Source of the DNA: Roseinatronobacter thiooxidans
GTDB lineage: Bacteria; Pseudomonadota; Alphaproteobacteria; Rhodobacterales; Rhodobacteraceae
Reading direction: 5' to 3'
Length of the DNA: 64,000 nt
Assembly: GCF_001870675.1 (NCBI RefSeq)
Contig: NZ_MEHT01000018.1
Location: forward strand, 124,001-188,000
The notes beneath the pieces are model-generated. The model searched no databases. It was not told where the DNA came from and worked only from the letters and a program-made list of their open reading frames with translations. The position numbers and the translations under genes are program-made. Below are positions 1-64,000 of this stretch, piece after piece. Position 1 is the stretch's first letter, and each line of letters starts with the position of its first letter.

Positions 1-8
1 CATCCCCC

Positions 9-1394
9 TCACGCCTTTGAGACTGCGTCCAAAATCCGCGCCCAAGACCGGATGCCGCGATGGAAGCTGTCCAGATCATACTTTTCATTTGGCGAATGTA
101 TCTGGTCATCTTCTTTTGCAAAGCCGATCAGCATGGAATCCATGCCAAGGATGGTTTTGAAATATCCCGCAATGGGGATAGACCCGCCCGCGCCCACAAA
201 GGCGGCGGGTTTGGGCCATTCATCTGTCAGCGCCGCGCGCGCCGCCTCGAACGCGGGATGCGAGGTTTCCATAACAGATGCAGGCGACGCGCCATGATCG
301 TGGAATTCGACCCGACAATCGGCAGGCACCCGCGCGCGCACGAAGTCGCGGAAGGCGGCGCGCAGCGTGTGCGGGTCTTGCTGGCCCACCAGACGGAAAC
401 TGACCTTGGCCGAAGCCCGTGCGGGCAGCACAGTCTTGAACCCTGCGCCGGTATAGCCGGAAATCATGCCATTGATCTCGCATGTCGGGCGCGCCCAGAT
501 CATTTCCAGCGCACTGCGCCCCTTTTCGCCAGCGGGGTGTTTCAGCCCGACAGCGCCCAGAAACCCATCCGCGTCAAAGCCCAGCCCGTCCCATTGCGCG
601 CGCAACTCGTCCGAGATTTCGGGCACATCATCATAGAAGCCCGGCACTGTGACGCGGCCCTCATCGTCATGCAGATCGGCCAGAATGCGGGCCAGAACCC
701 GCGCGGGGTTCATCGCCGCCCCGCCAAAGCTGCCCGAATGCAGATCGCGCGCGGGGCCGTGAATGACAATCTCCTCGCCCAGCAACCCGCGCAGCATTGT
801 GGTAATTCCGGGGGTCTGCGCGTCAAACAGGCCGGTGTCGCAGATCAACGCCAGATCGGCGCGCAGCGCGTCGCGGTTTGCTTCCAGATAGGGCACGAGA
901 GAGGGCGAGCCGCTTTCCTCTTCCCCTTCCAGACAGAAGGTCAGTTTCACCGGCAGGCTGCCATGCACGGCCAGCCATGCGCGACATGCCTCGACAAAGG
1001 TCATCAACTGGCCCTTGTCATCGGACGCGCCGCGTGCGCGGATGACGCGGCCCTTTGGCGTGTCTTGTATCTGCGGGTCGAACGGGTCGGTGTCCCACAG
1101 GTCCAGCGGGTCCACGGGTTGCACATCGTAATGGCCGTAGAACAACAGGTGCGGGCCAGTTTCCGCGCCGCCTTCGGCCACCACCATCGGGTGCCCGCTG
1201 GTCTTGTCCTTGCGCGCGACGAATCCCAAGCTACCCAGTTCGGTCACCAGCCAATCGGCGGCGCGGTCCACATCGCCTGCATGTGCAGGGTCGGTCGAGA
1301 TGGAAGGGATACGCAGCAACTGTGAAAGACGCTCCAGCGCTTGGGGTAAATCCTGATCAATCTGGTCCAGCACGGGCGTGATGGTTGCGGTCAT
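9..1394 (-). CDS. M20 family metallo-dipeptidase
   Basis: A complete 461-residue protein of the M20/M28 zinc peptidase family (ArgE/DapE/carnosinase-like dipeptidases), which hydrolyse dipeptides or acyl-amino acids in the cytoplasm. The sequence shows the metal-binding FYGHYDVQP (His88, Asp90), GASDDKGQ (Asp125/126, the bridging aspartate), EGEEESGSPS near residue 157 with the general-base Glu pair, and a C-terminal QIHSPNE histidine ligand. An SGSFGGAAMNP segment marks the lid/dimerisation domain. The length is usual for the long M20 dipeptidase subfamily. The stop codon is at the very left edge of the window, so the gene is whole. It stands alone, facing away from the small exported protein that follows. 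The exact substrate cannot be read from sequence. Confidence 0.9.
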   Translation of the reverse strand: MTATITPVLDQIDQDLPQALERLSQLLRIPSISTDPAHAGDVDRAADWLVTELGSLGFVARKDKTSGHPMVVAEGGAETGPHLLFYGHYDVQPVDPLDLWDTDPFDPQIQDTPKGRVIRARGASDDKGQLMTFVEACRAWLAVHGSLPVKLTFCLEGEEESGSPSLVPYLEANRDALRADLALICDTGLFDAQTPGITTMLRGLLGEEIVIHGPARDLHSGSFGGAAMNPARVLARILADLHDDEGRVTVPGFYDDVPEISDELRAQWDGLGFDADGFLGAVGLKHPAGEKGRSALEMIWARPTCEINGMISGYTGAGFKTVLPARASAKVSFRLVGQQDPHTLRAAFRDFVRARVPADCRVEFHDHGASPASVMETSHPAFEAARAALTDEWPKPAAFVGAGGSIPIAGYFKTILGMDSMLIGFAKEDDQIHSPNEKYDLDSFHRGIRSWARILDAVSKA

Positions 1395-1516
1395 GTTGTC
1401 GCTCCGGTTATAGTGATTTGGCGCAGAAGGTATCAGAGCGCTTGGGGCTGTCCAGCCCTGACGCTATGGCGCAATGCAAGTGCGGGCCAGGACTGGCCTT
1501 TTTGGGAGTGGGATGT

Positions 1517-1918
1517 ATGCGATTTAACAGTATCGGAATGGCCGCGGGGCTGGTGCTTGCAACGGCATCTCTGGCCACAGCGCAAGACATAGAGACAGAG
1601 CAGTACCAACTGGACGGGGTCGAAGTGACCGTCTTGGCACATACATTCCTGTCCGAGGAAGAAATCATGACCTTGCGCCTTGTCGGGCAGAATCGGGATG
1701 CGCTGGCGCTGTTCGTGCCAGAGGGAGCTGGCTATGCCGCCCTTGCCATCGCCCCCGCCGAAGGGTTCGTGCGCGATGGCGTTCCGGTTGATTCGGCCAT
1801 AGCGATTGCCGGTTTGGAAGATATCGAGACGGCGCGCGCCTCGGCACTGGAAGCTTGCGATGCCGCACGCGCGGCAGGGCCGGATTGCGTGGTCGCACTG
1901 GAAGTTGCGCCGCGCTGA
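1517..1918 (+). CDS. small exported protein of unknown function
   Basis: About 133 residues. The ATG at 1517 follows a GGGAGTGGG ribosome-binding stretch and opens a typical Sec signal peptide (basic start, hydrophobic GMAAGLVLATASLATA, probable cleavage after ATA before QDIETEQ), which is why I choose it over the longer reading that starts near 1385. The mature part is acidic, with two cysteines near the C-terminus (ACDAARAAGPDC) that could form a disulfide in the periplasm. I recognise no family. It lies between the dipeptidase (divergent) and hemA (same strand, about 180 bp downstream), and there is no sign that it belongs to either unit. Confidence 0.65.
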   Translation: MRFNSIGMAAGLVLATASLATAQDIETEQYQLDGVEVTVLAHTFLSEEEIMTLRLVGQNRDALALFVPEGAGYAALAIAPAEGFVRDGVPVDSAIAIAGLEDIETARASALEACDAARAAGPDCVVALEVAPR

Positions 1919-1968
1919 GAACATGCGACGAAGGGCCACGCAATGCGGCCTTTGTCAGTCGGGCCAGT

Positions 1969-1982
1969 TTGATTTAAGTCAA
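1969..1982 (+). promoter_or_regulatory. FNR/FnrL box upstream of hemA
   Basis: The 14 bases TTGATTTAAGTCAA match the FNR-family consensus TTGAT-N4-(A/G)TCAA exactly. The site lies about 115 bp upstream of the hemA start codon. In Rhodobacter relatives hemA is a known target of the oxygen-sensing regulator FnrL, so the position makes biological sense. Whether it activates or represses here is inference. Confidence 0.75.
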
Positions 1983-2097
1983 AGTCAGACAGGGCAGACG
2001 ACAGTAGGTCTTGTTTGTGAGGTCGAAAGGCTTTGCATTCGGTCAATGGATCGATAAATACGAATGTATACCCAGCTGATCTGCGAGGGAGAGGGTT

Positions 2098-3321
2098 TTG
2101 GAATATACTGCTGCGCTCGACACGGCTTTGAACAGACTGCACGAAGAAGGCCGCTATCGCACCTTCATTGATATCGAGCGTCGCAAGGACCATTTCCCAA
2201 AGGCCGTCTGGACGCGCCCTGATGGTGCGAAACAAGACATCGTGGTTTGGTGTGGCAATGATTACCTTGGCATGGGGCAGCAACCCGCAGTGCTGACCGC
2301 GATGCATGAAGCGTTAGACGCCACAGGCGCTGGCTCTGGCGGGACGCGCAACATCTCTGGCACAACTGTGTATCACAAACGGCTGGAAGCTTCGCTTGCT
2401 GATCTGCATGGCAAGGAAGCGGCGCTTGTGTTCACCTCCGCCTATATCGCCAATGATGCCACCCTCTCGACGCTGCCAAAGCTGTTTCCGGGCCTGATCA
2501 TCTATTCCGATTCGCTTAACCACGCCTCGATGATCGAAGGTGTGCGCCGCAATGGCGGCGCCAAGCGGATATTCCGCCATAACGATGTCGCACATCTGCG
2601 CGAGCTGTTGGCCGCCGATGACCCTGCCGTCCCCAAGCTGATCGCATTCGAATCGATTTATTCGATGGATGGCGATTTTGGTCCGATCAAGGACATCTGC
2701 GATGCGGCGGATGAGTTTGGCGCGCTGACCTATATTGACGAAGTGCATGCCGTAGGCATGTATGGCCCACGCGGGGCCGGTGTGGCCGAACGTGACGGGC
2801 TGATGCACCGTATCGATATTATCAATGGAACGCTGGCCAAAGCCTATGGCGTCATGGGCGGCTATATCGCCGCATCTGCCAAAATGTGCGACGCCATCCG
2901 CTCTTACGCGCCGGGGTTCATTTTCACCACATCGCTGCCACCTGCGATTGCGGCTGGCGCGGCGGCATCGGTGGACCTGCTGAAAACCGCACAACATTTG
3001 CGCGACAAGCAGCAAGACCACGCACGCATTCTGAAAATGCGCCTGCGCGGGCTTGGCCTGCCAATTATCGACCATGGCAGCCATATTGTTCCTGTGCATG
3101 TGGGTGATCCGGTGCATTGCAAGGCGATCTCTGACATGTTGCTGGAACGGCACGGGATATATGTGCAGCCCATCAACTTCCCCACAGTGCCCCGCGGGAC
3201 CGAGCGCTTGCGCTTCACCCCCTCGCCGGTCCACACTCCGGCGATGATTGATGATCTTGTGCGCGCTATGGACGGCCTTTGGGCACATTGTGCGCTAAAT
3301 CGTGCCGAAATCTCTGCCTGA
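2098..3321 (+). CDS. hemA: 5-aminolevulinate synthase
   Basis: A 407-residue PLP enzyme of the alpha-oxoamine synthase family that condenses glycine and succinyl-CoA to 5-aminolevulinate, the first step of the C4 tetrapyrrole pathway. The N-terminus ([20 protein letters not shown]) is that of alphaproteobacterial ALA synthases. YIDEVHAVG (Asp214) contacts the PLP pyridine nitrogen, and TLAKAYG carries the Schiff-base lysine at residue 248. The start is TTG, chosen because it gives the family N-terminus and lies directly behind a strong GAGGGAGAGGG ribosome-binding site. An FNR-type box upstream (1969-1982) suggests oxygen control. hemC and hemE are 48-50 kb further on in the same window. No sign of damage; identification is firm. 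Confidence 0.97.
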
Positions 3322-3450
3322 GTTTCTTTAGAGCTTCAAATCGTCGTGAAAACCTATATGGTGCCAAGTGTGGTGAAGCGGATTCAAAAGCTGCGCACCG
3401 CTGTTATTTTCGAGTACAGGTGAAACTCTAGGCGGTCTAAGGGGCGGGCA

Positions 3451-4674
3451 ATGAAATGGTTTGGCAATAAACCCAGATCAGAAGACGCGCACATACATAA
3501 TTCTGCGGCAGTCGGATTTGATGATTTTGAAGTTAGGCTAGGCGATTTGATGCGCGGTGAACGCGCAACTCTGGGCAAATCTCTATTGGATGTGCAGCGC
3601 GAGCTTCACATACGCGCCACATATATAGCGGCCATCGAAGCAGGCGATCTGTCCGCTTTCGAAGCGGCAAGCTTCGTGGCGGGTTATGTCAGAAGCTATG
3701 CGCGCTATCTGGGGATGGACCCTGACTGGTCCTATGCAAAATTCTGCGCCGAAACCGGCTTTGCCATCTCGTCCGAGCTTCAACGCAGCGCGCCCACACT
3801 GCCCCGGGGTGGCAACCCTGTGGTTGCAAGTGGCGATTTTTCGCAGGGGTTGCTGTCCAGAACGAAAATGGCGGCGGAACCAGACCCGTTCTGGCAACGC
3901 CTTGATCCGGTTGCGCTTGGGTCAATCGCAGTCATGGCGTTTCTTATCATCGGGCTGGGCTTTGGGGGCTGGACAGTGCTGCGCGAAGTGCAGCGGGTAA
4001 ATCTTGCGCCTGCGGATCAATCCCCAACAGTCTTGTCGGAACTCGATCCGGTCACGTCTGGCGCAGCACCCAGAATGGCCGTGACCGAAGAACCCGCCCT
4101 GCGTGTGGGGGAAGCGCGCGCCAACATAGCCTCCAACGCGCAAGGCGTTGTCCGTGACTACCGCCCAGAGGCGCTGGACACCCCTGTTGTCGTGTCGCGT
4201 GACGGGCCGATCGCCGCAATCAACCCCCGTGCGGAAGATGCGCCAACAGATGACACTGGCATCAGATCTGCCATAGAACTGGCCTTGGCCGATGCACAAA
4301 CAGAAGGCCTTGCGCCCGAAGCTGTCCGCGTCACACGCGACGGCCCGCCGGAAGTAGAAATTCTGGCCGTGCGCCCAAGCTGGGTGCGCGTGCGCGCCGC
4401 AAATGGCACAGTGCTGTTTGAGAAAGTGCTGGACGCGGGCGAGCGGTTTAAAGTGCCGCAATCCGAAAGCCCTGCCACCCTGCGGGCAGGAAATTCAGGG
4501 TCGGTCTATATGTTGGTCGATGGGCAGCCCTTTGGACCAACTGCGCCGGGCGCGCAGGTGGTAGACCAGATCGCCCTGTCACCAGATGCAGTGACCGAGC
4601 GGTTCACCATGGCCGACCTCAGCGATGATCAGGCCTTGCGCGAATTCGTGAATGTGGCCGAAGTCGAAAACTGA
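3451..4674 (+). CDS. RodZ-like HTH and DUF4115 membrane protein
   Basis: 407 residues with the architecture of RodZ-type proteins: an N-terminal helix-turn-helix of the XRE/HTH_25 type (about residues 30-100, with GDLMRGERATLGKSLLDVQR and YIAAIEAGD), one transmembrane segment (about 150-175, ALGSIAVMAFLIIGLGFGGW), a low-complexity linker, and a C-terminal DUF4115 beta domain (about 295-375). RodZ links MreB filaments to the cell-wall elongation machinery; this assignment is by architecture, and a purely regulatory role is possible. A GGGGCGGGCA stretch precedes the ATG. It is followed by a terminator hairpin and then ispG, a neighbour commonly seen with this protein type in alphaproteobacteria. 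Confidence 0.8.
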   Translation: MKWFGNKPRSEDAHIHNSAAVGFDDFEVRLGDLMRGERATLGKSLLDVQRELHIRATYIAAIEAGDLSAFEAASFVAGYVRSYARYLGMDPDWSYAKFCAETGFAISSELQRSAPTLPRGGNPVVASGDFSQGLLSRTKMAAEPDPFWQRLDPVALGSIAVMAFLIIGLGFGGWTVLREVQRVNLAPADQSPTVLSELDPVTSGAAPRMAVTEEPALRVGEARANIASNAQGVVRDYRPEALDTPVVVSRDGPIAAINPRAEDAPTDDTGIRSAIELALADAQTEGLAPEAVRVTRDGPPEVEILAVRPSWVRVRAANGTVLFEKVLDAGERFKVPQSESPATLRAGNSGSVYMLVDGQPFGPTAPGAQVVDQIALSPDAVTERFTMADLSDDQALREFVNVAEVEN

Positions 4675-4694
4675 AATTCAGATGCACCGCTTTG

Positions 4695-4723
4695 AAAGGT
4701 CACGCAGTTGCGTGGCCTTTTTT
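4695..4723 (+). terminator. Rho-independent terminator after the RodZ-like gene
   Basis: GGTCACGCA and TGCGTGGCC (4698-4706 and 4709-4717) form a 9-bp stem with one G-U pair, closed by a tiny loop and followed by a run of six T. It sits 20 bp after the stop of the RodZ-like gene, so ispG probably has its own promoter. Confidence 0.8.
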
Positions 4724-4840
4724 CATGCGCCCACTGCCACACTGTCCCGCCGGATGTGAAAACGCCGGTCACGGCCCCCATTGCCGCTGTGTCTGGTTTG
4801 GCTTACATTCCAGATGACACAGACAAGGGATCATTCGCTG

Positions 4841-5965
4841 ATGGATCACAACCACATCCGCCCATGGCGCAATATTGCACGGCGCAAGTCGCGCCAGATT
4901 ATGGTTGGCTCTGTTCCCGTTGGCGGCGATGCGCCCATTTCGGTGCAGACCATGACCAACACCGATTCGGGCGATGCGAAAGCCACAATCGCGCAGGTGC
5001 TGGCCTGTGCAGAGGCGGGCGCGGATATCGTGCGCGTCTCGGTCCCCGATACCGATGCCAGCCGCGCGTTGCGCGAAGTGTGCCGCGAAAGCCCTGTGCC
5101 CATCGTGGCCGATATTCACTTCCATTACAAACGCGCGATTGAATCCGCCGAGGCGGGTGCTGCCTGCCTGCGGATCAACCCCGGCAATATTGGCGATGCA
5201 AGCCGCGTGCGCGAGGTCATCAAGGCCGCGCGCGACCATGGCTGTTCCATCCGCATCGGGGTGAATGCCGGGTCGCTGGAGCGGCACCTGCTAGAGAAAT
5301 ATGGCGAGCCATGCCCCGATGCGATGATCGAATCCGGTCTGGATCATATCCGCATCCTGCAAGACAATGACTTTCACGAATTCAAGATCAGCGTCAAAGC
5401 CTCGGACGTGTTCCTTGCCGCTGCCGCCTATATGGGACTGGCCGAGGCGACCGATGCGCCGATCCATCTGGGCATTACCGAGGCGGGCGGGCTGATGTCG
5501 GGAACAGTGAAATCCGCCATCGGTTTGGGAAACCTGCTGTGGATGGGCATTGGCGACACAATCCGCGTGTCCCTTTCCGCCGATCCGGTCGAGGAAGTGA
5601 AAATCGGCTACGAAATCCTCAAGGCACTGGGGCTGCGCCATCGCGGGGTGAATATCATCTCCTGCCCGTCCTGCGCGCGGCAGGGGTTCGATGTGATCAA
5701 GACAGTCAGCTTGCTGGAAGAGCGTCTGGCGCATATCAAAACACCGATGAGCCTGTCGATCATTGGCTGTGTGGTCAATGGTCCGGGCGAGGCGCTGATG
5801 ACCGATGTGGGCTTTACCGGCGGTGGCGCGGGGTCGGGCATGGTGTATCTGGCGGGCAAGCAAAGCCACAAACTCAGCAATGAGCAGATGGTCGAGCATA
5901 TTGTCGAACAGGTGGAAAAGCGCGCAGCCGAGATTGACGCCAGTCAGGAACAGGCGGCAGAATAA
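4841..5965 (+). CDS. ispG: 4-hydroxy-3-methylbut-2-enyl diphosphate synthase (flavodoxin/ferredoxin)
   Basis: 374 residues; catalyses the penultimate step of the MEP pathway of isoprenoid synthesis, converting MEcPP to HMBPP using a [4Fe-4S] cluster. Visible signatures are the N-terminal [19 protein letters not shown] with the TIM-barrel repeat [12 protein letters not shown], the cluster ligands in [13 protein letters not shown] (Cys-x2-Cys) and [10 protein letters not shown] (third Cys and the Glu ligand). The ATG at 4841 is used because AAGGGA lies 10 bp upstream and the residues that follow match the family N-terminus; an upstream in-frame ATG at 4781 overlaps the terminator-leader region and would add a non-conserved 20 residues. 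The gene is intact. It sits between a terminator and a REP-like palindrome. Confidence 0.96.
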
Positions 5966-5979
5966 TCCGCGCGCGGCAA

Positions 5980-6037
5980 TGCCGGACTTGATCCGGCATC
6001 TCTTGGTTGGCCGAGAGGTGCCGGATCAAGTCCGGCA
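5980..6037. repeat. REP-like nested palindrome, copy 1
   Basis: TGCCGGACTTGATCCGGCA (5980-5998) and its exact reverse complement TGCCGGATCAAGTCCGGCA (6019-6037) flank a CTCTTGGTTGGCCGAGAGG centre. Each arm is itself a 7-bp palindrome around CTTGA or TCAAG, so the DNA can fold either as one long hairpin or as two small ones. It fills the gap between the convergent ispG and putA ends and could serve both as terminator. Related copies lie at 14333, 31108 and 52450. Confidence 0.85.
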
Positions 6038-6043
6038 CAGCGC

Positions 6044-9000
6044 TCACGCAGCGCTACCAATCTCTGCCAGAAGCTGCGCATTCCCCCCCGAGGCGGTCGT
6101 GTCGATACATAAATGCCGTTCCAAAAACACATGGCCCGCATCCGGCATATCCGTGATCAAAGGCAGGATCGGCCCATCGCGCAGGGCCAGCATATGGTCC
6201 AGCGCGCGCGCCTGATCTTCATGCCCCCAGAACAGCACTGCTGAAAACCCCTCGAACATATCCAGCCCCTCTGGCAACCCATCGAGGATGGCCGCTGCCC
6301 CGCCCAGCGCCTGCACGGCGCGGATCTGTGCATCCAATGCGTCCTTCCCCGGCCCCAGACACAGGATCGGTGCGCGCGCCGCAAAGCGCAGGCGGTTCGA
6401 CTCGCCCGTTGGGCCGGGCAATTCCTGAACCGCTGGCAGGTTGGGCCGCGTGGCACTGGCAAGCGCCTTGCGCAATGCACCGGATGAAGCCTGTGCCACG
6501 CGTTCCGGCGCGCGCGGCGCCATGTGCCGCGTAAACCGTGTCAGGTAATGCGGCCCGCCCGCTTTTGGCCCTGTGCCTGACAGTCCTTCGCCGCCAAAGG
6601 GCTGGCTGCCCACAATCGCCCCGATCTGGTTGCGGTTGACATAGGTATTGCCCACTGTGATCCGTTCCACCACATGCTGCACGCGGCTGTCGATCCGGGT
6701 ATGCAGCCCGAATGTCAGCCCGTAGCCTGTGGCATTCACATCCGCGATCACCCGGTCCAGATCTTGCGCCTTGAACGTGGCCAGATGCAGCACAGGCCCG
6801 AACACCTCGCGCTTCAGTGCCCTTATGCCTGATACAGACAGGACAACCGGCGGCACAAAGACCCCAGCATCGGGCGCTGTCAGCTCATGCAGCACACGCC
6901 CTTCAGCACGGGCAGCTTCGACATAGGCCGCAATCTGGTCGCGCGCGTCCAGATCAATGACAGGGCCAACATCGGTGGCCAGCGCCCAAGGGTTGCCAAG
7001 GCGCAATTCATCCATCGCGCCAAACAGCATGGCGCAAAATTCCTCTGCAATATCTTCCTGCACATAGAGGCACCGCAGCGCCGAGCAGCGCTGGCCCGCA
7101 GATTGAAAGCTCGATGCCAGCACATCGCGCACCGCCTGTTCCGGCAATGCGGTGCTATCGACGATCATGGCATTCAGCCCGCCGGTTTCCGCGATCAACG
7201 GCGTGCCGGGGGCCATGTGATCGGCCATCGCGCGCCGGATCACCAGCGCAGTGTCGGTCGAGCCGGTGAAAGCCACGCCATTCACCCGCGCATCGGAGGT
7301 CAGCGCCGCGCCCACTGTCGCCCCGTCCCCGGGCAAGAGTTGCAGTACATCGCGCGGCACACCTGCTTGGTGCAACAGCCGCGTTGCCAGATGCGCGATC
7401 AGCGGCGTTTGTTCCGCCGGTTTGGCCAGCACACCATTGCCTGCCGCCAATGCCCCCGCAATCTGGCCGGTAAAAATGGCCAGCGGGAAGTTCCACGGGC
7501 TGATACAGGCAAATACCCCGCGTGCGGGCGCTGTCAGCCCTTGCGCCTGAAGCGCGTAGTAGCGCAGGAAATCCACCGCCTCGCGCAATTCGCCCACGGC
7601 ATCAAGCTGGCTTTTGCCTGCCTCGCGCCCCAGAACGGCGAAGATCTGGCCGAAATTCTCCTCATACAGGTCTGCGGCGCGGTTCAAAACCTGAGCACGC
7701 TGCGCCACCTCTGCCCCCCAGGGCCTGGCGGCAGCAAGGGCGGTTTCCACATCGGCATCGGCAGAGAAAGTCACCTCGCCCACCAGATCGGCAGGGTCGG
7801 CGGGGTTCAGCGCCTTATAGGGCGCAACACCTGTCACCTTGCCCGCAATCAGGGGCGCGGCCTGAAAGCAGGTGCCGCGATAGGGCGCGCGCGCCGCCTC
7901 GATCCCGTCAAGGTCGCGCTGGTCACTCAAATCCCAGCCGCGCGCATTGCGCCGCCCCGTGCCAAACAGGGCGGGACCAGTGGCGATTTTGGGGTTCAGC
8001 CCTTGTGGCACCCTTTCCAGCGCCGCGAAGGGGCAGGCCGCAACCTCGACAGGGGGTACATCTTCATCGACGATCTGGTTGACGAAGGATGAATTCGCCC
8101 CGTTCTCCAGCAAGCGGCGCACCAGATAGGCCAGCAAATCCTTATGTGCGCCCACAGGGGCATAGATGCGGCAGCGTGTGCCCTGCTGGGTCAGCACCAG
8201 ATCATGCAGCTTCTCGCCCATGCCATGCAGGCGCTGAAACTCATAATCCAGCGCGCTGACACCCATGTCACCCGCCATATGCAGCACGGCCGCGACGGTG
8301 TGGGCGTTATGCGTGGCAAATTGCGGGTAGAGGCGGGAATGCAGGCCCAGCAACTGCCGCGCACAGGCGATGTAATTCACATCGGTGGCCTGTTTCTGGG
8401 TCAGCACCGGAAACCCGTCCAGCCCGAAAACCTGCGCGCGTTTGATTTCGGTGTCCCAATAGGCACCCTTGACCAGCCGCACCATCAGCTTGCGGTCCAG
8501 CCGTTCGGCCTGCGCGTGCAACCAGTCGATCACATCGGCAGCGCGCGGGCCATAAGCCTGCACCACAACGCCGAAGCCATCCCAACCTTCCAGCGCAGGG
8601 TCGGCAAGGACTGCCCCAATCACATCAAGGGACAGGGCAAGGCGGTCTGCCTCTTCCGCGTCTATATTGAAGCCCAGCCCAAGGGCGGCTGCAAGCCGCG
8701 CAAGCTCGCGCACACGCGGCACCAATTCGGCCATAACGCGGTCGGCTTGTGCCACCTCGTAGCGCGGATGCAACGCCGACAGCTTGACCGAAATGCCGGG
8801 ATTGGTGCGAATGTCATTGCCGCTGGCGCGCGCACCGATGGCGCGAATGGCCTTGGCATAGGCAACCTGATAGCGCTTGGCATCTGCCATCGTGCGCGCC
8901 GCCTCGCCCAGCATGTCATAGGAATAGGAGTAACCGCGGCTTTCCAGCTGCTTCGCGCGTGTCATCGCCGTGTCGATCGTCTCGCCCAGCACGAACTGGC

Positions 9001-9508
9001 GGCCCATTTCCTTCATGGCGCGTCCCACGGCGGTACGGATCACCGGCTCGCCCATCCGTTTCACGGCCCCGCGCAAGACCTGTGCAGCGCTTGTGCTGCG
9101 TTCGTCCAGCACGCGGCCTGTCAGCATCAAGGCCCAGGTCGAGGCATTGACCAGACTGGAAGACGACTTGCCCAAATGCCGCCCCCAATCTGACGGGGCG
9201 ATCTTGTCTTCGATCAGGTCATCAATGGTTGCAGCATCGGGCACGCGCAAAAGCGCCTCTGCCAGACACATAAGGGCGATGCCTTCTTCCGTGGACAGGC
9301 CGTATTCCGCCAGAAACACCTCCATCAAGCCGGGCGAGTCGCTGGCGCGGATATCTTGCACCAGCTTGGCCGCGGCTGCCGCGATGGCTTCGCGCGCGGC
9401 ATCATCCAGCCCTGCGGCACGGATGGCGCGCGCCGTCTGGGACGCTTCGTCGCGCAACAGCTGATGCGTGATGGCGGCGGGCAATTCAGCGCTTGTTTTA
9501 GATGGCAT
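6044..9508 (-). CDS. putA: bifunctional proline dehydrogenase / L-glutamate-gamma-semialdehyde dehydrogenase
   Basis: About 1154 residues; oxidises proline to P5C with FAD, then the semialdehyde to glutamate with NAD. From the N-terminus: alpha-helical dimerisation region (to about 150), proline dehydrogenase barrel (about 180-490, with RLVKGAYWDTEIKRAQ and the FAD-binding RLLENGANSSFVNQ), aldehyde dehydrogenase domain (about 575-1000, catalytic Cys in AGQRCSAL and Glu in AETGG), and a C-terminal extension (to 1154). The ribbon-helix-helix DNA-binding domain found in enterobacterial PutA is absent, consistent with control by the separate divergent PutR. ATG 9508 is preferred because GAGAGGTG precedes it; a GTG five codons upstream overlaps that ribosome-binding site. 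Intact and complete. Confidence 0.96.
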   Translation of the reverse strand: MPSKTSAELPAAITHQLLRDEASQTARAIRAAGLDDAAREAIAAAAAKLVQDIRASDSPGLMEVFLAEYGLSTEEGIALMCLAEALLRVPDAATIDDLIEDKIAPSDWGRHLGKSSSSLVNASTWALMLTGRVLDERSTSAAQVLRGAVKRMGEPVIRTAVGRAMKEMGRQFVLGETIDTAMTRAKQLESRGYSYSYDMLGEAARTMADAKRYQVAYAKAIRAIGARASGNDIRTNPGISVKLSALHPRYEVAQADRVMAELVPRVRELARLAAALGLGFNIDAEEADRLALSLDVIGAVLADPALEGWDGFGVVVQAYGPRAADVIDWLHAQAERLDRKLMVRLVKGAYWDTEIKRAQVFGLDGFPVLTQKQATDVNYIACARQLLGLHSRLYPQFATHNAHTVAAVLHMAGDMGVSALDYEFQRLHGMGEKLHDLVLTQQGTRCRIYAPVGAHKDLLAYLVRRLLENGANSSFVNQIVDEDVPPVEVAACPFAALERVPQGLNPKIATGPALFGTGRRNARGWDLSDQRDLDGIEAARAPYRGTCFQAAPLIAGKVTGVAPYKALNPADPADLVGEVTFSADADVETALAAARPWGAEVAQRAQVLNRAADLYEENFGQIFAVLGREAGKSQLDAVGELREAVDFLRYYALQAQGLTAPARGVFACISPWNFPLAIFTGQIAGALAAGNGVLAKPAEQTPLIAHLATRLLHQAGVPRDVLQLLPGDGATVGAALTSDARVNGVAFTGSTDTALVIRRAMADHMAPGTPLIAETGGLNAMIVDSTALPEQAVRDVLASSFQSAGQRCSALRCLYVQEDIAEEFCAMLFGAMDELRLGNPWALATDVGPVIDLDARDQIAAYVEAARAEGRVLHELTAPDAGVFVPPVVLSVSGIRALKREVFGPVLHLATFKAQDLDRVIADVNATGYGLTFGLHTRIDSRVQHVVERITVGNTYVNRNQIGAIVGSQPFGGEGLSGTGPKAGGPHYLTRFTRHMAPRAPERVAQASSGALRKALASATRPNLPAVQELPGPTGESNRLRFAARAPILCLGPGKDALDAQIRAVQALGGAAAILDGLPEGLDMFEGFSAVLFWGHEDQARALDHMLALRDGPILPLITDMPDAGHVFLERHLCIDTTASGGNAQLLAEIGSAA

Positions 9509-9523
9509 GGCGGCACCTCTCAC

Positions 9524-9623
9524 AGGAATTAACCCTGATGATGGCAGAAAATACTATTGCTTTCAGCCTTATTTGGCGATTAATTCAGTGAATAAGACTT
9601 CATAAGCGAGATAATTTAGCCAA
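9524..9623. promoter_or_regulatory. putA-putR divergent promoter region
   Basis: The 115 bp between the two start codons are clearly richer in A+T than the flanks. They contain the inverted repeat CTTATT-N17-AATAAG (9568-9573 and 9591-9596), a plausible Lrp-family operator. PutR-type proteins of Rhodobacter activate putA from such shared regions; the exact binding half-sites here are inference. Confidence 0.45.
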
Positions 9624-10094
9624 ATGACCCAAATCAAACTTGACAGCTTTGACCATGCCATTCTGCGGCTTCTGGCGGTGCAAGGCCGCATGAGCGTGAC
9701 CGAACTGGCAGGGCATATCGGGCTGACAAAATCCCCCACTCAGGCCCGTTTGCGCCGGTTGGAAGAGTATCAGGTCATCACCGGATACCGCGCGATGATC
9801 GACCCCCAGCAGATTGACGCGGCCCATATCGCCTTTGTGGAAATCAAACTGTCCGACACGCGAGAGGCCGCACTTCGCGCCTTTAACGACGCCGCGCGCA
9901 AGGTGCCCGAGATTGAGGAATGCCACCTGATTGCAGGCGCGTTCGACTATCTGCTGAAGGTGCGCAGCCGCGATATTGCATCTTATCGCAGGGTTTTGGC
10001 CGAACATATCTCTGCATTGCCGCATATCACCTCAACCTCGACCCATGTGGTGATGGAAGCGGTCAAGGAAACAGGGGCGCAACCGGCGTTCTAA
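9624..10094 (+). CDS. putR: Lrp/AsnC family regulator, probable proline-responsive activator of putA
   Basis: 156 residues. The N-terminal winged helix-turn-helix of the Lrp family is clear (FDHAILRLLAVQGRMSVTELAGHIGLTKSPTQARLRRLEE region, about 8-50), followed by a RAM ligand-binding/oligomerisation domain (about 70-145, with ECHLIAGAFDYLLKVRSRD). It is transcribed divergently from putA, the arrangement of PutR in Rhodobacter and other alphaproteobacteria, where it activates putA in response to proline. The name rests on this context plus the family; an ordinary Lrp function cannot be excluded. Its 3' end converges on the META-domain gene with only 17 bp between stop codons. Confidence 0.85.
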   Translation: MTQIKLDSFDHAILRLLAVQGRMSVTELAGHIGLTKSPTQARLRRLEEYQVITGYRAMIDPQQIDAAHIAFVEIKLSDTREAALRAFNDAARKVPEIEECHLIAGAFDYLLKVRSRDIASYRRVLAEHISALPHITSTSTHVVMEAVKETGAQPAF

Positions 10095-10114
10095 GCCCTG
10101 CCCCGGCAGGCTTA
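10092..10114. terminator. hairpin spanning both convergent stop codons
   Basis: AAGCCCTGCC and GGCAGGCTT form a stem of about nine pairs with one bulged C. The hairpin includes the putR stop codon on one side and the stop codon of the META-domain gene on the other, so it may end transcription from both. There is no long T run, so efficiency is uncertain. Confidence 0.45.
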
Positions 10115-11317
10115 GCGGCGAATGGCGGTCAGGATGGGCATATGCCCTGCGCGCAAGATCAGCATGCCATCGCGGCTAAGGTCAAACCCGTCGGCAGCTT
10201 CCAAGGCATCGAGAAACCGCAATTCCAGATTGCGCAGATTGGCGGCGCAGGCCAGACGTGTGGTTCCCAGTTCCCGAAAGGCCAGCCGCCCGCTGTCAAT
10301 CTGCGCGCGCCCCACATAGCGGTTGCAGGTGCCACGCCCGGAAATTTGCCCGTCACTTATCTGGAGTGTCAGGTCTTGCCTATTCGTGACCAGATTTATG
10401 CCAAAAATGCTGGTGACATACCAACTGCCGCCAGACAGCAGGTCCAGCGGCGAGCCTGCACATCCTGCAAGGGTGGTGTCGCTGGTAAGCAAGGCCAACT
10501 CTGCCGCGATCGGATAGATCAGACCATTCTCCGACAGAATGCACCGCGCTTGCGTCAGGCGCAATGACAGCGATGTGGCGCGAATATCTATAAACCCGCT
10601 GCGCGGGGCGAACAGGCTAAGCCCTGCGCTGGACAGGGTTTCATCTTCCAGCCCCGGCAGGTCGATCATGGCTGTTTCCAGCCCCAGTTCTATCTGCCAC
10701 TCTCGCGCTGGTCCTGTTGCGGTGACGGGCAAGACGGGCCGGAACAGCGTTGGGCGGCACAGGGTTGCCGGCTGGCCACTCAGGGCCAGTTCTGCCTGAT
10801 TGCCCGCAAAGCGCAGTGCGCTGCCGTCATCGGCGACAAATGCACGCGCATCGTCCGGTTGCCCTGACAAGGTGGTTGTCACCCCTGCACGCAGCATATC
10901 TAGCGTATAGCCCTGCCGCGTAACCCCCAACACTTGCCCATCATCGCAATCCCAAAGATCGCTAAATCCGATTGCAAGGTTGGGATGCAGCGCAAGGCGC
11001 AGGTCAGGCGCGGTACGGTCTGCGATATGCGCAATCGCACTTTGCAAAACCACCGATCCATCCACGATCAACCCGGCCTGCATGGTCTGGGCAGTGCGCG
11101 GCAGGGGCGGCAAATCCATCGCAAGTGTCGTGCTGCCATCTGAAACAGGGCTGCGCAGCGATACGCTGCTCGCGCCATCTTCCGTGCGGATCAGCAGCAG
11201 CGCCTCGGCCCCTTTGGCCACAGCCTCTGCCCATGTCAGCGTGACCGCCCCCTCGCGCGACAGCGCAGGAGAGGCGAGAAGGCTGATGATGGAAAGAAAG
11301 GCAAAGGCAAGGCGCAT
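10112..11317 (-). CDS. exported META domain protein
   Basis: 401 residues. A Sec signal peptide is visible (MRLAFAFLSIISLLASPALS). The C-terminal part (about 290-395) is a META domain, with the typical GGSWYVTSI opening and the ISGRGTCNRYVG and LGTTRLAC blocks found in HslJ-like proteins. The middle region (30-280) has no family I recognise; it carries a few cysteines and looks like a beta-rich periplasmic domain. HslJ in E. coli is a heat-inducible outer-membrane lipoprotein linked to novobiocin resistance, but this protein has no lipobox cysteine at the cleavage site and is much longer, so only the domain should be transferred. It is monocistronic and converges on putR. Confidence 0.75.
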   Translation of the reverse strand: MRLAFAFLSIISLLASPALSREGAVTLTWAEAVAKGAEALLLIRTEDGASSVSLRSPVSDGSTTLAMDLPPLPRTAQTMQAGLIVDGSVVLQSAIAHIADRTAPDLRLALHPNLAIGFSDLWDCDDGQVLGVTRQGYTLDMLRAGVTTTLSGQPDDARAFVADDGSALRFAGNQAELALSGQPATLCRPTLFRPVLPVTATGPAREWQIELGLETAMIDLPGLEDETLSSAGLSLFAPRSGFIDIRATSLSLRLTQARCILSENGLIYPIAAELALLTSDTTLAGCAGSPLDLLSGGSWYVTSIFGINLVTNRQDLTLQISDGQISGRGTCNRYVGRAQIDSGRLAFRELGTTRLACAANLRNLELRFLDALEAADGFDLSRDGMLILRAGHMPILTAIRR

Positions 11318-11401
11318 CAGGGACTCCGTCAGTCATATGACACTCGGGATAGGCCATGACGCTGCCTTGCAGCAACAACAATTCCGTGAACGGCTTAGAC
11401 C

Positions 11402-11965
11402 TCAGGCGCGCTCGGAATACTCGAATGTCTCGGTATTGACGACGATATCTTCATCCTGCCCGACAAAAGGCGGCACCAGAACGCGAACACCATTGTCCAA
11501 AACCGCAGGTTTGAAGCTGTTGGCCGCTGTCTGGCCTTTGACAACCGGCTCTGTCTCGACGATGCGGCACACCACTTTTTGCGGCAATGCCACATTCAGC
11601 GCCTCTTCGCCGTAATATTCCACCGTCACGGTCATGCCGTCTTGCAGGAACGGGCGACGCTCGCCCAGAATTTCTGCATCCAGCTCGACCTGCTCGAAGG
11701 TTTCCATGTCCATCACAACAAGACGGCCATCGGTTTCATACAGGAATTGCTGGTCTTTTTGTTCCAGCCGGACCTTTTCGACCTTGTCATCCGAACGAAA
11801 CCGCTCGTTCAACTTGCGGCCATCGCGCAGGTTCTTCATTTCAACCTGTGCAAATGCGCCCCCTTTGCCGGGTTTCACATGGCTCACTTTGACAGCGGCC
11901 CAAAGCCCGCCATCATGTTCCAGAACATTACCGGGGCGAATTTCGTTACCATTAATCTTGGGCAT
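11402..11965 (-). CDS. efp: translation elongation factor P
   Basis: 187 residues, the normal EF-P length, with three beta-barrel domains. EF-P enters the ribosomal E site and relieves stalling at consecutive prolines. The domain I loop is [10 protein letters not shown], with Lys34 at the position that is beta-lysylated in E. coli; the modification enzymes are not in this window. The OB-fold domains II/III (about 65-187) are intact and end in the FEYSERA tail. It is transcribed from a region shared with the divergent short conserved gene at 12174. Confidence 0.96.
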
Positions 11966-12173
11966 GCGTGGACCTTGTCAAAACCTTGAACTTTTTTCGA
12001 CCTTCCCTATATCGCGGTAACAGAAGGCGCGCAAGGAAGCGTTAGTCTTGTGTGAACCGCACCCATGCGCCCACAGCATGGCTGCTATGCGATTTCGATG
12101 TAGCGAATCAACGCATAAAAGGGCTATGCAGGCCCACGCGGTGAATGCAAGAGCAAGAATAAAGGAACTTGGA

Positions 12174-12500
12174 ATGTTTGATGCGGCGGATGGAACAGCC
12201 TTTACGCATGAGCAAGGCGCGCGCGCTCGCAAACTTTTTGCGGCTGTCGTACTGGCCGCGCTGGATGATGCGATTGCAGATGACAAGAAATATGGCAACG
12301 GGCCAGAACAGATCGCACGTTGGGCACGCTCGCGCGATGGGCGCGAAGTGCTGAGCTGTGCAGGAATCGACCCGAATGAGCGCGTGGTTGCTGGTCTGAT
12401 GGAATTCGTCGCCAAAGGCGTGCGCACATCGGTGGCACTGTCACGCGAAGAAAGCGAACGTCGCAACGCGGCGGCTGCGGCGGAAGCCGAAGCAGCGTAA
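12174..12500 (+). CDS. short conserved alphaproteobacterial protein (DUF6280-like)
   Basis: 108 residues beginning MFDAADGTAFTHEQGARARK, chosen because AAAGGAACTTGG precedes the ATG; earlier in-frame starts lead through non-conserved leader. The sequence is helical, with the conserved-looking blocks AAVVLAALDDAIADDKKYGNG and AGIDPNERVVAGLMEFVAKG, and ends in an Ala/Glu-rich tail. I recall this as a small family (DUF6280) common in Rhodobacterales without known function; that assignment is from memory. It faces away from efp and is followed by a strong bidirectional hairpin. Confidence 0.7.
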   Translation: MFDAADGTAFTHEQGARARKLFAAVVLAALDDAIADDKKYGNGPEQIARWARSRDGREVLSCAGIDPNERVVAGLMEFVAKGVRTSVALSREESERRNAAAAAEAEAA

Positions 12501-12521
12501 TCTGGTACAGCCTTTTTCGGC

Positions 12522-12557
12522 ATGACAAACCCCGCACCTTTGGTGCGGGGTTTGTCA
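12522..12557. terminator. strong bidirectional hairpin terminator
   Basis: ATGACAAACCCCGCACC and GGTGCGGGGTTTGTCAT form a perfect 17-bp stem with a three-base TTT loop. It lies between the convergent ends of the DUF6280-like gene and the DsbA-fold isomerase gene. The symmetry and the ATT-rich flank suit termination in both directions, although neither side has a long T run. Confidence 0.75.
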
Positions 12558-12594
12558 TTTCAGTGGCCCCGTACGAAAGCCTCTATTCCCGCAC

Positions 12595-13191
12595 TCAGGC
12601 AGACACCCCCAGCGCTTCGGCCAGAAAATCCAGCCGGTCCTGCCCCCAGAAGCGCGCCTCTCCGCTTACGAAGAACGGAACACCAAACACGCCTTCCGCC
12701 ACGGCATCTTCCAGATTGCGCGGATAGATTTCAGCGCCTTGCAACATGCCGCTGAAGGCAAGGCCAGGGTCGAACCCTGCCGCGGACAGGCACGCGCGGA
12801 TAACATCATCCTCGGCAATGTTGCGGTCTTCTTCCCAGCAGGCGCGGGTCAGCCCTGTCACAAGTTCCGCCATATCGCCGCCGCCCGCTTCTTGCGCGGC
12901 AATAATCGCATAAGAGGCAGGCGCAGGATTGGTGGGAAAGAAGGCGGGGCGCAGCTTGATCGGCAGATCAAGCCGGTCGGCCCAGCGTTGCAACTCTTGC
13001 AGGCGATAGGCTTTGCGGCTGTCATGCCGGTCTGCCAGCACTTGCCCGCCGGTGCGCGTAAACAGCGCGGTCGGGTCTAGCGGCTTGTAGCGCAGCGTGG
13101 CCCCTGCGGCCTGCGCGATCTGCGCAGGGCGCTTGCCTGCCATATGTGTCCACGGGGAAATCGGGCTGAGGTAGTAGTCAATATGCGTCAT
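12595..13191 (-). CDS. DsbA-fold 2-hydroxychromene-2-carboxylate isomerase family protein
   Basis: 198 residues of the thioredoxin-like DSBA/HCCA isomerase family: an N-terminal beta strand with YYLSPISPWTHMAG where a Ser-x-x-x replaces the CxxC of DsbA (the hallmark of HCCA isomerases and kappa GSTs), then a helical insertion, and the C-terminal GVFGVPFFVSGEARFWGQDRLDFL that completes the thioredoxin fold. HCCA isomerases act in naphthalene breakdown using glutathione, but many family members are of unknown role, and no aromatic pathway surrounds this one. ATG 13191 follows GGACGG. It lies divergent from prs. Confidence 0.8.
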   Translation of the reverse strand: MTHIDYYLSPISPWTHMAGKRPAQIAQAAGATLRYKPLDPTALFTRTGGQVLADRHDSRKAYRLQELQRWADRLDLPIKLRPAFFPTNPAPASYAIIAAQEAGGGDMAELVTGLTRACWEEDRNIAEDDVIRACLSAAGFDPGLAFSGMLQGAEIYPRNLEDAVAEGVFGVPFFVSGEARFWGQDRLDFLAEALGVSA

Positions 13192-13281
13192 TGTCCGTCC
13201 TTTTGCGCTGCGAGGCAGTTTGCAAGACCGTAACGGGGTGGTAAGCGGTGTCAACTTTTCCGAATCCTGAAGGATGGCACG

Positions 13282-14298
13282 ATGATCGATCGCTCGGAAC
13301 CCAAACTGATTTCCGGTAACTCCAATGCACCATTGGCGAATGCTATCGCGCGCAGAATGTCGCTGCATAGGGGCATGTCCGTGTCCCTTGTCGATGCGCG
13401 GGTCGAGCGGTTCAATGATGGCGAGGTTTTCGTCGAAGTGTATGAGAATGTCCGCGGCGAGGATATGTTCATCATTCAATCCACCTCGAAACCGGCGAAT
13501 GACCATCTGATGGAGTTGCTGATCATCGCGGATGCGTTGAAACGGTCATCTGCCGCGCGGATTACCGCAGTGATCCCGTATTTCGGATATGCGCGGCAGG
13601 ACCGGCGCACCAAAGCGCGCACGCCCATTTCCGCCAAGCTGGTGGCGAATATGATCACACAGGCGGGGATTGAACGTATTTTGACGCTGGACCTGCATGC
13701 AGCGCAGATTCAGGGCTTTTTCGACATTCCGGTGGATAACCTCTATGCAGCGCCTGTTTTTGCACTGGATGTAAAGCATAACTTCCGTGGGCGGCTGCAA
13801 GATGTGACCATCGTATCGCCCGATGTGGGCGGCGTGGCACGCGCGCGCGAACTGGCCAAGCGGGTCGGCTGCGCGCTGGCGATCGTGGACAAACGGCGCG
13901 AGAAACCGGGCGAAGTGGCCGAGATGACCGTGATCGGCGACGTAAAGGGCAAGACCTGCATCATCGTGGATGATATTTGCGACACAGCGGGCACTTTGTG
14001 CAAAGCGGCGGAAGTGTTGATCGAGGCGGGCGCCACCGAGGTGCACAGCTATATCACCCATGGCGTGCTGTCCGGCCCGGCGGTAGAGCGGATTACCAAA
14101 TCTGTCATGAAATCACTGGTGATCACAGATTCGATTGCGCCCACCGAGGCTGTGAAAGCCGCGCCCAATATCCGCATCGTCCCCACTGCGCCGATGTTTG
14201 CGCAAGGCATCCTGAACACATGGAAAGGGACATCGGTCTCTTCGCTGTTTGATACAGAAACACTGATGCCGATCTATGAAGGGCTTTACAGCGAGTAA
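13282..14298 (+). CDS. prs: ribose-phosphate diphosphokinase
   Basis: 338 residues; forms PRPP from ribose 5-phosphate and ATP for purine, pyrimidine, histidine, tryptophan and NAD synthesis. Two phosphoribosyltransferase-fold halves are seen: the ATP-binding [10 protein letters not shown] block and the 'flexible' histidine in [11 protein letters not shown] in the N-half, and the PRPP-binding [11 protein letters not shown] loop (about 230-240) in the C-half. It is slightly longer than the usual 310-320 because of a short N-terminal extension and small insertions, as in related alphaproteobacteria. The ATG follows AGGATGG. Intact. Confidence 0.96.
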
Positions 14299-14332
14299 GG
14301 CCGCGCGCGCCAGTGAGGGAAATCGCCACGCT

Positions 14333-14393
14333 GCCCCGGCCTTGCGCCGGGGCCTCTTGGCCAGCCGCGAGGTCCCGGCGCAAGGCCGGGACG
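14333..14393. repeat. REP-like nested palindrome, copy 2
   Basis: GCCCCGGCCTTGCGCCGGGG and CCCGGCGCAAGGCCGGG are inverted, separated by GGCCTCTTGGCCAGCCGCGAGGT; each arm is again a small palindrome around CTTGC or GCAAG. It lies just after prs. Same design as the copies at 5980, 31108 and 52450, with a different stem sequence but a kept CTC...GAGG centre. Confidence 0.8.
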
Positions 14394-14438
14394 GGCGTTG
14401 CAACGGAACCAGAGGGCATTATCCAGCTAAGAGCGGCC

Positions 14439-14774
14439 TTAATCGCGCTCTTTCTGCCTCAGCGCATCGCGGCGCTCGCGGTCTGCGCGGGGAAGTGACT
14501 CGTAGGAATCGAAATCATTGATATCCTTGCGGGATTTATGGCGTGATTTGTTCCAGCGCGACAGCCCAAGCCAGACCGCAAGCCCGACAGAGGCCCAGAT
14601 CAGCCCCTGCACAAAAATATGCAGCCCCGGCACGAAATAACTCACCAGCGCGACAACCGCTGCACCAAGGGCAAATCCCAGCGCGACATAGGCTGTCGTC
14701 ATCATCTCGACCACCAGCAGCCCTGCCGCGATCAGGCCCCAGATGATCCAGTCAGGCAGGGCAAACAAGTCCAT
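14439..14774 (-). CDS. NfeD-like membrane protein
   Basis: 111 residues. It has two or three hydrophobic segments (about 8-30, 32-52, 55-72) and then a basic, charged tail, as in the short NfeD/YbbK-type partners of SPFH proteins, though the soluble OB-fold domain of full NfeD is reduced to a charged C-terminus. It starts 3 bp after the stop of the SPFH gene, so the two are one operon. The pair is thought to act together at membrane microdomains in quality control; the specific task is unknown. Confidence 0.8.
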   Translation of the reverse strand: MDLFALPDWIIWGLIAAGLLVVEMMTTAYVALGFALGAAVVALVSYFVPGLHIFVQGLIWASVGLAVWLGLSRWNKSRHKSRKDINDFDSYESLPRADRERRDALRQKERD

Positions 14775-14777
14775 TGC

Positions 14778-15632
14778 TTACATCTCTTTCAGAATGGCTG
14801 CGGCTTCGCGGAAGGAATTTGACGGCCCCCCCGGCAGCATGATCAGTTTGGCATTGCTGGATTTGGCCAGCCCTTCCAGCGCTTCAACCTGCATCCGCGC
14901 GGTCTGGAATGTCAGGGCATCGCGTGCGTTTTCCCCACCAAGCGAGTCCGAGATCACGCGGTTGGCTTCGGCATTGGCCTGCGCGATGGCGCGAATACCA
15001 TCAGCGCGGCGCTGCGCCTCGTAGAGTTCAGCATCTGCGTTCAACTCGGTCGCGCGGCGCACACCTTCGGCGCGGGTAATGGCGGCGCGGCGTTCGCGTT
15101 CCGCTGCCAGCACTTCGGCCATCGCTTTTTGGGTTGTTTCATTCAGCCGCACATCGGTGATTTCCGAGCGTGAGATGCGAATGCCATAAGTCTTGCCTGC
15201 ATCTTCCAACGCTTCAAGCAGTGCCACATTCAGCGACCCGCGATCTGATTGCACGGCATCCAGTTCCACCTTGCCCAGTTCCGAGCGCACGAGCGATTGA
15301 ACCAGCCCGATCACCAACTCGTCAATCTTGTTCACGCGAAACACCGCCGCTTCGGGGTTGTCGATGCGGTACACCACCAAAAGCTGCGCCCCGAACACCA
15401 CGTTATCTGCCGACACCACTTCCAGCGCGATATCGTTCAGCACCTGATCATTGACCGGCACTTTGGAATGCACGCGGTCGAGGAAGGGCACGATCACATT
15501 CACCCCCGCATCCAGCGTGCGGTGATACGCGCCCAAGCGAGTGACGACATAATTCTGTGACTGCGGCACAATCTTCAGCCCCAGAAGGACGATAAGCACC
15601 AGCACCACAACAAGCGCAAGAATAAGTTCCAT
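14778..15632 (-). CDS. SPFH/band 7 stomatin-like membrane protein (QmcA-like)
   Basis: 284 residues. One N-terminal membrane segment (about 2-20, ELILALVVVLVLIVLLG) precedes the SPFH domain (about 25-190, with VPQSQNYVVTRLGAYHRTLDAGVNVI cut across its strand pattern), followed by an Ala/Glu-rich coiled coil (about 195-250). This is the stomatin/QmcA class, proteins that scaffold membrane microdomains and modulate FtsH-type proteolysis. ATG 15632 is chosen because GGGGGATGTC lies upstream; a TTG six codons earlier is an alternative. First gene of the pair with the NfeD-like protein. Confidence 0.88.
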   Translation of the reverse strand: MELILALVVVLVLIVLLGLKIVPQSQNYVVTRLGAYHRTLDAGVNVIVPFLDRVHSKVPVNDQVLNDIALEVVSADNVVFGAQLLVVYRIDNPEAAVFRVNKIDELVIGLVQSLVRSELGKVELDAVQSDRGSLNVALLEALEDAGKTYGIRISRSEITDVRLNETTQKAMAEVLAAERERRAAITRAEGVRRATELNADAELYEAQRRADGIRAIAQANAEANRVISDSLGGENARDALTFQTARMQVEALEGLAKSSNAKLIMLPGGPSNSFREAAAILKEM

Positions 15633-15698
15633 GACATCCCCCAAGGACAAAATCTATTTCAAACAGATATGGCTGTTCAGCCTAACTACAATGACAAA

Positions 15699-16925
15699 TC
15701 ATACGCTGTCTTCGCTGGCAACACGTCGTGACAGCAGCATCAGTCCCAAAGCTGTGCACGAACACAGGATCATCCCGAAAATCAGCGGCAGCGGCGTGCC
15801 GTCATAGGCCAGCGAAATCGGCACTGCGATCAGCACCGACCCAACTGTTGACAGCGACATGACCACCGAAGACCCAATGCCCGCCATATGCCCCAAAGGC
15901 TGCAAGGCCAGCGCATTAAGATTGCCAAATGTCAGCCCGATGGAAAAGAACGCTGTGCACATAAAGGCAAAGAACAGCGCGAAATCCCATGGTGCAGGCA
16001 GGCCAAGGTTGATCAGGAACAAAAACACCACCGACACACTGGCTTGCCAGAAAAACGCATAGGTGGCGATTTTGCGCATGCCAAGGCGCATAACCAGTTT
16101 CGCATTGGCCACACTGGCCGTTCCCGCCACCAGCGCGGTCGCGGCAAACCAGAAAGGAAAGGTGGCCGCGCGGTCATAGACATCTTCAAAGATCATCGGC
16201 AGGTTCGAAAGCCATGCAAACAGCGGCGCAAAGGCGAAGGTCAGCGCCACGACATAGACCATGACCGCGGGATTGGTGACAATTTCGACGAGCGCAGACC
16301 CAATGGCGCGGGGCCGCAGGGCGCGACGGTTTTCAATCGCCAGCGATTCCGGCTGGCGGATCATAAGCCACAGGCCAGAAATCAGGCCAAAGCCCACAAA
16401 GGAAAAGAAGATCATCCGCCAGTTCGACAGCCAGATAATTCCCGCCCCGATCGAAGGGGCAATCGCAGGCACCAGCACGAACAGCGTCATGATGATCGAG
16501 GTGACACGCGCCATTGCGCGGCCCGAATACAAATCCCGTACCATTGCCGTGGCCACCACGCGCGGGGCCGCCGCCCCCAGCCCTTGCAGGAAGCGCGCGG
16601 CCAGAAGCGATTCGATGGACCATGCCTGCATCGCCAGCAACGCACCTGTCAGATAGACGGCAATCCCCACCAGCAACACCGATTTGCGCCCGAACGCATC
16701 TGACACAGGCCCGCAAACCAGCGTGCCCAGCCCCAGCCCGAACACGAAACTTGCAATCACCAACTGGCCGCGCGCGGGCATATCTGGCGACAACTCCAGC
16801 CCGATGGCGGGCAGCGCAGGCAGCATCGCGTCGATCGAGAATGCCACGGTCGAGGTCAGCATCGCCATCAACGCGACAAACTCGCCAAAGCGCAGGGGCC
16901 GCGTGGGCGAGAAAGCGCCCCTCAT
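15699..16925 (-). CDS. Bcr/CflA family multidrug efflux MFS transporter
   Basis: 408 residues with twelve predicted transmembrane segments. The MFS signatures GPVSDAFGRKSVLL (loop 2-3) and RFLQGLGAAAPRVVATAMVRD (helices 4-5) are those of the Bcr/CflA drug:H+ antiporter 1 subfamily (bicyclomycin, chloramphenicol export in other bacteria). It overlaps the stop of the preceding DsbA-like gene by 4 bp, and that gene in turn overlaps the acyl-CoA ligase by 4 bp, so all three form one transcript. The actual substrate is unknown; context suggests it could export a product or a toxic organic acid handled by the ligase. Confidence 0.88.
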   Translation of the reverse strand: MRGAFSPTRPLRFGEFVALMAMLTSTVAFSIDAMLPALPAIGLELSPDMPARGQLVIASFVFGLGLGTLVCGPVSDAFGRKSVLLVGIAVYLTGALLAMQAWSIESLLAARFLQGLGAAAPRVVATAMVRDLYSGRAMARVTSIIMTLFVLVPAIAPSIGAGIIWLSNWRMIFFSFVGFGLISGLWLMIRQPESLAIENRRALRPRAIGSALVEIVTNPAVMVYVVALTFAFAPLFAWLSNLPMIFEDVYDRAATFPFWFAATALVAGTASVANAKLVMRLGMRKIATYAFFWQASVSVVFLFLINLGLPAPWDFALFFAFMCTAFFSIGLTFGNLNALALQPLGHMAGIGSSVVMSLSTVGSVLIAVPISLAYDGTPLPLIFGMILCSCTALGLMLLSRRVASEDSV

Positions 16926-17557
16926 TCGGACGATCCGGTCAATTCGTCAATCACACCCTGCCACAATTCGGTCGGTTGCGCGCCCGAGATGGCATATTGC
17001 TGGTCCAGCATGAAAAACGGCACCGCCTGAATGCCCCGCGCGCGGGCCGCGCGGTCTGCCTCGCGGATCATGTCGCAATCGGCATCCGTGCCCAGCAGGC
17101 GCGCGGTCAGATCACGCCCCAGCCCTGCCTGCGCTGCCAGATCCAGCAACACATCATGGCTACCGATATCGCGCCCCTCGCAGAAATAGGCACGGAACAG
17201 ACCACTGACGATTGCGCCCTGCCGCCCTTCCAGCCCTGCCCAATGGATCAGACGGTGCGCATCCAGTGTGTTTGGGGTGCGGGTGATGGCGGGCAGGTCG
17301 AATTTCAGGCCCGCATCCTCGGCGGCGTGAAGGACAGGGGCATAGGCGTCCAGAACGCCTTGGTCCCCGCCGAATTTCAGCGACAGATAGTCTTGCCGCG
17401 CCATGCCTTGCGCGGGCATGTCGGGGTTCAACTGGAACGGGTGCCAGCGTATCTCGAACGGGTGATCGGGGCGCGATTCCAGCGCGCGGCCAAGGCGCGT
17501 CTTGGCAATATAGCACCACGGGCAGATGGGATCGGACCAGATATCGAGTGTGATCAT
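16922..17557 (-). CDS. DsbA family oxidoreductase (FrnE-like)
   Basis: 211 residues of the thioredoxin-like DSBA family with a classic active site CPWC (about residues 12-15, in SDPICPWCYIAKTRL) and the C-terminal IQAVPFFMLDQQYAISGAQ with the cis-proline. No signal peptide, so a cytoplasmic FrnE-type oxidoreductase (disulfide or polyketide-related) is most likely. ATG 17557 is taken because AGGGAGGGGG precedes it. Middle gene of the ligase - DsbA - MFS operon with 4-bp overlaps on both sides. Confidence 0.88.
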   Translation of the reverse strand: MITLDIWSDPICPWCYIAKTRLGRALESRPDHPFEIRWHPFQLNPDMPAQGMARQDYLSLKFGGDQGVLDAYAPVLHAAEDAGLKFDLPAITRTPNTLDAHRLIHWAGLEGRQGAIVSGLFRAYFCEGRDIGSHDVLLDLAAQAGLGRDLTARLLGTDADCDMIREADRAARARGIQAVPFFMLDQQYAISGAQPTELWQGVIDELTGSSE

Positions 17558-19065
17558 GCGCCCCCTCCCTGATAGCTGTCGCGCAGCGCGCGGCGGGACA
17601 ATTTGCCATTCGCACCGCGCGGCAAGCTGTCGCAATGGCGATACAGGCGCGGCTGCTTGTAGCGCGCCAGCCTCTCGGCGGCATAGGCTTGCAGCGCTTC
17701 TTCATCCAGCGGCGCATCGGCAGTGTAGAAGGCGGCAATCACGCTGACCCCTTCGCGCACGCTGACTTCCGCGCAGGCAATGTCATGGATCGCGGGATGG
17801 CTGGCCAGCGCGCGTTCTACTTCCAGCGGCGAGACGCGAAAACCGCCTGCATTCATCATGTCATCATTGCGGCCCCGATAGGCAATCGCGCCGTCCTGCG
17901 CCATCTGGCCGCGATCGCCCGTCACGAACCACTCGCCCAGCAAGGGCAGCTGTGGTGCGCCGTCTTGCAGATAGCCCAGCATCAGCCCCGGATCGCTGCG
18001 ATGGATGGCCAGCATCCCTTCGCTTTCGCGCGGAAGGGGGGCGCCCGCGTCATCCAGAATGGCAATCTTGCGCCCCTCTTGCGGGTAGCCTGCCACACCT
18101 GCGGGCGCGGGGCGCGCGGGGCTGGCGGAAATGTAGGTCGAGCATTCGGACATGCCAAGCGCCTCGTAAATCTCGCGCCCTGTTGCTGCGCGCCATGCGT
18201 CGCGGGTGACATCGGGCAGTTTCTCGCCCGCCGACAGCCCATGCCGCAGGCGCGGCAAGTCCAGCGCGCGGCCCTCTTTCAGCAACTGGCGGTACACACC
18301 GGGAACACCGGCAAAAAGGGTCGCATCAAAGCGTTTCAGCATCAGCGCAAGGGGCGCGCCCGCATCCGGAATCAGGGCTGTCGCGCCGATGGCCCAAGGG
18401 TCCATCAAGCCCGTGCCCAGCGTATAGGTCCAGTTGAACGCGCCTGCATGCAGCATCCGGTCGTCCGGCGTCAGGCCATACCAGCCGTCCCACATCATCC
18501 GCCGCGCCCAGACAGCGCGATGGGCATGCACCACCGCACGCGGGCTGCCCCCGCTGCCAGAGGTGTAGATGATATACCCCGCGCGATCAGGGCTGCCCAT
18601 GTGCCAGTCACACGGGGGCAAATCCTGCATGGCGTGCAAATCGGATTGCGCCAGAACAGGGGCCGGATGGTCTGGCAGGGCCACGCCTTCAGCCCCCAGC
18701 ACCAGCGCGGGCGCGATCTCATGGGAAATGCGCGTAATCTCTAGCACTGTCAGTTGGGTGGAGGTGGGAACCGGCACCAGACCGGCAGCAATCGCGCCCA
18801 GATAGGCCACTGGAAAATCCACTGTATTGCCAAGCCGCATCAGCACACGGTCACCGGGCTGCAAGCCTGCGGCCAACAAGCCCTGCCCCGTGCCGCGCAC
18901 GGCGGCAATCAGGCGGGCATAAGACCACCGCTCGGCCCCGCTGGCGCGCAGGATTTGCAGCGCGCTTTTGTCAGGGGTGGCAGCACCTGCGGACAGCACA
19001 TATTGCGCCATGTTAAACGGCGCGGGGCATCGCTCGGGGCGGGTCGGATCAGTGAGGGACAACAT
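17554..19065 (-). CDS. AMP-forming acyl-CoA synthetase, benzoate-CoA ligase-like
   Basis: 503 residues of the ANL superfamily, activating a carboxylic acid as acyl-AMP and then acyl-CoA. Motifs: P-loop YIIYTSGSGGSPRAVVHAH (about 165-185, the A3 core), the YEALGMSECSTY A5 block, FVTGDRG (A7) and YRGRNDDMMNAGGFRVSPLEVE (A8), with the catalytic lysine in PRGANGKLSRR near the C-terminus. Its order of motifs resembles benzoate/4-hydroxybenzoate-CoA ligases more than long-chain enzymes, but the acid is unknown. It leads the operon with the DsbA-like and MFS genes, and faces the XRE-cupin regulator, about 65 bp away, which probably controls it. Confidence 0.82.
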   Translation of the reverse strand: MLSLTDPTRPERCPAPFNMAQYVLSAGAATPDKSALQILRASGAERWSYARLIAAVRGTGQGLLAAGLQPGDRVLMRLGNTVDFPVAYLGAIAAGLVPVPTSTQLTVLEITRISHEIAPALVLGAEGVALPDHPAPVLAQSDLHAMQDLPPCDWHMGSPDRAGYIIYTSGSGGSPRAVVHAHRAVWARRMMWDGWYGLTPDDRMLHAGAFNWTYTLGTGLMDPWAIGATALIPDAGAPLALMLKRFDATLFAGVPGVYRQLLKEGRALDLPRLRHGLSAGEKLPDVTRDAWRAATGREIYEALGMSECSTYISASPARPAPAGVAGYPQEGRKIAILDDAGAPLPRESEGMLAIHRSDPGLMLGYLQDGAPQLPLLGEWFVTGDRGQMAQDGAIAYRGRNDDMMNAGGFRVSPLEVERALASHPAIHDIACAEVSVREGVSVIAAFYTADAPLDEEALQAYAAERLARYKQPRLYRHCDSLPRGANGKLSRRALRDSYQGGGA

Positions 19066-19131
19066 GCGCCCAGAGCTACGCGCGCGCCATGACAGTTGCA
19101 AGCCCAAGCCGCCTTGCGTAAAGGACAAAAC

Positions 19132-19755
19132 ATGACCAGACCAGATGACCCAACGCTGCTGAAAATCGCGCGCACCACCGGCGTGACCGAGGCGGCGCAA
19201 CCCATCGACCTTGCGCTGCGCGTGCGTGACCTGCGCAAGGCGCGCGGCTGGACGCTGGAACAGGCCGCGACTGCGGCAGGGCTGGCGCGTTCGACCCTGT
19301 CAAAGATCGAGAATGGGCAGATGTCGCCCACCTATGACGCGCTGAAGAAACTGGCGCAGGGCTTGGAAATATCTGTGCCCCAACTGTTCACGCCCCCCGC
19401 ACAGCAACCCGCCAGCGGGCGCATGACACTGACGCGCGCCGATGAAGGCGTGGTGCAGCCCACCCCCACCTATGACCACAGGTTGCTGGCCGGACAATTG
19501 AGCCAGAAGAAAATGCTGCCCTATCAGGCGCAGGTGCGCGCCCGCGACATGGCCGATTTCGACGGCTGGGTGCGCCATGGCGGCGAGGAATTTCTATATG
19601 TGCTGACGGGTGAAATTCGGCTGCTTACCGAATTCTATGCGCCCATCGACATGCGGCGCGGTGACAGCGCCTATTATGACGCGAGCATGGGCCATAACGT
19701 CATCTCTCTGTCGCGCGAGGATGCGCAGATATTATGGGTCACATCGCTGGAATGA
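19132..19755 (+). CDS. XRE family transcriptional regulator with cupin sensor domain
   Basis: 207 residues: a helix-turn-helix of the XRE type (about 30-85, RDLRKARGWTLEQAATAAGLARSTLSKIENG) followed by a linker and a cupin domain (about 130-205, DGWVRHGGEEFLYVLTGEIRLL). Such proteins (SutR/PuuR-like) repress or activate a neighbouring catabolic operon and use the cupin to sense the substrate or its CoA ester. It is divergent from the acyl-CoA ligase operon. The ATG at 19132 follows AAGGAC. Target and ligand are inferred from position only. Confidence 0.85.
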   Translation: MTRPDDPTLLKIARTTGVTEAAQPIDLALRVRDLRKARGWTLEQAATAAGLARSTLSKIENGQMSPTYDALKKLAQGLEISVPQLFTPPAQQPASGRMTLTRADEGVVQPTPTYDHRLLAGQLSQKKMLPYQAQVRARDMADFDGWVRHGGEEFLYVLTGEIRLLTEFYAPIDMRRGDSAYYDASMGHNVISLSREDAQILWVTSLE

Positions 19756-19868
19756 ACGGCACGCTGCGCTGGATTTGACGCATGCAGCACATCGCCCCCT
19801 GGTGGCCTGCCGCTCAGCGATAGCCGCAAAACACGCGTGTCCACCAATTTACGAGATATATGCAATGG

Positions 19869-19990
19869 CGGCTTTGAGGGCTTTTCAGACATACCTTGCG
19901 CGGAACAAGGGGTGCAGGCCCGCCGCGCCTCAAAGGGCCGCACCCACGGCACTACACGGCTTTGCACCAAAAAAGTCAGCGTCCGCAAAA
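19869..19990. repeat. dispersed palindromic element, internally deleted copy E
   Basis: This copy keeps the outer flank GGCTTTGAGGGCTTTTCAGA, the TGCGCGGAACAAGG block, GGGCCGCACCCACGGC and the far end CGGCTTTGCACCAAAAAAGT CAGCGTCCGCAAA. The roughly 90 bp middle (the GATTTGGC...GACGCT core seen in the copies at 23343, 27445, 36420 and 62574) is missing. It fills the 281 bp gap between the XRE regulator and the antiporter; nothing else is recognisable in that gap. Confidence 0.7.
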
Positions 19991-20036
19991 CTGACTTTCG
20001 TCATGCAGGGCGGCATCTTGTGTCGGCCATAAAACA

Positions 20037-21713
20037 CTAACTGTCGCTGGTTTCGGTCAGTTGCCGCACCGCGTAATCGGCCGCATCGTCAAAGGGTTTC
20101 AGCACCACACTCGCGCCCTTGCCCAGCAGGTCCTCTGCCTCGGCCACTTGCTGCACTGACAAAAACACCTTGCCCTTGTAATTCGCCGACTTCAGCCCGT
20201 GCAGCAGCGCAAGCTGCGGGTCAGCCTCGGTCAGGGCACCACGGTCGCGCGGCACGGCAGATACAACCGCCTGTACGCCTGTCAGGTCCAGATGCGCCAC
20301 GAATTCAGGGTCAGTCGCATCGCCATAGCTGGCTTCCAGCCCCATGCGCCGCCAGTTGACCAGCGCTTCAGGGTCAAAATCGATGCCCAGTACGCGGTAG
20401 CCTTTGTCATGCAGCTTGTTGCCAATGCGGCAGCCATAGCGTCCCAGCCCGAAGATGATGAAATCCACATTGCGCGCATCGTCCACACTTTGGGTGTCGT
20501 CTTGTTCGCGGTGGGGTTGCTTGCGCTCGAACAGGCCCAGATACGGCTCGCACATCTCGAACAGTTTGTGCGACCATGTGATCATATAAACCGACAGCGC
20601 AATGGTCACGAGGCCCACCAGCGTAACCAGCCCCATGGCTTGCTGGCCCACATGGCCGATGGTAATACCCATCGCCATGAAGATCAGCGAGAATTCGGAG
20701 ATCTGCGCCACAGTCAGACCGGCCAGAAAGCCTGTGCGCTTGCGGTAGCCCATATAGCCCATGATCGCCAGAACGATCAGCGGGTTGCCGATCAGCACGA
20801 ACAGCGACAGCACAATCGCAGGGCCGATCTGGTCGCCGAGGGTGGAGAGTTGCAGAGACGCGCCCAGATTGATGAAAAAGAACAAAAGCAGGAAATCGCG
20901 CAAGGATGCAAGGCGCGAAGAAATCGCTTCTCGATACTCGGTCGAGGCCAGTGACACACCCGCCAGCAAGCCCCCCAATTCCTTGCCAAAGCCCAGCACA
21001 TCGCCAAGTGCTGCAAGGCTGGCCGCCCAGCCCACTGCAAAGATGACCATCAATTCGGGCGAGCGCGCGATCTGGCCCAACAGCGGGCTGGCGATATAGC
21101 GGATGAACACAACCACCGCGCCCACCATGACTGCACCGCCGATGAAAACCTGCGCGACATCCCAAATACCGCCTGCATCCTCGCCCATGCCAACCCCGAT
21201 AGCCGACAGGGTGACCATGGCCAGCACTACGAAAATATCCTGCACAATCAGGAATCCCAGCGCGATCTTGCCATGCAATGCGCCGATTTCCTGCTTGTCG
21301 GACAACAGCTTGACGATGATGATGGTGGATGAAAACGTCAGCGCAATCGAAATATACAGCGACGTTACCGGATCAAGCCCCAACGCAAGGCAGATCAGAT
21401 AGCCGAAAAACGCGGTAAAGGTGACCTGTCCCAGCCCTGTCGCCACGGCCACGCGGCCCAGATTGCGCACAAGGCTGACATCCAGCTTCAGCCCGACCAG
21501 AAACAGCAGCACTGCAATTGAAATCTGGCTGAGGGTCTCGATAAACTCGGTTGACGAGACCAGCCCCAGCGCATCCGGCCCTGCCAGCACACCCACTGCA
21601 ATGAACGCCACAACAAGCGGTTGGCGCAACAGAAGGCCCACAAAGCCCACACCTGCGGCCAGCAACACAAGAAGTGCGATTTCATAGAAGACAGAGGCAA
21701 AACTGGTGTCCAA
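20037..21713 (-). CDS. CPA2 family monovalent cation:proton antiporter with TrkA-N domain
   Basis: 558 residues. About 12 transmembrane helices (1-390) of the CPA2/KefB-YbaL type, including LLLFLVGLKLDVSLVRNLG and the FSSTIIIVKLLSDKQEIGALHGKIALGFLIVQD helix pair with its Asp, followed by a cytosolic RCK/TrkA-N nucleotide-binding domain (about 425-545, DFIIFGLGRYGCRIGNKL and FDPEALVNWRRMG). It exports K+ (or Na+) in exchange for H+ in response to nucleotide or glutathione adducts. The start is TTG behind GCGAGGATG; no in-frame ATG is better placed. It lies 49 bp after the amidoligase gene on the same strand and may be cotranscribed with it. Confidence 0.9.
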   Translation of the reverse strand: MDTSFASVFYEIALLVLLAAGVGFVGLLLRQPLVVAFIAVGVLAGPDALGLVSSTEFIETLSQISIAVLLFLVGLKLDVSLVRNLGRVAVATGLGQVTFTAFFGYLICLALGLDPVTSLYISIALTFSSTIIIVKLLSDKQEIGALHGKIALGFLIVQDIFVVLAMVTLSAIGVGMGEDAGGIWDVAQVFIGGAVMVGAVVVFIRYIASPLLGQIARSPELMVIFAVGWAASLAALGDVLGFGKELGGLLAGVSLASTEYREAISSRLASLRDFLLLFFFINLGASLQLSTLGDQIGPAIVLSLFVLIGNPLIVLAIMGYMGYRKRTGFLAGLTVAQISEFSLIFMAMGITIGHVGQQAMGLVTLVGLVTIALSVYMITWSHKLFEMCEPYLGLFERKQPHREQDDTQSVDDARNVDFIIFGLGRYGCRIGNKLHDKGYRVLGIDFDPEALVNWRRMGLEASYGDATDPEFVAHLDLTGVQAVVSAVPRDRGALTEADPQLALLHGLKSANYKGKVFLSVQQVAEAEDLLGKGASVVLKPFDDAADYAVRQLTETSDS

Positions 21714-21762
21714 GGCATCCTCGCTGCGATCAACCTGTGATAATTGCCACTCCTAACCCGAT

Positions 21763-22755
21763 TCAGCCTGTCGCGCCAGTCTGCCCACCGTGGTGTACCG
21801 GCAAATCAGCCGCCGCCAGCACGGACTCGACCTGCGCCGCCCAATCGCGCCCGCGTGGCAGCAGTGCTGCGCGGTGGTCTTGCCAGCGGCGTGCAAGCTC
21901 TTGCAAAATAGCCGCATTTGCGGCGACAGCCTCGATCAGGCACCAGCGGTTCCACTCATAGGCAATGCTCCAGCCTGCCTCGTCCAGCCGCGCTTCGGGC
22001 AGGCGGTAGTGAAAAGTCGGGCGTGCGCCTTTCAGATGCGCATCTGGCACAGCGCCAAGCGCATCGGGGCACAAATACTGCAAGGCAGGCAGCATATCCA
22101 GCCCGTAATTACGCGAGGGCGCGTGCGTGGCATATATGCGGGCGAAGTGCTCCACACTCCACCCTTTGGCCGGCGCCAGTACATCGGTCAAATCCAGCGG
22201 CCACGGGTCCACAAAGGGCAGTACACGGCGGGCAGGGTCTATCGGGTCGGACTGGCGCAACCACGGCTCTAGCAGGGCATAGGCGCGCGCCACCTCGACC
22301 AGCCCAGCCCCATCGGGGCCGGGCAGTTCAGGGTTCAGATGCAGGCCAAAACCGTAGGCCAGCCGCGCGCGCGTCCCCAGCGCACCGGCCTTGCGCAGCG
22401 CCGCCACCAGCCGATCTGCCTGTGGCAGATCACCATGCGCCAGCGGTGCCGTCACAATCTCGACCGGAACCAGCCCACCCAATGCCTGCGCGGCCAGATC
22501 CTCGGCCCATTTCTTTTGCAACGAGATGTCGAGTTCAACTTTGACATCCCCGAACTGCCCACCACTGAGTTTCAAGTCACGGTCATTCAGCGGCACAAGC
22601 CTGCCGCCCCAAAGCTGCTGGACGACCTGCGCGGCCCCCTCGACAGACAGTCCTGCAAATTCGATCTCGATGCCAGTCTTGCGCCCTGCGCTGGACTGGC
22701 CTGCATGGTTTGGCAAAGGCAGAAAGGGATCGGTTGGAATATTATCATGAATCAT
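21763..22755 (-). CDS. amidoligase family protein
   Basis: 330 residues of the putative amidoligase family (COOH-NH2 ligase fold related to glutamine synthetase/GCS). The N-terminal TGIEIEFAGLSVEGAAQVV strand with two metal-binding glutamates and the C-terminal Arg-rich SRNYGLDMLPALQYLCPD are family signatures as I know them. These enzymes are predicted to join a carboxylate and an amine using ATP; no substrate is established. The ATG 22755 gives a short unstructured leader. It follows the GGCT gene by 26 bp. Partner pairing with a gamma-glutamylcyclotransferase-fold protein is a recurrent theme for this family. Confidence 0.8.
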   Translation of the reverse strand: MIHDNIPTDPFLPLPNHAGQSSAGRKTGIEIEFAGLSVEGAAQVVQQLWGGRLVPLNDRDLKLSGGQFGDVKVELDISLQKKWAEDLAAQALGGLVPVEIVTAPLAHGDLPQADRLVAALRKAGALGTRARLAYGFGLHLNPELPGPDGAGLVEVARAYALLEPWLRQSDPIDPARRVLPFVDPWPLDLTDVLAPAKGWSVEHFARIYATHAPSRNYGLDMLPALQYLCPDALGAVPDAHLKGARPTFHYRLPEARLDEAGWSIAYEWNRWCLIEAVAANAAILQELARRWQDHRAALLPRGRDWAAQVESVLAAADLPVHHGGQTGATG

Positions 22756-22781
22756 TTGGGCCGCATCCTTGCTTGCGCGTC

Positions 22782-23228
22782 TTAGTCCTTCACCGCTTCC
22801 AGTCCAGCCTCGCCCATCAGGCGGTAGACCCAAGCCATAGTGCCGTCTTCCAGCTCTAGCAGATCGCGGCGGTAGCGTCGGCCTGTGCGCTCGTATCGGT
22901 CAAGGCGGATCATCTCGGACGGGGTGACGCGAAAGCGCACGCCATGCAGCACCATATCGGGCGCATCGCGCAAATCACGGCGGTGGCGCTGCCAGCCCCG
23001 CAGCGCGGCTGGTTCCGCCGGAAGATGGCGGCCCAGCACGACAAAGCGCACAAAAGGGTTGGTCAGGGTGGCAAAGCCGAAGACATACGCGTGCCCGTGT
23101 GGCGGGGGCGGGGCATTGGCGTCAAGGCGCGGCAGATAGACCGGCGCGCGGGTAACCATCAGCCACGACAGCAGAACCACCACGCTCAGCGCCGCCGCAA
23201 GAATGATTTTCCAGTCAAACACAAACAT
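22782..23228 (-). CDS. membrane-anchored gamma-glutamylcyclotransferase-like (AIG2) protein
   Basis: 148 residues. A single N-terminal transmembrane segment (about 7-25, KIILAAALSVVVLLSWLMV) is followed by a GGCT/AIG2 domain: the YVFGFATLTNPFV strand (49-60, the family's YGSL-type loop) and LDRYERTGRRYRR, where Glu113 sits at the catalytic position. Such enzymes split gamma-glutamyl amides by cyclising the glutamyl part to pyroglutamate. An anchor on this domain is unusual. It precedes the amidoligase gene on the same strand, separated by 26 bp, so they are likely one operon; the pair could make and break the same kind of bond. Confidence 0.8.
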   Translation of the reverse strand: MFVFDWKIILAAALSVVVLLSWLMVTRAPVYLPRLDANAPPPPHGHAYVFGFATLTNPFVRFVVLGRHLPAEPAALRGWQRHRRDLRDAPDMVLHGVRFRVTPSEMIRLDRYERTGRRYRRDLLELEDGTMAWVYRLMGEAGLEAVKD

Positions 23229-23342
23229 GCCTTATCATATACGGTTCGCTAACTGGGGAAAGGGGGCTGCGTTTCTTCCATAGCAGCTAGGACGCGATCG
23301 GGAATGCGGAAAGCGGCTGTTTTGCGGGACTTTTCAGCCATT

Positions 23343-23512
23343 CGCGCGGAGTCGAGGCGCGTAGCGCCGCCGCGCATCGCCGGGCCGTCCCCCGGCACGG
23401 CGATCTGGCTTGGCTACGCGCAAAGCCCTGATCTTACGCGGATTTGGCTGGCATAAAGTTATCCAGCATAGATCGGGGATCGCCGCACCACGGCCCGACG
23501 CTGCGCGGCTTG
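23343..23512. repeat. dispersed palindromic element, full copy A (in gap 23229-23566)
   Basis: The gap of 338 bp holds no gene. From CGCGCGGAGTCGAGG to GACGCTGCGCGGCTT it is an imperfect palindrome: GCCGCGCATCGCCGGGCCG near the left end and CGGCCCGACGCTGCGCGGC at the right end are inverted at 17 of 19 positions. Inside are GGCACGGCGATC and GATCGCCGCACC (also inverted), and a central GCTGGCATAA-AG-TTATCCAGC hairpin. A small ORF that runs through it shares peptide LILRGFGWHKVIQHRSGIA with the copy at 62574, but only because the DNA is repeated. Related copies: 19869, 27445, 36420, 62574. Confidence 0.85.
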
Positions 23513-23566
23513 GGTCACGTCTTCAATGTCCGCCAAGCCCTCGAAACTGCCACCCAATTTCTTTCG

Positions 23567-24484
23567 TCACCCCGCCCCGTGCTGCGGCAGGGCTTTCGCC
23601 GCCAGTGTCGCGCGCCGCTTGCGCAGCACTTCCCAGATATACAGCGCCATCGCTGCCCAGATCATCGGAAAGGCCACCACGCGCCCCCCTTCAAACGGTT
23701 CGCGGAAAATGAACACTGAAATCAGAAAGATCATGGTGGGAATCGAATAGCTGGAAATCGCAATCGTGGACAGGTTCAGCCCCTTTGCACCATTGGCATA
23801 CAAGATCAGCGGCACTGCCGTAATCACCCCGCAGCCCAGCAACAGCGCCCAATCCAGTGCGCTGGCTTGCGCTGCATAAAGCACACCTTGCGTCTGCGCC
23901 CATGCCAGATAGGCCAGCGCCACTGGCAGCAGGATCAGCGCCTCCAGCGCAAAGCCCTGATTGGGGCCAATGGGCAGGGCGCGTTTGAAAAACGCATAGC
24001 TGCCCCAACTGAACACGATCAAAAGCGCGCCCAAGGGCAGGCTGCCTGCCTCAACTGTCAGCACCACCACTGCCAGCGCGGCCAGGGCCACCGCACCCCA
24101 TTGGCGCAGCGACAGTTTCTCGCCCAGCAGGGTTGCACCCAGAAAGACGCTGAAAATCGGGTTAATGTAATAGCCAAGGGCAGCTTCCATCGCCTGCCCC
24201 GACTGGATCAGCCAGACATAAGTGCCCCAGTTGACCGAGATCAGCGCCGCCGTCACGCAGGCCATGCCCAACATGCGCGGGGTGCGAAAGGCCGCGCGCA
24301 AATCTGCCGTGCGCCCCAGCCAGATCAGCCATGCCAGCGCAACCGGCACCGCCCAGATGACGCGATGCGCGATCACCTCGATTGTGGGGACATGCTCCAG
24401 CGCCTTGAAATAGAACGGCAAGCCGCCCCAGATCAGAAACGCAGCAGCGGCAAAGGCAAAGCCGCGCGGGGTATCTTCACTCAT
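23567..24484 (-). CDS. rarD: RarD/EamA family transporter
   Basis: 305 residues with about ten transmembrane helices, the RarD-type chloramphenicol-sensitive subfamily of EamA/DMT permeases. Recognisable are [26 protein letters not shown] near the start, [34 protein letters not shown] around residues 95-130 and the [16 protein letters not shown] segment near 265. Substrate unknown, possibly a metabolite or drug. ATG 24484 overlaps the murD stop by 8 bp, so the two are probably cotranscribed with murD first. The 3' end abuts the repeat at 23343. Confidence 0.85.
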
Positions 24485-25880
24485 GCCCAAGCCCCGCTTG
24501 CACGGCGGCCATGAACGCCGCGCCGCGCTTCTCGAAATCGGGGTATTGGTCGAAACTGGCTGCCGCAGGGGCCAGCAGGACGACATCGCCCGCCTCTGCC
24601 TCGGCCATGGCGCGGGCTACGGCAACCTCCATCGTTTCGCAAATTTCATGCTCGGTGCGGCCCAGTTGCAGCGCAAACTCGCGTGCGGAATGGCCGATCA
24701 GATAGGCTTTGCGCACGCGGCCCAAATGGGGGGCAAGGGCTGCGATGCCGCCATCCTTGCCCAAACCGCCCGCGATCCAGCGGATTTTGTCGAAAGCCTG
24801 CAAAGCTTGCGCGGCACTTTCCACATTGGTGGCCTTGGAATCGTTGATGTAGCGCACCCCGCCCGCTTCGGCCACTTGCTGGCTGCGATGGGGCAGTCCC
24901 TTGAAGGTCAGGAACGCGTCTTCGATCATGCGCGGCGCAAGGCCAAGGCTGCGCGCCACCGCATAGGCGGCGCAGGCATTCTGGTGGTTATGCGCACCGG
25001 GCAGGCCCGCGATTGCGCGCAGATCGATCGAGGCCATCTGCTTGCCGCGCCGGTATTCCGACAAGAAGCCTTTGCGGGCAAATACATTCCACCCCGGCCC
25101 CGCCAGCTTTTGCCCAGAAGAGATGCGGATGACCCGCGCATCCTCTGGGGCTTGTGCGACTTGGCCCGCAAGAAACTGCCCTTCCAACTCATCCACACCG
25201 ATAACGGCACGGTCTGGCCCGCCTTCGGCAAACAGGCGGCGTTTGGCCGCGAAATAGCCCCCCATACCATTGTGGCGGTCCAGATGGTCGGGCGACAGGT
25301 TGGTGAAGACAGCAACATCAGGGGTCAGCGCACGGGCAAGTTCCAACTGGTAGCTGGACAGTTCCAGCACCACCACTTCGCCGTCGCGCAAAGGGTCAAT
25401 TGACAGCACACCCTTGCCGATATTGCCCGCCATCTGCACAGGGCGGCCCGCCTCTTGCAAGATATGGTGGATCAGGGCCGTGGTTGTCGATTTCCCGTTG
25501 GAACCCGTGACCGCCACCACTTTGGGCGGCTGTTCAAACTCTATCGTTTCAGATGTGGCGAAGCTGCGGAAAAACAGGCCGATGTCATTGTCCACCGGCA
25601 CGCCCGCGGCATAGGCGGCAGCAATGATGCGGTTGGGCGCGGGGTAGAGATGCGCAATGCCCGGACTGGTGATCAGCACCGCCACGCCAGACCAGTCCAC
25701 GCGGGCCAGATCATGCAGGTCAATGCCCGCCTCCTCGGCCTTGGCGCGTGCTTCCGGGCTTTCATCCCATGCCAGCGGAATGGCCCCGCCCGCGCGCAGG
25801 GCCGCGCATGTCGCAAGCCCCGACCGGCCCAGACCCAGAACAGCCACATTCTGCCCCTCATAGCCCTGCACAGCAATCAT
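24477..25880 (-). CDS. murD: UDP-N-acetylmuramoyl-L-alanine:D-glutamate ligase
   Basis: 467 residues; adds D-glutamate to UDP-MurNAc-L-Ala in peptidoglycan synthesis, in the cytoplasm. The N-terminal Rossmann domain ([11 protein letters not shown]), the central ATP-binding loop [16 protein letters not shown] (about 126-141), [10 protein letters not shown] and the C-terminal LSSYQLE and [11 protein letters not shown] blocks are all present. Intact and standard length. It stands apart from other mur genes here, being followed by rarD. Confidence 0.96.
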
Positions 25881-26039
25881 GATGCACCCTTTTTATGTCC
25901 GGCCAATGCGGCCTGTTCGCGCGCCCTGTCTGGGCCAAGTTGATACGACACGCAAGGCCCAGCCCCTTGGGGTTGTGGTTTTCATTGAGGGCTGCGCCAA
26001 ACTGCGCTACCCTTGCTGCAACGCAGCATGAGGGGCGCC

Positions 26040-27419
26040 ATGTCGGGAATCTTTGTCATTATCGCCGCTTTGGGCGCGCTGATCTTTCTTGCGTATCGCG
26101 GGCTAAGCCTGCTGCTACTCACCCCGGCGTTGGCTGTTCTGGCCGTTCTGGCCAGCGAAGGCGGGCCGCTGCTGGCCAGCTATACGCAAATTTTCATGCA
26201 GGCTATGGGCGGCTTTATCATCCAGTATTTCCCGCTGTTTCTGCTGGGCGCGGTCTTTGGCAAATTGATGGAGGCGTCAGGCTCTGCCCGCGTGCTGGCA
26301 GATGGCATTATTCGGCGGCTGGGGCCAGCGCGCGCGATTCTGGCAGTGATCCTGTCTTGCGCGATCATGACCTATGGCGGGGTGTCGCTGTTTGTGGTGG
26401 CTTTCGCAGTCTGGCCCATCGCCTCGGCCCTGTTCCGAGAGGCGGAGTTGCCCAAAGTCCTGATACCCGCCACCATTGCGCTGGGGGCGTTCACCTTTAC
26501 CATGACCGCACTGCCCGGCACACCGGCCATCCAGAACGCGATTCCCATGCCCTATTTCGGCACCACCCCCTTTGCCGCGCCGGGCTTGGGCGTGATTACG
26601 GGTGCGCTGATGCTGGCGCTTGGCTGGGGCTGGCTGGAATACCGCGCGCGTGCCCTTGGGCCGGGCTATGGCGAAGAAGAGGCCGCGGCACAGGCGCGCA
26701 ACACTGGTAGCGCGCCATCCCTGCCCATTGCCGCAGCACCGCTGGTGCTGGTTCTGGTGCTGAATCTGGCCTTTACCTTTGTGCTGATCCCTATGATGGA
26801 CACAAGCTATCTGGAACAGCCGCAATTCGGGGAAACGGATATTGGCGCGTTGCGTGGTGTGTGGTCGATCATCGCGGCGCTGACGCTTTCATCCTTGGCG
26901 CTGGTGGCCATGAACTGGGCGCGCCTGTCCAAAGAGCTGTCAGAGACGCTGGACGCAGGCGCGAAAGATTCGCTGAAGCCAATTTTCAACACGGCATCCT
27001 TGGTGGGGTTCGGCGCGGTGATTGCCTCGCTTTCTGCCTTTGCGCTGATCCGAGACTGGGTGGTGACAGCGGGCGGGGATAACCCTCTGATCTCGCTTGC
27101 CATCGGCACCAGCTTGCTGGCGGGTATGACCGGCTCTGCCTCTGGCGGGATGTCGATTGCGCTGTCCACTTTGGGCGCGACATATCTGGAAATGGGACAG
27201 GCGGCAGGCATCTCGCCGCAATTGCTGCACCGCGTGACAGCCGTGGCCACAGGCGGGCTGGACGCGCTGCCCCATAACGGCGCGGTCATCACACTGCTGA
27301 CAATCTGCGGGCTGACACATCAGCAAGCCTATAAGGATATTGCCGTGGTGGCGGTGATCATCCCGCTTGTGGCGCTGGCGGTGCTGATCACATTGGGCAC
27401 GCTGCTGGGCAGTTTTTGA
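26040..27419 (+). CDS. GntP family permease
   Basis: 459 residues with about 12 hydrophobic helices, of the GntP (gluconate:H+ symporter) family, also containing H+ symporters for 3-hydroxybutyrate, D-glycerate and related acids. AFVIAALTLSSLALVAMNWARLSKE-type helices and the conserved ALSTLGATYLEMGQAAGISPQLLHR with the LDALPHNGAVITLL block in the last quarter are typical. The ATG at 26040 follows AGGGGCGCC. It is a single gene between murD (divergent, 160 bp) and repeat copy B; a short-chain hydroxy acid is the most likely substrate, but context does not decide it. Confidence 0.85.
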   Translation: MSGIFVIIAALGALIFLAYRGLSLLLLTPALAVLAVLASEGGPLLASYTQIFMQAMGGFIIQYFPLFLLGAVFGKLMEASGSARVLADGIIRRLGPARAILAVILSCAIMTYGGVSLFVVAFAVWPIASALFREAELPKVLIPATIALGAFTFTMTALPGTPAIQNAIPMPYFGTTPFAAPGLGVITGALMLALGWGWLEYRARALGPGYGEEEAAAQARNTGSAPSLPIAAAPLVLVLVLNLAFTFVLIPMMDTSYLEQPQFGETDIGALRGVWSIIAALTLSSLALVAMNWARLSKELSETLDAGAKDSLKPIFNTASLVGFGAVIASLSAFALIRDWVVTAGGDNPLISLAIGTSLLAGMTGSASGGMSIALSTLGATYLEMGQAAGISPQLLHRVTAVATGGLDALPHNGAVITLLTICGLTHQQAYKDIAVVAVIIPLVALAVLITLGTLLGSF

Positions 27420-27444
27420 GATTGTGGGTTTTGATAATTTCTAA

Positions 27445-27609
27445 GCGCGGAATCAAGGCGCAACGCGCCGCCGCGCATTGCCGGGCCGCCCACGGGCACG
27501 GCGATTTGGCCACCACCAGCGCAAAGCTCTAATCTTTCGCGGATTTGGCCAGCATAAAGTGATATAGCACAGACCGCGTATCGCCGCACCGCGGCCCGAC
27601 GCTGCGCGA
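27445..27609. repeat. dispersed palindromic element, full copy B
   Basis: Same orientation as copy A, with GCGCGGAATCAAGGCGC, GCCGCGCATTGCCGGGCCG, CACGGCGATTTGGC, the GCGGATTTGGCCAGCATAAAGT middle and CCGCGGCCCGACGCTGCGCG at the end. It occupies most of the 249 bp between the GntP gene and the convergent ornithine cyclodeaminase-like gene; nothing else is seen there. Confidence 0.85.
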
Positions 27610-27668
27610 CGACGCAGCCGTTGCACACTTTGTATCATTTCTGCCTTCGCGTGTCCTAGGACAGTCGG

Positions 27669-28592
27669 TTACCCCTGCACCCCCTGCCAGACGTCGAAGA
27701 TATAGCGCGCGGTCATCAGGTCCAGATGCGCGCCGCCGCCATTCTTGCAGATGGTGATTGCCTCTGCGTCTGGTCGGGTGAAGCTGCCTGAGGCAATATC
27801 GTAGAAATCGGCACGGATGTCGTCGCGGGTGATAACCCCGCGCGCCAGCGGGTCTTTCATCTCGCCGATATGGTCCAGCACGGTCCGGCGATTGTCCACA
27901 AACAGCGCGGCGCGCAGAAGGGCCGTATCATCCACCTCGCGCATGTCGGGGCGGAAGGCGCCGATCAGGTCCAGATGCTGGCCGGGGCGCAGCCACGCGC
28001 CCTGTATCAATGGCTCGCGGCTCATGGTGGCGGTGCAGATGATATCTGCGCCTTCTACCGCGCGCTGCAAATCCGCCTCTGGCTGAACGCCCGCGACATC
28101 GCGGGCGAATTGCGCAGCACTTTCAAAATTACGCGCCCAAACTGTGAACTGCGCCTTGGGAAACAGGGCGCGGTAAGCTTCTAACATGCTGCGCGCGACT
28201 GTGCCCGCGCCCGCAATCGTGATCTTGCGGCTGTCAGGGCGCGCCAGCATACTGGCCGCAAACAGGCTGTCGCCTGCGGTTTTCCATTTTGTGACAAGGT
28301 GGAAATCCAGCAACGCCTGCAACGTGCCATCACTGTCGGAATACAGCGCCACCCCGCCATTCACCGCCGCCAGCCCCTTTTGCGCATTGCGCGGAAAGAT
28401 GGTTGCGGTCTTGACCAGCGCGCCCATGCCATCGATCCACGCCGCGCGCGACAGTAGTGTGTCATCGCCGCGATAAAGGAATGTGTCGTCCAGTTCCGCC
28501 GGGGGGCGGGCATGGGCGCGTTCAAAGGCTGCAAGCAGCCCGCGCCAGTCCAGATGCGCATCAATCTCGGCAGTGATAATGGGCAGGGTCAT
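27669..28592 (-). CDS. ornithine cyclodeaminase / mu-crystallin family dehydrogenase
   Basis: 307 residues. The substrate-binding N-terminal lobe (EIDAHLDWRGLLAAFERAHARP, LVTKWKTAGDSLFAASMLARPD with the conserved WKTxxDS) and the NAD(P)-binding Rossmann lobe (TIAGAGTVARSMLEAYRAL, about 127-145, then HLDLIGAF) define the OCD/mu-crystallin family. Members act as ornithine cyclodeaminase, imine reductase or alanine dehydrogenase; the true substrate is open. It overlaps the 3' end of fghA by 4 bp, so it lies in one operon with it. Confidence 0.85.
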   Translation of the reverse strand: MTLPIITAEIDAHLDWRGLLAAFERAHARPPAELDDTFLYRGDDTLLSRAAWIDGMGALVKTATIFPRNAQKGLAAVNGGVALYSDSDGTLQALLDFHLVTKWKTAGDSLFAASMLARPDSRKITIAGAGTVARSMLEAYRALFPKAQFTVWARNFESAAQFARDVAGVQPEADLQRAVEGADIICTATMSREPLIQGAWLRPGQHLDLIGAFRPDMREVDDTALLRAALFVDNRRTVLDHIGEMKDPLARGVITRDDIRADFYDIASGSFTRPDAEAITICKNGGGAHLDLMTARYIFDVWQGVQG

Positions 28593-29419
28593 TGCGCCAG
28601 CGCTTGCGCATGAAAGGCGACATGATCGGCCATGAAACTCGCAACAAAGAAATAGCTGTGGTCATAGCCCGCCTGCATGCGGAACACGCCGGGCTGGCGG
28701 CGCGCGGCCATTGCATGGGCCAGCGCCTCGGGGCGCAAAAGGTCCAGAAACTGGTCTTTGCTGCCCTGATCTATCAGCAGCTGACTGCGCAGCCCCACGT
28801 CGCGCATTAAAAGCGTGGAATCATGCGCGGCCCACAGGCTTTCATCCGCGCCCAGATAGGCGGTGAACTGCTTGCGGCCCCAATCGCTGGCAGTGGGGTT
28901 GGCAATGGGCGCAAAGGCCGAGACAGAGGCGAAACGGTCGGGCAGGCGCATGGCCAAAGTCAGTGCGCCATGCCCGCCCATCGAATGGCCGGTAATGGCT
29001 TGCCGGTCTTCTTCCAGCGCGAAATTGGCCATCAGCACGCGGGGCAATTCTTCTGCAATATAGTCCCACATGCGGAAATGCGCGGCCCACGGGTCTTGCG
29101 TGGCATTGACATAGAAGCCCGCACCCTGCCCCAGATCATAGGCGGTATCATCCGCCACCCCCTCGCCGCGCGGCGAGGTGTCGGGGAACACCACGGCCAG
29201 CCCGTGCCGTGCGGCATGTTCCTGCATATGCGCTTTGGTCATGGCATTTTCATGTGTGCAGGTCAGTCCAGAGAGATACCACAGCACAGGCACAGGGTGC
29301 AGTCGCGCCTCGGCGGGCATGAACAGGCCAAAGGTCATATCGCAGCCGGTGGCGCTGGAGGCATGCCGATACACGCCCTGCACCCCACCAAAACAGGCAT
29401 TCTCTGAAAGAGTTTCCAT
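28589..29419 (-). CDS. fghA: S-formylglutathione hydrolase
   Basis: About 276 residues of the esterase D family, releasing formate and glutathione in the formaldehyde-detoxification pathway. The nucleophile motif GHSMGGHG (serine near residue 150), the conserved RLHPVPVLWYLSGLTCTHENA front, and the C-terminal QAGYDHSYFFVASF with the catalytic histidine are seen. Three ATG codons follow each other at 29425, 29422 and 29419; the third has the best spacing from AGGGGA. The partner alcohol dehydrogenase (FrmA/AdhC) is not in the window. It leads a two-gene operon with the OCD-family gene. Confidence 0.92.
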   Translation of the reverse strand: METLSENACFGGVQGVYRHASSATGCDMTFGLFMPAEARLHPVPVLWYLSGLTCTHENAMTKAHMQEHAARHGLAVVFPDTSPRGEGVADDTAYDLGQGAGFYVNATQDPWAAHFRMWDYIAEELPRVLMANFALEEDRQAITGHSMGGHGALTLAMRLPDRFASVSAFAPIANPTASDWGRKQFTAYLGADESLWAAHDSTLLMRDVGLRSQLLIDQGSKDQFLDLLRPEALAHAMAARRQPGVFRMQAGYDHSYFFVASFMADHVAFHAQALAQ

Positions 29420-29448
29420 CATCATTCCCCTGATTTTGGGCCAACCTG

Positions 29449-30378
29449 TCAGAAGCTGGTGACCCATGCAATGACAACCGGCACGGTTGCAATACTGACC
29501 AGTGTCGAGACAAAGATCGTGGCCGAAACGCGCGCAGGCCCGGCATTGTAATGCTGCGCCAGAATAAAGACATTGCCCGCCACCGGCAGGGCGGCAGCGG
29601 CAATCAGAACACCTGCTGCTTGCGGATCAACCTTGAACAGCACAAGCGCGGCAAAGGCGGTCAGCGCGGGGTGCAAGACCAGTTTACCGAAGGAAAGCCA
29701 GCTGACGATCGCCAGCCGTTCAACTTTTTTATCGGCCAGCGACGCGCCAATGGCAAATAGCGCGCAGGGGGTGGCCGCGGCCCCCAGCAGCGTCAGGAAG
29801 TCATTGGCGATGACAGGCATCGCAAAGCCTGTCGCCGCCCAAGCCAGCCCCAGAACCATCGCCACAACCATCGGGTTCTTTGCCACTGCAATCAGCAATT
29901 TGCGCGGCAAAGCGCTGTCCACCCGCCCGTCGCGTGACAGGGTGATGATAACCGTGAACAGCGACGAGAACACGATCATGTCAATCGTCAGGATCAGCAG
30001 CACCATCGGCACAGAGCTTGGCCCCAGCAACACAATCAGCAGCGGCACCCCCAGAAAGCCTGTATTGCCGATGATCGAGCAATGCGCTTCTATCAGCGCC
30101 TCTTCCATACGGGCGCGGCGCAGAAAGGCAATCGCCATGACCAGCACATACAGCGCCGCACAGGCCCACAGATAGGCGGCAGCAGCGCGCGGGTCCAGCA
30201 GGTCCGACAGCGACAGATTCGCCGCAAAGCCGAACAACATGGCGGAGAGGGCGAAATAGAACACGAATTTGGTCAGATAGGCCGTGGCCTCGGGCGGGAA
30301 AAACCCGGCCCGTCCGGCACCAAAGCCCAGACCGATCAGGCCGAAGAACGGAAGGGTTTTCAGGAATATCTCAATCAT
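29449..30378 (-). CDS. AEC family transporter
   Basis: 309 residues with about ten transmembrane segments, of the auxin efflux carrier (AEC) family; FKVDPQAAGVLIAAAALPVAGNVFILAQHYN in the last quarter and SIIGNTGFLGVPLLIVLLGP near residue 110 are the usual conserved parts. Members move malonate, malate or other small acids. It ends 30 bp before the fghA start on the same strand but is read first, and faces a TetR regulator across 98 bp that is likely to control it. Confidence 0.85.
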   Translation of the reverse strand: MIEIFLKTLPFFGLIGLGFGAGRAGFFPPEATAYLTKFVFYFALSAMLFGFAANLSLSDLLDPRAAAAYLWACAALYVLVMAIAFLRRARMEEALIEAHCSIIGNTGFLGVPLLIVLLGPSSVPMVLLILTIDMIVFSSLFTVIITLSRDGRVDSALPRKLLIAVAKNPMVVAMVLGLAWAATGFAMPVIANDFLTLLGAAATPCALFAIGASLADKKVERLAIVSWLSFGKLVLHPALTAFAALVLFKVDPQAAGVLIAAAALPVAGNVFILAQHYNAGPARVSATIFVSTLVSIATVPVVIAWVTSF

Positions 30379-30476
30379 GCTCTGAACGTGTTAACATGCG
30401 ATTCTGTGCCGCGCCATAGAGGGCGGCTTTTCCTGTGCCGCGCAAGGCCGTATCTTCATCCGAAAAAGGGGGTGTC

Positions 30477-31091
30477 ATGACCGCACCAGCCACCGCGATC
30501 AGACCAGGGCGCAAATACGAGCAGGTTCTTGACGGGGCAAGGACCGTATTTGTGGCCATGGGCTATGAGCGCGCCAGCGTTGATGAAATCGCGCGCGTGG
30601 CAGGCGTGTCGAAAGCCACGCTTTACGCCTATTTTCCCGAAAAACGCCTGCTGTTCACCGAAGTCTACCGCACCGAAATCTTGCGGCTGGCAGATGCGGC
30701 GGTGGAATTATCGGGCGCGAACCCGCCAGACATTGCCCTGCGCGAGGCCGCGCGCCGGATACTGGCCTATCTGACATCGGATTTCGCGCTGGCCATGTAT
30801 CGCATCTGCGTGGCCGAATCACAGCGCTTTCCCGAAATCGGGCAGGCGTTTTATGAAAGCGGGCCGGAACTGGGGCGCGCGCGGCTGGGGGCCTATCTGC
30901 GCGGGGCGCAGGCGCGCGGGCAGGTGCGGATTGACGATATCGATCTGGCCGCAGACCAGTTTTTCCAACTGTGCCAAAGCACGATCTGCGATCGGATTTT
31001 ATGCGGGGTGCAGACACACTTCTCCGAAGCGGAATTGGCGCGCATCGTCAATGGCGCAGTCGAGACCTTCATGGCGCGCTACGGCGCGTGA
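30477..31091 (+). CDS. TetR family transcriptional regulator
   Basis: 204 residues. The N-terminal TetR helix-turn-helix (about 10-57, ARTVFVAMGYERASVDEIARVAGVSKATLYAYFPEK with the KATLYxYF recognition helix) is unmistakable; the C-terminal helical region (ARRILAYLTSDFALAMYRICVAESQRFPEIGQAFYESGPE) is of the TetR_C AcrR-like type. It is divergent from the AEC transporter and 98 bp away, the classical repressor-target pair. ATG 30477 is preceded by AAAAAGGGGG. Ligand unknown. Confidence 0.9.
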   Translation: MTAPATAIRPGRKYEQVLDGARTVFVAMGYERASVDEIARVAGVSKATLYAYFPEKRLLFTEVYRTEILRLADAAVELSGANPPDIALREAARRILAYLTSDFALAMYRICVAESQRFPEIGQAFYESGPELGRARLGAYLRGAQARGQVRIDDIDLAADQFFQLCQSTICDRILCGVQTHFSEAELARIVNGAVETFMARYGA

Positions 31092-31107
31092 TCAGGGCGG
31101 GGACGCA

Positions 31108-31167
31108 GTCCCGGGCTTGACCCGGGACCTCGCGGCTGGCCCAGAGGCGCCGGGTCAAGCCCGGCGC
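31108..31167. repeat. REP-like nested palindrome, copy 3
   Basis: GTCCCGGGCTTGACCCGGGAC and GCGCCGGGTCAAGCCCGGCG C are near-inverted arms around CTCGCGGCTGGCCCAGAG, each also palindromic by itself. It sits in the convergent gap between the TetR gene and the RidA gene. Same design as copies at 5980 and 14333. Confidence 0.8.
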
Positions 31168-31177
31168 GGCCGCGCGG

Positions 31178-31642
31178 TCAACTGATCTCGAACACGCCCT
31201 CGACCTCGACCGCGACGCCCAATGGCAGCGATGGCGCACCGACTGCCGCGCGGGCATGGCGGCCTGCCTCGCCAAACACCGCGACCATCAGATCGGACGC
31301 CCCGTTCACCACTTTGGGCTGGTCGGTAAATTCTGGGGTGCAGTTCACAAACCCTGTCAGCTTGACCACACGCCGCAGCCGCGTCAGATCGCCCCCGCAG
31401 GCCGCGCGCAGCTGCGCAATCAGGGCCAGTCCACAGGCCTGCGCGGCGCCCACGCCGTCATCCACGGTCAGCCCATCGCCCAGTTTGCCGCAAATCAGGC
31501 CATCCGCGCCCGCGCTGATCTGCCCCGATACGAAAACCAGAGAACCGCTTTGCACAAAAGGCACATAATTGGCGGCAGGTGCCGGGGCATCGGGCAGGCT
31601 AAGGCCAAGTTCACTCAGGCGCTGTTCAATTGCATTGCTCAT
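31178..31642 (-). CDS. RidA family protein
   Basis: 154 residues of the YjgF/YER057c/UK114 (RidA) superfamily, which deaminates reactive enamine/imine intermediates formed by PLP enzymes. The start (residues about 1-20, EQRLSELGLSLPDAPAPAAN) and FVSGQISAGADGLICGKLGD together mark the RidA-like subgroup with the longer N-terminus; the C-terminal arginine region has LPLGVAVEVEGVF. The ATG at 31642 follows AGGAAAACCCC. The arginine of the archetypal RidA active site cannot be assigned with certainty from the C-terminal block, so a variant role is possible. Next on the strand is dddL-like, read before it. Confidence 0.85.
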   Translation of the reverse strand: MSNAIEQRLSELGLSLPDAPAPAANYVPFVQSGSLVFVSGQISAGADGLICGKLGDGLTVDDGVGAAQACGLALIAQLRAACGGDLTRLRRVVKLTGFVNCTPEFTDQPKVVNGASDLMVAVFGEAGRHARAAVGAPSLPLGVAVEVEGVFEIS

Positions 31643-31708
31643 GGGGGTTTTCCTGTCTGGTGTCATGTAAGCGGCAATATGCACAAAAACAGGGGCAAAA
31701 GGCCAGCC

Positions 31709-32410
31709 CTAGACGGGCTTGCGGGGTTTGCGGCTGAAAACCATTTTTTGCGACACCAGTTTCTCGGACGGCCCGATCCATGCATAGGCCAGCAGCGAGG
31801 GTTCCAGATCCGCCACGGTGATCCTGTGCATCTGCCCCGGCAAGTTGAAGATCATCGAGCCGGGCACATAAACGCCTTGATCATTTTGCGACATAGCGCC
31901 TGACAGGCAGATATAGCTTTCTGTGATCCCGTCATGTGCATGTGCGGGATAGATGCACCCGGGCGCAAACAGCACCAACCCCAGAATGATCTGGTCGCTT
32001 TGCACCGGCCCTGTCGGCCCCACAAGTTCGGCATAGGCGTATTTCTGGTCCAGCCCGCGCGGCACTTTTTCATACCCGTATTGCCACGACAACTGATCAC
32101 ACAGCCCGTCAATGCTGCGGATCACCCGCGACATTGCGCCCCCGCGCCCCTGATCCAGCGCGCGTTGCAGGTGCAATGTCACGGGTTTTCGCGCCGCATC
32201 CGTGTCGCGCAGCGCCGGATTGGCGCGCAGAACCGCAGTTATGCGTTCGCGCACAAGCCGCTGGTGCGAGCGTATCTTGGCGCTGCCGCCCGCAGGCAAC
32301 ATCCGGTACATTTCCAGAAAATCGCGCAGAAGATAGCCCCAAGCGGGGCGGTCTGCCAAATGCGGCGCGTGATGTGGTGCTGCGGTCTCCATATGCCGAA
32401 ACTGGCGCAT
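31709..32410 (-). CDS. dddL: dimethylsulfoniopropionate lyase, DddL type
   Basis: About 233 residues, the usual DddL length. Cleaves DMSP into dimethyl sulfide and acrylate; DddL is a cupin-fold metalloenzyme, probably membrane-associated. The C-terminal cupin carries YPAHAHDGITESYICLSG with His157, His159, Glu164 and Tyr166, and a second motif GQMHRITV (His195), the metal-ligand set of the Ddd cupins; the flanking YGYEKVPRGLDQKYAYAELV and LLAYAWIGP are typical of DddL as I remember it. The start could be 32410 or the second ATG at 32392. It lies 60 bp downstream of pyrG on the same strand; no acrylate-catabolism genes are adjacent. Confidence 0.82.
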   Translation of the reverse strand: MRQFRHMETAAPHHAPHLADRPAWGYLLRDFLEMYRMLPAGGSAKIRSHQRLVRERITAVLRANPALRDTDAARKPVTLHLQRALDQGRGGAMSRVIRSIDGLCDQLSWQYGYEKVPRGLDQKYAYAELVGPTGPVQSDQIILGLVLFAPGCIYPAHAHDGITESYICLSGAMSQNDQGVYVPGSMIFNLPGQMHRITVADLEPSLLAYAWIGPSEKLVSQKMVFSRKPRKPV

Positions 32411-32469
32411 GCATACCGCACCCGCGCGCTTGCGCGCGACACGGGCTGGCCTGTCCGCGACAACGCGCC

Positions 32470-34113
32470 TTAGACCAGACGCGACACCTCGACCGCGGCG
32501 CGCACGAAATCGGCAAAGAGCGGGTGCGGATCGAAGGGTTTTGATTTCAATTCGGGGTGGAACTGCACACCAATGAACCAAGGGTGGCCTTCATGCTCGA
32601 CAATCTCGGGCAATTTTCCATCGGGCGACATGCCAGAGAAGGTCAGCCCCTTGCCTTCCAACTCTGTGCGGAACTTGGTGTCCACCTCGTAGCGGTGGCG
32701 GTGGCGTTCCTCGATCCGCGTGGTGCCGTAAATCTGCGCAACCCGCGACCCTTCTTTCAACGTGGCGCTATAGGCGCCCAGTCGCATTGTGCCGCCCTTG
32801 TCATCACCCAGCTTGCGTTCCACCTTGTGGTTGCCCTGCACCCATTCTTTCAGGTGATAGACCACAGGGGTAAAGCGGCGCTTTCCGGCCTCATGGTCAA
32901 ATTCTTCCGAGCCTGCATCTGCAATGCCCGCAAGGCTGCGCGCGGCCTCGATACAGGCCATCTGCATCCCCAGACAGATGCCGAAATAGGGGATCTTCTT
33001 CTCGCGCGCATAGGTGGCGGCGCGGATTTTGCCTTCTGTCCCGCGCTCGCCAAAGCCGCCGGGCACCAGAATCGCATGATAGGCCTCCAGGGCGGGGCTT
33101 GGGTCTTCGCTGTCAAACACGCTTGCATCGATCCATTCGACCTGCACCTTGACGCGGTTGGCCATGCCCCCATGCACCAATGCTTCCTTGATGGATTTAT
33201 ACGCGTCTTCCAGCTGGACATATTTGCCCACAATCGCAATGCGCACCTCGCCCTCGGGGTTGGCAAGCCGATCTACCACATCTTCCCACACCGACAGGTT
33301 GGGGCGCGGCGCGGGGTTAATGCCAAACGCGTCCAACACCGCCTGATCAAGCCCCGCCGCATGATAGGCCAGCGGCGCTTCATAGATGGAGTGCAGGTCA
33401 TAAGCGGGGATCACGGAATCGGGGCGTACATTGCAAAACAGGGCAATTTTCTGGCGCTCTTTCTCGGGGATCGGGTGTTCAGAGCGGCAGACCAGCACAT
33501 CAGGCGCAATGCCGATGCTTTGCAATTCCTTGACAGAGTGTTGCGTGGGTTTGGTCTTCAACTCTCCCGAGGCGGCCAGATAGGGCAAAAGCGTCAGATG
33601 CATGAAGATACATTGCCCGCGCGGGCGTTCATGGCTGAACTGGCGAATGGCTTCAAAGAATGGCAGACCTTCGATATCGCCCACAGTGCCGCCGATTTCA
33701 CATAGCATGAAATCAACCTCATCCTCGCCTATGGCCAGAAAATCTTTGATCTCATTGGTGACATGCGGGATCACCTGAATGGTCTTGCCCAGATAATCAC
33801 CGCGGCGTTCCTTCTCCAGCACGTTTGAATAGATACGCCCCGAAGACACCGAATCAGTCCGCCGCGCGGCAACGCCGGTGAATCGCTCGTAATGGCCAAG
33901 GTCCAGATCGGTTTCGGCACCATCATCAGTGACGAATACTTCGCCATGTTCAAAAGGCGACATCGTGCCGGGGTCAACATTCAGATAGGGGTCCAGCTTG
34001 CGCAGGCGGACTGTAAAGCCCCGCGCCTGCAACAAAGCCCCAAGAGCGGCAGAGGCCAGCCCTTTGCCCAGACTGGAAACAACACCGCCAGTAATGAAAA
34101 TATAGCGCGCCAT
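32470..34113 (-). CDS. pyrG: CTP synthase
   Basis: 547 residues; makes CTP from UTP, ATP and glutamine, last step of de novo pyrimidine nucleotide synthesis. The N-terminal synthase domain (1-270) has the P-loop [13 protein letters not shown] and [10 protein letters not shown]; the C-terminal class I glutamine amidotransferase domain (about 300-545) has the nucleophile in GICLGMQMA and the His-Glu pair in [11 protein letters not shown] 34113 follows GGGGGGTCGCAGGA. Intact; it follows secG, a pairing common in alphaproteobacteria. Confidence 0.97.
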
Positions 34114-34279
34114 GGTCCTGCGACCCCCCGTGAACTGCGTTTTGCTGGTCAAATGCCCATCATCAGGCAACGACCATCACGGGGTTCGAGGAATAGGCCA
34201 GTTTCCCCCAAACCGCAAGACGGCCGCAAGATCGGGCGGTAAAAAAACGCGCCGCACACTAGTGATTGTGGCCTGTCCC

Positions 34280-34642
34280 TTAGTCGGCAGGGGGCGGGGC
34301 CAAGCTGTCATCGGCGGCCGGTGGCGGCAACAAGCTGTCGCTCAGCGGTAAAGCTGGTGCGGCAGGCGCACTGGGCGCCGCTGGCGTGCCAAGGCGGTCC
34401 AGAACCGAACTGGTCGCGGATTGTTGCGCCGCGATCACTGTCAGGGTCAGCGATGTGGCGATGAACGCCGCCGCAAGCACCCAAGTCACCTTCGCCATCG
34501 CGGTCAGCGGCGGGCGTCCGGCATTGGCACTGCCATCGCCCCCGCCAATGCCAAGCCCCCCACCTTCCGAACGCTGGACCAAGACAACACCGATCAGCGT
34601 CAGCGCCAGCAAGAGATGGACAATCAGCACAACATTTTGCAT
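34280..34642 (-). CDS. secG: preprotein translocase subunit SecG
   Basis: 120 residues. Two transmembrane helices (about 3-22, VVLIVHLLLALTLIGVVLVQ, and 52-75) flank the conserved cytosolic GGGLGIGGG glycine-rich loop; this is the small subunit of the SecYEG channel that helps SecA-driven export. The tail beyond 80 is rich in Pro, Ala and Ser, longer than in E. coli but normal in Rhodobacterales. ATG 34642 is chosen because the residues just after it match SecG. Divergent from purA across a 169 bp shared promoter region, and upstream of pyrG. Confidence 0.9.
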   Translation of the reverse strand: MQNVVLIVHLLLALTLIGVVLVQRSEGGGLGIGGGDGSANAGRPPLTAMAKVTWVLAAAFIATSLTLTVIAAQQSATSSVLDRLGTPAAPSAPAAPALPLSDSLLPPPAADDSLAPPPAD

Positions 34643-34811
34643 CAGGACAACCCGTCTATCATTACGCGGCCTACTTAGGCCCTGAGGCGCTATCCCGCAA
34701 CCCCTGTTTAACCGACAGCCCATGTGGCTGGTTGCGCTATTTCGGGTTTCAGTTCCCGCGCGACAGCGCTATGAGGGCTGTCGGGTCGCATATCTTATCA
34801 GGAGAGCATTC

Positions 34812-36104
34812 ATGGCCAATGTCGTCGTTGTCGGCGCTCAGTGGGGTGACGAGGGAAAAGGCAAGATCGTGGACTGGCTGTCCGAGCGTGCCGATGTCGT
34901 GGCCCGGTTTCAGGGCGGGCATAATGCAGGCCATACGCTGGTCATTGATGGCAAGGTCTACAAACTGCATGCATTGCCATCTGGCGTGGTGCGTGGCGGC
35001 AAACTGTCGGTCATTGGCAACGGCGTGGTGCTGGACCCATGGCACCTGCTTAAGGAAATCGAGACGATCCGCGCGCAGGGCGTCGAGATTACGCCAGAGA
35101 CGCTGATGATCGCCGAGAATACGCCGCTGATCTTGCCATTTCATGGCGAATTGGACCGCGCACGCGAAAACCAGAACTCGGTCGCCAAGATTGGCACCAC
35201 AGGGCGCGGCATTGGCCCCTGCTATGAAGACAAAGTGGGCCGCCGCGTAATTCGCGTGGCCGATCTGGCCGATGACGCCACCTTGCAGATGCGGGTTGAC
35301 CGCGCGCTGGTGCATCATAATGCGCTGCGCAACGGGCTGGGGCTGGACCCTATCGACCGCGATGCGCTGCTGGCCCAGTTGCGCGCGGTTGCGCCCGAAA
35401 TCCTGAAATTCGCGGCCCCCGTGTGGAAAGTGCTGAATGACAAGCGCAAAGCCGGCAAACGCATCTTGTTTGAAGGCGCGCAGGGCGCGCTGCTGGATGT
35501 AGATTTTGGAACATATCCCTTTGTCACCTCGTCCAATGTCATCGCAGGGCAAGCGGCCACAGGTGTGGGCGTTGGCCCCGGCGCGATAGATTTTGTCCTT
35601 GGCATTGTGAAAGCCTATACCACCCGCGTGGGCGAAGGCCCTTTCCCTACGGAATTGCACGATGCAGATGGCGAGCGCCTTGGCACACGCGGCCATGAAT
35701 TCGGCACCACCACAGGCCGCAAGCGCCGCTGCGGCTGGTTCGATGCCTGCCTGCTGCGCCAGACCTGCGCCACATCGGGCGTCACAGGCATTGCGCTGAC
35801 CAAGCTGGATGTGCTGGACGGGTTCGAGACGCTGAAAATCTGCGTAGGCTATGATCTGGACGGCCAGCGGCTGGATTACCTGCCCACCGCTGCCGATGCG
35901 CAGGCCCGCTGCACCCCCATCTATGAGGAATTGCCGGGTTGGAGTGAAACCACAGAAGGCGCGCGCAGCTGGGCCGACCTGCCCGCAAACGCCATCAAAT
36001 ATGTCCGCCGCGTGGAAGAGTTGATTGATTGCCCCGTCGCCCTACTTTCCACCTCACCTGAGCGCGAAGATACAATCCTAGTCACGGACCCGTTTGCAGA
36101 CTGA
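34812..36104 (+). CDS. purA: adenylosuccinate synthetase
   Basis: 430 residues; GTP-driven condensation of IMP and aspartate to adenylosuccinate, first committed step to AMP. The start [21 protein letters not shown] with the catalytic Asp and P-loop, the HNAGHT switch block, [18 protein letters not shown], and [13 protein letters not shown] all fit. The ATG at 34812 follows AGGAGA; the upstream reading is an extension through the promoter region. Its stop TGA shares a base with the ATG of the next gene. Confidence 0.97.
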
Positions 36105-36331
36105 TGACCTTATCCTGGAAAGCACGAAGACGTTGGGCGCTGTTTGCGCTGGTGGTGGCCTTGCCGCTGTATATTGTGGTGGCGGTTACGGTCGTCTCGA
36201 CGATAGAGCGCCCGCATTTTCTGATCGAATTGCTGATCTATGTCGCGCTAGGCATCCTGTGGGCCTTTCCGCTGAAATCGATTTTCAAGGGCATCAGCAA
36301 ACCTGACCCAGACGCCCCGCACAAGGACTAG
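36104..36331 (+). CDS. DUF2842 small membrane protein
   Basis: 75 residues with two transmembrane helices (about 14-34, LFALVVALPLYIVVAVTVVS, and 42-63, ELLIYVALGILWAFPLKSIF) and a charged C-terminal SKPDPDAPHKD. I recognise it as the small DUF2842 family of alphaproteobacteria, unknown function. The start codon overlaps the purA stop (TGATG), so it is translated with purA. Confidence 0.8.
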   Translation: MTLSWKARRRWALFALVVALPLYIVVAVTVVSTIERPHFLIELLIYVALGILWAFPLKSIFKGISKPDPDAPHKD

Positions 36332-36419
36332 GGCCAAGCACCTGGGACATTGTCCTTGGGCGGCTTTCGTCGCACACTGCGCGCGCGCGATGAAGTAATG
36401 AGAGGCCGCTGAGCGGGTC

Positions 36420-36612
36420 TTTGCGGACGCTGACTTTTTTGGTGCAAAGCCGCGTAGCGTCGGGCCGCGGCGCGGCGATCCTCACGCCCTGCTACAGCAC
36501 TTTATGCTGGCCAAATCCGCGTAAGATCAAGGCCTTGCGCATGGCCAAGCCAAATCGCCGTGCCTGCGGCCCTTTGTTCCGCGCAGGGCATGTCCCACAA
36601 GCCCTCAAAGCT
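36420..36612. repeat. dispersed palindromic element, full copy D with flanks (in gap 36332-36652)
   Basis: The 321 bp gap has no gene. Read on the minus strand it runs from AGCTTTGAGGGCTTGTGGGA through CCTGCGCGGAACAAAGGGCC, CACGGCGATTTGGC, CTTGATCTTACGCGGATTTG, GGATCGCCGCGCCGCGGCC and GACGCTACGCGGCTTTGCAC to ACCAAAAAAGTCAGCGTCCG. The two ends are the same as those of the deleted copy at 19869, showing that the element is longer than its core. The rest of the gap (36332-36419 and 36613-36652) shows nothing I can name. Confidence 0.85.
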
Positions 36613-36652
36613 ACCCTCATGGGGCTGGCGAATTTCCCAACATAAGTAAACC

Positions 36653-37756
36653 TTACAGCGGCCCGCTTTGAAACAACTGCACCTTAAGCCCGCCATGCGG
36701 CAGCAGCGGGCCAGGAGTCAGGTTCAGCCCTGTTACATGCGCAAGCTTGCGGTCAGAGGTGACAAGCCCCACACGCCAGCCCTTCATCTGGGTTTTCAAC
36801 ACCTCGCCAAGGCTGGCATACAGGCCATATAGCAGCTTGGGGCTGCTGATCCGCGCGCCATATGGCGGATTGACCATCACCAAGCCGGGGGGCGTGTCGG
36901 GGCGCATCAGCGCGCCAAGTGGTTGACAGATAAACTGCGTGCAAGCCGCCACCCCTGCCCGTTCGGCATTTTGCTGGCTGTTGCGCACAGCGCCCTGATC
37001 CCGGTCAAAGCCGAAAAACTGCAAGGGCGGCAGGCGCGACGGGGAGGCGCGCATCTTGTCCCATGCGCCCGCGTTGAAACTGGCAAACTGCTCAAACGCA
37101 AAGCCCCGCGTACGCCCCGGCGCCAGTCCGGCGGCAATCTCGGCGGCCTCAATGACAAATGTCCCCGACCCGCACATCGGGTCAAGTACCGGCTGGGTGC
37201 CGTCATAGCCCATCTGCCGCAAGAACAGCGCCGCCATCGTCTCGCGCAAGGGCGCTTTGCCGGTGGCCAGCTTGTGGCCGCGCTTGTGCAGCCCTTCGCC
37301 AGAGCTGTCCAGCGACAGCGTGACCAGATCATCCTCGATCCGCACCATCAGCCGCAGCGTGGCAGCAGGGTCAATTGGCGCGCCCAGCGTCTCGGCAATC
37401 GCGCGCTCGACCCGTTGTGCGGCAGCGCCCTGATGGTAGATTTTGGAGCGCGCGCAAACCGCCTCGACCTTGATCGCAACATCGGCACGCAGAAAATCAC
37501 CCCACGGGAATTTGCGCGCGCGCTTGTCCAGCTGCGCCAGATGCATGGCACGAAATTCGCCAATACGCACCAAAACACGACTGGCCCCGCGCAGCCACAG
37601 ATTGGCGCGCCACACATCGCGCCACCCGCCCGAGATTTCAACGCCCCCCGCAACCGCGACAGGATCGGCCAGCCCCAAGGCGCGCGCCTCTTCGGCCAAG
37701 ACAGGCTCCAACCCCGGAAGGCAGGAAAGGAATATCTGGAAATTCTGGTCACTCAT
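36653..37756 (-). CDS. THUMP domain class I SAM-dependent RNA methyltransferase (RlmL N-terminal type)
   Basis: 367 residues. An N-terminal ferredoxin-like/THUMP region (about 1-155, LSCLPGLEPVLAEEARALGL) precedes an RlmL-type methyltransferase (about 160-365) with DPMCGSGTFVIEAAEIAAG (SAM-binding motif I and the THUMP-associated acidic block) and VMVNPPYGARI, the NPPY motif for N-methylation of a base. It corresponds to the N-terminal half of the E. coli RlmKL fusion, which methylates 23S rRNA G2445. ATG 37756 starts the MSDQNFQIFLSCLPG. It is followed by the repeat; PhhB lies upstream on the same strand. Confidence 0.88.
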   Translation of the reverse strand: MSDQNFQIFLSCLPGLEPVLAEEARALGLADPVAVAGGVEISGGWRDVWRANLWLRGASRVLVRIGEFRAMHLAQLDKRARKFPWGDFLRADVAIKVEAVCARSKIYHQGAAAQRVERAIAETLGAPIDPAATLRLMVRIEDDLVTLSLDSSGEGLHKRGHKLATGKAPLRETMAALFLRQMGYDGTQPVLDPMCGSGTFVIEAAEIAAGLAPGRTRGFAFEQFASFNAGAWDKMRASPSRLPPLQFFGFDRDQGAVRNSQQNAERAGVAACTQFICQPLGALMRPDTPPGLVMVNPPYGARISSPKLLYGLYASLGEVLKTQMKGWRVGLVTSDRKLAHVTGLNLTPGPLLPHGGLKVQLFQSGPL

Positions 37757-37813
37757 GCAAGGGCCGATACGGGGAAATGCCGCATGACGCCAGCGCAAAA
37801 GCGCGCTTTTGCC

Positions 37814-38107
37814 TCAGCCTTCCCCTACAAGCGCATCCATGCGCTTGGCCAGCTGCACATCCAGATCCGACAGCCCGCCCACATCATGCGTGCTCAGCGT
37901 GACCGAAACCGTTTTATAGACATTGAACCATTCGGGATGGTGGCCCATTTTTTCCGCCACAATCGCCGCACGTGTCATCCAGCCAAAGGCCTCGATGAAA
38001 TTGGCAAAAACGTAGTCTTTGGCAATCGCATCGCGCCCGTCCACCATGGCCCACCCCGCCTGCATCAGCGGGTCCAGCGTGCTGCGATCTGTCAGTTTTT
38101 CAACCAT
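37814..38107 (-). CDS. phhB: 4a-hydroxytetrahydrobiopterin dehydratase (pterin-4a-carbinolamine dehydratase)
   Basis: 97 residues, the normal PCD/DCoH length. The sequence [20 protein letters not shown] and [17 protein letters not shown], with the HHPEW catalytic histidines, and [20 protein letters not shown] at the end, define the family. It regenerates the pterin cofactor of aromatic amino acid hydroxylases. ATG 38107 lies behind GGAGGCAGAA and overlaps the stop of the FemAB-like gene by 8 bp. No phenylalanine hydroxylase is seen nearby, as is common. Confidence 0.9.
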
Positions 38108-39281
38108 TTCTGCCTCCATCCGTTTTACGAAACGGCGCATATTCCGCCATCACTTGCATTTCATACTCTATCGCGCGCCCTTCTTCCGAGAGATACCGGG
38201 CCACTGCCTTGTGAAACCCCGTTTCGGGGAAGTAATGCAGCGAATGCACCCTTGAGGGCATGTAACCCCGCGCAAGCTTATGGGTTCCTTGCGCGCCCGC
38301 CTCGACACGGGCAATGCCGCGCGCAATCGCAAAATCCATCGCCTGGTAATAACACAGTTCGAAATGCAGGCAGGGGTGGTCTTCAACACAGCCCCAATAG
38401 CGCCCGAACAAGGTCTGTTGCCCGATGAAATTCAGCGCCCCTGCAACAGGTTCCCCGTCGCGTTCGGCCAGCACCAGCACCACATCTTCGCGCATCTGGT
38501 CCTGCACCAGATCGAAAAAGGCCCGCGTCAGATAGGGCGTGCCCCATTTGCGCGCGCCTGTATCCTGATAAAACGCCCAGAACGCGTCCCAATGCGCAGG
38601 CTCCAGCGCATCGCCGGTCAGCGCGCGGATCGTGCCACCAAAGCCTTGCGCGGTGGCGCGTTCCTTGCGAATCGTCTTGCGCTTGCGCGATGACAGGGCC
38701 GCCAGAAACCCGTCGAAATCCTGATAGCCGTCATTTTCCCAATGGAACTGCTCGGTCACGCGGTGCAAAAAGCCATGCTCGGCCCCCTGCGCGGCCTCTG
38801 CTTCGGTGCAAAAGGTCACATGCGCCGAAGACAGCCGGTTGTCGCGCGCAATCTGCGCCATTGCCTGCAAGATCGCGGCCATGCCCTGTTGCTCGAACCC
38901 TGCCTTACACAAAAACCGCCTGCCCGTTGCAGGCGTAAAGGGGACAGCCGCTTGCAGCTTGGGGTAATACCGCCCGCCCGCGCGGGCATAGGCCTGTGCG
39001 AAAGCATGGTCGAAAATATATTCGCCCTGTGAATGCGATTTCACATAAAGCGGGGCCACGGCAATAAGTTCGCCGCCCTGATGCACCAGTATATGGCGCG
39101 GCTCCCAGCCGCTGCCCTCGCCCACAGACCCGGACCGTTCCAGTGCGTGCAAAAACCTGTGTGTTGTGAACGGGTCCAGCGGGGGCTGCGCGCCCTGCGG
39201 GTTGGCACATGCATCCCACTGATCGGGGTCAATCTGACCCAGATCACTGTTCAGCGTGACCGAGAGCGCGCAATCATCCAT
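38100..39281 (-). CDS. GNAT/FemAB-like N-acyltransferase (DUF482 type)
   Basis: 393 residues, matching the peptidogalycan-biosynthesis/DUF482 type of two-lobe acyltransferase related to FemX and GNAT proteins. Conserved parts include [20 protein letters not shown] (about 75-95), [16 protein letters not shown] (about 190-210) and [10 protein letters not shown]-like and [35 protein letters not shown] in the last third. Function is inferred to be acyl transfer to an amine; target is unknown. It begins directly after the stop of the peroxiredoxin gene (no gap) and overlaps phhB by 8 bp, so peroxiredoxin, this protein and PhhB form one transcript. Confidence 0.78.
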
Positions 39282-39770
39282 TTACATCGCCGCCAAAAGC
39301 GCCTCACCGGCCGAGACTTCACACACGCCGGGGCTTTCCTCGACATGCAGCAGGCTGACGACGCCATCCTCGACCACCATCGCATAGCGCTTGGACCGGC
39401 CTATCAGGCCGACAGGCGGCGCGTCGAAATCCATGCCAATCGCCTTGGTGAACCCGCCTGCGCCATCGGCCAGCAATGTCAAACCGGCCTCTGCCGCCCC
39501 TGTCGACTCGCCCCAAGCTTTCATCACGAAAGGGTCATTCACAGACAGGCACAGAATTTCATCCACGCCCTTGGCCGCAAGCCCGTCCTTCGTGCGGATG
39601 AAGCTGGGCACATGCGCCGAATTGCAGGTGGGGGTAAATGCGCCGGGTACCGCAAAGATCACGACTTTGCGGCCTTTGGTCAGGCTGGCAAGCTCTACCT
39701 GCTCTGGCCCGTTTTCGCCCATACGGATGAAGCTGGCCTCTGGCAATTTGTCCCCGGTTGCGAGTGTCAT
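39282..39770 (-). CDS. peroxiredoxin, Prx5 (AhpE/hybrid) type
   Basis: 162 residues, thioredoxin-fold peroxiredoxin of the Prx5 class. The peroxidatic cysteine sits in PGAFTPTCNSAHVPSF (about residue 50), followed by FVMKAWGESTGAAEAGLTLLADG and RSKRYAMVVEDGVV. It has no resolving cysteine in the usual C-terminal site and probably uses glutathione or glutaredoxin. It reduces hydrogen and organic peroxides in the cytoplasm. AGGAG precedes the ATG. It leads the row peroxiredoxin - FemAB-like - phhB on the minus strand. Confidence 0.92.
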   Translation of the reverse strand: MTLATGDKLPEASFIRMGENGPEQVELASLTKGRKVVIFAVPGAFTPTCNSAHVPSFIRTKDGLAAKGVDEILCLSVNDPFVMKAWGESTGAAEAGLTLLADGAGGFTKAIGMDFDAPPVGLIGRSKRYAMVVEDGVVSLLHVEESPGVCEVSAGEALLAAM

Positions 39771-39853
39771 GGATTGGCTCCTGTCATTGTTAAGGTTATT
39801 TGTGCAAGGAACATAGCGTATCGTTGCACAGCGGCCAGAGGGGCGAGAGCAGA

Positions 39854-41056
39854 ATGAACAGAATAGTGGTTATTGGGGCCGGTCAGGCCGGCGCCTCCCT
39901 TGTTGCCAAATTGCGGGTGCTGGGCTTTGGCGGGCAGATCACGCTGATCGGCGAGGAACCCGCGCCCCCCTACCAGCGCCCGCCTTTGTCAAAGGCCTAT
40001 CTGCTGGGCGACATGACGCAAGAGCGGCTGTTTCTGCGCCCCGAAAGCTTCTATGCCGAACACCAGATCGACTTGCAGCTTGGCGCGCCGGTCGAGCATA
40101 TTGACCGTGGCGAACAAACCCTGCGCGTTGGTGGCAAAGTCTTGGCCTATGACGCGCTGGCCTTCACCACAGGCGCAATCCCGCGCCATCTGCCTGCCAC
40201 CATCGGCGGCGCGCTGTCTGGCGTCCATGTTGTGCGCACCCTGTCAGATGTCGATGCAATGGCCCCGAATTTCACCGCGGGGCGGCGCGTGGTCATTGTG
40301 GGGGGCGGCTATATCGGGCTGGAAGCCGCTGCCGTTGCCGCCAAATTGGGCCTGCATGTCACAGTGCTGGAAATGGCCCCGCGCATCCTGCAACGCGTCG
40401 CCGCCCCCGAGACATCGGCGGCCATCCATGCCCTGCATGAAGGGCATGGCGTGCGAATCCTTGTATCCACAGGGCTAGACCGCATCGAGGGTGAGACCCA
40501 TGTCACCGGCCTGCGCCTTGACGATGGCACCCTTCTTGACGCGGATTTCGTCATTGCGGGCATTGGGGTCACCCCCGCCACAGCGCTGGCAGAGCGCGCG
40601 GGTCTGATGGTGGAAAACGGCATCAAGGTCGATGCGCAGGGCCGCACCTCGGACGCGCATATCTGGGCGGCGGGCGATTGCGCGGCATTTCCCTATCGGG
40701 GCACAAGCATGCGGCTGGAAAGCGTGCAAAACGCCATAGATCAGGCCGAACTGGTGGCCGAAAACATGCTGGGCGCAGGCAAGGACTATGACCCCGTGCC
40801 GTGGTTCTGGTCCGATCAATACGACATGAAACTGCAAATTGCGGGGCTGAATACCGGCTATGACCGTGTGGTGGTCCGGCAGACGGATGCGCGCAGCCAC
40901 TGGTATTTCGCAGGCGAGAAGTTTCTGGCGGTCGATGCGCTGGGGGATGCGCGCGCCTTCATGGTGGGCAAGCGGTTGCTGGAAATGGGACGCAGCCCCG
41001 ATGCGCAGGCCCTTGCAGACCCGCAAACCGACCTTAAATCGCTGTTGCGCGCATGA
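39854..41056 (+). CDS. NAD(P)/FAD-dependent ferredoxin reductase
   Basis: 400 residues of the pyridine nucleotide-disulfide reductase fold without a redox disulfide, of the putidaredoxin/rhodocoxin reductase (CamA/ThcD) type. IVVIGAGQAGASLVAKL (FAD GxGxxG) opens the protein, APPYQRPPLSK is the typical flavin-near loop, VVIVGGGYIGLEAAAVA (about 145-160) binds NAD(P), and DAHIWAAGDCA near residue 280 closes the FAD site. It passes electrons to a [2Fe-2S] ferredoxin; no ferredoxin or P450 is adjacent, so the partner is elsewhere. The ATG 39854 follows a GAGAG stretch. rsmD starts in its last codons. Confidence 0.88.
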   Translation: MNRIVVIGAGQAGASLVAKLRVLGFGGQITLIGEEPAPPYQRPPLSKAYLLGDMTQERLFLRPESFYAEHQIDLQLGAPVEHIDRGEQTLRVGGKVLAYDALAFTTGAIPRHLPATIGGALSGVHVVRTLSDVDAMAPNFTAGRRVVIVGGGYIGLEAAAVAAKLGLHVTVLEMAPRILQRVAAPETSAAIHALHEGHGVRILVSTGLDRIEGETHVTGLRLDDGTLLDADFVIAGIGVTPATALAERAGLMVENGIKVDAQGRTSDAHIWAAGDCAAFPYRGTSMRLESVQNAIDQAELVAENMLGAGKDYDPVPWFWSDQYDMKLQIAGLNTGYDRVVVRQTDARSHWYFAGEKFLAVDALGDARAFMVGKRLLEMGRSPDAQALADPQTDLKSLLRA

Positions 41057-41622
41057 GGATCATCGGCGGCACATATCGCGGCTTGAAACTGGCCGATGTC
41101 GGCGCGGGCGACATGGACGCCCATCTGCGCCCCACCTCGGACAGGGTGCGAGAGGCGATTTTCAACCTGCTGATCAACGGCAGCCATGCGCAGCCTTTGG
41201 ACGGCGCGCGCGTGTTGGACCTGTTTGCAGGCACCGGCGCGCTGGGGCTGGAAGCGCTGTCACGCGGGGCGGCGCAATGCACCTTTGTCGATGACGGCGC
41301 GGCGGCGCGCGCGCTGCTGCGCGCCAATATCGAAAAGGCCCATGCCATGGGTTGCACGAAGGTGTTTCGCCGCGACGCCACCCGCTTGGGCGAAAATCGC
41401 GGCCCTGCCTTTACGCTGGTCTTTCTTGACCCGCCCTATGGCAAGGGCCTGGGCGAGGCCGCACTGGCCTCGGCCATAACGGGCGGCTGGATCGCGCCGG
41501 ATGCGCAGATTGTCTGGGAAGAGGCCAGCCCGCAACTGCCCCCGCCGGGGTTTGAAACCCTCGACCAGCGCCGCTATGGCGAAACCCATGTCACCCTGTT
41601 GCGCCGCAAGGAAACCCCATGA
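41053..41622 (+). CDS. rsmD: 16S rRNA (guanine(966)-N(2))-methyltransferase RsmD
   Basis: 189 residues. MRIIGGTYRGLKLADV, RPTSDRVREAIFNLL, LDLFAGTGALGLEALSRGA (SAM motif) and VFLDPPYGKG (the DPPY catalytic motif) are the RsmD signature. It methylates G966 of 16S rRNA on the small subunit. The start overlaps the preceding reductase stop by 4 bp and its own stop overlaps the HAD gene by 4 bp, so the three are cotranscribed. Confidence 0.95.
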   Translation: MRIIGGTYRGLKLADVGAGDMDAHLRPTSDRVREAIFNLLINGSHAQPLDGARVLDLFAGTGALGLEALSRGAAQCTFVDDGAAARALLRANIEKAHAMGCTKVFRRDATRLGENRGPAFTLVFLDPPYGKGLGEAALASAITGGWIAPDAQIVWEEASPQLPPPGFETLDQRRYGETHVTLLRRKETP

Positions 41623-42266
41623 CACCCGCGCTTGTAATTTTCGACTGTGACGGCGTGATTGTAGACAGCGAGCCGCTGACGCATCAGGTCTTGCGCGACG
41701 ATCTGGCCGCGCATGGGCTGGATATGACAGTTGCACAGGTCACCACCCAATTCATCGGCGGCACCATGTCGGGCGTGGCGCAAAAAGCGCGCGCGATGGG
41801 CGCAGCGCTGCCGACCGACTGGGTGGATGGGTTCTATGCAAAGCTATATCAGCAGCTTGCACAGCACACGCCGCTGATTGCAGGAATTGAACAGCTGCTC
41901 GACCGGCTGGACGATGCGGCCATCCCCTATTGCATCGCCTCCAACGGGCGCATGGCCAAGATGCGCGTCACGATGGGCCAGCACCCTGCGCTATGGGCGC
42001 GGGTACAAGGGCGCATGTTTTCCGCCGAACACGTCCCCGCCCCCAAACCCGCGCCCGACCTGTTCCTGTATGCGGCCCAAACCCTTGGAGCCACGCCTGC
42101 CGATTGCGTGGTGATCGAAGACAGCGCAACAGGCGCGCGCGCCGCACGCAGCGCCGCCATGCGCTGCTTCGGCTATGCGCCCCATGATACCGGCGCGCAT
42201 CTCAGCGCGGAAGGGGCACAAGTCTTTCAAGACATGACCCAACTGCCAGCCTTGTTGCGCCTTTAG
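41619..42266 (+). CDS. HAD superfamily hydrolase
   Basis: 215 residues, HAD-IA phosphatase. Motif I is IFDCDGVIVDSEPL (nucleophile Asp), motif II lies at YCIASNGR, motif III Lys and the DD of motif IV at VIEDSATGARAARSA are visible. It resembles phosphoglycolate- or sugar-phosphate phosphatases and beta-phosphoglucomutases; the substrate cannot be told from sequence. Last gene of the reductase - rsmD - HAD row. It converges on the TPP enzyme gene with a GAGTATTTCTGG-type motif between. Confidence 0.85.
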   Translation: MTPALVIFDCDGVIVDSEPLTHQVLRDDLAAHGLDMTVAQVTTQFIGGTMSGVAQKARAMGAALPTDWVDGFYAKLYQQLAQHTPLIAGIEQLLDRLDDAAIPYCIASNGRMAKMRVTMGQHPALWARVQGRMFSAEHVPAPKPAPDLFLYAAQTLGATPADCVVIEDSATGARAARSAAMRCFGYAPHDTGAHLSAEGAQVFQDMTQLPALLRL

Positions 42267-42289
42267 CATTTTCTTGCCAGAAATACTCC
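42267..42289 (-). repeat. conserved GAGTATTT...GAAAATG motif, copy 1
   Basis: On the minus strand the 23 bases read GGAGTATTTCTGGCAAGAAA and then ATG. The same motif with one change is at 47794-47819 on the plus strand. Both are in convergent gene gaps and next to GC-rich pyrimidine/purine runs (ACGCCCTTGG here). Function is unknown; a 3' end or RNA-binding element is one possibility. Confidence 0.6.
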
Positions 42290-42328
42290 AAGGGCGTCAG
42301 CGCCATCGCCCCTCCCCCCCACGCCCTG

Positions 42329-43984
42329 TCACTTGGCCAGCGCACGCGCCCCCGCCACTGTCAGCGCAGGTGCCAGCGCGTCAGGGTCCAGCACCAGTTC
42401 GATCACCGCAGGCAGCCCCGCATCGGTTGCGCGCTGATAGGCGGCGGCGAAATCCTCTGTCCGCTCGACCCGTTCGCCATGCCCGCCATAAGCGCGCGCA
42501 AGGGCTGCGTAATCGGGGTTGAACATCTGCGTGCCACTTACGCGGCCCGGATAGGTCTTTTCCTGATGCATGCGGATGGTGCCGTATTGGCCGTTATTAC
42601 ACACGATCACCACGATATTGGCCCCGTATTGGCGCGCCGTCGACATCTCGTTCAACGTCATCTGGAAACACCCATCGCCTGCAAAGCAGATCACAGGGCG
42701 GTCGGGGTGTTCCAGCTTGGCTGAAATCGCCGCCGGAAAGCCATAGCCCATCGACCCCGATGTGGGCGCAAGATGGCCCGGAAAGGCGCGCGCGCGCAGG
42801 TAGCGGTGCAGAAACGCCGCATAATTGCCCGCACCATTGGTCACAATGGCAGTGTCAGGCAGCATGTCGGACAGTTGGTGGATCACCTGCTCCAGCTTGA
42901 CCGCGCCGGGGGTTTCCTTAGGGGTGACCCATGCCAGATAATCGTCGTGCGCTGCGCGGGTCCAGTCGGCCCAGTCGGGGTGGTCGGGGGCCGCGCGCTG
43001 GCTGAGTTTCGCAATCACATCGACGGCAGGTGCCGCCAGCGCCAGATCGGGGCGGAACACGCGGCCCAATTCATCGGGGTCGGGGTGGATGTGGATGATG
43101 GTCTTGCCGGGCTTGGCAGGGTCCACCAGTTCATACCCGCCCGTGGCGATATCGCCCATACGAGAGCCAAGAACCAGCAGACAATCGGCATCGCGCAGGC
43201 GTTGCGCCAGTTTCGGGTTCATGCCCACCGCCAGATCGCCCGCGTAATTGGGGTGGCGGTTGTCGATCCGGTCCATCCGGCGGAAGGTCACACAGACAGG
43301 CAGGCCGAAGTTTTCGGCAAATTGCCCCAGCGCCTGCGCTGTTTCCGCCGACCAGACCGACCCGCCCGCAATCACCAAGGGGCGTTTGGCCCGGCACAGC
43401 ATGTCCTGCACCGCATCTAACTGCTCGGAGCACACTGACGGCGGCGTGGGCGCGACTGGCGGAATATCCGCCACATCCGCATGCGCGGAGAGGATGTTTT
43501 CAGGCAGCGCCAGCACCACAGGGCCGGGGCGGCCAGAGCGCGCCTGATGAAAGGCGCGGCTGATATATTCGGGCAGCCGTTCGGTATGGTCCACCTCCGC
43601 CGCCCATTTGGCGATGGGCTTGAAGAATTCGCGGTAATTGACTTCCTGAAATGCCTCGCGGTCGCGGTGGCGGTTGTCGATCTGGCCCACAAACATGATC
43701 AGCGGCGTCGAATCCTGCCGTGCGATGTGAATACCGGCACTGGCATTGCTGGCCCCCGGCCCGCGCGTGACAAACACAATCCCCGGCTGGCCTGTCAGTT
43801 TGGCATGGGCTTCGGCCATCATGCAGGCCCCACCTTCGTGGCGGCAGACAATATTGGTGATGCCAGACTCGTACAGCCCGTCCAATGCCGCCAAAAAGCT
43901 TTCACCGGGCACCGAGAACACCCGCGTCACCCCTTGCGCTTTCAGCTGGTCCACCAGAATTTGCCCGCCATGTCGCTGTGTCAT
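42329..43984 (-). CDS. thiamine diphosphate-dependent acetolactate synthase-like enzyme
   Basis: 551 residues with the standard three-domain order: Pyr domain with the catalytic Glu in CRHEGGACMMAEAHAKL (about 52-68), central domain, and PP domain with the ThDP motif GDGCFQMTLNEMSTARQY...NNGQYG (about 430-465). It resembles the acetolactate synthase large-subunit-like family that acts on 2-oxo acids but has no neighbouring small subunit, so it is probably not the biosynthetic AHAS and may be a catabolic decarboxylase or carboligase. ATG 43984 is preceded by AGAGGGTG; the long upstream reading is not conserved. Confidence 0.85.
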   Translation of the reverse strand: MTQRHGGQILVDQLKAQGVTRVFSVPGESFLAALDGLYESGITNIVCRHEGGACMMAEAHAKLTGQPGIVFVTRGPGASNASAGIHIARQDSTPLIMFVGQIDNRHRDREAFQEVNYREFFKPIAKWAAEVDHTERLPEYISRAFHQARSGRPGPVVLALPENILSAHADVADIPPVAPTPPSVCSEQLDAVQDMLCRAKRPLVIAGGSVWSAETAQALGQFAENFGLPVCVTFRRMDRIDNRHPNYAGDLAVGMNPKLAQRLRDADCLLVLGSRMGDIATGGYELVDPAKPGKTIIHIHPDPDELGRVFRPDLALAAPAVDVIAKLSQRAAPDHPDWADWTRAAHDDYLAWVTPKETPGAVKLEQVIHQLSDMLPDTAIVTNGAGNYAAFLHRYLRARAFPGHLAPTSGSMGYGFPAAISAKLEHPDRPVICFAGDGCFQMTLNEMSTARQYGANIVVIVCNNGQYGTIRMHQEKTYPGRVSGTQMFNPDYAALARAYGGHGERVERTEDFAAAYQRATDAGLPAVIELVLDPDALAPALTVAGARALAK

Positions 43985-44106
43985 ATCACCCTCTTTCACA
44001 TGTTCACCATACAGAGTGAGAGATATGCCGCGCCTGCGCAAGCACAAGGATTGCCTTTTGTTCGTCAAGTCATAGCTAAGGAAACAAAGCAAATTAAGGA
44101 GATATG

Positions 44107-44652
44107 ATGTCTGGGTTGAAACTGGTGGGGCTGTGCGGATCACTGCGCAAGGACTCTTGGAACCGCAAATTGATGCATGCTGCAAAAGATGCCTTTGGTC
44201 CGGCGGAATTTGTCGAAGGCAGCCTGCGTCTGCCGCTGTTTGATGAAGATCTCGAAGCGCAAGGCATGCCCGCCGAGGTGACCGCCCTGAAAGACCAGAT
44301 CGCCACGGCTGATGCCGTGGTCATCGCCTGCCCCGAATATAACAAAGCCCCGCCCGGTGTGCTGAAAAACGCGCTTGACTGGCTTAGCCGCGGGGGCGCG
44401 CCGTGGAAGGACAAGCCTGTGGCGATTGTCTCTGCCGCCGCAGGGCGCGCGGGCGGCGAGCGGACGCAATTTGCCCTGCGCCTGATGATGGTCGCCTTTC
44501 GCCCCCATCTGTTGCAGGGGCCGGAAATGCTGCTGTCCAGCCCTGCCAAAGCGTTTGACGATGACGGCAATCTGACAGACGAAATGGCGGCAAAACTGCT
44601 GAACGAATTGATGCAGGATTTGCGCCGCGCCGCCATGGCCCGTGCGGGATGA
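44107..44652 (+). CDS. NADPH-dependent FMN reductase
   Basis: 181 residues with a flavodoxin-like fold of the NADPH-dependent FMN reductase/chromate reductase family (ChrR/YieF-type). KLVGLCGSLRKDSWNRKLM forms the phosphate-binding loop at the N-terminus, IACPEYNKAPPGVLKNALDWLSR (about 75-98) is the typical FMN loop. It carries out two-electron reduction of quinones, metal ions or flavins; in vivo substrate is open. ATG 44107 is preferred to 44104 because it is 5 bp, not 2 bp, from AGGAG. Divergent from the TPP enzyme. Confidence 0.9.
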   Translation: MSGLKLVGLCGSLRKDSWNRKLMHAAKDAFGPAEFVEGSLRLPLFDEDLEAQGMPAEVTALKDQIATADAVVIACPEYNKAPPGVLKNALDWLSRGGAPWKDKPVAIVSAAAGRAGGERTQFALRLMMVAFRPHLLQGPEMLLSSPAKAFDDDGNLTDEMAAKLLNELMQDLRRAAMARAG

Positions 44653-44773
44653 TGCCCATGCGCCGGGCATAACGGACGAATCACCCCGTCGTGTCCGGCC
44701 CACCCCCCGAAAAACTTGATCGAAAGGGGAATTTTCGGCACCATACCTTTCTGATTTTCAGGGAGGGTTTCTG

Positions 44774-45556
44774 ATGAGCATAAGCGAACACGCACAAATC
44801 GCGCCCATCGACATGGCGCGCGATCTTTCAGAGAAAGACCTGCGCGCGGCACTCGCGGCGGGGTGGAGTGACTTCAAGGCATATCCGGCTTTCGGGCTGT
44901 TTTTCGCGGCCTTCTATGTGGCGGGCGGAATTGCGCTGTATTTCGGCCTTTTCGCACGCGGAGAGGCGGCGTGGTTTATCCCCATTGCCGCTGGTTTCCC
45001 GCTATTTGCCCCTTTCGCGGCTGTGGGCCTGTATGAGGTCAGCCGCCGCCGCGAAATGGGCGCGCCCATGGATTGGGGCGCGATTCTGGGGGCCATGCGC
45101 GGGCGTGGGGATGAACAGTTGCTGGTCATGGGGGTGGTCGTGCTGATCATCTTCGGGTTCTGGGTTATCCTTGCACGCGGCATTTTTGCAATTTTCATGG
45201 CGCAATCGGGTATTGGCACCGAATCGCTTGCGCTGCTGGCCTCTGCCCCGGGTATCCTGATGCTGCTGGTAGGCTCTGTCGCGGGCGCGCTGGTGGCGAT
45301 AGCGCTGTTTGCCATCACCGTGGTCAGCCTGCCCATGTTGCTGGAGCGTGATGTGGATTTCATGACAGCGATGATCGTCAGTCTGGAATCCGTGCGCGCA
45401 AACCCGCAGGTGATGCTGAAATGGGCGGCCATTATCGCGGCAACCCTGTTTGTGGCCATGCTGCCGCTGTTTCTGGGCCTGTTCATCGCCCTGCCTGTGC
45501 TGGGCCACGCGACATGGCATATCTACCGCCGCGCGGTCGGTGCGCCTGCCGCCTAG
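44774..45556 (+). CDS. DUF2189 integral membrane protein
   Basis: 260 residues. A short charged N-terminus (1-35, SEHAQIAPIDMARDLSEKDL) is followed by about six transmembrane helices. The pattern (paired helices around residues 40-80, then 110-130, 150-180 and 210-250 with a GHATWHIYRRAV tail) and the sequence around LFAPFAAVGLYEVSRRREMGAP is that of the DUF2189 family, often found beside cytochrome c oxidase genes; no such genes are near here. Function unknown. It starts behind GGAGGG. Confidence 0.8.
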   Translation: MSISEHAQIAPIDMARDLSEKDLRAALAAGWSDFKAYPAFGLFFAAFYVAGGIALYFGLFARGEAAWFIPIAAGFPLFAPFAAVGLYEVSRRREMGAPMDWGAILGAMRGRGDEQLLVMGVVVLIIFGFWVILARGIFAIFMAQSGIGTESLALLASAPGILMLLVGSVAGALVAIALFAITVVSLPMLLERDVDFMTAMIVSLESVRANPQVMLKWAAIIAATLFVAMLPLFLGLFIALPVLGHATWHIYRRAVGAPAA

Positions 45557-45649
45557 GCGATGCGAGGGGGGGCGGGCGCGCGACAGGGGTTGGAACCCGA
45601 CGCGCGCCCTCCTATACCATTGCGAGATGCGTTTTCCCGGAGAAGGCCA

Positions 45650-46381
45650 ATGCCAAACCCAACCGCCGCAATGCTTGTCATTGGTGATGAAATCCTGTCA
45701 GGCCGCACGCGCGATGCGAATATGTATTACCTGGCAGGGCAACTGGCCCCGCGCGGGATCGATCTGTGCGAAGTGCGCATCGTCACCGACCAGCATGACC
45801 GGATCGTGGGCGCGCTGAATGCGCTGCGGGCGACACATGACCATGTTTTCACATCTGGCGGGATTGGTCCGACACATGACGATATCACTGCCGATGCGGT
45901 TGCGGCCGCGTTCGGTGTGGGGCTGGACATTCGCGCGGATGCCCGCGCCATTCTGGCCGAACATTATGCCCGCACAGGGCTGGAGTTGAACGCGGCACGC
46001 CTGCGCATGGCGCGCATTCCAGACGGGGCCAGCCTGATCGACAATCCCGTATCCAGCGCGCCGGGGTTTTCGCTTGGCAATGTGCATGTCATGGCGGGCG
46101 TGCCGGCGGTGTTTCAGGCCATGGTGGCCGCTGTTCTGCCCGGCCTTGCTGCAGGGGCGGCGCTTTATAGCCAGAACCTGACCATCCCGCGCGGCGAGGG
46201 CGAGATTGCCGCCGATCTGCGCGCCCTGTCAGAAGCGTTTTCCGAATTGTCCATCGGCTGCTATCCGTTCCAGCGTGACGGGGCATATGGGGCCACAGTA
46301 GTTGTACGCGGCGAAGACAAGGCCCAAGTGGATGCAGCCCTTGTCAAACTGGCCGGATTATTCCCAGAGGCGGTGGCATGA
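45650..46381 (+). CDS. molybdopterin-binding CinA N-terminal-like protein
   Basis: 243 residues, a MoCF_biosynth/MogA-like fold as in the N-terminal half of CinA (competence/damage-inducible protein A). MLVIGDEILSGRTRDANMYYLA opens the fold, VFTSGGIGPTHDDITADAVAAAF (about 60-82) carries the anion-binding SGGxGPTxDD motif. The nicotinamide-nucleotide amidase (C-terminal) domain of full CinA is absent. It may bind or process pterin- or nucleotide-type substrates. ATG 45650 follows GGAGAAGG; the stop overlaps the next gene by 4 bp. Confidence 0.88.
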   Translation: MPNPTAAMLVIGDEILSGRTRDANMYYLAGQLAPRGIDLCEVRIVTDQHDRIVGALNALRATHDHVFTSGGIGPTHDDITADAVAAAFGVGLDIRADARAILAEHYARTGLELNAARLRMARIPDGASLIDNPVSSAPGFSLGNVHVMAGVPAVFQAMVAAVLPGLAAGAALYSQNLTIPRGEGEIAADLRALSEAFSELSIGCYPFQRDGAYGATVVVRGEDKAQVDAALVKLAGLFPEAVA

Positions 46382-47109
46382 CCCTGCCCGATGCGGCCAG
46401 CCTGATGGCCGCACTGGATGCGACATGGCCCGCGCAAACCACCCACAGACAAGATGGCTGGCTGGTGCGCGATGGCGCGGGTGGCGGCAAGCGCGTCTCG
46501 GCGGCAAGCCCGCTGTCTGAGGATGCGCCGATCACCCTAGCAGAAGACTGGATGCGCGCGCGCGGACACGCGCCCCTGTTCCGGCTGGGCGCGGCAGACA
46601 GCGCGATTGACGCCACACTGACAGGGCGCGGCTACCAGATGCTGGACCCCACGCGCATATATGCAGGCTTGGCCGCAGACTGCGCGCGCAAACCGGGCCA
46701 TGTGCAACTGTTCGATATCTGGCCCCCTTTGGCGATCATGCGTGATATCTGGAACGGGGGCGGCATTGGCCCCGCGCGTCTGGCCGTGATGGCACGCGCA
46801 CCCGCGCCCAAAACAGGCTTTGTCGCGCGGATCGAGGATCGCGCCGCCGGGGTTGCGTTTTGCGCAATCCATGAGGGCATTGCAATGGTCCACGCAATCG
46901 AGGTTCTGCCCCATATGCGGCGCAAAGGGGTGGGCAAGCTGGTCGTGCAGGGGGCTGCATGGTGGGCACAGGCACAGGGCGCAGCAGTGCTGGCGCTGGC
47001 GGTAACCGATGCGAATAAGGGGGCTTGCGCCTTGTATGACAGGCTTGGGCTGCAAGTCTGCGCCCGCTATCACTACCGACAAGCCAGCAGCGGAGAGGGT
47101 GAGAGATGA
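46378..47109 (+). CDS. GNAT family N-acetyltransferase
   Basis: 243 residues; the C-terminal GNAT core (about 140-240) has AMVHAIEVLPHMRRKGVGKLV (the acetyl-CoA-binding R/QxxGxG/A pattern is RRKGVG) and ALAVTDANKGACALYDRLGLQ (the Asn and ALYxxxGF/L signature). The N-terminal half (1-135) is less conserved and may form a second, degenerate GNAT lobe. Substrate unknown. Start overlaps the CinA-like stop by 4 bp and the stop overlaps the next start by 4 bp, so CinA-like, this gene and the AhpD-like gene are translationally coupled. Confidence 0.87.
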   Translation: MTLPDAASLMAALDATWPAQTTHRQDGWLVRDGAGGGKRVSAASPLSEDAPITLAEDWMRARGHAPLFRLGAADSAIDATLTGRGYQMLDPTRIYAGLAADCARKPGHVQLFDIWPPLAIMRDIWNGGGIGPARLAVMARAPAPKTGFVARIEDRAAGVAFCAIHEGIAMVHAIEVLPHMRRKGVGKLVVQGAAWWAQAQGAAVLALAVTDANKGACALYDRLGLQVCARYHYRQASSGEGER

Positions 47110-47672
47110 CACAGCAAGTCACGCGGCTGGATCTGCCCGCGACGAATGACATACAGGAACGCACACAGCGCTATCTGGAGATCTGCGAAGAAAAGCTGGG
47201 CATGGTGCCCAATGTGCTGCGCGCCTATCTGTTCGACATGGCGAAATTCGACGCCTTTGTGGGCATGTATAACGACCTGATGCTGGGCGAGAGCGGCTTG
47301 AGCAAGCTGGAACGCGAGATGATCGCGGTGGTTGTGTCCTCGATCAACCGCTGTTGGTATTGTCAGGTGGCGCACGGGGCGGCAGTGCGCGAATTGTCCG
47401 GCGATCCGGCCTTGGGTGAAGCGATGGTGATGAATTACCGCGCAGCCCCTTTGAACGCGCGCACCCGCGCCATGCTGGATTTTGCCGCCCTTGTGACCGA
47501 GGCCAGCGCGAAAGTGAGCGATGCAGACCGCGAGGCGCTTCGCGCGCATGAATTTTCAGACCGCGATATTTTCGACATTATTGCAGTTGTCGGGTTCTTC
47601 TCGATGACGAACCGCGTGGCCTCTGCCACAGGGATGGAACCGAACCCGGAGTATCACGCGCAAGCCCGCTGA
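47106..47672 (+). CDS. AhpD-like carboxymuconolactone decarboxylase family peroxidase-related protein
   Basis: 188 residues, all helical. The SINRCWYCQVAHG motif, with two cysteines two residues apart and a following histidine, is the AhpD/peroxidase-related core (ExxxxxCxxCxxxH; the Glu is in LEREMIAVVV). The family includes peroxidase-linked redox proteins; the physiological reductant or substrate is not known. It is the last gene in the CinA-like - GNAT - AhpD-like row and converges on the TIGR01620 gene. Confidence 0.88.
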   Translation: MTQQVTRLDLPATNDIQERTQRYLEICEEKLGMVPNVLRAYLFDMAKFDAFVGMYNDLMLGESGLSKLEREMIAVVVSSINRCWYCQVAHGAAVRELSGDPALGEAMVMNYRAAPLNARTRAMLDFAALVTEASAKVSDADREALRAHEFSDRDIFDIIAVVGFFSMTNRVASATGMEPNPEYHAQAR

Positions 47673-47689
47673 GCGCGCGCGCAGGGTGA

Positions 47690-47793
47690 AAGGGGGGACG
47701 GGGGGCGGCTGCCCCCCGGCATCTCTGGTCTGCGACCAGAGCTGAACCCCCCGCCCCAAGGGGGCGCACGCCCCCCCTTGGGAAACCCCCTGT
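47690..47793. terminator. multi-hairpin convergent intergenic region
   Basis: Between the convergent ends of the AhpD-like and TIGR01620 genes are three stems in series: GGGGGCGGC/GCCCCCC (47700-47717), CTCTGGTC-TGC-GACCAGAG (47723-47741, perfect 8-bp stem) and CCCCAAGGGGGC/GCCCCCCCTTGGG (47754-47783). They probably end transcription from both sides. The GAGTATTT motif follows at once. Confidence 0.5.
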
Positions 47794-47819
47794 GAGTATT
47801 TCCGGCAAGAAAATGGAGG
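47794..47819 (+). repeat. conserved GAGTATTT...GAAAATG motif, copy 2
   Basis: GAGTATTTCCGGCAAGAAAA then TGGAGG, on the plus strand. The first 22 bases are the same as 42267-42289 (opposite strand) except one base. Both copies follow an ACGCCC...TTGG stretch and both lie in convergent gaps. Function unknown. Confidence 0.6.
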
Positions 47820-47826
47820 CTTCGGT

Positions 47827-48831
47827 CTATGGTCGGTCGGTTTTGTCAAACACGCCGCTAAGCGCGCGGCTCATGACATGGCTGGTACGGGGCCTTGGCA
47901 GCGCCTGAAACGGCAAGGGGCGGCAGATTTCCATTGCGGCAATGCCCAGCCGTGCGGTGAGTGCCCCATTGACCACCCCTTCGCCAAAGCGGCGCGAGAA
48001 TTTTGACAGCACACTGCCCGAGGCCACCGAGCCGATCATGTCTTCGCCCACAGCCACGGCCCCTGTGGCCAGCAGATGGGTGATAACACCGCGCAGCAGC
48101 CGCAGGCTGCCCAAGGTGCCTGCGCGCCCGCCATAGATTTCTGCAATACGCCGGATCATGCGCAGATTGGTCACAAGGGCTGCCAGAACATCGATCAGGG
48201 CAAGGGGGATGAGAGCTGTCAGCAAGGCGACCTGACGCGCCGCCGCTTCCACCTCGCGCCGCGCGCGGGCATCGAGTGCGGCGAGAAGCGTCGTCTCGGT
48301 CAGGGCCAGAAGCCCGTCGGGATCGAGTTGGTCGGGCGCCATTTCTGTCAGGCGCGCGCGCGGCCATGCCATGTCGGTGCGGGTGCTGTAAAAGCTGTTC
48401 AGCGCCAGCACGACATTTTCGGCGCCCGCGCGGCTGGGCTGGTCGCGCGCCTCTGCGGCATGCCTACGGAGTGCATCGATCTGGCGCAGGCGGCGGAAAC
48501 CGGCCCATTCGCGCCATGCCAGAACCAGCGCGGCACCTGTAATCACGACCAACAGTGCCAATGCCAGATAGCCAAGCGCTGTGTTGCGCGCGACCAGAGC
48601 GGTGACGAAATCCCACGCGGCCACACTGGCGGCAAGCGTGATGAAACCGGCCAGTGCCGACAGGCCCAGCCGCGCCCAAAGCGACAGCCGCGCGCGGCCT
48701 GCGCGCAGCGCCATCTGCATGGCGCGCCCTTCGGGGGGCGGCAGATCGTCATCGGGGGGGGGCGGGGCCGTGCCCGGGTCAAACTCGGCCCCGTCGGGCA
48801 GGTCGATCAGCAGGGGTTTTGATTTTGTCAT
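47827..48831 (-). CDS. TIGR01620 family membrane protein (YcjF-like)
   Basis: 334 residues. A proline-rich acidic N-terminus (about 1-35) is followed by two transmembrane helices (about 55-80 and 85-110, LALLVVITGAALVLAWRE) and a DUF697-type helical domain (about 180-325) with RHAAEARDQP and PLALIDVLAALVTNLRMIRRIAEIYGGRAG. YcjF and YcjX form a conserved pair in proteobacteria, in E. coli within the phage-shock regulon, of unknown mechanism. ATG 48831; the start overlaps the YcjX-type stop by 4 bp. Confidence 0.85.
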   Translation of the reverse strand: MTKSKPLLIDLPDGAEFDPGTAPPPPDDDLPPPEGRAMQMALRAGRARLSLWARLGLSALAGFITLAASVAAWDFVTALVARNTALGYLALALLVVITGAALVLAWREWAGFRRLRQIDALRRHAAEARDQPSRAGAENVVLALNSFYSTRTDMAWPRARLTEMAPDQLDPDGLLALTETTLLAALDARARREVEAAARQVALLTALIPLALIDVLAALVTNLRMIRRIAEIYGGRAGTLGSLRLLRGVITHLLATGAVAVGEDMIGSVASGSVLSKFSRRFGEGVVNGALTARLGIAAMEICRPLPFQALPRPRTSHVMSRALSGVFDKTDRP

Positions 48832-50252
48832 TGCAACACATCCCCCATCAGGAAATCGGCTGCCGCATCCAGCCGGATATGGGGCAGCCCGTCGCCCGGC
48901 GCGCGGGTCAGGGGGGCGGGGGCAAAGCGCATGATCTGATAATCGGCATCCAGCCAATGCGCAGCACCCGCGCGCGCAGGCCCCACGACCTGCATCGGAT
49001 CATCGGGCAGATCGCCTGCATAGAAGGCGGCCTGCCGTCCTGTGTCCAGCAAGCACCCGCGCACGCAATCCAGCGCCTGCCCGTCACGTTCATGCGTTTC
49101 TTCCACCGTGGCACGCAGGGCGGCGAGGGCCAGCGCCTGTGTTTTTGCGCCTGCGAAATCGGCACGGTCGCGCGACTGGCGCAGCAATGCGGCCATGATT
49201 GCCGTCAGCCGCGCATGCTGGCTGTGATGCAGGTGATCGGCCTTGGTGGCCGCAAACAGGATGCGCTCCACCCGTTTGCTCCCGAGAAGCCGTGTCAGCC
49301 ATGCGTTGCGGCCGGGTCGAAAGGCGGCCAGCAATTCGGTCAGGGTCTGGCCAAGCCTGTCCACAGCCTCTGGCCCTGCATGGATCGCGCCCAGAACATC
49401 GGCCAGCACCACCTGACGGTCTATGCGGGCGAAATGGTCGCGGAAAAAGGGGCGGATCACTTGCGATTTATAGGCCTCAAAGCGCCGCGCCATTTCACGC
49501 GCGAGCGAGCCACGCCCGCCTGCATCTGCCAGCGGCACAAAGGTCAGCACGGGCGAGCCTGCCAGATCGCCCGGCAACAGAAAGCGGCCCGGCGTTATGT
49601 CAGGCAGGCCCAATGCGCGGGCCTGATTGAGATAGTTGGTGAAGGCTTCGGTCAGCGCTTGGGCCGTCCCCTCATCATGGCGGGCGGTGGCGTCAGTTGC
49701 TTGGAGTTGCGCCAGAATATCAGCGGCAAAATCGCGTTTTTTCATGCGCGCCAGCACTTCGGCGCTCCATTGCGCATAGGTTTTGTCCAGCAGCACCAGA
49801 TCGAGCAGCCATTCGCCGGGGTAGTCGATGATATCGATATGGCGCACCTTGGCCCCGCGCATTCCGCCCAGCAACCCGCCGGGGCGGATGCGAAAGGACA
49901 GGCGCAATTGCGAGATGTGGCGTGTGCTGTCGGGCCAATGGGGGTTTGGGCCGCTGAGCGCGGCCAGATGGCGCTCATATTCGAACCGCGGCAGGGTGTC
50001 ATCGGGTTGAGGTTGCAGGAACGCGGCCTCGATATGGCCGCCTGCAACGGCCCCCATCCGGCCCATGCGCCCGCGGTCCAGCAGATTGGCCACCAGCGAG
50101 GTGATGAACACCGTCTTTCCGGCCTGACTAAGGCCCGTCACACCAAGGCGCAGGGTTGGTTCAAAGAATGTCTCGGAAATGGTGCCGGTCACGCCGCTGG
50201 TCACGCGGTCCACGCCGCGCAAAACCCCATCTGCAAGTCTACCGATCACCAT
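48828..50252 (-). CDS. YcjX family P-loop NTPase
   Basis: 474 residues. The Walker A LGVTGLSQAGKTVFITSLVANLL (about 36-58) and the following IDIIDYPGEWLLDLVLLDKTYAQWS (about 135-160, with Walker B-like DYPGE) define the YcjX/DUF463 family. YcjX is a predicted GTPase/ATPase working with the adjacent YcjF-type membrane protein. ATG 50252 opens MVIGRLADGVLRGVD; the region upstream is not conserved. It is followed directly by the TIGR01620 gene, 4-bp overlap. Upstream on the same strand, 56 bp away, is hemC. Confidence 0.9.
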   Translation of the reverse strand: MVIGRLADGVLRGVDRVTSGVTGTISETFFEPTLRLGVTGLSQAGKTVFITSLVANLLDRGRMGRMGAVAGGHIEAAFLQPQPDDTLPRFEYERHLAALSGPNPHWPDSTRHISQLRLSFRIRPGGLLGGMRGAKVRHIDIIDYPGEWLLDLVLLDKTYAQWSAEVLARMKKRDFAADILAQLQATDATARHDEGTAQALTEAFTNYLNQARALGLPDITPGRFLLPGDLAGSPVLTFVPLADAGGRGSLAREMARRFEAYKSQVIRPFFRDHFARIDRQVVLADVLGAIHAGPEAVDRLGQTLTELLAAFRPGRNAWLTRLLGSKRVERILFAATKADHLHHSQHARLTAIMAALLRQSRDRADFAGAKTQALALAALRATVEETHERDGQALDCVRGCLLDTGRQAAFYAGDLPDDPMQVVGPARAGAAHWLDADYQIMRFAPAPLTRAPGDGLPHIRLDAAADFLMGDVLQ

Positions 50253-50307
50253 TGCCTGCCCCCTTGTCGTAATCACAGATAAGGGGGCAGGGCGGGGGTT
50301 GCCAGTA

Positions 50308-51264
50308 TCACAGCCAGGAAAAGAAATCCGCGGGCGCGCGGGCGCGCAGTTTGGCGGCCAGGTCGCGGCCCAGATCGGCACCATCTGCTATCGGCGCGCG
50401 GCCTTCCTCGGACAGGCGCTCTGACCCGTCAGGGCGCAGGATCTCGCCGCGCAGCCAGATTTCACCCCCCTCGATCACGGCAAGGCCGGCAATCGGGGTT
50501 TCGCATGACCCGTCAAGGGCTGCGAGAAAGGCACGCTCGGCGGCCAGACGCTGGGTTGTGGCAAGGTCGTTCAGCGGGGCCAGCATTTCGGCCATGCGCG
50601 CGTCATCTGCGCGCCGTTCAATCCCGATGGCCCCTTGGGCGATGGCGGGCAGCATGTCTTCGGGCGCGATGGCGGATTGGGCGACATCGACCATGTTCAG
50701 GCGGTGCAGCCCGGCCATGGCCAGAAAGGTGCAATCGGCCACGCCATCATCCAGCTTTTTCAGCCGTGTCTGCACATTGCCACGAAATTCGACCACGTTC
50801 AGGTCGGGGCGGCGGCTGAGCAGCTGCGCGCGGCGGCGCAGGCTGGAGGTGCCGACAACCTGCCCCGGTGCCAGATCGGCCAGGGTTTTGACATGGCGCG
50901 AGATGAAAGCATCGCGCGTGTCTTCGCGCGGAAGGTAGCAATCCAGCAGCAGCCCGTCGGGTTGCACGGTCGGCATGTCCTTCATCGAATGGACGGCAAT
51001 GTCGATGCGCCCCTCGATCATCGCCTCTTCGATTTCCTTGGTGAACAGCCCCTTGTTGCCGATTTCCTTTAGCGGGCGGTCGGCATCTATCAGCGTGCGG
51101 TCATCGCCTGTGGTCTTGATGACCACAATCTCGAACGCCGCCTCTGGCAGGTCATGGGCCGCCATCAGGCGCGCGCGGGTCTCATGGGCCTGTGCCAAGG
51201 CCAGCGGAGAGCCGCGTGTGCCGATCTTCAGGGGCTGGTCGGGGGTCGGGTAGCTGTGTGTCAT
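50308..51264 (-). CDS. hemC: hydroxymethylbilane synthase
   Basis: 318 residues; polymerises four porphobilinogens to hydroxymethylbilane. LKIGTRGSPLALAQAHETRARL (substrate-binding Arg near residue 17), DMPTVQPDGL, VVGTSSLRRRAQL (RRxAQ) and LDGSCETPIAGL (with the cysteine that carries the dipyrromethane cofactor, near residue 242) are present. Standard length. It is divergent from hemE with 107 bp between, the two sharing a promoter region. Confidence 0.96.
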   Translation of the reverse strand: MTHSYPTPDQPLKIGTRGSPLALAQAHETRARLMAAHDLPEAAFEIVVIKTTGDDRTLIDADRPLKEIGNKGLFTKEIEEAMIEGRIDIAVHSMKDMPTVQPDGLLLDCYLPREDTRDAFISRHVKTLADLAPGQVVGTSSLRRRAQLLSRRPDLNVVEFRGNVQTRLKKLDDGVADCTFLAMAGLHRLNMVDVAQSAIAPEDMLPAIAQGAIGIERRADDARMAEMLAPLNDLATTQRLAAERAFLAALDGSCETPIAGLAVIEGGEIWLRGEILRPDGSERLSEEGRAPIADGADLGRDLAAKLRARAPADFFSWL

Positions 51265-51371
51265 ATGCCCTGATTAGCCGTGCTCTGCGCCTCTGACAAG
51301 CGCAGAGTGTATCGCAGACTTGACATTGCGCGCCTGTCTTGGGACGAGAACAAGACCAAGGAGAGAGCCAT

Positions 51372-52421
51372 ATGACTGCGACTGCCCCCACAAAGACCAT
51401 TTTGCGCGCCCTTGCGGGCGAAACACTGCCCACACCCCCCATCTGGATGATGCGTCAGGCGGGGCGTTACCTGCCTGAATACAAGGCCACGCGCGCGCAG
51501 GCAGGCGATTTCCTGTCTCTGTGCTATAACCCCGAACTGGCCGCCGAAGTGACCTTGCAGCCCATTCGCCGCTACGGGTTCGATGCCGCGATTCTGTTTG
51601 CCGATATCCTGCTGATCCCGCAGGCGCTGGGGGCGGATTTGTGGTTTGTCACCGGCGAGGGGCCACGCCTGTCCACGCTCAATGACATGGCAGGGGTCGA
51701 GGCGCTGAAACCTGTGGAGGCGATTCACGACACGCTGTCGCCGGTGTATGAAACCGTGAAAATCCTGTCGCGCGAATTGCCCGCCGAGACGACATTGATC
51801 GGCTTTGCCGGTGCGCCATGGACTGTGGCCACCTATATGATCGCCGGTCGCGGCACGCCGGACCAAGCGCCCGCCCATGCCATGCGCGAAGCCGCGCCAG
51901 AGGCGTTTGATGCGCTGATCAACCGGATCACGGTGGCGACAATCGAATATCTGTCCATGCAGATCGATGCAGGGGCCGAAGTGGTGAAAATCTTTGACAG
52001 CTGGGCAGGCTCGTTGAAGGGTGACGCGTTCCTGAAATATTCGCTGGAACCCGCGCGCCAGATCACGGCCGCGCTGAAAGCCCGCCATCCCGGCATTCCC
52101 GTCATCGCCTTCCCGCGCGAGGCAGGGGACGGCTATATCGGTTTTGGCAAAGCGACAGGGGCCGATTGCGTGGCGCTGGACAATTCGATCACCCCCGAAT
52201 GGGCGGCAGAGCATGTGCAGGTGGATGGTTGTGTGCAGGGCAATCTGGCCTCCAGCCATATGGTGACAGGCGGGCAGGCGCTGGTCGATGCGACCGAACG
52301 TGTTGTGCGCGCTTTCCGCAACGGGCCGCATATCTTCAACCTCGGTCATGGCATCACCCCTGATGCAGACCCCGAGAATGTGGCCCTGATGATCGAGACA
52401 GTGCGTAACTTCCGCGAATAA
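51372..52421 (+). CDS. hemE: uroporphyrinogen decarboxylase
   Basis: 349 residues; decarboxylates uroporphyrinogen III to coproporphyrinogen III in the haem and bacteriochlorophyll route. [22 protein letters not shown] (the conserved RQAGRY) near residue 25-45, [12 protein letters not shown] and [17 protein letters not shown] (about 135-155), and GFGKATGAD further on are the family signature. ATG 51372 follows AAGGAGAGAG. Divergent from hemC. No FNR-type box is seen in the intergenic region. Confidence 0.96.
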
Positions 52422-52449
52422 GCTGACTGCGCACAACGGGCGCGCGGCC

Positions 52450-52476
52450 GTCCCGGGCTTGACCCGGGACCTCGCG
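52450..52476. repeat. REP-like palindrome, half copy 4
   Basis: GTCCCGGGCTTGACCCGGGA C is the same sequence as the first arm of copy 3 (31108), followed by the family's CTCGCG. The second inverted arm is missing, so this is a partial element in the gap after hemE. Confidence 0.65.
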
Positions 52477-52502
52477 GGCGGTGCCTTGAGGCCAGCATAG
52501 AG

Positions 52503-52526
52503 AACCCGGCTCTGCGGCCGGGTTTG
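52503..52526. terminator. hairpin terminator between hemE and the BKACE gene
   Basis: AACCCGGC-TCTGCG-GCCGGGTT (52503-52524) is a perfect 8-bp stem followed by TT. It lies between convergent hemE and the BKACE-family gene and may stop transcription from both; the short T run limits confidence. Confidence 0.6.
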
Positions 52527-52539
52527 CGTGGCGCGGGGG

Positions 52540-53379
52540 TCACTTCGGTGCGCGCAGCCCCAGAATGGCGCGCGCCTGCTGCCAGCTGGCTACGGGACGG
52601 TCATATGTCGCGCATATCTCGGCGGTGCGCGCGACCAATGCCGCATTGGACGGCGCAAGGCGGTCGCGGTCCAGCCGCATATTATCCTCCAGCCCCGTGC
52701 GGGTATGCCCGCCACGCGCAATCGCCCAGTCATTGACCACGATCTGGTTGGGTCCAATCCCCGCCGCGCACCACAGCGCATCCGGCGCAAAGCGGGCCAG
52801 CGTTTCGATATAGATATCCAGTATCCGTTCATCCGCGATCATGGCGTTTTTCACCCCCATCACGAATTGCACATAGAGAGGGCGCTTCAAACGCCCGTCA
52901 TCGGCCATTTTCGCAGCCTGAATGATATGGCTCAGGTCAAACGCCTCGATTTCCGGCATGACATCATATTTTTGCATCTCTACTGCCAGCCAGTCCACCA
53001 GATCGGGCGGATTCTCATAGACGCGGGTCGGGAAATTGTTGGACCCGACCGAGAGCGATGCCATGTCAGGGCGCAGCGGCAGCATGCCGCCCCGCGCCTG
53101 CCCCGCCCCGGACCGCCCCCCTGTCGAGAACTGGATGATCATGCCGGGGCAATGTTTCTCCAGCCCCTCTTTCAGGCGGGCGAATTTCTCTGGGTCGGAT
53201 GAGGGCGTTTCATCGTCATTGCGAACATGACAATGCGCGATGCTGGCGCCTGCCTCAAAAGCGGCCTGCGTGCTTTCAATCTGCTCGGCCACTGTGATCG
53301 GCACAGCCGGATTATTGGCCTTGGTCGGCACCGAGCCTGTGATGGCGACCGCGATGATGCAGGGGGTGGTCATGGGCAT
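52540..53379 (-). CDS. BKACE family 3-keto-5-aminohexanoate cleavage-type enzyme
   Basis: About 280 residues of the beta-keto acid cleavage enzyme (BKACE, DUF849) family, a zinc-dependent TIM-barrel that condenses a beta-keto acid with acetyl-CoA to give acetoacetate and an acyl-CoA. Metal-binding SIAHCHVRND (His-x-His) about residue 45, the IIQFSTGGRSGAG block about 95-110, SVGSNNFPTRVYENPPDLVDWL and the conserved CAAGIGPNQIVVNDWAIARGGHTRTGLED are visible. The substrate class (carnitine, 3-keto-5-aminohexanoate, others) is not readable. ATG 53379 is behind GGAAGGAAGA; a second ATG is 6 bp on. Divergent from nikR. Confidence 0.85.
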   Translation of the reverse strand: MPMTTPCIIAVAITGSVPTKANNPAVPITVAEQIESTQAAFEAGASIAHCHVRNDDETPSSDPEKFARLKEGLEKHCPGMIIQFSTGGRSGAGQARGGMLPLRPDMASLSVGSNNFPTRVYENPPDLVDWLAVEMQKYDVMPEIEAFDLSHIIQAAKMADDGRLKRPLYVQFVMGVKNAMIADERILDIYIETLARFAPDALWCAAGIGPNQIVVNDWAIARGGHTRTGLEDNMRLDRDRLAPSNAALVARTAEICATYDRPVASWQQARAILGLRAPK

Positions 53380-53537
53380 TCTTCCTTCCAGACTGTCTAC
53401 GGCTTGCATATGCCGCGTTCTGGTGCGCGTGCATGCTGATGTGCCTGCAAAACCTTGCGGCAGGATACAGGCTTGTGCAAGACTACACCACGCAAGCTGG
53501 GTTTTGCAAAGACGGCCTCTGAGAAAGGAAACTGCGC

Positions 53538-54008
53538 GTGCAACGTGTCACAATCACCTTGCCCGGCCCGTTATGCACGGAATTGGACCGCCATGTTGCG
53601 GACAGGCGCTATGACAACCGCTCTGAGGCCGTGCGCGACCTGCTGCGCACAGCCCTGCGCGACACCGCCGCCCCTGCGCAGACCGGCACGGCGATGGGTG
53701 TTCTGTCTTATGTCTATGACCATCACACCCGCGATCTGGCCAGCCGTCTGATGCACCATCACCATGACCACCATACGCTGAGCATCACCACAAGCCATGT
53801 CCATCTGGACCATGACACATGTCTGGAAACCGCCATTCTGCGCGGCCCTGTCGCGGCTTTGCGCGCCTATGCCGATGGCGTTCTGGGCCAGCGCGGCGTC
53901 CTGCATGGCAATCTGTTCCTGATCCCGATTGAAGCGCGCGTGCACACCCATGACCATGGCCACGGCGCAGACCACCATGAGCATCTGCATGTGAAAGACA
54001 GCTTTTAG
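53538..54008 (+). CDS. nikR: nickel-responsive transcriptional regulator NikR
   Basis: 156 residues. A ribbon-helix-helix DNA-binding domain (1-45, QRVTITLPGPL and SEAVRDLLRTALRD) and an ACT-like metal-binding domain (about 55-140). The high-affinity nickel ligands of E. coli NikR (His76, His87, His89, Cys95) fall at the same numbers: LMHHHHDHH, then SHVHLDHDTC. The C-terminal tail is unusually rich in His (HTHDHGHGADHHEHLH), which could be an additional metal store. NikR with Ni2+ represses nickel import. It starts with GTG behind AAAGGAA. A perfect NikR operator is upstream of nikL at 57474. Confidence 0.95.
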   Translation: MQRVTITLPGPLCTELDRHVADRRYDNRSEAVRDLLRTALRDTAAPAQTGTAMGVLSYVYDHHTRDLASRLMHHHHDHHTLSITTSHVHLDHDTCLETAILRGPVAALRAYADGVLGQRGVLHGNLFLIPIEARVHTHDHGHGADHHEHLHVKDSF

Positions 54009-54259
54009 GCTTCGGCCGTGATATAGGATTCGCTGTGTCTCTGGCTTTTGCGCGGGTGTCTGCATTGGCGAGACAGGCAGAGATGCAGGTGCAGCGGATG
54101 CGCGAAGGGCGGTCTGCGGACGGAGCGGACGTTCGATACATCTGTGCATAAATCCAGAGAGATCAGAAGTTTGACCAGTCTGTTGCTTTGGTTATCAGAT
54201 GGTATAGGATTTTTTCCAGATAGATTCTTGCAAACTTTCAATCGACAAAGAGGGCAAAG

Positions 54260-54787
54260 ATGGGAAAACGCGGTCTGGACGATCCTTTCTATGAACGCCT
54301 GCACACATTTCTAAATGCGACTAAGGGTGAGACCGAAAGGGGGCGCGCCCTTGTCGCAGCTTCATTGATCGAGGAAATGCTCGAAGAGGTTCTGCGGGGC
54401 TTTTTCTTGGCTGACTCGGCGACAAAGAAACTGTTTGACGATCCAAACGCCCCACTATCTACACTTTCATCAAAGGCTTCGGCTAGCCGAGCGCTCGGGC
54501 TAATATCAGCCGAAGAATTCAGAGATATCGAGTTGGTTCGGAAAATACGTAATGCTTTTGCGCACAGCGTAATGTGTTCATTCGACAATGATAAAATCAA
54601 AAGTTGGGCTAGTGCGCTAAAGGTAGGAATGTCCACCCTCGACGCACTTGAAAATGGGCACAAGTCACGTGTGGATGACCCGAAACAGCGATTTGGTATG
54701 GTAACTGCAAGTCTTGTCAGTTCACTTTATAATCGCGCTCACTACGTGAAAAAAGAGCGGCTAACAGATCGAACCTGGCCACTATAG
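54260..54787 (+). CDS. HEPN/MltR-like protein of unknown function, low-G+C insert
   Basis: 175 residues, all alpha-helical in pattern. The central DDPNAPLSTLSSKASASRAL and VRKIRNAFAHS block (RNAFAH, Arg97 to His102) fits the R-N-x3-H motif of HEPN ribonucleases and the IRNxFAH block of the MltR/YggD (mannitol repressor) family, so it is one of these or close to both. The gene and its 250 bp leader are clearly richer in A+T and use codons (ATA, TTA-type) rarer in its neighbours, which suggests transfer. It lies between nikR and the nik transport operon, without an antitoxin or partner I can see. A toxin, a defence-type RNase or a regulator are all possible; no function is shown. Confidence 0.6.
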   Translation: MGKRGLDDPFYERLHTFLNATKGETERGRALVAASLIEEMLEEVLRGFFLADSATKKLFDDPNAPLSTLSSKASASRALGLISAEEFRDIELVRKIRNAFAHSVMCSFDNDKIKSWASALKVGMSTLDALENGHKSRVDDPKQRFGMVTASLVSSLYNRAHYVKKERLTDRTWPL

Positions 54788-54915
54788 CTGTTTTCTAGTT
54801 GTGATTGCTTGCGTCGGCAAAGCGCTCATACCAACGAAGCCGCACGCGGCACGCGCCCAAGGCATCGCTCATATGAAACGGCCATAAACGGCATCAGATG
54901 GACACACCGCACCAC

Positions 54916-55674
54916 CTAGGCCGTGGCTTGCGGACTGTGACCGTGGCTGGCCGCGTCATGCGGTGTCAGGGAATGCGGAACCTCTTGCCCATGCGCGGCC
55001 ATCAACGCCGCATTGCCCAACACCTCGCGCGCAGGGCCATCGGCGCAGATGCGCCCTGCGTCCAGCACGATCACGCGCGGGCACAGGTCCAGCAGCAGTT
55101 CCAGATCATGGCTGGCAATCAGCATCGCCTGCTCCATGCCTGCCAGCAGCGTGATCAGGCGGCGGCGGCTGCGCAGGTCCAGCGCGGCAGAGGGTTCGTC
55201 CAGCAGCATCAGCGCGGGCTGCATCACCAGCGCCCCCGCGATGCAGGCGCGGCGCTTTTCGCCACCGGACAACTGGGTGACGGGCCGATCCTCCAGCCCG
55301 CTTAGCCCGCAAGCGTCCAAAGCATCCGCGACACGGGCTGCCACCTCGGGCGCGGGCAGGCCCAGATTGCGCGCGCCAAAGGCGACATCCTCGATCAGGG
55401 TGGGGCAAAACAGCTGGTCATCGGCCTGTTGGAACACCAGCGCCACATCCGGTTGGAACTGGCCTTTGCGCACAGGCTGGCCCGAGAGGCGCAACGCGCC
55501 GCTTTGGGGGGGCAGAATGCCCGCAATCGTGTGAAACAGGCTGGTCTTGCCCGCGCCATTCGGCCCCACCAGCCCCACACGCGCGCCCCGCTCCAGCGTG
55601 AAACTTACATCTTCCAGCACCGGCCCCTGCCCCGGCCAGCCCACTGACACAGTGTCGAGTTCCAGCAGGCTCAT
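54916..55674 (-). CDS. nikO: nickel ECF/CbiO-type ABC transporter ATPase
   Basis: 252 residues. Walker A VGLVGPNGAGKTSL (about 33-46), the ABC signature TQLSGGEKRRACIAGAL (about 133-150) and Walker B ALMLLDEPSAALD. It powers the NikM-NikQ importer. The C-terminus ends with a His-containing LTPHDAASHGH tail. ATG 55674 opens MSLLELDTVSVG and overlaps the nikQ stop by 4 bp. Last gene of nikLMQO; it could not be told from a cobalt CbiO by itself, but the NikR operator upstream makes nickel the substrate. Confidence 0.9.
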   Translation of the reverse strand: MSLLELDTVSVGWPGQGPVLEDVSFTLERGARVGLVGPNGAGKTSLFHTIAGILPPQSGALRLSGQPVRKGQFQPDVALVFQQADDQLFCPTLIEDVAFGARNLGLPAPEVAARVADALDACGLSGLEDRPVTQLSGGEKRRACIAGALVMQPALMLLDEPSAALDLRSRRRLITLLAGMEQAMLIASHDLELLLDLCPRVIVLDAGRICADGPAREVLGNAALMAAHGQEVPHSLTPHDAASHGHSPQATA

Positions 55675-56387
55675 AAGCGGTCCAGCCACAGGACAAACAG
55701 CGCCAGCACCAGCGCGCCCGCCATGAAACCCCAATCGCGCGCAAGCAGCGGCGGCGCAGGGGCCGCCAGCCCTGAACTATAGCCGCGCAAACGCATTGCC
55801 GCCCAGAGCTGTTCGGACCGCGCCTGCGCGCGGATCAGGCTGGTGGCCAGCAGCAGCGCATGTTCGGGCAAGGCCCGCCACCCCGATCTGCCCCCGCGCA
55901 ACCGTCTCGCAAGGCGTGCGCGGGCCAGTTGCGCCGCGACCTCGTCCATATAGCGCAATGTCAGCAACGCGAGATCGGCCATCAGCGCAGGCACGCCCAG
56001 CGCGCGCATGGCGGCAACCAGTTGCAGCACCGGCACTGGAGAGAGCAGCGCCAGCGTCAGCGCAACAATGGCCAGCAAGCGCGCGGCAATCAGCGCGCCT
56101 GCCTGCGCCCCCTCCAGATACAGAGTAAGCGGGCCGATGCGGGCAAACACTGTCTCGCCCGCGATCATCGGCAAAACCACCATAAACCCGCAGGCCAGCA
56201 CCACAGCGCCCCGAAGCCGCGCCAATTCGCGCCATGACAGGCCAGCGGCTAACACCGCCACAGCGGCGATGGCCCCCAGCGCAAGCAGGGTGTCAAGGGT
56301 TTGCACAGCGGCAAAGCCGAATGCCAGCACGAAAGCGGCAACCAGCCGCGCACGCGCGGACACTGGGGTGGCGACCGCCCTAGCCAT
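55671..56387 (-). CDS. nikQ: nickel transport permease of the CbiQ type
   Basis: 238 residues with about six hydrophobic helices, CbiQ/EcfT family. The cytosolic ARLARRLRGGRSGWRAL and the two-repeat Ala-Arg-Gly coupling motif LLATSLIRAQARSEQLWAAMRLRGY (about 180-205) are those that contact the ATPase. It is the transmembrane (T) component of the nickel importer. ATG 56387 overlaps the nikM stop by about 8 bp. Confidence 0.88.
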   Translation of the reverse strand: MARAVATPVSARARLVAAFVLAFGFAAVQTLDTLLALGAIAAVAVLAAGLSWRELARLRGAVVLACGFMVVLPMIAGETVFARIGPLTLYLEGAQAGALIAARLLAIVALTLALLSPVPVLQLVAAMRALGVPALMADLALLTLRYMDEVAAQLARARLARRLRGGRSGWRALPEHALLLATSLIRAQARSEQLWAAMRLRGYSSGLAAPAPPLLARDWGFMAGALVLALFVLWLDRL

Positions 56388-57003
56388 AAGACAGCAAGTA
56401 CGGCGCGGCGCGGCGCAAGACGCGCAAGACAGCCACCACAATCACCCCCTCGGCCAGCATCAGGGGGATATGCGCCAAGGCGAAGGCCTGAAGCGCTGCC
56501 CGTTCTGCCGCAGGGTCCAGCGCCACCGGCAGGCCCGCCAGCACAAGGCCCGCGAAAATCGCAACAGCGGCCAGAACCGCGCCACAGCCCGCGCAGAGCG
56601 CGGCGAGATCAGGCCAGCGCGTGCCCCCCACCTGCCAGATGCCAAAGGAGAGCAGCGCAGGCAGCCCAAGGATCAGCCCATTCAGCCCCAACGTGGTCAG
56701 CCCGCCATGCCCGAACAGCACCGCTTGCAAAAACAGGCCCACCAGAATGGCAGGCACGGCGAACCAGCCCAGCATCACCCCCAACAGCCCCGCCAGCACC
56801 AGATGCACCGAGGCAGGCGGCACAGGTATTGCCACCAGAGAGGCCGCGAAGAACACAGTTGTCAGCATGGCCGCGCGCGGGATAGCGGCGGACGGGTCTG
56901 CCATCTGCTTGATGCGCGACAGCGCCACCGCGGCCAGCAGCCCCGCGCCGCCATAGCCCGCCAGCGCCATCTGCACCGGAACAATACCATCAGGCAGATG
57001 CAT
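56380..57003 (-). CDS. nikM: nickel transport substrate-binding membrane protein of the CbiM type
   Basis: 207 residues, CbiM/NikM family, about seven transmembrane segments. The N-terminal MHLPDGI is diagnostic: the free amino group, the His2 side chain and backbone amides coordinate the metal in NikM/CbiM structures. VHLVLAGLLGVMLGWFAVPAILVGLFLQAVLFGHGGLTTLGLN holds the conserved metal-handling histidines. The start overlaps the end of nikL by 14 bp. Substrate is nickel by context (NikR operator, NikL). Confidence 0.92.
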   Translation of the reverse strand: MHLPDGIVPVQMALAGYGGAGLLAAVALSRIKQMADPSAAIPRAAMLTTVFFAASLVAIPVPPASVHLVLAGLLGVMLGWFAVPAILVGLFLQAVLFGHGGLTTLGLNGLILGLPALLSFGIWQVGGTRWPDLAALCAGCGAVLAAVAIFAGLVLAGLPVALDPAAERAALQAFALAHIPLMLAEGVIVVAVLRVLRRAAPYLLSYG

Positions 57004-57451
57004 CGCTTCCCCCTTTGCGCGCGCGGATATACAGGCCCGTTCCCAGCGCCCCCCACGCGACCAGCGCCACCATCAGCGCGCGTTGGGTCCATGTCTGCGC
57101 GGGGGCACGCGCTAGGCTGGCAGGGGCAGCCCCGCCAATCTCGACCGATGTGGTCACCCCATGCCCCGCCTGCCGCATCTGCACCGCCCAAGCCCCTGCT
57201 ATGGCATCGGGGATGAACTCGAACCGGCCATCACGATCCGCGACGCCCTGTCCCCAGACTTCAGTCGGTGCATCGGGGGCGTAGATGATGACCTGCGCAT
57301 GGGCCATCGGCGCGCCTGTGTCATAGCGGGCATGCAGGCGGATGGCTTGGGCGGTTTCAACCTCGATCACCGCGGCGTGGCTATGCGCGGCCATCGGGGC
57401 GCTGATACCCAGCGTCAGGACAAGGCCAAAACAGGCAGCAAGCCGGTGCAT
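56990..57451 (-). CDS. nikL: NikL-like nickel importer accessory protein
   Basis: 153 residues. Signal peptide (1-22, ACFGLVLTLGISAPMAAHSHA), a beta-sandwich carboxypeptidase-regulatory-like domain (about 26-110, YDTGAPMAHAQVIIYAPDA) and one C-terminal membrane helix (about 123-142, MVALVAWGALGTGLYIRARK). This is the NikL type of accessory protein that replaces CbiN in some Ni importers. The mature N-terminus starts SHAAVIE with His24 possibly a metal ligand. First gene of nikLMQO; its partner NikK is not present. It follows a perfect NikR operator. Confidence 0.78.
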   Translation of the reverse strand: MHRLAACFGLVLTLGISAPMAAHSHAAVIEVETAQAIRLHARYDTGAPMAHAQVIIYAPDAPTEVWGQGVADRDGRFEFIPDAIAGAWAVQMRQAGHGVTTSVEIGGAAPASLARAPAQTWTQRALMVALVAWGALGTGLYIRARKGGSDASA

Positions 57452-57473
57452 GAAAGATGTCCTATTGCCGAGG

Positions 57474-57501
57474 GTATGATGTTTCTATGAATTTGTCATA
57501 C
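57474..57501. promoter_or_regulatory. NikR operator upstream of nikLMQO
   Basis: GTATGA (57474-57479), 16 bases, TCATAC (57496-57501): an exact match to the E. coli nikA operator GTATGA-N16-TCATAC. It lies 23 bp before the nikL start codon, so NikR bound with nickel would block the promoter of nikLMQO. The symmetry extends one base on each side (GG...CC). Confidence 0.9.
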
Positions 57502-57729
57502 CCGCGCGGGGCGAGGCGTCAAGCGGGGCATTCGAGCCTTTGAAACCAGCGCTTCCAAAGCTCATGTATATGAAAAACCTGAAATTTCCGCCTGAAACCA
57601 ACGCCGCGCAATGGCGCAGGCAGGACATGCTGCACATTTCAAGCTAGCGCTATATGCCTGAATATTTTGCGCTAAATGAAAATATGACCGAAAACTGGGC
57701 AAACTACGAATCTCAAAGCCCGCCGCACT

Positions 57730-58443
57730 TCACCCCGCGCGGCTGCCCGTATTCCTCGCCGTGCCCATATACAGGATCGATGTCAGCGGCAGGCGGCCGA
57801 ATTTCAGATCGCCGCGCAAGTTTATGCCGCGCGGGCCAAGCCCTGTCAGTGGCCCCGGTTCCAGCCCTGCCGCTGTCAGCGCCGCGCGCAACTCTGCCGG
57901 TTTGATGAACATGGCGGGGTCATGCGTGCCTTTGGGCAGAATGCGCAGCACATCTTCGGCCATGGTAATGGTCACCAGACGCGCAAGCGGGTTGCGGTTG
58001 ATCGTGTCGAACAGGAACATCCCGTCAGGGACCAGCACGCGCGCCACCTCGGACATGACAAGGGGCAAGTCCTGCACATGTTCCAGCACATCGACGCAGA
58101 CCACCGCATCGAAACTTTCCGGTTCGTAGGGCAGCGCTTCGCCCACGCCCACATCATAGCGGATATCATGGCCCATCTGCGCGGCATGGGCGCGCGCGGC
58201 CTCCACTGCCTGCGCGGCGGGGTCAATGCCAGTCACTTGCGCGCCGCGCGCGGCCAGTGCCTCGGCCATGAAGCCGCCCGCGCAGCCCAGATCCAGCACG
58301 CGCTTGCCCGCCCAGTCGATCTGGCGATCGAACCATGACAGCCGCCCCGGCACCATGGCTTTCAGCGTCCGCACCCAGCGTATCTCGTCCGACCACCAGT
58401 GATCGGCCACCTTGTCATAGATTGTCAGGTCATTTCGGGTCAT
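57730..58443 (-). CDS. ubiG: ubiquinone biosynthesis O-methyltransferase (UbiG)
   Basis: 237 residues; SAM-dependent O-methylation of polyprenyl-catechol and of demethylubiquinol, two steps of ubiquinone synthesis. MTRNDLTIYDKVADHWWS and WVRTLKAMVPGRLSWF open the protein, RVLDLGCAGGFMAEALAARG (about 47-66) is SAM motif I, FDAVVCVDVLEHV is the motif II/III. ATG 58443 is preceded in the same operon by the MddA-like gene (14 bp overlap). Between here and nikL (57502-57729) is 228 bp without recognisable features. Confidence 0.85.
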   Translation of the reverse strand: MTRNDLTIYDKVADHWWSDEIRWVRTLKAMVPGRLSWFDRQIDWAGKRVLDLGCAGGFMAEALAARGAQVTGIDPAAQAVEAARAHAAQMGHDIRYDVGVGEALPYEPESFDAVVCVDVLEHVQDLPLVMSEVARVLVPDGMFLFDTINRNPLARLVTITMAEDVLRILPKGTHDPAMFIKPAELRAALTAAGLEPGPLTGLGPRGINLRGDLKFGRLPLTSILYMGTARNTGSRAG

Positions 58444-59239
58444 TGGACGGAATCCTTGGCAGGGCATAGGGGGTGCGGGCGCGATACTGGGCAAACCTGT
58501 CGCCATAGCGGGCAGCGAAGCGGCGTTCTTTCAGGCGTGGGGCCAGCAGACAATAGGCAGTATAGCTGATGGCCAGAAGCAACTGGTCCGGTGTCCAGAC
58601 AGGCACGGTCCACAGCGTCAGGGCAAAAGCCACATAGATCGGCTGGCGGATCAGGCGGAACAGCCCGCGCGTGGGCATGTCGGGAAAGCGCGGGGCGATG
58701 CGCCCCATCAGCGACATCCAGCCCAGCGCGCCCGATTGCACTTCGGCCCCCGCATCGAAACTGGCTTTCAGCAAGATCAGCCATGACGCGCCATAAGCTG
58801 CGCAGACAAGCACAAAGGCCACCCCCTCTGCGCGCCACCAGACAATGCCGGATGGTGTCCAGAGCGCGAATAACGCCAGCAATTGCAAGGACGCGATCAG
58901 CGCATAGGTCGTGGTTGCCAGCGTGGCCCCATGCGGGCCGGGAACCAGCCGCGCCAGCAGGCGGCTGCCTTTGGCTGTCAGAAACAGCGAATGCGCCAGC
59001 GGGAATTGCGCGATCAGCGCGATATTCGCCGCCCAGGCATAGGGCTGCGGCACCTGCCCGAAGCTTTCGCTTAAGCCAAAGAACATGGCCACGATCATGG
59101 CCAGCACGGCCAGCGCGAAGACCAGATGCGTGGTCAGCCCCAGCACCAGCGCCAGTGCAATGCGCCCCGCCCCTGCGGGCGGGCGCGCGGCGGCGCGGAT
59201 CAGACGCAACAGGCCAGTGACGCGCGGGTCATCCCACAT
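58430..59239 (-). CDS. MddA-like membrane methyltransferase (NnrU/ICMT family)
   Basis: About 269 residues with five or six transmembrane helices. AQFPLAHSLFLTAKGSRLL and a following TTYALIASLQLLALFALWTPSGIVWW match the QHS...ERSTYV...FWQWRP block of methanethiol S-methyltransferase MddA and its NnrU/isoprenylcysteine methyltransferase relatives; the C-terminal GLFRLIRQPIYVAFALTLWT and RLKERRFAARYGDRFAQYRART fit too (ERDL/RY in MddA). If truly MddA it makes DMS from methanethiol. Without the exact catalytic residues it may be another ICMT-like enzyme. ATG 59239 overlaps the preceding FAD enzyme by 11 bp, and ubiG follows. Confidence 0.6.
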   Translation of the reverse strand: MWDDPRVTGLLRLIRAAARPPAGAGRIALALVLGLTTHLVFALAVLAMIVAMFFGLSESFGQVPQPYAWAANIALIAQFPLAHSLFLTAKGSRLLARLVPGPHGATLATTTYALIASLQLLALFALWTPSGIVWWRAEGVAFVLVCAAYGASWLILLKASFDAGAEVQSGALGWMSLMGRIAPRFPDMPTRGLFRLIRQPIYVAFALTLWTVPVWTPDQLLLAISYTAYCLLAPRLKERRFAARYGDRFAQYRARTPYALPRIPSNDPK

Positions 59240-60194
59240 GGGCTTGGCCCAAGATAGCGCGAGCAATCGCGCGCCCGCTGGCCCAAGCATCCTCGACCCG
59301 CGCGCCAAGGCACCAGTCACCGCCCAGATACAGGCTGCGATCGGCAGAATGCAGGAACGGCTGGCCCAAGGGCTGCGCCACCCGCGCATAGCGCCAGCGA
59401 TGCGCGCTGGCATAGGTTGCATGACGGGGGTCGGCCCCTATCGCATCGCATAATAGCGGCAGCAGTTCCGCCGCAATCTGGTCGGGCGTCAGTTCCAGAT
59501 GCGCGGCAGACCAGTCCGCGCCCGCCTGCGCAACCCATGTGGTTGCCACAGCGCTGCGCGCCGGTTTGCTACTATTCTGCGCGATCCATGCCAGAGGGTG
59601 GGCTGTGTCGTATCTGTGCATGAACGGGCGCGGGCTGTCGGGCGGGAAAGCGGCCATCAGGGTCAGGCAGGGCTGCATCCGCAGGGCGGCCACACCCTCC
59701 ACAAGCGGGTGATCCGCACCCAGCAGGCCCGCCACTTGGGGCGCAGGGATGGTGACGATGACGCGCGGGGCCAAAAACACCCCTTGCGCCGTTGAAACCT
59801 GCCAGCCGTCCCTTGCCTGCACCAGTGCTGTCACCTCGCAGCTTTGCCGGATATCCAGCCCCGCCGCCATGGCCCGCGCCAGCGCTGTCATACCCGGCGC
59901 GCCCACCAGATGGGGCGCATCGGCCCCGTCTTGCCACAGCGCCGCACCGGCCTGTTCCAGTTCGCGCGCAAAGCCTGCATCGCGCGGGTTCACATATTGC
60001 GCGCCGTGATCGAAGCTGACCTCGCCCGCAGGCAAGGCAACGCGCCGCGTGGCGATGCGCCCGCCAATGCCGCGCCCCTTGTCCAGAACCATAACCGATT
60101 GCCCCGCACCGGCAAGGGCGCGCGCGCAGGTGATCCCTGCCATGCCCGCCCCGATGACCAGCACATCTGAATGTAACTTATCGCCCTGCACCAT
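59229..60194 (-). CDS. NAD(P)/FAD-dependent amine oxidase-like oxidoreductase
   Basis: 321 residues of the renalase/amine-oxidase-like flavoprotein group. The VLVIGAGMAGITCARALAGAG motif (about 12-32) and VLDKGRGIGGRIATRR (about 35-50, with the GGRxxT/A block) bind FAD; the C-terminus ends LYLGGDWCLGARVEDAWASGR, the usual closing ribose/FAD motif. Substrate unknown. ATG 60194 follows AGGGGA; the GTG 18 bp upstream has no good ribosome-binding site. Leads the operon FAD enzyme - MddA-like - ubiG. Confidence 0.85.
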   Translation of the reverse strand: MVQGDKLHSDVLVIGAGMAGITCARALAGAGQSVMVLDKGRGIGGRIATRRVALPAGEVSFDHGAQYVNPRDAGFARELEQAGAALWQDGADAPHLVGAPGMTALARAMAAGLDIRQSCEVTALVQARDGWQVSTAQGVFLAPRVIVTIPAPQVAGLLGADHPLVEGVAALRMQPCLTLMAAFPPDSPRPFMHRYDTAHPLAWIAQNSSKPARSAVATTWVAQAGADWSAAHLELTPDQIAAELLPLLCDAIGADPRHATYASAHRWRYARVAQPLGQPFLHSADRSLYLGGDWCLGARVEDAWASGRAIARAILGQAHVG

Positions 60195-60345
60195 ATTCCC
60201 CTGATGGACCACCTACCCGCATGGCGGGAGTTAACGCGCGCCACGGCGCTTTCAAACCGATAATGCCCTGTACCTCGGTCCAGCCGCCAGCGCGTGACAC
60301 CCCCATCGCCAGAAGGGGCCAAGCCTTGGATGGGCGCGCTTTGGC

Positions 60346-61344
60346 CTAGCCACGGGCCAGCGCTGTCAGTGTGTCATGCAAAGGGCGTGGCAGCGCGATC
60401 ATGGTTGCACGGGCCGCACGCTCGGCCATGCGGCGGGCACCGGGCAGGCGCGCGCCCTCCTGCCCCTCAATCGCGGCAAACATCGCCTCGGCGCGGTCGG
60501 TGAAGCCGGGCGCAAAGCGTGCGGGGTCCAGCACAAGGATGAAATGCGCCAGATCGGGCGCAGGGCCTTTGTCATCAAACAGCGAACTGGCCTGATAGGC
60601 GAAATTCGCGCCCGCCAGCCCCGCTGTCAGCAATTCGACCATCAGCGCAAGTGCGGCGCCCTTGGCCCCGCCAGAAGGGACCATTGTGCCCGCCATCGCA
60701 GCGTCGGCATCGGTTGTCGGGTTGCCTGCCACATCCATTGCCCAGCCTTCGGGAATAGGTGTGCCTGCTTTTTGCGCCAGCATTACCTTGCCGCGCGCCA
60801 CATGGCTAAGTGACAGGTCAATCACCAGCGGCGCACCGCTTGCGCGCGGGGCCGCGAATGCGATGGGATTGGTGCCATAGAGCGGGCGATTGCCGCCCCA
60901 AGGGGCCATTGCTGCGGGCGCATTGGCAAGCGCCATGGCGATCAACCCCTCTCGCGCAAAGGGTTCGACCGCCTGCCCTGCCACACCAAAATGATGCGAA
61001 TGCGTGACCGACACAACCGCCACGCCCAGTTCCCGTGCGACAGCGCGCGCCGCCTGTGCGCCTGCCGCGATTGCGGCAAAGGCCAGCCCGTATCCGGCAT
61101 CAACCCGCAGCACTGCACCATCGCGCGTGATAACAGGTTCGGCTTGGGCCTGAACCTTGCCGGTGCGCATCTGGTCTGCATAGAACGGCGCGCGCGCCAA
61201 CCCGTGCGAGGGCAGCCCCTCCTGCTCGGCCTGAACCAAGGCCTGTGCGGCGGGGCGTGCCAGTTTTTCGGGCATGCCTGCCGCTGCAAATGCCGCAACA
61301 ACCAGCGCAATCGCGGCATCCGGGGGTATCTGGACTGTATCCAT
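60346..61344 (-). CDS. Ldh family (malate/lactate/ureidoglycolate) oxidoreductase
   Basis: 332 residues of the Ldh_2 family of NAD(P)-dependent dehydrogenases with an unusual fold, which includes sulfolactate, malate, ureidoglycolate and delta-1-piperideine-2-carboxylate/pyrroline-2-carboxylate reductases. SHGLARAPFYADQM (about 45-60), SHHFGVAGQAVEPFAREGLIAMALANAPAAMAPWGG (with the catalytic His) and LPSGGAKGAALALMVEL-like GGAKG are conserved. It faces a GlxA-type regulator 177 bp away, which probably controls it; substrate is open. ATG 61344 begins MDTVQIPPDA. Confidence 0.85.
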   Translation of the reverse strand: MDTVQIPPDAAIALVVAAFAAAGMPEKLARPAAQALVQAEQEGLPSHGLARAPFYADQMRTGKVQAQAEPVITRDGAVLRVDAGYGLAFAAIAAGAQAARAVARELGVAVVSVTHSHHFGVAGQAVEPFAREGLIAMALANAPAAMAPWGGNRPLYGTNPIAFAAPRASGAPLVIDLSLSHVARGKVMLAQKAGTPIPEGWAMDVAGNPTTDADAAMAGTMVPSGGAKGAALALMVELLTAGLAGANFAYQASSLFDDKGPAPDLAHFILVLDPARFAPGFTDRAEAMFAAIEGQEGARLPGARRMAERAARATMIALPRPLHDTLTALARG

Positions 61345-61521
61345 CGCGGCTATCCTGTGTTCTGCTCTCGCGCTTATGCTTGAAATGCCTATAGTTTTCA
61401 CCTGATACCGAAGTCAATGATGCGGCTGGACAGGGTCGACCGCAGCGTGGTTCTGTGGTGCCAAAGGCAAACCAGCCAAAGCGGGCTGCGCGAAATATTC
61501 GACCTGAAGGAGCGAGGGGCG

Positions 61522-62550
61522 ATGGGCCATCAACAAGCGGACAGCGCGGGTCAGCATGCATGCCTGCATCTGGGGTTTCTGATCTTTTCAGGCTTTCCGA
61601 TGGCCTGTCTGACCTCGATGATTGAACCCTTGCGGGCCGCAAACGAGATTTCGGGGCGCGAGGCGTTTCGCTGGTCGCTGATCTCGGAAGATGGGGCAGC
61701 GGTGGAAAGCAGCGCGAAAGTTGCGTTTCACCCCTCTGCCAAACTTGCTGGCGTGCGGGGGGTGGATCATATCGTCCTGCTTTCGCCGCCAAATGGGCGG
61801 TTTGCCAACCCGCGGCAGGGCAATGGCGCGCTGCGCGCGCTGGCACGCCACGGCACAGTTCTGGGGGGTGTTAGTGGGGGGGTGTTTCCGCTGGCGCGGG
61901 CGGGGCTGCTGGAGGGGCATGTCACCTCGGTGCATTGGTGCTATGCCAGCGCCTTTGCCGATGAATTCCCCGACCACCCCACCACGGATGAGGTGATCGC
62001 AGCCCAAGGGCGGCGGCTGACAGTCTCGGGGGCGGCGGCGGCGTTCGATGCCGCCCTGATGCTGATTGACCAGCGCCTTGGGCGCGAGGTCATGACCGAA
62101 GTGGCCTGCTGGTTCCAGCACCCGCAGGTGCGCGGCGCAGGCGAGCGGCAGAAAATCCCCGCGCTGCGCGCCGCCGCCACATCCGACATGCTGCCCGAGC
62201 CTGTAGGCCGCGCGGTGCGGATCATGTCGGAAAATCTGGCAGAGCCGGTCAGCATTGCCGATATCTGCGCGCAGATCGACCTGTCGCCGCGCCATCTGGA
62301 ACGGCTGTTCAAAACGCTGACGGGCAAAAGCCCGCTTGTCTATTATCGCAACCTGCGGCTGGCGGCGGCGCGGCAACTGGTGATGTATTCCAACAAATCC
62401 ATGAACGAGGTGGCGCAGGCCATCGGCTATGCCAGCGCCAGCCCCTTCCGCCAGCGCTATCTGGAAACCTATGGCCTGACGCCAGACGAGGAACGGCGCA
62501 AGATCAACACCTTCCGCGTGCGCGACAACCGGCCTGTGCCATCGGTTTAA
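61522..62550 (+). CDS. GlxA family AraC-type transcriptional regulator
   Basis: 342 residues: an N-terminal DJ-1/PfpI-like domain (about 15-200, LGFLIFSGFPMACLTSMIEPLRAANE; Cys is not the nucleophile type) and a C-terminal AraC helix-turn-helix pair (about 215-330, SIADICAQIDLSPRHLERLFKTLTGKSPLVYYRNLRL and AIGYASASPFRQRYLETYGLTPDE). Such GlxA/FtrA-type regulators sense amino acid or carnitine-related ligands. ATG 61522 follows GAAGGAGCGAGGGG, and the earlier readings are not conserved. Divergent from the Ldh-family dehydrogenase. Confidence 0.9.
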   Translation: MGHQQADSAGQHACLHLGFLIFSGFPMACLTSMIEPLRAANEISGREAFRWSLISEDGAAVESSAKVAFHPSAKLAGVRGVDHIVLLSPPNGRFANPRQGNGALRALARHGTVLGGVSGGVFPLARAGLLEGHVTSVHWCYASAFADEFPDHPTTDEVIAAQGRRLTVSGAAAAFDAALMLIDQRLGREVMTEVACWFQHPQVRGAGERQKIPALRAAATSDMLPEPVGRAVRIMSENLAEPVSIADICAQIDLSPRHLERLFKTLTGKSPLVYYRNLRLAAARQLVMYSNKSMNEVAQAIGYASASPFRQRYLETYGLTPDEERRKINTFRVRDNRPVPSV

Positions 62551-62573
62551 GAGCTAGGGACGGAGAAGAAGAC

Positions 62574-62742
62574 AAGCCGCGCAGCGTCGAGCCGCGGTGC
62601 GGCGATCCCCGATCTATGCTGGATAACTTTATGCCAGCCAAATCCGCGTAAGATCAAAGCTGTGCACATCGGCCAGCCAAATCGCCGTGTCGTCGGTGCG
62701 GCCCGGCGATGCGCGGCGGCGCTGTGCGCCTTGATTCCGCGC
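62574..62742. repeat. dispersed palindromic element, full copy C (reverse orientation)
   Basis: Read on the minus strand: GCGCGGAATCAAGGCGCACA, GCCGCGCATCGCCGGGCCGC, CACGGCGATTTGGCTGGCC, TGATCTTACGCGGATTTGGC, TGGCATAAAGTTATCCAGCA, ATCGGGGATCGCCGCACCGC, GGCTCGACGCTGCGCGGCTT. Very close to copy A (23343). It lies in the 275 bp gap between the GlxA-type gene and phaC, with nothing else recognised. Confidence 0.85.
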
Positions 62743-62825
62743 AATCGCACTCAATCGAAAGGCGGGTTTTAACCGCACCCCAAACAAACCAGATACGCAA
62801 GGCACACTATATGATGCGCCAAAAG

Positions 62826-64000
62826 CTAACTCTGGTGAATATACTCCCCCGGTGCCGCAGCCAAGCTTGCCGCAGGCTTTCGCGCGGCCACAAGGCCGCT
62901 GCTTTGATCCTCCAGCCAGCGCGCCCATTCCGGCCACCAAGACCCCCCAACCGGGTCATGCGTGGCAAGCCACCTGTCGGGGCCGACATAATGCGCGCCG
63001 GGCGGTCTGTGCCCCACGCGGTAATGCCGCCCCTTATGCCCCGGTTCAGACAGAATGCCGCCATTATGCCCGCCTTTGGTCAGCACCAGATGCATGTCGC
63101 AATCGGTGAACAAGGCGGTCTTGTAGACCGAGCGCCACGGCGCGATATGGTCCGTCTCTGTGGCGACAACGAACATGGGCGCGTCAATATCTTTCAGCGC
63201 AATCACACGCCCCTCAACCGCAAAGCGCCCTGCCGTGATGCGGTTTTCCAGAAACACGCCGCGCAGATATTCCGAATGCATCCGCGCGGGCATGCGGGTG
63301 GTGTCATTGACCCACACACTCATATCCGTGGGCAAATCCGGCTCTCCCAGAAAATATCGCCGCACCGCGCGCGACCAGATCAGGTCTTCGGAGCGGATCG
63401 CGGCGAATGCGCCCGACATCTGGGGGCGGTCCAGATAGCCTTGCGCCCACATCATGTCTTCCAGATAGGCGACCTGACTTTCATCCAGAAACAGCAGCAA
63501 TTCGCCCGCTTCAACGAAATCCACCTGCGCCGCCATCAGCGTGACAGAGGCCAGCCGCGCGTCACAATCGCGCGCCATTGTCGCGGCAGTGATCGCCAGC
63601 AAGGTGCCGCCCAGACAATAGCCATTCGCATGGACCTTTTGATCGGGCACAATGCCATTCACCACATCCAGCGCCTGCATGACGCCCTGAAGGCGGTAAT
63701 CTTCCAGCGACCATTCCGCATGCTCGGCCCCCGGATTGCGCCAAGAGATGCAAAACACCGTGTAGCCCTGCCCCACCAGCCAGCGGATCAACGAGTTTTC
63801 CGGCGAAAGGTCCAGAATATAGTATTTCATGATCCATGCAGGCACGATCAGCACCGGCTCTGCCTGCACCTTGTCGGTGGTCGGGCTGTACTGGATCAGT
63901 TCCATCAGCGCGTTGCGGTACACCACCTCGCCCGGTGTGCAGGCCAGCACCTTGCCCAAGGCAAATTCCTGCGGCACAGGCCGGTGTTCATGGGCCAGAA
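62826..64000 (-). CDS. phaC: polyhydroxyalkanoate synthase, C-terminal part (runs off the right edge)
   Basis: About 391 residues of a class I-type PHA synthase, with its N-terminus outside the window; the open frame continues to base 64000. Seen are VVYRNALMELIQYSPTTD, VPAWIMKYYILDLSPENSLIRWLVGQGYTVF, the lipase-like GYCLGGT with the nucleophilic cysteine, FVVATETDHIAPWRSVYK (with the catalytic Asp) and KGGHNGGILSEPGHKGR (with the catalytic His). It polymerises hydroxyacyl-CoA to PHA granules. Missing N-terminal residues are expected to hold the granule-association region. No pha neighbours are in view. Partial only because of the window edge. Confidence 0.9.
   Translation of the reverse strand, partial: LAHEHRPVPQEFALGKVLACTPGEVVYRNALMELIQYSPTTDKVQAEPVLIVPAWIMKYYILDLSPENSLIRWLVGQGYTVFCISWRNPGAEHAEWSLEDYRLQGVMQALDVVNGIVPDQKVHANGYCLGGTLLAITAATMARDCDARLASVTLMAAQVDFVEAGELLLFLDESQVAYLEDMMWAQGYLDRPQMSGAFAAIRSEDLIWSRAVRRYFLGEPDLPTDMSVWVNDTTRMPARMHSEYLRGVFLENRITAGRFAVEGRVIALKDIDAPMFVVATETDHIAPWRSVYKTALFTDCDMHLVLTKGGHNGGILSEPGHKGRHYRVGHRPPGAHYVGPDRWLATHDPVGGSWWPEWARWLEDQSSGLVAARKPAASLAAAPGEYIHQS

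Follow-up and report, generated by a model that had tools for sequence, protein, structure and literature searches.

A membrane-anchored GGCT-like protein in an operon with an Amidoligase_2 ligase in Roseinatronobacter thiooxidans: a possible gamma-glutamylation module with an exchanged cleaving partner

Introduction

The gene pair analysed here lies in a window of 64,000 nucleotides of the Roseinatronobacter thiooxidans genome (contig NZ_MEHT01000018.1, positions 124,001 to 188,000) and raises the question of which bond is made by an amide-forming ligase whose operon partner is a gamma-glutamylcyclotransferase-like (GGCT) protein anchored in the membrane, and whether that partner undoes it. 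The ligase falls in Amidoligase_2 (PF12224), which we take to be the same as a ligase family described in 2008. In the available parts of that description, by Iyer, Burroughs and Aravind, a GCS2-sized ligase stands beside a GAT-like thiol peptidase in proteobacteria or, as the alternative partner, an Aig2-type cyclotransferase in firmicutes, and the family with either partner has thus been in print since 2008 (PMC2588565). As far as those parts go, the arrangement reported here differs in three respects: the Aig2-type partner occurs in proteobacteria and carries a transmembrane (TM) anchor, it alternates with a Peptidase_C26 protein (C26) inside one bacterial family, and it is co-resident with the ligase, mostly unlinked, in gammaproteobacteria. 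In the literature searched, with most subscription journals outside it, neither a TM-anchored GGCT nor a GGCT/C26 swap within one family nor the co-occurrence of TM-GGCT with amidoligase was described; these three features are what appears to be new. No substrate for Amidoligase_2 was given in the literature searched.

The gene pair and its parts

The features of the pair are collected in Table 1. The gene order and coordinates given by a sequence-only reading of this DNA, with GGCT ahead of the amidoligase on the minus strand, were exact, and the TM helix which that reading had placed before the GGCT domain was recovered as a hydrophobic segment.

Table 1. Features of the GGCT-amidoligase locus, in window coordinates
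Feature	Position	Strand	Remark
Membrane-anchored GGCT/AIG2-like protein, 148 aa (stop included)	22782..23228	-	PF06094
Predicted transmembrane helix, GGCT residues 8-26	23151..23207	-	mean Kyte-Doolittle 2.57
Juxtamembrane motif RAPxYLP, GGCT residues 27-33	23130..23150	-	conserved, 29 sequences
FATL where the family usually has a YGTL/YGSL loop, GGCT residues 52-55	23064..23075	-	
Codon of catalytic-type Glu113, within RLDRYE	22890..22892	-	RLDRYE in 78/78 TM-GGCTs
Intergenic gap of 26 bp, two-gene operon	22756..22781	-	
Amidoligase_2, GS/GCS-fold carboxylate-amine ligase, 330 aa (stop included)	21763..22755	-	
Invariant acidic pair E30/E32, first strand of the ligase fold	22660..22668	-	70 aligned amidoligases
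rarD-like EamA transporter, upstream neighbour	23567..24484	-	
murD (presumed, named from sequence), upstream neighbour	24477..25880	-	

The amidoligase matches PF12224 (Pfam) with an E-value of 2.7e-45 and 155.6 bits against a curated cut-off of 22, and its membership in Amidoligase_2 is further borne out by a GS/GCS-type fold, conserved acidic residues and the AIG2-like neighbour. It is the only amidoligase match in the genome (3.5 Mb, 50 contigs); an in-frame TTG at 22833 is a possible alternative start that would lengthen the protein. The GGCT-like protein matches PF06094 (GGACT/AIG2-like, Pfam) at 6.8e-8, above the curated cut-off, which together with its fold and catalytic-type glutamate would place it in the GGCT/AIG2-like family.

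The residues E30, E32, D76, E99, N141, R245, R251 and E275 are invariant in 70 aligned amidoligases; E30 and E32 are, from what is known of the family, presumably metal ligands. Loss of these glutamates, or of Glu113 of the GGCT protein, in homologues had been named beforehand as an argument against enzyme activity; the acidic residues of the ligase are kept throughout, as is RLDRYE with its catalytic-type glutamate in all 78 aligned TM-GGCTs, where Glu113 is matched to the GGCT catalytic residue by motif position, as we assume. A sequence search for a solved relative of the amidoligase gave no credible match. Foldseek returned glutamate-cysteine ligase as the first row (E 1.3e-3, with none below 1e-3), whereas glutamine synthetase is dominant among the 50 VIA rows listed and glutamate-cysteine ligase is not among them; no preference for GCS over GS is therefore drawn.

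Conservation in the genus and local synteny

The window genus comprises the soda-lake Roseinatronobacter/Natronohydrobacter/Roseibaca, with Rhabdonatronobacter as one further owner of the GGCT gene. An amidoligase match is present in 30 of 37 same-genus genomes, and GGCT stands directly upstream in 29 of these 30 loci (cut short in L086), with gaps of -4 to 34 bp and once 97 bp, the starts being chosen by script. The sole miss (L090) begins inside the GGCT gene at a contig end, and a second contig of that genome (L182) holds GGCT and the start of the amidoligase. The same adjacency is found in one locus of another genus, Rhabdonatronobacter (genome G037, locus L033). Seven genus genomes lack an amidoligase match; one of them, G218, has GGCT at a contig end (L183), so that some of the absences are assembly gaps, and two near-complete genomes, G198 and G231, are apparently without the pair.

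A murD-rarD-GGCT-amidoligase block with varied outer flanks is seen at 19 of the 22 wide loci of the genus, which would suit a role in peptidoglycan-precursor modification, the ligase modifying, or GGCT trimming, the D-Glu-containing stem peptide or recycled fragments. Against this, murD and rarD stand together without GGCT behind them in five genus loci that have sufficient flanking sequence (L176, L178, L179, L181 and L184), and murD is absent from the stretch at L149, L150, L162, L033 and all 29 other family amidoligase loci. Nor was rarD seen at 18 murD loci of other genera, and the block is therefore regarded as local synteny. The linkage to murD, weakened as functional evidence by murD-rarD standing without the pair, leaves the peptidoglycan reading quite improbable, and the case for functional membership of rarD in the pair is weak.

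Two observations on neighbouring genes may be added. In Rhabdonatronobacter murD is present without rarD (L185). A Kef-type CPA2 antiporter (20037-21713, minus strand) comes after the amidoligase in the window, and as this gene cluster is repeated in only 4 of 23 compared loci it is probably clade-specific synteny.

Exchange of the putative cleaving partner

A family sample of 198 genomes contained 32 with amidoligase, counting G000 and G179; in the rest of the family, C26 is encoded directly downstream in 28 of the 30 sampled amidoligase genomes, with GGCT in one (G037) and neither in one (G083). Wider samples show the same arrangement: amidoligase occurs in 26 of 385 genomes of the class sample, where 21 of the 24 not already counted have adjacent C26 and three do not, and in 24 of 398 of the phylum sample, where 15 of 19 new genomes have it and four do not. 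Summed over the samples, 73 amidoligase genomes outside the window genus comprise 64 with C26, one with GGCT and eight with neither adjacent. A class I glutamine amidotransferase had been proposed as a third partner to look for, and this Peptidase_C26/PuuD-like protein fills that place, as an alternative to GGCT in the window's family and as a co-resident in gammaproteobacteria. The best Pfam match of three C26 proteins scanned is PF07722, and their best NCBIfam equivalog is the model for PuuD, a gamma-glutamyl-GABA hydrolase, far below its cut-off; the nucleophile (GICRG-type) and WHPE motifs are present in all 28 family C26 proteins.

At the 30 genus amidoligase loci C26 was not found, barring a chance-level match of 36 residues (E 2e-3, L032). 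The window flank (L031) has none, and of two distant C26-type matches at other places in this genome the better is 33% identical. Some C26-type match exists in 34 of 37 genus genomes, the best, apart from G217, being 37% identical and most 31-37% with E about 1e-15; such a distant paralogue could serve in the place of C26. Genome G217 of the genus encodes a C26 that is 74% identical to the amidoligase partner (L091, 1510-2220), with no amidoligase match found in the genome, no amidoligase or GGCT in the stretch, and an assembly 75% complete. The genes ahead of it are, as we read them, an acyltransferase pair of ornithine-lipid type, and this C26 gene may be a contaminant or an orphan remnant.

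Strong TM-GGCT matches (E <1e-50) are confined to G000, G179 and G037 in the 198-genome family sample, where the remaining matches are at E 8e-15 or weaker, and to G000 in the 385-genome class sample. As there is no strong TM-GGCT in the sampled C26-type family genomes outside the clade, the ligase often works without it. The PF06094 profile matches 65 of the 198 family genomes at E 1e-3; the matches in the 62 others were rejected as TM-GGCT, being at E 9e-13 or worse and mostly in frames of at least 370 aa.

In a tree of 102 amidoligase sequences (midpoint root), the window clade and Rhabdonatronobacter form one group (100/100), which joins the C26-type G024 (100/99) within Rhodobacteraceae, apart from Thiomicrospira. 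A gammaproteobacterial origin of the whole pair by transfer was set aside on this placement, as drawn from the midpoint-rooted tree. The ligase looks inherited; GGCT beside it would be a newcomer, and C26 would have been lost. The Rhabdonatronobacter amidoligase (G037, L033) is nested in the clade of the window genus beside G228 (99/72), so the pair there is not an independent case; the nesting suggests that it may have been transferred between genera.

Co-occurrence of TM-GGCT and amidoligase

A TM-GGCT profile scan of named genomes was followed through the best 80 of 160 confirmed loci. Thirty of these 80 belong to the window clade (L203-L231 and L234), and in 29 of them an amidoligase lies just downstream (cut off in L220), the remaining locus, L225, ending about 56 bases past GGCT. 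The other 50 of the best 80 are 49 from gammaproteobacteria, including Halomonas, Billgrantia, Vreelandella, Marinospirillum, Alkalimonas, Thiomicrospira ALE5, Alcanivorax, Marinobacter, Haliea and others, and one from Rhodobacteraceae LNNU 3342. In 47 of these 50 no amidoligase is present within the stretch, which spans at most 5 kb on either side; L233 has it adjacent, L238 close by and L275 at a distance of 4.5 kb.

PF12224 was found in each of the 40 TM-GGCT genomes searched whole (40 of the 50 outside the clade), against a background of 24 of 398 in the phylum sample, a difference with a Fisher p of about 3e-40 in which kinship is ignored and at least two genomes apparently stand in both sets (identical coordinates). 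By genus name we take 27 of the 40 to be Halomonadaceae, so the co-occurring genomes do not count as independent cases, the sampling of this family being confined to members with TM-GGCT; the other 13, from about eight lineages, also all have the amidoligase.

The amidoligase loci of these 40 genomes have C26 adjacent in 37, neither partner in two Haliea genomes and GGCT instead in Thiomicrospira ALE5. Mutual exclusion of GGCT and C26, which holds in the family, accordingly fails as a general rule because 37 of the 40 TM-GGCT genomes also have C26 beside the amidoligase. LNNU 3342 combines an amidoligase-C26 locus (L393) with an unlinked TM-GGCT (L232), and in a gammaproteobacterial MAG (L238, 2429-4606; L311) TM-GGCT is divergent from amidoligase-C26, with all three genes side by side. 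The amidoligase does not need TM-GGCT, yet each TM-GGCT genome tested has an amidoligase.

The two Haliea genomes (L305, L306, L403) carry TM-GGCT elsewhere in the genome, and in L403 a 90 aa open reading frame comes after the amidoligase. In Halomonas olivaria TYRC17 (L402, L271) the amidoligase frame is in three pieces and several neighbouring genes are split, which looks like sequencing error.

These distributions bear on whether the pairing is a matter of genomic hitch-hiking, with GGCT and amidoligase in separate pathways and their operon shared by chance. GGCT-like domains are common at the level of the family profile noted above, the pair adjoins housekeeping genes, and most TM-GGCT loci outside the clade, within the best 80 of 160, stand away from an amidoligase. 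The co-occurrence in 40 of 40 genomes of genes that are mostly unlinked argues against this, as do the adjacency in Thiomicrospira ALE5 and the close, divergent arrangement in L238, and a chance pairing is considered to have a low probability.

The membrane GGCT

Among 29 clade GGCT sequences R27, P29, L32 and P33 are invariant, A28 and Y31 are kept in at least 90%, and in all 29 full-length homologues the N-terminal segment exceeds a hydrophobicity of 1.5. An LptM (YifL)-like match of the linker (E 0.84) was dismissed as chance level. The loop corresponding to YGSL/YGTL, the substrate loop signature of the GGCT family, is FATL in 28 of 29 and LATL in one of 29 clade sequences, YGTL/YGSL occurring in none, whereas outside the clade YGTL is found in 48 of 49 TM-GGCTs; LNNU 3342 (L232) has YATL, intermediate between FATL and YGTL. 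Given this substitution, the activity or substrate of the window-clade GGCT may differ from that of its relatives.

Outside the clade the charge flanking the helix is higher on the N side in 43 of 45 TM-GGCTs and the reverse in none (50 loci gave 49 sequences, without L240, and four under the hydrophobicity cut were left out; start codons were script-chosen, that of L279 being doubtful). This bias places the GGCT domain of the non-clade relatives on the far side of the membrane, if the charge rule is followed. In the window clade the N side is higher in 15 of 29 and the C side in 8 of 29, a split that does not assign the domain to either side. A literature search for periplasmic GGCT made no mention of such an enzyme among the matches listed.

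The sequence-only reading had placed the system near the membrane, which is supported for GGCT, with its predicted helix, and not for the ligase, where no hydrophobic N-terminal segment is present. It had also raised a reversible tagging or peptide-modifying system there; as protein or peptide tagging this would have the ligase adding one or more glutamates to a protein and GGCT removing them. What is known of both partner families concerns small gamma-glutamyl compounds, which counts against tagging, and no conserved small open reading frame that could encode a Pup-like tag was seen with the pair in the gene calls of 23 loci (simple gene caller, 50 aa minimum). The GS/GCS fold does include PafA, a protein ligase, as stated in the accessible part of PMC2588565; PafA appears among the Foldseek rows (rank 24, E 0.05), and GGCT is predicted to be membrane-bound. 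In those same parts, the 2008 authors nevertheless argued against protein conjugation for their ligase family and favoured glutathione-like or peptide-metabolite chemistry (PMC2588565). The tagging proposal is not supported and is judged very improbable.

Regulation and stress response

Several amidoligase loci adjoin genes that we read as nepR-ecfG-kinase-phyR. An EcfG motif of the form GGAAC-N17-20-GTT is reported in Sphingomonas in the portion of PMC6599016 available. Among the 29 family loci outside the clade, of which 28 have C26, an EcfG-type promoter (GGAAC-N15-19-CGTT) stands no more than 130 nt ahead of the amidoligase gene in 12; for the other genes called at those loci the figure is 17 of 383 (p 3e-8), and a looser pattern raises the amidoligase count to 14 of 29. 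NepR is encoded in 27 of 32 amidoligase genomes of the family and 62 of 166 others (kinship uncorrected). The C26 form thus looks like part of the general stress regulon in this family (loci L034-L062), to the extent that promoter patterns can indicate it. Of 23 loci from the class but not from the family, none has the strict form and two have a loose one; in the 1.2 kb upstream at 22 window-genus loci GGAAC-N15-19-[CG]GTT was absent from all, and NepR is present in 19 of 37 window-genus genomes.

A stress connection would also suit a biosynthetic pair, in which the ligase would make a gamma-glutamyl osmolyte or peptide for GGCT to break down once salt or pH drops. The TM-GGCT owners are mostly from genera that we take to be salt-loving or alkaliphilic, and the C26 form in the family is tied to the general stress response; on the other side, no other biosynthetic gene is conserved alongside, apart from murD-rarD, and the EcfG-type promoter is missing from the genus loci and nearly so from the other class loci. 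A biosynthetic role is on this evidence unlikely.

Comparison with known systems

Ligases that make gamma-glutamyl amides are already known in combination with enzymes that break them. The GS-fold ligase PuuA forms a gamma-glutamyl amide, which the GAT-like PuuD then hydrolyses. Gamma-glutamylanilide is made by the GS-like enzyme and hydrolysed by the GAT-like enzyme of AtdA1/AtdA2, and the same scheme is assigned by homology to NpaA1/NpaA2, according to the available text of PMC11335346. The Puu, Atd and Npa ligases are GS relatives, whereas the window ligase matched only PF12224; in addition, no oxygenase genes recur beside the window pair, and its cleaving partner is a membrane GGCT. In butirosin formation, BtrJ adds a gamma-glutamyl protecting group that is removed by BtrG, an enzyme of GGCT fold; BtrJ is an ATP-grasp ligase, BtrG is soluble and both belong to an antibiotic cluster, while none of these traits was seen at the window pair.

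The LUZ24-like phage UFV-P2 has Amidoligase_2 and an AIG2/GGCT-like open reading frame in one early-gene module, as described in the accessible part of PMC3890496. Genes for COOH-NH2 ligase, GATase_6 and ATP-grasp proteins lie in that module too, and its Amidoligase_2 and AIG2/GGCT-like genes are not adjacent, with no TM segment mentioned in that part of the source, in contrast to the adjacent, TM-anchored two-gene operon of the window.

Proposed function and significance

Both cleaving families act on gamma-glutamyl bonds, as PuuD, GGCT and GGACT do. Since two unrelated families that cut such bonds alternate or co-reside with one ligase, the product of the ligase is likely a gamma-glutamyl amide, and the simplest account would be that the ligase makes this amide and the partner undoes it. 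We therefore propose a gamma-glutamylation/deglutamylation module with a swapped cleaving partner, a reading of comparative data that we hold to be about evenly poised between right and wrong. At the expense of ATP, the cytoplasmic ligase would couple glutamate through its gamma-carboxyl group to a small amine; C26 would take the glutamate off by hydrolysis, or the membrane GGCT would do so as 5-oxoproline, GGCT alone cleaving where C26 was lost. Many gammaproteobacteria have the ligase, C26 and TM-GGCT together, and in the window clade C26 was apparently lost while TM-GGCT was kept, in an operon with the ligase. The purpose might lie in protecting against an amine, or in disposing of it, during stress. 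We prefer a small-molecule cycle of this kind to protein tagging, which agrees with the view expressed in the available parts of PMC2588565.

If GGCT does act outside and C26 inside the membrane, the two are not simple substitutes. A relay could then be imagined, in which the ligase caps an amine with glutamate inside the cell, the conjugate is exported, in this genus perhaps by the neighbouring RarD-type transporter, and GGCT, acting at the periplasmic face, sets free 5-oxoproline together with the amine; this extension is possible though doubtful.

For the family, this makes a gamma-glutamyl amide, instead of just any amide, the likely product of the ligase, and it names three genes for joint assay. 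The Halomonas species that have all three parts make the question directly testable. The relay, if true, would mean a periplasmic gamma-glutamylcyclotransferase and a route of amine disposal or delivery in salt-loving and alkaliphilic bacteria.
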